Assembly: GCA_003152795.1 (NCBI GenBank)
Contig: PMBA01000226.1
Span: 1-10,230, forward strand
DNA from: Acidobacteriaceae bacterium
Lineage (GTDB): Bacteria > Acidobacteriota > Terriglobia > Terriglobales > Acidobacteriaceae
Reading direction: 5' to 3'
Length of the DNA stretch: 10,230 bases
A program made the translations under genes and the position numbers. The stretch's first letter is position 1. Each line of letters opens with the position of its first letter. Shown piece after piece: positions 1-10,230 of the stretch. The notes beneath the pieces are model-generated. The model was given only the letters and a program-made list of their open reading frames with translations. It was not told where the DNA came from and made no database searches.

Positions 1-452
1 TGCTGGTCACGGGAGAGGATGAGACCGGGATTGGAGCCGCGAAGTCCTTAGTCCGTTTCGACAAGTGCCCGGGAAAGGATTACAGCGCCGCCCTGCAACA
101 GGACTTCGACGACGCCGCCCCCGATCAAGAACAGGAATTCCTGGGAAGCCTGAAATCCGAAGCCGCGGTACGCGTGGTTGCGTCCCCTCTGCTCGCCACT
201 TCGATTGCCCGCGTCAACGGCAATCCGCATGTGTTTCTTGCAAACTTTGCAGGGCTGCGAGGGGGAGTTAATCCCATCCAGATTCCGCAGACCGGCGTGC
301 AGGTCACGATATCTGGCGCGAAGAAAGGCCGCGGATTCTTCTTGCCGTTTCTCGGAGACTTGCAACCACTGGATGGAATTGTCAGTGCCAGTGGCGTTAC
401 CTACAACCTGCCGACGATTCAAAAGGGGGCAGTATTCTGGTATCAGCCTTGA
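1..452 (+). CDS. 3' end of an unrecognised protein (partial)
   Basis: Reading from position 3, the frame is open from the window edge to a TGA at 450-452, giving the last 149 residues of a protein whose start lies upstream. I do not recognise the family. The first half is mixed and fairly acidic. The second half is rich in Gly, Val, Ile and aromatic residues (HVFLANFAG, GVQVTISGAKKG, GAVFWYQP), the pattern of a small C-terminal beta-sandwich such as those ending many glycoside hydrolases or amidotransferase-like proteins; that comparison is only a guess from texture. No cysteine or metal-binding motif is visible. It runs in the same direction as the respiratory genes but is separated from them by 326 non-coding bases with their own apparent operator, so it probably belongs to a different transcription unit. 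Confidence 0.6.
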   Translation, partial: LVTGEDETGIGAAKSLVRFDKCPGKDYSAALQQDFDDAAPDQEQEFLGSLKSEAAVRVVASPLLATSIARVNGNPHVFLANFAGLRGGVNPIQIPQTGVQVTISGAKKGRGFFLPFLGDLQPLDGIVSASGVTYNLPTIQKGAVFWYQP

Positions 453-645
453 TGAAGGAACCGCCTACTTCGTGCGACGTGCTTTGAAGATTCAAACCCG
501 CAATCAATCGGCATGTTGTGCGCTGAGGTCGGGGTCGGTTTTCTGATTCGATTGGCTTGCAGTTGGCCCGTGATTCCGTGACTCGCTCTTGACCACCAAC
601 CCGGCCATCTTCGCAAAACCTCACGCGAGAGAGACTTTCCGCCGA

Positions 646-672
646 TGTGATTTCGATCACACTTACTTGTGA
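646..672. promoter_or_regulatory. CRP/FNR-family operator, perfect palindrome plus a phased third half-site
   Basis: Positions 646-661 read TGTGA-N6-TCACA, an exact match to the E. coli CRP consensus core. The inner bases TGAT-N4-ATCA also resemble the FNR/FixK type core, whose half-site would be TTGAT, so each half differs from FNR by one base. A third half-site TGTGA follows at 668-672, again after six bases, so three half-sites lie at 11-bp steps on one face of the helix. The site lies about 120 bp before the first start codon. If transcription begins near 715-718, the palindrome is centred about 61-65 bp upstream, the class I activator position. Which regulator binds, and whether the signal is cAMP, oxygen or NO, cannot be told from the sequence. 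Confidence 0.6.
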
Positions 673-705
673 CGCATGCCGCAGAAAAGTTTCGAAGGCG
701 AACCC

Positions 706-711
706 GATAAT
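706..711 (+). promoter_or_regulatory. Candidate -10 element
   Basis: GATAAT differs from the sigma-70 -10 consensus by one base. No good -35 hexamer is found 16-18 bp upstream, as is common for activator-dependent promoters. The element is placed suitably relative to the palindrome at 646-661. Support is weak, because single six-base matches occur by chance. Confidence 0.25.
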
Positions 712-765
712 GGCCGACAACTCAGGCCTGTAAATGAAGCGAATAATTCTGCCAACTCGACCGCC

Positions 766-772
766 AAGGAGG
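766..772 (+). promoter_or_regulatory. Strong Shine-Dalgarno deciding the start at 779
   Basis: AAGGAGG lies six bases before the ATG at 779. The in-frame ATG at 734 has no comparable site and would place 15 charged and polar residues ahead of an otherwise standard signal peptide. The 779 start is therefore preferred. Confidence 0.8.
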
Positions 773-778
773 CGATCC

Positions 779-2308
779 ATGGATATGCGGCATCCGGTGT
801 CCCTGTTTGTTGTTTTTGTCCTCACGATCATATTGCTGGCCGGAAGCAGTTATGCGATCCCGGCCTTTTCACGCCAGTACGGCACGTCGTGCAGCACGTG
901 TCACGTGGACTTTCCCAAGCTCAACGACTTTGGCAAGGCTTTCAAGGACGCCGGGTTCAAGTTTCCGAAGGGGGATGAGGACTTTATCAAGGTTCCCCCA
1001 TTAATGCTGGGAGCGCCGGCGCAAAAAGATATGTGGCCGCATGTTATCTTTCCGGGAACCATCCCGGGAATGCCGCAGATAGGCCTGCGCTACAACCAGT
1101 TTTTCCAATACACCAGCGGCAACGCCAACAACTACTACCAGCCTTCGGGGGCGCCGGGGACGCCACTGTCGCCGACGATTCCGCGCACCGACTTTGAGGC
1201 GGGGCTGTTCAGCATCTTCATGGCGGGGAATTTTGGCAGCGATATCGCGTTCTGGGTGGACGACGACATCAGTGTCTCGGGGCTCAACGCCAATGGCGCT
1301 CTCGGCGACGGTTATCTGCGTTTTGGCAACATTGGGCGCTTCCTGAAGTTGCCGACCGACGCGCTTGCCTTGAGGGTGGGCCAGTTCGAACTTGACTTGC
1401 CTTTTACGCAGGCCCGCTCGATCAATATCAGCACCTACGATATTTACACTCAGGCGAACATCGGGTCGAGCAGTCAGAATGTGAACAACCAGTTTTCCAT
1501 GGCCGATGCTGTACAGGGAGTTGAATTCAGTGGAGGCCATCAGTATGGCGGCTACCACTACTCGCTGGCAGTGGTGAACCAGAACACGGGCGGAGGAACC
1601 GTCTCGTCGGCTACCAATGTTTCCTCTCCGGGGGGATTCTTTTCCGACTCTAACTACAAAGACATCTACGGCCGGTTTTCGTACCGCTTCAACCTGGAAA
1701 AGGACCCGGCGAGCCGGCACGATGTTCAGGCAGCAGGCGCCACCGGACCGCGCGACCATACCTACCTGAACCTGGGCACGTTCTTCTTCAAAGGTCGTTC
1801 GGTGCAGCGGTTCAACGGATTGACCAGTGGAGGCGCAGCCGATGTGCTGACCGCGCGCGAACCTTTCTACCGGTTTGGCGGGGACTTCAGCTTTAACTAT
1901 CGTACATTCAATCTGTTCGGTCTCTACATGTATGGCCACGATCAGGATCTTCTGTTGAACTCTGGCTTTACTGGATTTGTGAGTGGTACTCCTGCCAAGT
2001 TCAATGGTGGCTTCCTGGAGGCCGACTATCTCGCGCTGCCCTGGCTGATGGCAATCTTGCGCTACGACCACGTGCAATCGACCGCGGATTTTCTTAACCA
2101 GGCTGACTCGGGAAATTATTACTCGCCGGTGGGGACCACGCGTGACCGGGTCACACCCGGTGTTCAATTCCTGATTCACGCTAATATCAAGGCGTCGTTT
2201 GAATACCAGTTCCGTCCACAACAAGCCCTCACTTATGACGCGAATGGGAAGGCGTTGAATCCGTTCCGTACGAACACGGCCACCGGCGCCTTGGAATTTG
2301 TATACTAG
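779..2308 (+). CDS. Exported monoheme c-type cytochrome fused to an outer-membrane-type beta-barrel
   Basis: The product has 509 residues from the ATG that follows a strong Shine-Dalgarno. Residues 1-26 form a signal peptide with a likely cut after SYA. Close behind is one heme c motif, CSTCH at residues 38-42, followed by a conserved-looking stretch (FPKLNDFGKAF). The remaining roughly 430 residues have no transmembrane helix; they show alternating hydrophobic strands, many Tyr/Phe/Gly/Asn residues and strand patterns such as YRFNL, FNYRTFNLFG and ASFEYQF, and the chain ends in FVY. This is the look of an outer-membrane barrel of perhaps 14-18 strands. Only one heme is present, so it is not a multiheme conduit by itself. 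A likely role is electron passage or docking at the outer membrane together with the periplasmic carriers encoded downstream. The cytochrome motif is certain; the barrel is inferred from composition and the C-terminal aromatic residue. Confidence 0.82.
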   Translation: MDMRHPVSLFVVFVLTIILLAGSSYAIPAFSRQYGTSCSTCHVDFPKLNDFGKAFKDAGFKFPKGDEDFIKVPPLMLGAPAQKDMWPHVIFPGTIPGMPQIGLRYNQFFQYTSGNANNYYQPSGAPGTPLSPTIPRTDFEAGLFSIFMAGNFGSDIAFWVDDDISVSGLNANGALGDGYLRFGNIGRFLKLPTDALALRVGQFELDLPFTQARSINISTYDIYTQANIGSSSQNVNNQFSMADAVQGVEFSGGHQYGGYHYSLAVVNQNTGGGTVSSATNVSSPGGFFSDSNYKDIYGRFSYRFNLEKDPASRHDVQAAGATGPRDHTYLNLGTFFFKGRSVQRFNGLTSGGAADVLTAREPFYRFGGDFSFNYRTFNLFGLYMYGHDQDLLLNSGFTGFVSGTPAKFNGGFLEADYLALPWLMAILRYDHVQSTADFLNQADSGNYYSPVGTTRDRVTPGVQFLIHANIKASFEYQFRPQQALTYDANGKALNPFRTNTATGALEFVY

Positions 2309-2359
2309 GGGCTGGAACTTCTTACAACGAGTATGGCAAAGGGAAATTAAGGAGAGAGA

Positions 2360-2947
2360 ATGAAACGCACTTTGACGATGATGATGGTGATGGCAGTGAT
2401 AGCGATGATGAGCCTGGCAGCCAGCGCGGGCACAATCAGTGGAAAAGTCTCCGGCGTGAGCGGCGAATCTGTGGTCTATGTCGACGCTATTGCCGGAAAG
2501 ACTTTCCCGGCTCCGACCGCGAAGCCGGTCATCGACCAGAAAGGCCTGGTGTTCCAGCCGCACATTGTGGTGGTGGAGCAGGGCACGACGGTCGAGTTCT
2601 TAAACAGTGACAAAGTCGCTCACAACGTGTTCTGGCCGTCCGTGGGCGGCAACAAGAAACTCACCCACAACCTGGGCACCTGGCCGCAGGGCGAAAAGCG
2701 TCCGTTCAAGTTTGACAATGCGGGCGCAGTGCCGCTGCTGTGCAATGTGCACCCGGAGATGGCCGGCTATGTCGTCGTATCGCCGACCCCGTATTTTGCT
2801 CTGACCGACAAATCAGGCGAATACAAGATCGAGAACGTTCCCGACGGCAGCTACACGGTAACCGCGTGGCATGAAGGCGCCAAGAACCAATCCAAGCCGG
2901 TCGCTGTGGCGGGCGACAGCAAAGCGGACTTCACACTGAGCAAATAG
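2360..2947 (+). CDS. Exported cupredoxin (plastocyanin-like) with carboxypeptidase-regulatory-like tail
   Basis: This 195-residue protein starts at ATG 2360 with GGAGAGA at 2351-2357. A signal peptide covers residues 1-23 (cut after ASA). The cupredoxin domain spans about residues 60-141. His88 in AHNVFW and the cluster Cys128, His131, Met134 (CNVHPEM) supply the four ligands of a type 1 blue copper site, with the short C-x2-H-x2-M loop. It has no CuA motif (C-x3-C), so it is not a cytochrome oxidase subunit II. Residues 145-195 (FALTDKSGEYKIENVPDGSY) resemble a transthyretin/carboxypeptidase-regulatory fold. It is probably a periplasmic one-electron carrier. Relatives are often labelled methylamine utilization protein, but nothing here supports that function. 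It lies 51 bp after the barrel gene and is followed by a hairpin element that may limit read-through. Confidence 0.85.
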   Translation: MKRTLTMMMVMAVIAMMSLAASAGTISGKVSGVSGESVVYVDAIAGKTFPAPTAKPVIDQKGLVFQPHIVVVEQGTTVEFLNSDKVAHNVFWPSVGGNKKLTHNLGTWPQGEKRPFKFDNAGAVPLLCNVHPEMAGYVVVSPTPYFALTDKSGEYKIENVPDGSYTVTAWHEGAKNQSKPVAVAGDSKADFTLSK

Positions 2948-2955
2948 TCAAGAAA

Positions 2956-3019
2956 TGGAGTGACGGGCGTCTCGCCCGTCCAGTTTTATAACGGCCGGGC
3001 GGGAACGCCCGGCGCTCCA
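2956..3019. repeat. REP/REPIN-like cloverleaf element between operon segments
   Basis: Three nested inverted repeats fill this gap. Hairpin 1 at 2962-2980 has a perfect 8-bp stem (GACGGGCG/CGCCCGTC) with a 3-base loop. Hairpin 2 at 2994-3013 has a perfect 8-bp stem (GCCGGGCG/CGCCCGGC) with loop GGAA. An outer stem joins TGGAGT at 2956-2961 to GCTCCA at 3014-3019 (one T-G wobble). The whole can fold as two arms closed by a stem. The paired GC-rich palindromes resemble dispersed REP/REPIN elements. Hairpin 1 is followed after three bases by TTTT, so it could also act as a weak terminator or mRNA-end protector between the cupredoxin gene and the oxidoreductase gene. No second copy occurs in this window. 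Confidence 0.65.
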
Positions 3020-3042
3020 CTTATCTACTGGGGACTGTTATC

Positions 3043-5154
3043 GTGCTGAAGCGCTTCAAAGACAAGAAAGTGGACAGGGATTGGTTGAACACCAACTTTC
3101 CCTGCATGATGGCTTGTCCGGCCCACACGAACGCAGGCCGGTACGTCGAACTCATTGCGGAAGGGCGATTTGAAGAAGCTTACAAGTTTGCCCGCGATCC
3201 GAATCCGCTGGCGAGTATCTGCGGCCGGGTTTGCGCCCATCCCTGTGAAACAGCCTGTCGCCGAGGCGAAATCGATCGCCCCATCGCCATCCGGGCTCTC
3301 AAGCGTTTTCTGACGGAGCGGCACGGGCCGGAATCGAAGCGTCCTCTGGACATCTATGCCGGACGGGCCCAGACCAAGCTGCCCTTCAAGGTTGCCGTGG
3401 TCGGCGGCGGCCCGGTAGGACTCTCCGCGGCGCATGACCTGGCTCTGATGGGCTACTCGGTCACGATCTTCGAATCCGCTCCGGTGGCTGGCGGAATGCT
3501 ATACCTGGGCATTCCCGAATATCGCTTGCCGCGCGACGTGGTGGAAGCGCAAGTGCGAGAGATTCTTGCCACGGGCGATATTACGTTGAAACTCAACCAG
3601 ACAGCGGGACGGGACTTCATGGTTTCCGACCTGCGCCATCAGGGCTTCGACGCGGTGCTGATCGCCGTGGGCGCGCACCGCAGCCGCGACCTCACCATCC
3701 CCGGCGTTGACCTGGATGGCGTCTACAAGGGGATCGATTTCCTGCTCAACGTGAATCTCGGCTATAAGTTCACCATCGGCAAGAAGGTAATTGTGATTGG
3801 CGGCGGCAATGTGGCGATGGACGTGGCCCGTTCGGCGGCTCGGGAAGTGGTCCGGCAGCATGTTGGTGGAGTCGAAGACCTCGAGCCTTCGCTGGAGAGT
3901 GTAAGCGCCGTGGCCACGAAAGAGATGGTGGACGTATCTCTGTCTGCCCTGCGCATGGGCGCACAGGAAGTGCATCTGGTCTGCCTGGAAAAGCGCGAAG
4001 AGATGCCGGCGGCACTGGAAGAGATCGAAGAGGCCGAGACGGAAGGCATCGTCATGCATCCCGGCCTGGGCCCGAAGCGCATGATCGGCAAGAATGGCAG
4101 AGTTGTGGCGCTCGAGACGCTCGACACGAAATGGGTTTTCGATCAGAACAAGCGCTTCAACCCGGCGTTCTACGAGGGCAGTGAACGGGAACTGGAGTGC
4201 GACACCGTGATTATGGCCGTTGGCCAGGCGCCGCGACTGGACTTCCTCAAACCCGACGACGGCGTGGATTTGTCTCCCCGTGGGCTGATCGCGGTGAACC
4301 CGCAAACGCTGATGACCTCGGCAAACGGAATTTTTGCCGGCGGCGACTGCGTTTTCGGCCCGCGTCTGATCATCGATAGCGTGGCCGACGGCAAGCGCGC
4401 GGCGGTCGGCATTGATGAGTTCGTGCGCACACACCAATGGCGTGAAGCTGTCGCCGGAGCGGATGGCCGCGAGGATACAGACGGACCACCGCTGTCAATT
4501 GGTAGCGTGGCCCAGGGCAGACGCGCCGCGGACAGCATTAGTGGGCTCATGGCGGGCGAGGGGCACCCGGAACCGTTGATCGAGATCGAGGTAATGAAGC
4601 GCTACAGCATGCCGCTGGATTTGTTGGACCTGGCGCGCCCGCCCATCCCCATGCTGCCGCTGGAGCGCCGTACCGGAGTAACAGAAGTCGAAGTCGGCTA
4701 CGACGCGCAGTCGGCGATGGAAGAAGCCCAGCGCTGTCTGCATTGCTGGGTGAACACGGTGTTTGAAGGCACCCCGGAAGACGGGAACATGTGCATCCTG
4801 TGCGGCGGTTGCGTCGATGTGTGCCCAGAGAACTGCCTGCAGTTGGTTTCCCTGGATCGCATTCAGTTCGAGCCCGAAACCGTCGAGCGGATTCGGGAGC
4901 ACCAGGAATTGTTTGGCGTGGAACTCGACGAGGTGGCGGCCGACGAACTCGGCGTCGTGACCGGGTCCGCCATGCTGAAGGACGAAACGCGGTGTATTCG
5001 CTGCGGGCTCTGCGCCGCGCGCTGTCCCGTCGGCACCATTACGATGGAGTCGTACAACCTGGTTTCGGCGGAGCCGACCGGGTTAATTTCGGTGGAAGCC
5101 ATCGATGGACCGCTCCGACCACAATCGCCAGCAACGGCTGGAGGCCCGAAATAA
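3043..5154 (+). CDS. Multi-cluster Fe-S/FAD NAD(P)-linked oxidoreductase (GltD/NfnB/DPYD-like) with C-terminal 2x[4Fe-4S] domain
   Basis: This 703-residue protein has a GTG start with GGGGA about eight bases upstream. Residues 15-90 form the Fe-S domain found in GltD, NfnB and dihydropyrimidine dehydrogenase, with C21, C25 and C60, C64, C68, C72 (three successive C-x3-C steps). An FAD dinucleotide fold begins at GGGPVG (121-126), and the second FAD motif is FAGGD (431-435). An NAD(P) fold begins at GGGNVA (253-258). Residues 565-568 add a C-x2-C pair. A bacterial ferredoxin domain follows, with C584, C587, C590, C594 and C651, C654, C657, C661. No signal peptide or membrane helix is present, so it is cytoplasmic. 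It is longer than GltD, and no glutamate synthase large subunit is nearby. Lying 32 bp before the Rieske gene, it is likely a peripheral subunit passing electrons between NAD(P)(H) and the quinone-reactive complex. The direction is unknown. An internal duplication at residues 439-461 and 481-503 is unusual. Confidence 0.88.
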   Translation: MLKRFKDKKVDRDWLNTNFPCMMACPAHTNAGRYVELIAEGRFEEAYKFARDPNPLASICGRVCAHPCETACRRGEIDRPIAIRALKRFLTERHGPESKRPLDIYAGRAQTKLPFKVAVVGGGPVGLSAAHDLALMGYSVTIFESAPVAGGMLYLGIPEYRLPRDVVEAQVREILATGDITLKLNQTAGRDFMVSDLRHQGFDAVLIAVGAHRSRDLTIPGVDLDGVYKGIDFLLNVNLGYKFTIGKKVIVIGGGNVAMDVARSAAREVVRQHVGGVEDLEPSLESVSAVATKEMVDVSLSALRMGAQEVHLVCLEKREEMPAALEEIEEAETEGIVMHPGLGPKRMIGKNGRVVALETLDTKWVFDQNKRFNPAFYEGSERELECDTVIMAVGQAPRLDFLKPDDGVDLSPRGLIAVNPQTLMTSANGIFAGGDCVFGPRLIIDSVADGKRAAVGIDEFVRTHQWREAVAGADGREDTDGPPLSIGSVAQGRRAADSISGLMAGEGHPEPLIEIEVMKRYSMPLDLLDLARPPIPMLPLERRTGVTEVEVGYDAQSAMEEAQRCLHCWVNTVFEGTPEDGNMCILCGGCVDVCPENCLQLVSLDRIQFEPETVERIREHQELFGVELDEVAADELGVVTGSAMLKDETRCIRCGLCAARCPVGTITMESYNLVSAEPTGLISVEAIDGPLRPQSPATAGGPK
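4357..4551 (+). repeat. In-frame internal duplication within the oxidoreductase gene
   Basis: Bases 4357-4425 and 4483-4551, exactly 126 bp (42 codons) apart, match at 48 of 69 positions by hand alignment. The encoded segments share GP-L-I-SVA-G-RAA---I spacing (12 of 23 residues identical: IDSVADGKRAA versus IGSVAQGRRAA). The first copy follows the FAD motif as usual in the GltD family; the second sits in the linker before the ferredoxin domain. Confidence 0.55.
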
Positions 5155-5186
5155 CGTTCCGAGGCAGGTTTTCGAGGTAAAGCGTA

Positions 5187-5705
5187 ATGTCCGAAGAAAA
5201 GAAAATCACGCCGGCGGAAAATGGCAACGAGTTCAACCGCCGCGCCTTTTTCGTGAAGCTGGGATTGGGATCGCTGAGTATCGCCGCGGCCGGCACGGCG
5301 GCGTTTTCGTACCAGTTTCTCTCGCCGAATGTTTTGTACGAGCCCTCACCCATCGTCAATGCGGGCAGGCCGGAAAATTATGCGGTCGATTCCGTGACCC
5401 TGGACGTGAACTCGGGAATTTATCTCATCCATGCCCAGGAAGGATTTTTTGCGCTGAGCGCCATCTGCACCCATCTTGGATGCCTGACGGCATGGAAGCC
5501 GGAACTAGGGGAGCACGGGATCATCGCGTGCCCTTGTCATGGCAGCAAATTTTACGTTCGCGATACCGGGAAGACCCCGGGAGAGAAGATTGAGGGGCCG
5601 GCCCCCAAGCCGCTACCCTGGCTGCAGACGTCACTGAGCGATGAGGGAGACTTGATGGTGGATCGTTCCAAACAAATTGATCCGATGAAGTTCCTGAGGG
5701 TGTGA
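5187..5705 (+). CDS. Rieske [2Fe-2S] iron-sulfur protein, Tat-targeted
   Basis: This 172-residue protein is close to the usual length for bacterial Rieske subunits. The N-terminus carries a twin-arginine motif (NRRAFF, residues 17-22) followed by a hydrophobic helix at about 25-45, which normally stays as the membrane anchor after Tat export of the folded cluster. Cluster ligands are C94 and H96 (CTHLGC) and C115 and H118 (CPCHGS); C99 and C117 would form the stabilising disulfide. Ser120 of the hydrogen-bond network is present, but the residue two places on, Tyr in mitochondrial and b6f proteins, is Phe122. In studied Rieske proteins losing that Tyr hydroxyl lowers the midpoint potential, which would suit menaquinol. 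GAGG at 5174-5177 precedes the ATG. The gene ends 2 bp before the preferred start of cytochrome b. Confidence 0.95.
5696..5700 (+). promoter_or_regulatory. Shine-Dalgarno inside the Rieske 3' end, favouring GTG 5708
   Basis: GAGGG lies seven bases before the GTG at 5708 but only one base before the other in-frame GTG at 5702, which overlaps the Rieske stop. Spacing therefore favours 5708. The two choices differ by two residues. Confidence 0.5.
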
Positions 5706-5707
5706 GC

Positions 5708-6502
5708 GTGGCGAAGACAATCACGAACTACTTCGAGGAGTTACGCGGCACGCGGGTCTGGCGGTCGGTGTTCCGCAGCGGGACCGGATCCAGTCCCTTG
5801 CACCGGGCGCTGGCTGTGCAGCAGAACGTATTCCTGCACCTTTTCTCCACCAAGGTGCGGACCCGAATGCTCAGTTTCAGTACGACATGGTACCTGGGCA
5901 CCCTGACCCTGGGAACATTCTTAATACTGGTGGGCACAGGCATTCCCCTGATGTTCTATTACCATCCCTCGGTGCCGCAGGCGTATGCGGACACTAAGGA
6001 TCTACAGTTCGTCGTCTCTTCCGGCTTATTCCTGCGCAACCTGCACCGCTGGTCCGCGCATGCCATGGTTTTCCTGGTGTTCGCGCATATGTTCAAAGTG
6101 TTTTACCGCGGCGCCTATCGTCCGCCGCGCGAGTTCAATTGGGTCATCGGAGTCATCCTGCTGTTGATTACGCTGCTGCTCAGTTACACGGGCTACCTGT
6201 TGCCCTGGGACCAGTTGGCTTTCTGGGCGATCACGGTGGGTTCTAACATCGCTTCCGCGGTGCCGGTCATGGGCAACAAAGTGCACTTCCTCATGCTGGG
6301 TGGCAATGTCGTGAACGCCAACGCACTGCTGCGTTTTTACGTGTTGCACTGCATGATTCTGCCGCTGGTCGCAATACTTTTTGTCGCCATACACTTCTGG
6401 CGCATTCGCAAAGATGGCGGACTCTATGCTCACCAAAGCGAGCCCAAAACGGTGGCTGCTCAATCGGTTCCGGCCGTCACGAAGGGGGTCCCAGTCCAAT
6501 GA
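5708..6502 (+). CDS. Cytochrome b6-like subunit (N-terminal half of split cytochrome b)
   Basis: This 264-residue integral membrane protein has four hydrophobic helices matching helices A-D of cytochrome b. Heme ligands are H113 and H127 in helix B (HRWSAH...FAHMF) and H214 and H229 in helix D. The helix D pair is 15 apart, the b6f-type spacing, whereas bc1 uses 14. Conserved features include MFYYHP after helix A, the PPREFNW loop and the [13 protein letters not shown] segment near the quinol oxidation site. At the position of the b6f cysteine that holds heme cn there is Tyr62, so no covalent third heme is expected. An N-terminal extension of about 50 residues precedes helix A. It forms the membrane core with the Rieske protein and the next gene, to which it is coupled by an ATGA overlap at 6499-6502. 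GTG 5702 is an alternative start. Confidence 0.93.
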
Positions 6503-7215
6503 GTGATTCAAAGAGCGATCCGAAAGATTTCATCGCCGGCATGGACTCGAATGCTCGCAGGTCGCCGACTCGTGTGGTTTTCGTCACGCGACGAACGTCC
6601 GCGCAGGTCAAAGTTGCGGACGAAGATCAGGTGCAGACGTATCCGGAACTCCTCTTCCGCGCCGTTGTCGCCATCGAGGTACTGGCGATCGCATTAGTCG
6701 GTATGGCTCTTCTGTTCAACGCACCGCTGGAAGGCATTGCCGATCCTTCGCATACGCCCAACCCCGCCAAGGCGCCCTGGTACTTTCTTGGATTGCAGGA
6801 AATGCTCCATTACTTCCCCCCCGTTGTAGCGGGTGTGCTGGTTCCGGGCCTGGTGGTGATGGCGCTGATTGTGATTCCGTATTTCAACATCAACATTGAG
6901 GCCGAAGGTTTGTTCCTCAAGGATCGCAAGCGCCGAGTACCTATTTTCTACGCGGCCGTGGCTGCGCTCTGTGTGTTCTTGCTGTCGTTTGATGTGTATG
7001 TGGCGCTAGGACCGACCCTGATCGTTGCCGCGTTCATGCTTCTGGCGGTGCAAAGTTCTCCGCACTCGACATCAGCCTTCCGGCGTGGTCTGGCTGCGAA
7101 ACCGCTTTCTTTCTGGATCATGACCTGGTTTCTGTTCGAACTCACGGTGCTCACGGCGGTAGGCACTTTCTTCCGCGGCCCAGGCTGGTCCTGGGTGTTG
7201 CCCTGGAGGAGCTGA
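6499..7215 (+). CDS. Subunit IV-like C-terminal half of split cytochrome b
   Basis: This 238-residue protein is longer than b6f subunit IV (about 160 residues). Its ATG overlaps the cytochrome b6 stop (ATGA), implying translational coupling and equal synthesis. A polar N-terminus of about 50 residues is followed by hydrophobic segments at roughly 52-74, 108-130, 147-164, 168-185 and 205-224, so there are probably one or two more helices than the usual three. The Qo-site segment reads [15 protein letters not shown], with A92-P93-W94-Y95-F96 in place of PEWY or PDWY; the acidic residue used for proton release from quinol is missing. The C-terminus ends in [11 protein letters not shown], a Trp-rich tail at the membrane surface. 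The role is completion of the quinol oxidation pocket. Confidence 0.9.
7205..7210 (+). promoter_or_regulatory. Shine-Dalgarno supporting a TTG start at 7217
   Basis: GGAGGA within the end of the subunit IV gene lies six bases before TTG 7217. No in-frame ATG or GTG exists close by before the membrane anchor, so the rare TTG start is well supported. It begins two bases after the preceding TGA. Confidence 0.7.
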
Positions 7216-7216
7216 C

Positions 7217-9289
7217 TTGCAATCATCATCGCAATCAAAGAAGGACTCGTTGTCTTCCCTGTGGCAGACGTTATTCGGCCATCCGGTGCGCGCTTTTGGC
7301 GTGGTCAGCCTGCTATTGCTGCTCTTTCTCGCAATCGCTCCCGCCAAGAACCACTTCAGCGAATGGCGCCACTATCAGAAGCAGTATCTGGCGTTAATTC
7401 GCAGCCGTGGAGACGCGGTCACGCTCGAGCGCCGTTTTCACGATCACGATGGCATCCAGCAGATATGGCTTCCGCAGTTGGGAGTCGTAGACCGCTGCAC
7501 CAGTTGCCACGCCGGTTTGAAAGAAGCCGGCCTCGCCGATGTCAGCAGCCAGCCGTTTCGCAAGCATCCGGTAATCCCTCACACGCTTGACCAGTATGGC
7601 TGCGTGATGTGTCACCGGGGGCAAGGTCCCGCGACCACGGTCGAGGAAGCCCATCGCAGCACCTTGGCCTGGGAGCAACCGATCTTGCCGGCACGGTACG
7701 TGCAATCTTCCTGCGGCCAATGCCATCGTGCTCCACTCACCGGGACACCGCAGCTGAACCTGGGACGCAATCTACTGGGGCGATACGGTTGCGTGCATTG
7801 TCACACGATCAAGTTGCCGGATGGCAGCGCGATCAAGCCGACTGACGATCCGCCTTCGCTGGAGCACGTTGCCGACAAAACCACGCGGGAATGGATCTAT
7901 GCGTGGCTGAAGGATCCTCAGGCATATGCGGTCACCGCGACCATGCCGAATTTCAAATTGAGCGATCCGGACGCGCGCGATGTTTCGGCTTTCCTGACCG
8001 CCAGCAGCACGCCCCTTGCGGGTGACACCGCCCCAGTTCCGCAAGATCAGAAGGCGCCTGATCCGACGGCTGGAGCCAGCTTGTATGGCGAATCATTCTG
8101 CGCCTCCTGCCATGCCGTGCAGAACGCTGCGGGGAACGTGGTGGGCGGCGATGTCGGACCGGAACTAACTCGCGTCGGCACTAAAGTGAAACCGGAATGG
8201 TTGCGGGCATGGTTGCGCAACCCGCGGGTCTACGATTCGGGAACGGCCATGCCGCACTACCGTCTCAGCGATCCGCAACTCTCGCTGCTGACTGCCTTCC
8301 TCGGAAACAAAACCGATTCCGATCTACTGGCCAATGTCCATCTCGACGCCGCCACGCCGGAGCAGATTGCGCACGGCAAGCTTCTGGTGACCGAGTACGG
8401 CTGCGCTTCCTGCCACGCGATCAACGGCATCAAGAAGCCCGACAACTTCGCTCCGGAATTGACGCGGGTCGGGAGCAAGCCGCTCACGCAGATTGTTTTC
8501 CTGCCTGGGATGACCCACGCGATTCCGGATTACATTGCGGCCAAAATCCGGCAACCGCGCTCGTTTGGATCGGCGTTGAAGATGCCGCAGTTCAGCCTTG
8601 CGCCAGCGCAGATTGATGCGTTGACGACCGCACTGCTCTCGCTGACGGACCGGGCGCATGACTTGCCGCTGGCATTGACTGTGCCGGCGAAACCGGCCTC
8701 GAATTACCAGCCCGCGGGTAAAGCTGGAACACTCATGTCGGACTTGGCCTGCTTCAGTTGCCACGCCATTAATGGCCGCGGCGGAGACATGGCTCCCGAC
8801 CTGACATGGGAAGGCAGTTCGGTGCAGCGGCCGTGGCTGCTGGCATTCTTGAAAAACCCTGGCACACTGCGACCGGCGTTGATCCGGCGCATGCCGAGGT
8901 TCAATCTCTCCGATGACGACGCGAAGGAACTCACCGACTACATCATGACCGCTTATCAGACTCCGGCATTCGACCGCGACTCGATGCCATCCGGCGGTTA
9001 TCCGCCGGCCCAGGTGGAGCAGGGGAAACAGCTTTTCTATTCCAAGTATGCCTGCCAGGGATGCCACATTGTCGATACGAAGGTGGACAAAGGATACGTT
9101 GGACCAACGCTAACGCAAGTCGGCTCGCGCCTGAATGCGGCGTGGGTCTACCACTGGCTGAAAGAGCCACAGACCATGCGGGCGGGCACCATCGAACCGA
9201 ACCGCAACATGACCGACGAAGATGCCCGCGCGCTGACCGCATTCCTGATGACGCAAAAGGGCTCCAGCAAGCAGGAGGCGAAGAAATGA
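7217..9289 (+). CDS. Membrane-anchored octaheme c-type cytochrome (three N-terminal hemes plus five tandem cytochrome c domains)
   Basis: The product has 690 residues, initiated at TTG. One hydrophobic helix at about 26-42 (no obvious cleavage site) anchors it, with the rest in the periplasm. Eight C-x2-C-H motifs are present at C94, C129, C166, C192, C295, C396, C512 and C613. The last five each head a class I-like domain of about 100 residues with a Met-Pro distal ligand (M243, M345, M456, M559) or a Met in NRNMTDED (M665). Shared phrases recur, such as PELTRVG, EW-AWL--P and MP-F-LSD. The first three hemes are closer together, lack such Met motifs and probably form a distinct His-rich module. 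Following the cytochrome b genes by two bases, it replaces cytochrome c1/f as likely electron acceptor from the Rieske centre, with a heme chain long enough to reach distant partners. A label of simple cytochrome c would understate it. Confidence 0.9.
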   Translation: MQSSSQSKKDSLSSLWQTLFGHPVRAFGVVSLLLLLFLAIAPAKNHFSEWRHYQKQYLALIRSRGDAVTLERRFHDHDGIQQIWLPQLGVVDRCTSCHAGLKEAGLADVSSQPFRKHPVIPHTLDQYGCVMCHRGQGPATTVEEAHRSTLAWEQPILPARYVQSSCGQCHRAPLTGTPQLNLGRNLLGRYGCVHCHTIKLPDGSAIKPTDDPPSLEHVADKTTREWIYAWLKDPQAYAVTATMPNFKLSDPDARDVSAFLTASSTPLAGDTAPVPQDQKAPDPTAGASLYGESFCASCHAVQNAAGNVVGGDVGPELTRVGTKVKPEWLRAWLRNPRVYDSGTAMPHYRLSDPQLSLLTAFLGNKTDSDLLANVHLDAATPEQIAHGKLLVTEYGCASCHAINGIKKPDNFAPELTRVGSKPLTQIVFLPGMTHAIPDYIAAKIRQPRSFGSALKMPQFSLAPAQIDALTTALLSLTDRAHDLPLALTVPAKPASNYQPAGKAGTLMSDLACFSCHAINGRGGDMAPDLTWEGSSVQRPWLLAFLKNPGTLRPALIRRMPRFNLSDDDAKELTDYIMTAYQTPAFDRDSMPSGGYPPAQVEQGKQLFYSKYACQGCHIVDTKVDKGYVGPTLTQVGSRLNAAWVYHWLKEPQTMRAGTIEPNRNMTDEDARALTAFLMTQKGSSKQEAKK
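9273..9278 (+). promoter_or_regulatory. Shine-Dalgarno for the lipoprotein cytochrome
   Basis: AGGAGG lies seven bases before ATG 9286 and ten before ATG 9289. This rules out the much longer open frame that extends back to 9061 inside the octaheme gene. Confidence 0.65.
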
Positions 9290-10023
9290 TGAACCGATGG
9301 CGGCGAACGTTCTTCGCAGCCTCTCTCATTCTGGTAAGTGCAGGCTGCACTCACAAGCCGGGAGCGGTCGCCGCTCTAAAGCCCACAGGGTTTGGCGCCG
9401 CGCTGGTGGAGTCCAGCGGCGGCAAGCAGATCGGCCCAACCGGCATGGTCCTCGCTCAGCCCCTCGTGGTGCAGGTCAATGATGAACAAGGGACGGCGGT
9501 CACCGGGGCGCTGGTCGAATTCAGCGGCCCCGCCGGGGCCAGCTTTGACCCACCGAGCGGCCTTACCGATTCCAGCGGACAGCTCAGCACGAACGTCGCT
9601 CTCGGCGGAACGGCAGGCCGTTATCAATTTGCCGCGCGCACATCCACGAAAGCTCAGAAATCAGTGGAACTGAAGATTGAAGAAATTGCCCTGGGATATC
9701 AGGAACAGGTAGGATTTCAGCTCGACAGCAAGTATTGCGCTCGCTGCCACGACCCCGAGTCCACGCCGGAACGTGTTTCCAATCACGACAATCTCGAAGT
9801 CAAGCCGCACCCCTTCACCGAGGGCGATACGCTCAACAAAATGAGCGATGCCGAACTGATCGCCATCATCGGTCACGGTGGTCCAGCCCTCAACAAGTCT
9901 GCATTGATGCCCCCGTACGGCTATACTCTCAGCAAGACAGAGATCGAGGCGCTGATTGCTTACATCCGCCTGATCTCCGATCCTCCCTATCATGCTTCCG
10001 GAATGGTCTATGCACAGAAGTAG
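9286..10023 (+). CDS. Lipoprotein with Ig-like region and C-terminal monoheme cytochrome c
   Basis: This 245-residue protein begins with ATG overlapping the octaheme stop by four bases (ATGA). The N-terminus is a basic, hydrophobic signal ending in SAGC; Cys21 is the probable lipidated residue, although Ser at -3 is less usual than Leu. Residues about 55-130 (PLVVQVNDEQGTAVTGALVE; DSSGQLSTNVALGG; GRYQFAA) resemble a bacterial Ig-like (Big-1/invasin) fold. Residues about 140-235 are a cytochrome c domain with CARCH at 151-155 and Met208 in ALMPPYG as the likely sixth ligand. The Ig-like region may act as a spacer holding the heme away from the lipid anchor. Co-translation with the octaheme cytochrome suggests they exchange electrons. 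Whether it sits in the inner or outer membrane cannot be told from the sequence. Confidence 0.85.
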   Translation: MMNRWRRTFFAASLILVSAGCTHKPGAVAALKPTGFGAALVESSGGKQIGPTGMVLAQPLVVQVNDEQGTAVTGALVEFSGPAGASFDPPSGLTDSSGQLSTNVALGGTAGRYQFAARTSTKAQKSVELKIEEIALGYQEQVGFQLDSKYCARCHDPESTPERVSNHDNLEVKPHPFTEGDTLNKMSDAELIAIIGHGGPALNKSALMPPYGYTLSKTEIEALIAYIRLISDPPYHASGMVYAQK

Positions 10024-10230
10024 GTCCGGTTGGCTCGGCCTGCTTCTTTTCGTCATCCTTTTCGTTTGCGTAACTGGCGCCTCGCTTGCTCAAGTTGTAT
10101 CGCCGGTGGAGATCAAAGATCCTTCATTGCGCGCTCTACAGCAGCAATACATGGACGATTTGAGCCGGGCGGCCCAGGACGTTCTGGCAATCCAGTTCGA
10201 TTATCCGTTTTACCTCAGCCGCAAACTCGA
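10010..10230 (+). CDS. Exported protein of unknown function (5' part, truncated by the window)
   Basis: An open frame begins at ATG 10010, overlapping the lipoprotein gene by 14 bases, and runs off the window edge after 73 complete codons. The N-terminus is a standard signal peptide (basic MHRSRS, hydrophobic stretch LGLLLFVILFVC, cut after SLA at about residue 27). The visible mature part is helical-looking (LRALQQQYMDDLSRAAQDVL) and then aromatic (FDYPFYLSRKL), with no heme motif so far. I do not recognise the family. The overlap and the shared export destination place it in the same operon. Confidence 0.7.
   Translation, partial: MHRSRSGWLGLLLFVILFVCVTGASLAQVVSPVEIKDPSLRALQQQYMDDLSRAAQDVLAIQFDYPFYLSRKL

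What the first reader, a model, noticed from the sequence alone, without database searches (positions are those of the whole stretch)
3043..9289. Split Rieske/cytochrome b complex built with a cytoplasmic Fe-S flavoprotein and an octaheme cytochrome
One tight gene run encodes a GltD/NfnB-like FAD, NAD(P) and multi-[4Fe-4S] protein, a Rieske protein, both halves of cytochrome b and an octaheme c-type cytochrome, with no cytochrome c1 or f. This implies a membrane complex with an NAD(P)(H)-reactive arm inside the cell and a long heme wire outside. Similar gene groupings are known from anammox bacteria, where quinol-driven NAD(P)+ reduction has been proposed. Here it might run quinol bifurcation, reverse electron flow, or NAD(P)H-fed reduction of the quinone pool. 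The gene layout is direct; one complex and its direction are inferred.
Basis: partly seen in the sequence, partly recalled or inferred. Interest (0 to 1): 0.75.

Follow-up and report, generated by a model that had tools for sequence, protein, structure and literature searches.

The report
NAD-linked Rieske/cytochrome b operon with Cyc2
A soil Acidobacteriota genome carries a conserved gene run for a respiratory membrane complex that seems to couple NAD(H), quinones and an outer-membrane cytochrome, a layout related to one proposed to make NAD(P)H in anammox bacteria.

Summary
The run is 734-10023, eight genes: Cyc2-like fused cytochrome-porin, cupredoxin, FAD/NAD/multi-[4Fe-4S] flavoprotein, Rieske, both cytochrome b halves, octaheme c, predicted lipoprotein monoheme c. 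Window-type clusters occur in 14 family groups of the phylum. 75 of 79 close flavoprotein homologues lie near this kind of cytochrome b. The anammox parallel is homology: the window Rieske's two best PDB matches are the Kuenenia Rieske proteins of the NAD(P)-linked complexes, and the cytochrome b His, Arg and Lys around an extra heme b in AlphaFold3 models there are present here. New differences: an acidic, NAD(H)-type nucleotide site (65 of 65 acidobacterial scored, 3 of 35 anammox), no heme-cN cysteine (0 of 70 against 34 of 34), and a Cyc2-like gene in 28 of 32 window-type clusters, the other four cut by contig ends. Against: the His is also in 25 of 26 FAD-less acidobacterial complexes. 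Best reading: a quinol-bifurcating or reversible NAD-linked complex feeding a periplasm-to-outer-membrane chain. Assembly and direction are untested. New variant of a known kind.

The parts
734..2308 (+). Cyc2-like fused monoheme cytochrome-porin (524 aa), N-terminal hydrophobic segment, motif AIPAFSRQY-GTS-CSTCH-VDF-PKL at 854-922
   Evidence: motif against passages of Keffer 2021, one substitution (Ser for Ala); low-confidence model matches OprP first
2360..2947 (+). Secreted type-1 copper cupredoxin with C-terminal CarboxypepD_reg-like domain
   Evidence: Pfam Copper-bind 31.5 bits, CarboxypepD_reg 37.4 bits
3043..5154 (+). Flavoprotein arm, predicted cytoplasmic: N-terminal Fer4_20, GltD/NfnB-like FAD/NAD domain, C-terminal Cys clusters; acidic tip Glu316 (3988-3990)
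5187..5705 (+). Rieske protein, twin-arginine-like N terminus, CTHLGC...CPCHGSKF (Ser/Phe pair as in Kustd1480)
   Evidence: Pfam; best PDB matches 9rk4 and 9rk3
5702..6502 (+). Cytochrome b N-terminal half (b6-type), four heme-b His kept; His46 (5837-5839), Arg236/Lys237 (6407-6412); Tyr64 where b6 has the heme-cN Cys
6499..7215 (+). Cytochrome b C-terminal half (subunit IV-like), Qo motif [14 protein letters not shown] at 6760-6801
7217..9289 (+). Membrane-anchored octaheme c-type cytochrome, 8 CXXCH: three-heme N-terminal stretch, five class-I domains
9289..10023 (+). Predicted lipoprotein (by eye): Big_1-like domain plus C-terminal monoheme cytochrome c
   Evidence: conserved in relatives

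Best explanation
The genes encode one membrane-bound respiratory module: a b6-type cytochrome b (two halves) with a Rieske protein, an anchored octaheme c on the outside and an NAD(H)-reactive Fe-S flavoprotein docked on the cytoplasmic face, extended by a cupredoxin, a lipoprotein cytochrome and a Cyc2-like cytochrome-porin in the outer membrane. Proposed mechanism: menaquinol is split at the Qo site. One electron goes via the Rieske cluster to the octaheme chain and high-potential periplasmic carriers. The other goes via hemes bP and bN, a proposed interface heme b held by His46 of two monomers, and the flavoprotein's Fe-S clusters to FAD and NAD+. With no heme cN, bN would pass electrons straight to the arm. 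Shown here: gene content and order, homology to the anammox complexes, conserved ligand residues, the NAD-type site, absence of the cN cysteine, and the Cyc2-like neighbour. Inferred: one physical complex (about 0.8), NAD(H) rather than NADP(H) (about 0.75), bifurcation at Qo (about 0.55), net flow to NAD+ rather than from NADH (about 0.4 overall), Cyc2-like protein in the same electron path (about 0.6).
For: Window-type cluster in 14 family groups. 75 of 79 listed close flavoprotein homologues lie within 9 kb, same strand, of such a cytochrome b (from rows). Rieske nearest in PDB to Kuste4569/Kustd1480; Ser/Phe pair as in Kustd1480, measured +335 mV (PMC12954380). His46 in 70 of 70 acidobacterial FAD-linked rows and 34 of 34 readable anammox ones. 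Same Qo motif xPWY found in 69 of 70 acidobacterial and 38 of 39 anammox FAD-linked rows, and not in the three bc1-like anammox complexes. The own-genome FAD-less paralogue (L044), placed inside the window-type clade, has lost His46, Arg236 and Lys237 and is changed at 19 of 37 cytoplasmic-side sites against 9 of 91 elsewhere, p=1.1e-6. Cyc2-like gene in 28 of 32 window-type clusters, the other four cut by contig ends.
Against: His46 is also in 25 of 26 FAD-less acidobacterial rows, and so are Arg236 and Lys237; one of the 26, L212, is cut upstream. They do not prove a docked arm. Kuste4570 Arg511, a proposed heme contact, is Gly589 here. L044 is one case on a branch so long that the tree program calls its place unsure; the cytoplasmic segments were set from recalled b6 topology after I had seen its changes; 3 of 16 control rows also gave p below 0.05 (0.007, 0.014, 0.021). 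A NuoF match lies in what reads as a complex I operon, so an extra NAD route is not needed. A terminator-like hairpin at 2962-2980 may separate the Cyc2/cupredoxin pair from the complex in this genome; none with a T-rich tail was found in 17 relatives. No complex structure was predicted and the flavoprotein model was poor.
Confidence: 0.45

Rival explanations
1. Confurcation/uphill entry: a low-potential electron from NADH and a high-potential electron from the periplasm (Fe(II) or another donor via Cyc2-like protein, cupredoxin, octaheme c, Rieske) meet at Qo and reduce menaquinone, with membrane potential pulling electrons from bN to bP. Complex I run backwards would then return NADH.
For: Cyc2-like gene in all 28 window-type clusters that are not cut off; a second run in this genome, Cyc2-like (strict motif) - diheme c - cupredoxin - CoxB-A-C, looks like a downhill branch; the half-reactions average near the menaquinone potential (my arithmetic on values in PMC12954380).
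Against: No RuBisCO match in this 82% complete genome, so no sign of that route of autotrophy; a near full-length relative of the second Cyc2-like protein in only 3 of 28 window-type genomes searched, with COX motifs near it in 1 of those 3; a study of peatland relatives found no dissimilatory iron genes in its genomes, apart from a putative metal reductase in one (PMC6018796, passages); iron oxidation by these Cyc2-like proteins is untested.
Confidence: 0.2
2. NADH dehydrogenase to the outside: NADH electrons pass via the flavoprotein and b hemes to quinone or to the octaheme chain and leave through the outer membrane, without bifurcation.
For: NAD-type site; porin-cytochrome and cupredoxin beside the complex; no cN cysteine.
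Against: Rieske and a conserved Qo motif are kept and would be idle; the genome has a complex I operon by reading; such a route would waste the energy of NADH (argument made for Kuenenia in PMC12954380).
Confidence: 0.15
3. The flavoprotein is only a neighbour: a soluble NADH oxidoreductase co-expressed with an ordinary Q-cycle Rieske/b/octaheme complex.
For: The complex without a detected flavoprotein is common in the phylum (26 of 96 acidobacterial rows; L164 has the other seven genes); His46 is kept there; flavoprotein position varies (upstream, between the b halves in some anammox loci, 6 kb downstream).
Against: 75 of 79 close homologues are linked to this cytochrome b; linkage kept in two phyla with different gene orders; comigration of subunits reported for Kuenenia (PMC12954380).
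Confidence: 0.2

Closest known systems
Anammox Kustd1480-1485 and Kuste4569-4574 type Rieske/cytochrome b complexes with NAD(P) oxidoreductase
   Same: b6-like split cytochrome b, subunit IV-like half, Rieske, Fer4_20/GltD/Fe-S flavoprotein, multiheme c instead of c1/f; His, Arg, Lys of the modelled interface heme; xPWY Qo motif; Scalindua rubra locus L226 has cupredoxin, Rieske, bN, flavoprotein, bC, octaheme c (370 bits to the window's) and a monoheme c in one run
   Different: Acidic NAD(H)-type site where 32 of 35 anammox rows have Arg-Arg; no heme-cN Cys; Cyc2-like gene in the cluster; no HAO-like neighbour; gene order
Cytochrome b6f
   Same: split cytochrome b, 15-residue His spacing in helix D
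   Different: no cytochrome f family match, no heme-cN Cys, xPWY not PEWY (PEWY for b6f recalled), extra flavoprotein
Cyc2 fused cytochrome-porin (iron oxidation)
   Same: N-terminal hydrophobic segment, AxPxF(A/S)R(Q/K)(T/Y), CXXCH, PxL, length, porin-like C-terminal part
   Different: window copy has Ser for the motif's Ala; no test of iron oxidation; sits with an NAD-linked Rieske/b complex
Geobacter Ext cluster / GSU2930-2937 bc cluster
   Same: ExtP and ExtQ are the best NCBIfam matches for the two b halves, and ExtS matches the octaheme c
   Different: all three below curated cut-offs; no flavoprotein named in the Geobacter cluster in the passages read (PMC2825233)
NfnB / GltD flavoproteins
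   Same: Fer4_20 + FAD + nucleotide domain; best PDB matches
   Different: no NfnA-type domain among the scanned window proteins; Arg-Arg of the nucleotide site replaced by Leu-Glu; extra C-terminal clusters

Membership tests
Anammox-type NAD(P)-linked Rieske/cytochrome b complex | b6-like cytochrome b + subunit IV + Rieske + NAD(P) oxidoreductase + multiheme c, no c1/f, in one cluster | tested here: met
Anammox-type NAD(P)-linked Rieske/cytochrome b complex | Cytochrome b His and Arg/Lys near the modelled interface heme b (His43/Arg247; His62/Arg266/Lys267) | tested here: met
   window His46, Arg236, Lys237; not specific to FAD-linked complexes
Anammox-type NAD(P)-linked Rieske/cytochrome b complex | Arg of the oxidoreductase near the heme (Kuste4570 Arg511 / Kustd1483 Arg550) | tested here: inconclusive
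   Arg511 aligns with Gly589; Arg550 probably the Arg of CIRCG, kept as Arg653 (numbering approximate)
Anammox-type NAD(P)-linked Rieske/cytochrome b complex | heme cN | tested here: not met
   Tyr64 in the window; Cys in 0 of 70 acidobacterial FAD-linked rows, 34 of 34 readable anammox rows
Anammox-type NAD(P)-linked Rieske/cytochrome b complex | Subunit IV-like half with five membrane helices | tested here: inconclusive
   four segments over the hydropathy threshold, a fifth by eye
Anammox-type NAD(P)-linked Rieske/cytochrome b complex | Subunits comigrate; NAD(P)+ is reduced by quinol | not testable with these tools
   comigration reported for Kuenenia only; the function is proposed, not shown, there too (PMC12954380)
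Cyc2 | AXPXFAR[Q/K][T/Y] before CXXCH and PXL after it, at least 365 aa | tested here: inconclusive
   window has FSR for FAR; strict motif in 17 of the 28 window-type clusters with the gene, relaxed in 11
Cyc2 | 16-stranded porin domain | tested here: inconclusive
   model mean pLDDT 53; top Foldseek match OprP, OprO at rank 15
Cyc2 | oxidises Fe(II) | not testable with these tools
   needs expression and assay
Cytochrome b6f | cytochrome f and heme cN Cys | tested here: not met
   no cytochrome f family match among nine window proteins; Tyr64; rest of the genome not searched for cytochrome f
Geobacter Ext cluster | NCBIfam curated cut-offs for ExtP, ExtQ, ExtS | tested here: not met
   253 of 290, 58 of 150, 88 of 100 bits
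NfnAB | NfnA partner subunit beside NfnB | tested here: not met
   no such domain among the nine window proteins; contig remainder and genome not scanned for it

The most novel reading that the evidence does not exclude
The cluster is a single-operon link between the outer membrane and NAD(H): a Cyc2-like cytochrome-porin, cupredoxin and octaheme c exchange electrons with an extracellular metal couple, and a Rieske/cytochrome b complex without heme cN uses quinone bifurcation or confurcation to connect that couple with NADH. In this genome it would be paired with a second Cyc2-cupredoxin-oxidase run that takes the downhill branch to oxygen.
Probability: 0.22. Interest if true: 0.92.

Novelty: new variant of a known kind. 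Interest (0 to 1): 0.7.

Why it matters
The NAD(P)H-making Rieske/cytochrome b complex has been discussed for anammox bacteria, which grow slowly and are not held in ordinary pure culture (recalled). Relatives in 14 family groups of a soil phylum mean it can be sought in easier organisms. The acidobacterial form lacks the cysteine for heme cN, the cofactor whose potential was an awkward step in the published anammox scheme, so it may be a cleaner test. Its steady pairing with a Cyc2-like outer-membrane cytochrome would tie an iron-oxidation marker family to NAD(H), which makes both questions testable in one organism.

Tried and rejected
His46 as a marker of the flavoprotein arm: first looked perfect, but 25 of 26 FAD-less acidobacterial rows also have it; kept only as a shared family feature.

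Loss of the heme-cN Cys as a consequence of the arm: rejected, since 23 of 26 FAD-less acidobacterial rows also lack it.

Cyc2-COX plus Cyc2-NAD as a fixed two-branch system: 3 of 28 window-type genomes searched have a near full-length relative of the second Cyc2-like protein, one of the three with COX motifs in the stretch fetched. Kept as a reading for this genome only.

Autotrophic iron oxidation: no RuBisCO match; other carbon-fixation routes not searched.

AlphaFold2: Cyc2-like model pLDDT 53, flavoprotein 51; the latter was not used, the former only for a coarse porin match. No multimer prediction was on offer.

Conserved terminator between cupredoxin and flavoprotein: a perfect-stem hairpin with T-rich tail in the window only, none in 17 relatives.

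Literature: in the listings (lists cut at 20-25 of 32, 47 and 8,932 papers), and in the passages I opened, I saw no report of this complex in Acidobacteriota. Dibrova 2013, Kao and Hunte 2014 and Baymann 2012 were looked up and are not held; Kartal 2013 and ten Brink 2013 I did not look up. An earlier mention is possible.
Full report
Setting. The window is bases 1-10230 of a 14,221-base contig in an 82% complete assembly of 4.72 Mb. The nearest named homologues of the flavoprotein are from Terriglobales bacteria and Candidatus Sulfotelmatobacter, so it is an acidobacterium.

The flavoprotein has Fer4_20, Pyr_redox_2 and C-terminal Cys clusters and no hydrophobic segment. The Rieske, both cytochrome b halves and an octaheme c follow with overlaps or gaps of 1-32 nt. 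The octaheme protein has one N-terminal anchor, a three-heme stretch and five class-I domains; NCBIfam's SoxX model passes its cut-off on it by summing five such domains, and ExtS and QcrC models stay below theirs. The cluster is wider than reported. Upstream are a cupredoxin and a 524-residue protein with one N-terminal CXXCH; downstream is a predicted lipoprotein with a Big_1-like and a cytochrome c domain.

Conservation. In 396 genomes of the phylum, 127 had a flavoprotein match at E 1e-60 and 252 a cytochrome b match at E 1e-12. Many weaker flavoprotein matches cover only part of the query. I took the 79 best listed flavoprotein places, the window excluded (some genomes twice): 75 have a cytochrome b place among the rows I pasted from then on the same strand within 9 kb (51 with the flavoprotein upstream, 24 downstream); four do not, and lower-ranked cytochrome b places were not listed. 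tblastn on fetched stretches shows porin-cytochrome, cupredoxin, flavoprotein, Rieske, bN, bC, octaheme c and cytochrome c in this order in L045-L051, L054, L056 and L058-L073, with flavoprotein identity from 78% to 47%; several porin and end-cytochrome matches are weak, and two porins are cut by contig ends. The 32 window-type clusters lie in 14 family groups (labels). The loci fetched were best matches, not a random sample.

Link to anammox. Against all PDB sequences the two best matches of the window Rieske are 9rk4 and 9rk3, which PMC12954380 deposits as the Rieske domains of the two Kuenenia complexes with an NAD(P) oxidoreductase (parts 1, 2, 4, 5, 6 of 7 read). I assign 9rk4 to Kuste4569 and 9rk3 to Kustd1480 by their Ser-Tyr and Ser-Phe pairs. 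The window has Ser-Phe, as Kustd1480, for which +335 mV was measured. A scan with the 9rk4 piece brought 38 planctomycete loci, many named as anammox genera; 31 of 38 show Rieske, flavoprotein, bN and bC in a row, mostly followed by a five- or six-heme and an eight-heme cytochrome; the other seven are cut, or show the Rieske without parts of the rest. Scalindua arabica L104 has instead an octaheme c related to the window's (203 bits). Scalindua rubra L226 has cupredoxin, Rieske, bN, flavoprotein, bC, octaheme c (370 bits) and a monoheme c in one run: the window's gene set without the porin.

Ligands of the modelled heme. The paper places an extra heme b between two monomers, held by His43 and near Arg247 (Kuste4571), or His62, Arg266 and Lys267 (Kustd1481). 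In Kuenenia hertensis His43 and Arg247 carry the same numbers (WLHLHP, RVRKDGG); in Kustd1481-type relatives one offset of 4 gives His62, Arg266 and Lys267. The window residues are His46, Arg236 and Lys237. His46 is present in 70 of 70 acidobacterial FAD-linked rows and 34 of 34 readable anammox FAD-linked rows (35 rows, one cut), but also in 25 of 26 acidobacterial rows with no flavoprotein found on the same strand within 9 kb (one of these, L212, is cut upstream). Arg236 is kept in 67 of the 70 and Lys237 in all 70. These are family features, not a signature of the arm. Arg511 of the Kuenenia flavoprotein is Gly589 here.

A natural experiment, with one case. The same genome has a second cluster, Rieske, fused cytochrome b, octaheme c and cytochrome c, at roughly 50-57% identity and without a flavoprotein (L044). 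In a quick tree of 114 cytochromes b it falls inside the window-type clade (SH-aLRT 100 for the 13-row set) on a branch so long that the program calls its place unsure. At 128 sites that are invariant in 12 window-type relatives it differs at 28: 19 of 37 on the cytoplasmic side and 9 of 91 elsewhere (p=1.1e-6). Sixteen control rows gave p from 0.007 to 0.50, three of them below 0.05. His46, Arg236 and Lys237 are among the changed sites, while the four heme-b His are kept. This fits loss of a partner on that face. The sides come from recalled b6 topology and were drawn after I had seen the changes.

Differences from anammox. (i) Nucleotide site: where the NfnB-type proteins and one own-genome GltD-like protein (L009) have Arg-Arg, all 65 acidobacterial flavoproteins scored (of 70 linked rows) have Leu/Ile-Glu, and 32 of 35 anammox ones have Arg-Arg, three Leu-Glu; a second own GltD (L010) does not align there. 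An acidic residue at this place normally favours NAD(H) (general Rossmann rule, recalled). (ii) Heme cN: the b6 cysteine position holds Cys in 34 of 34 readable anammox rows and in 0 of 70 acidobacterial FAD-linked rows. The paper regards heme cN and quinone reduction there as a difficulty for its scheme. Since 23 of 26 FAD-less acidobacterial rows also lack the Cys, its loss is not explained by the arm. (iii) The Qo motif has Pro where bc1 has Glu; the xPWY form was found in 69 of 70 acidobacterial FAD-linked, 26 of 26 FAD-less and 38 of 39 anammox FAD-linked rows, and not in the three bc1-like anammox complexes (which counts four anammox places twice).

The Cyc2-like gene. Keffer 2021 (PMC8406198, passages) defines Cyc2 by AXPXFAR[Q/K][T/Y], CXXCH, PXL, and 365 aa or more. 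The window has AIPAFSRQY, CSTCH, PKL: one substitution. Among 32 clusters with flavoprotein and cupredoxin upstream and an octaheme c of at least 350 bits, 28 have such a gene (17 strict, 11 relaxed) and the other four end at a contig edge. Over all 58 acidobacterial rows with the flavoprotein upstream the count is 30, with 15 without and 13 cut; none of the 12 rows with the flavoprotein 6 kb downstream has it (two of these end less than 5.4 kb upstream); 3 of 26 FAD-less rows do. In L052, L053 and L055 it lies downstream. Shuffled translations (22 million residues) gave no relaxed match. The model is poor (pLDDT 53) but its best Foldseek match is OprP, with OprO at rank 15; Keffer 2021 names OprO as a structural relative. 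In this genome a second, strict Cyc2-like gene stands before a diheme c, a cupredoxin and CoxB-A-C, like a downhill branch; this is not general in window-type genomes. Against an iron role: a study of peatland Acidobacteria, Sulfotelmatobacter among them, reports no dissimilatory iron genes except a putative metal reductase in one genome (PMC6018796, passages).

Mechanism. With values quoted in PMC12954380 (menaquinone -70 mV, NAD -320 mV, Rieske about +300 mV) bifurcation towards NAD+ is favourable if the other electron meets an acceptor well above +180 mV, more under membrane potential (my arithmetic). Oxygen through COX, or Fe(III) in acid soil, could serve. The reverse (NADH plus a high-potential electron reducing menaquinone) is close to equilibrium and cannot be excluded. 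The genome has two COX1 matches, two NuoF matches, one in what reads as a complex I operon and one beside [NiFe]-hydrogenase genes, and no RuBisCO match.

History. The cytochrome b tree needs at least 7 changes for presence of the flavoprotein; the window type itself needs 4, with 31 of its 34 rows in one clade that also holds six rows of another layout; and the anammox FAD-linked rows fall among FAD-less acidobacterial rows rather than with the window type. The arm seems to have been gained or lost repeatedly on one cytochrome b family.

Verdict. A real, conserved cluster; a new variant of the proposed anammox NAD(P)-linked Rieske/cytochrome b complex, with an NAD(H)-type arm, no cysteine for heme cN and a Cyc2-like partner. 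Physical assembly and direction remain to be shown.

Noticed in passing
window 4432-4551 (flavoprotein residues 464-503): About 40 extra residues compared with 661-residue relatives; they look like a repeat of the preceding GPRLIIDSVADGKRAA stretch (GPPLSIGSVAQGRRAA). Relatives of 703-734 aa also exist.
   Followed up: partly
window 2962-2980: Terminator-like hairpin with T tail between cupredoxin and flavoprotein; none with such a tail in 17 relatives' intergenic stretches.
   Followed up: yes
L044 (G000:C176), about 8500-12700: Own-genome paralogous Rieske / fused cytochrome b / octaheme c / cytochrome c cluster without flavoprotein and with changed cytoplasmic-side residues.
   Followed up: yes
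L231 (G000:C127) 2922-8809 and beyond: Second Cyc2-like gene with strict motif in one run with diheme c, cupredoxin and a heme-copper oxidase (CuA and HPEVY motifs).
   Followed up: partly
L077, L078, L163, L165-L167, L169-L174: A third layout: Rieske, fused cytochrome b, a multiheme c (seven CXXCH in L077), then about 6 kb downstream the flavoprotein with membrane and Fe-S proteins around it (L077: 244 and 473 aa).
   Followed up: no
L233 (G000:C428) 8016-13231: NuoE/NuoF-like proteins beside what read as small and large [NiFe]-hydrogenase subunits, i.e. a likely NAD-linked hydrogenase.
   Followed up: no
window 3-452: End of an open reading frame cut by the window start; no Pfam or NCBIfam match.
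   Followed up: no
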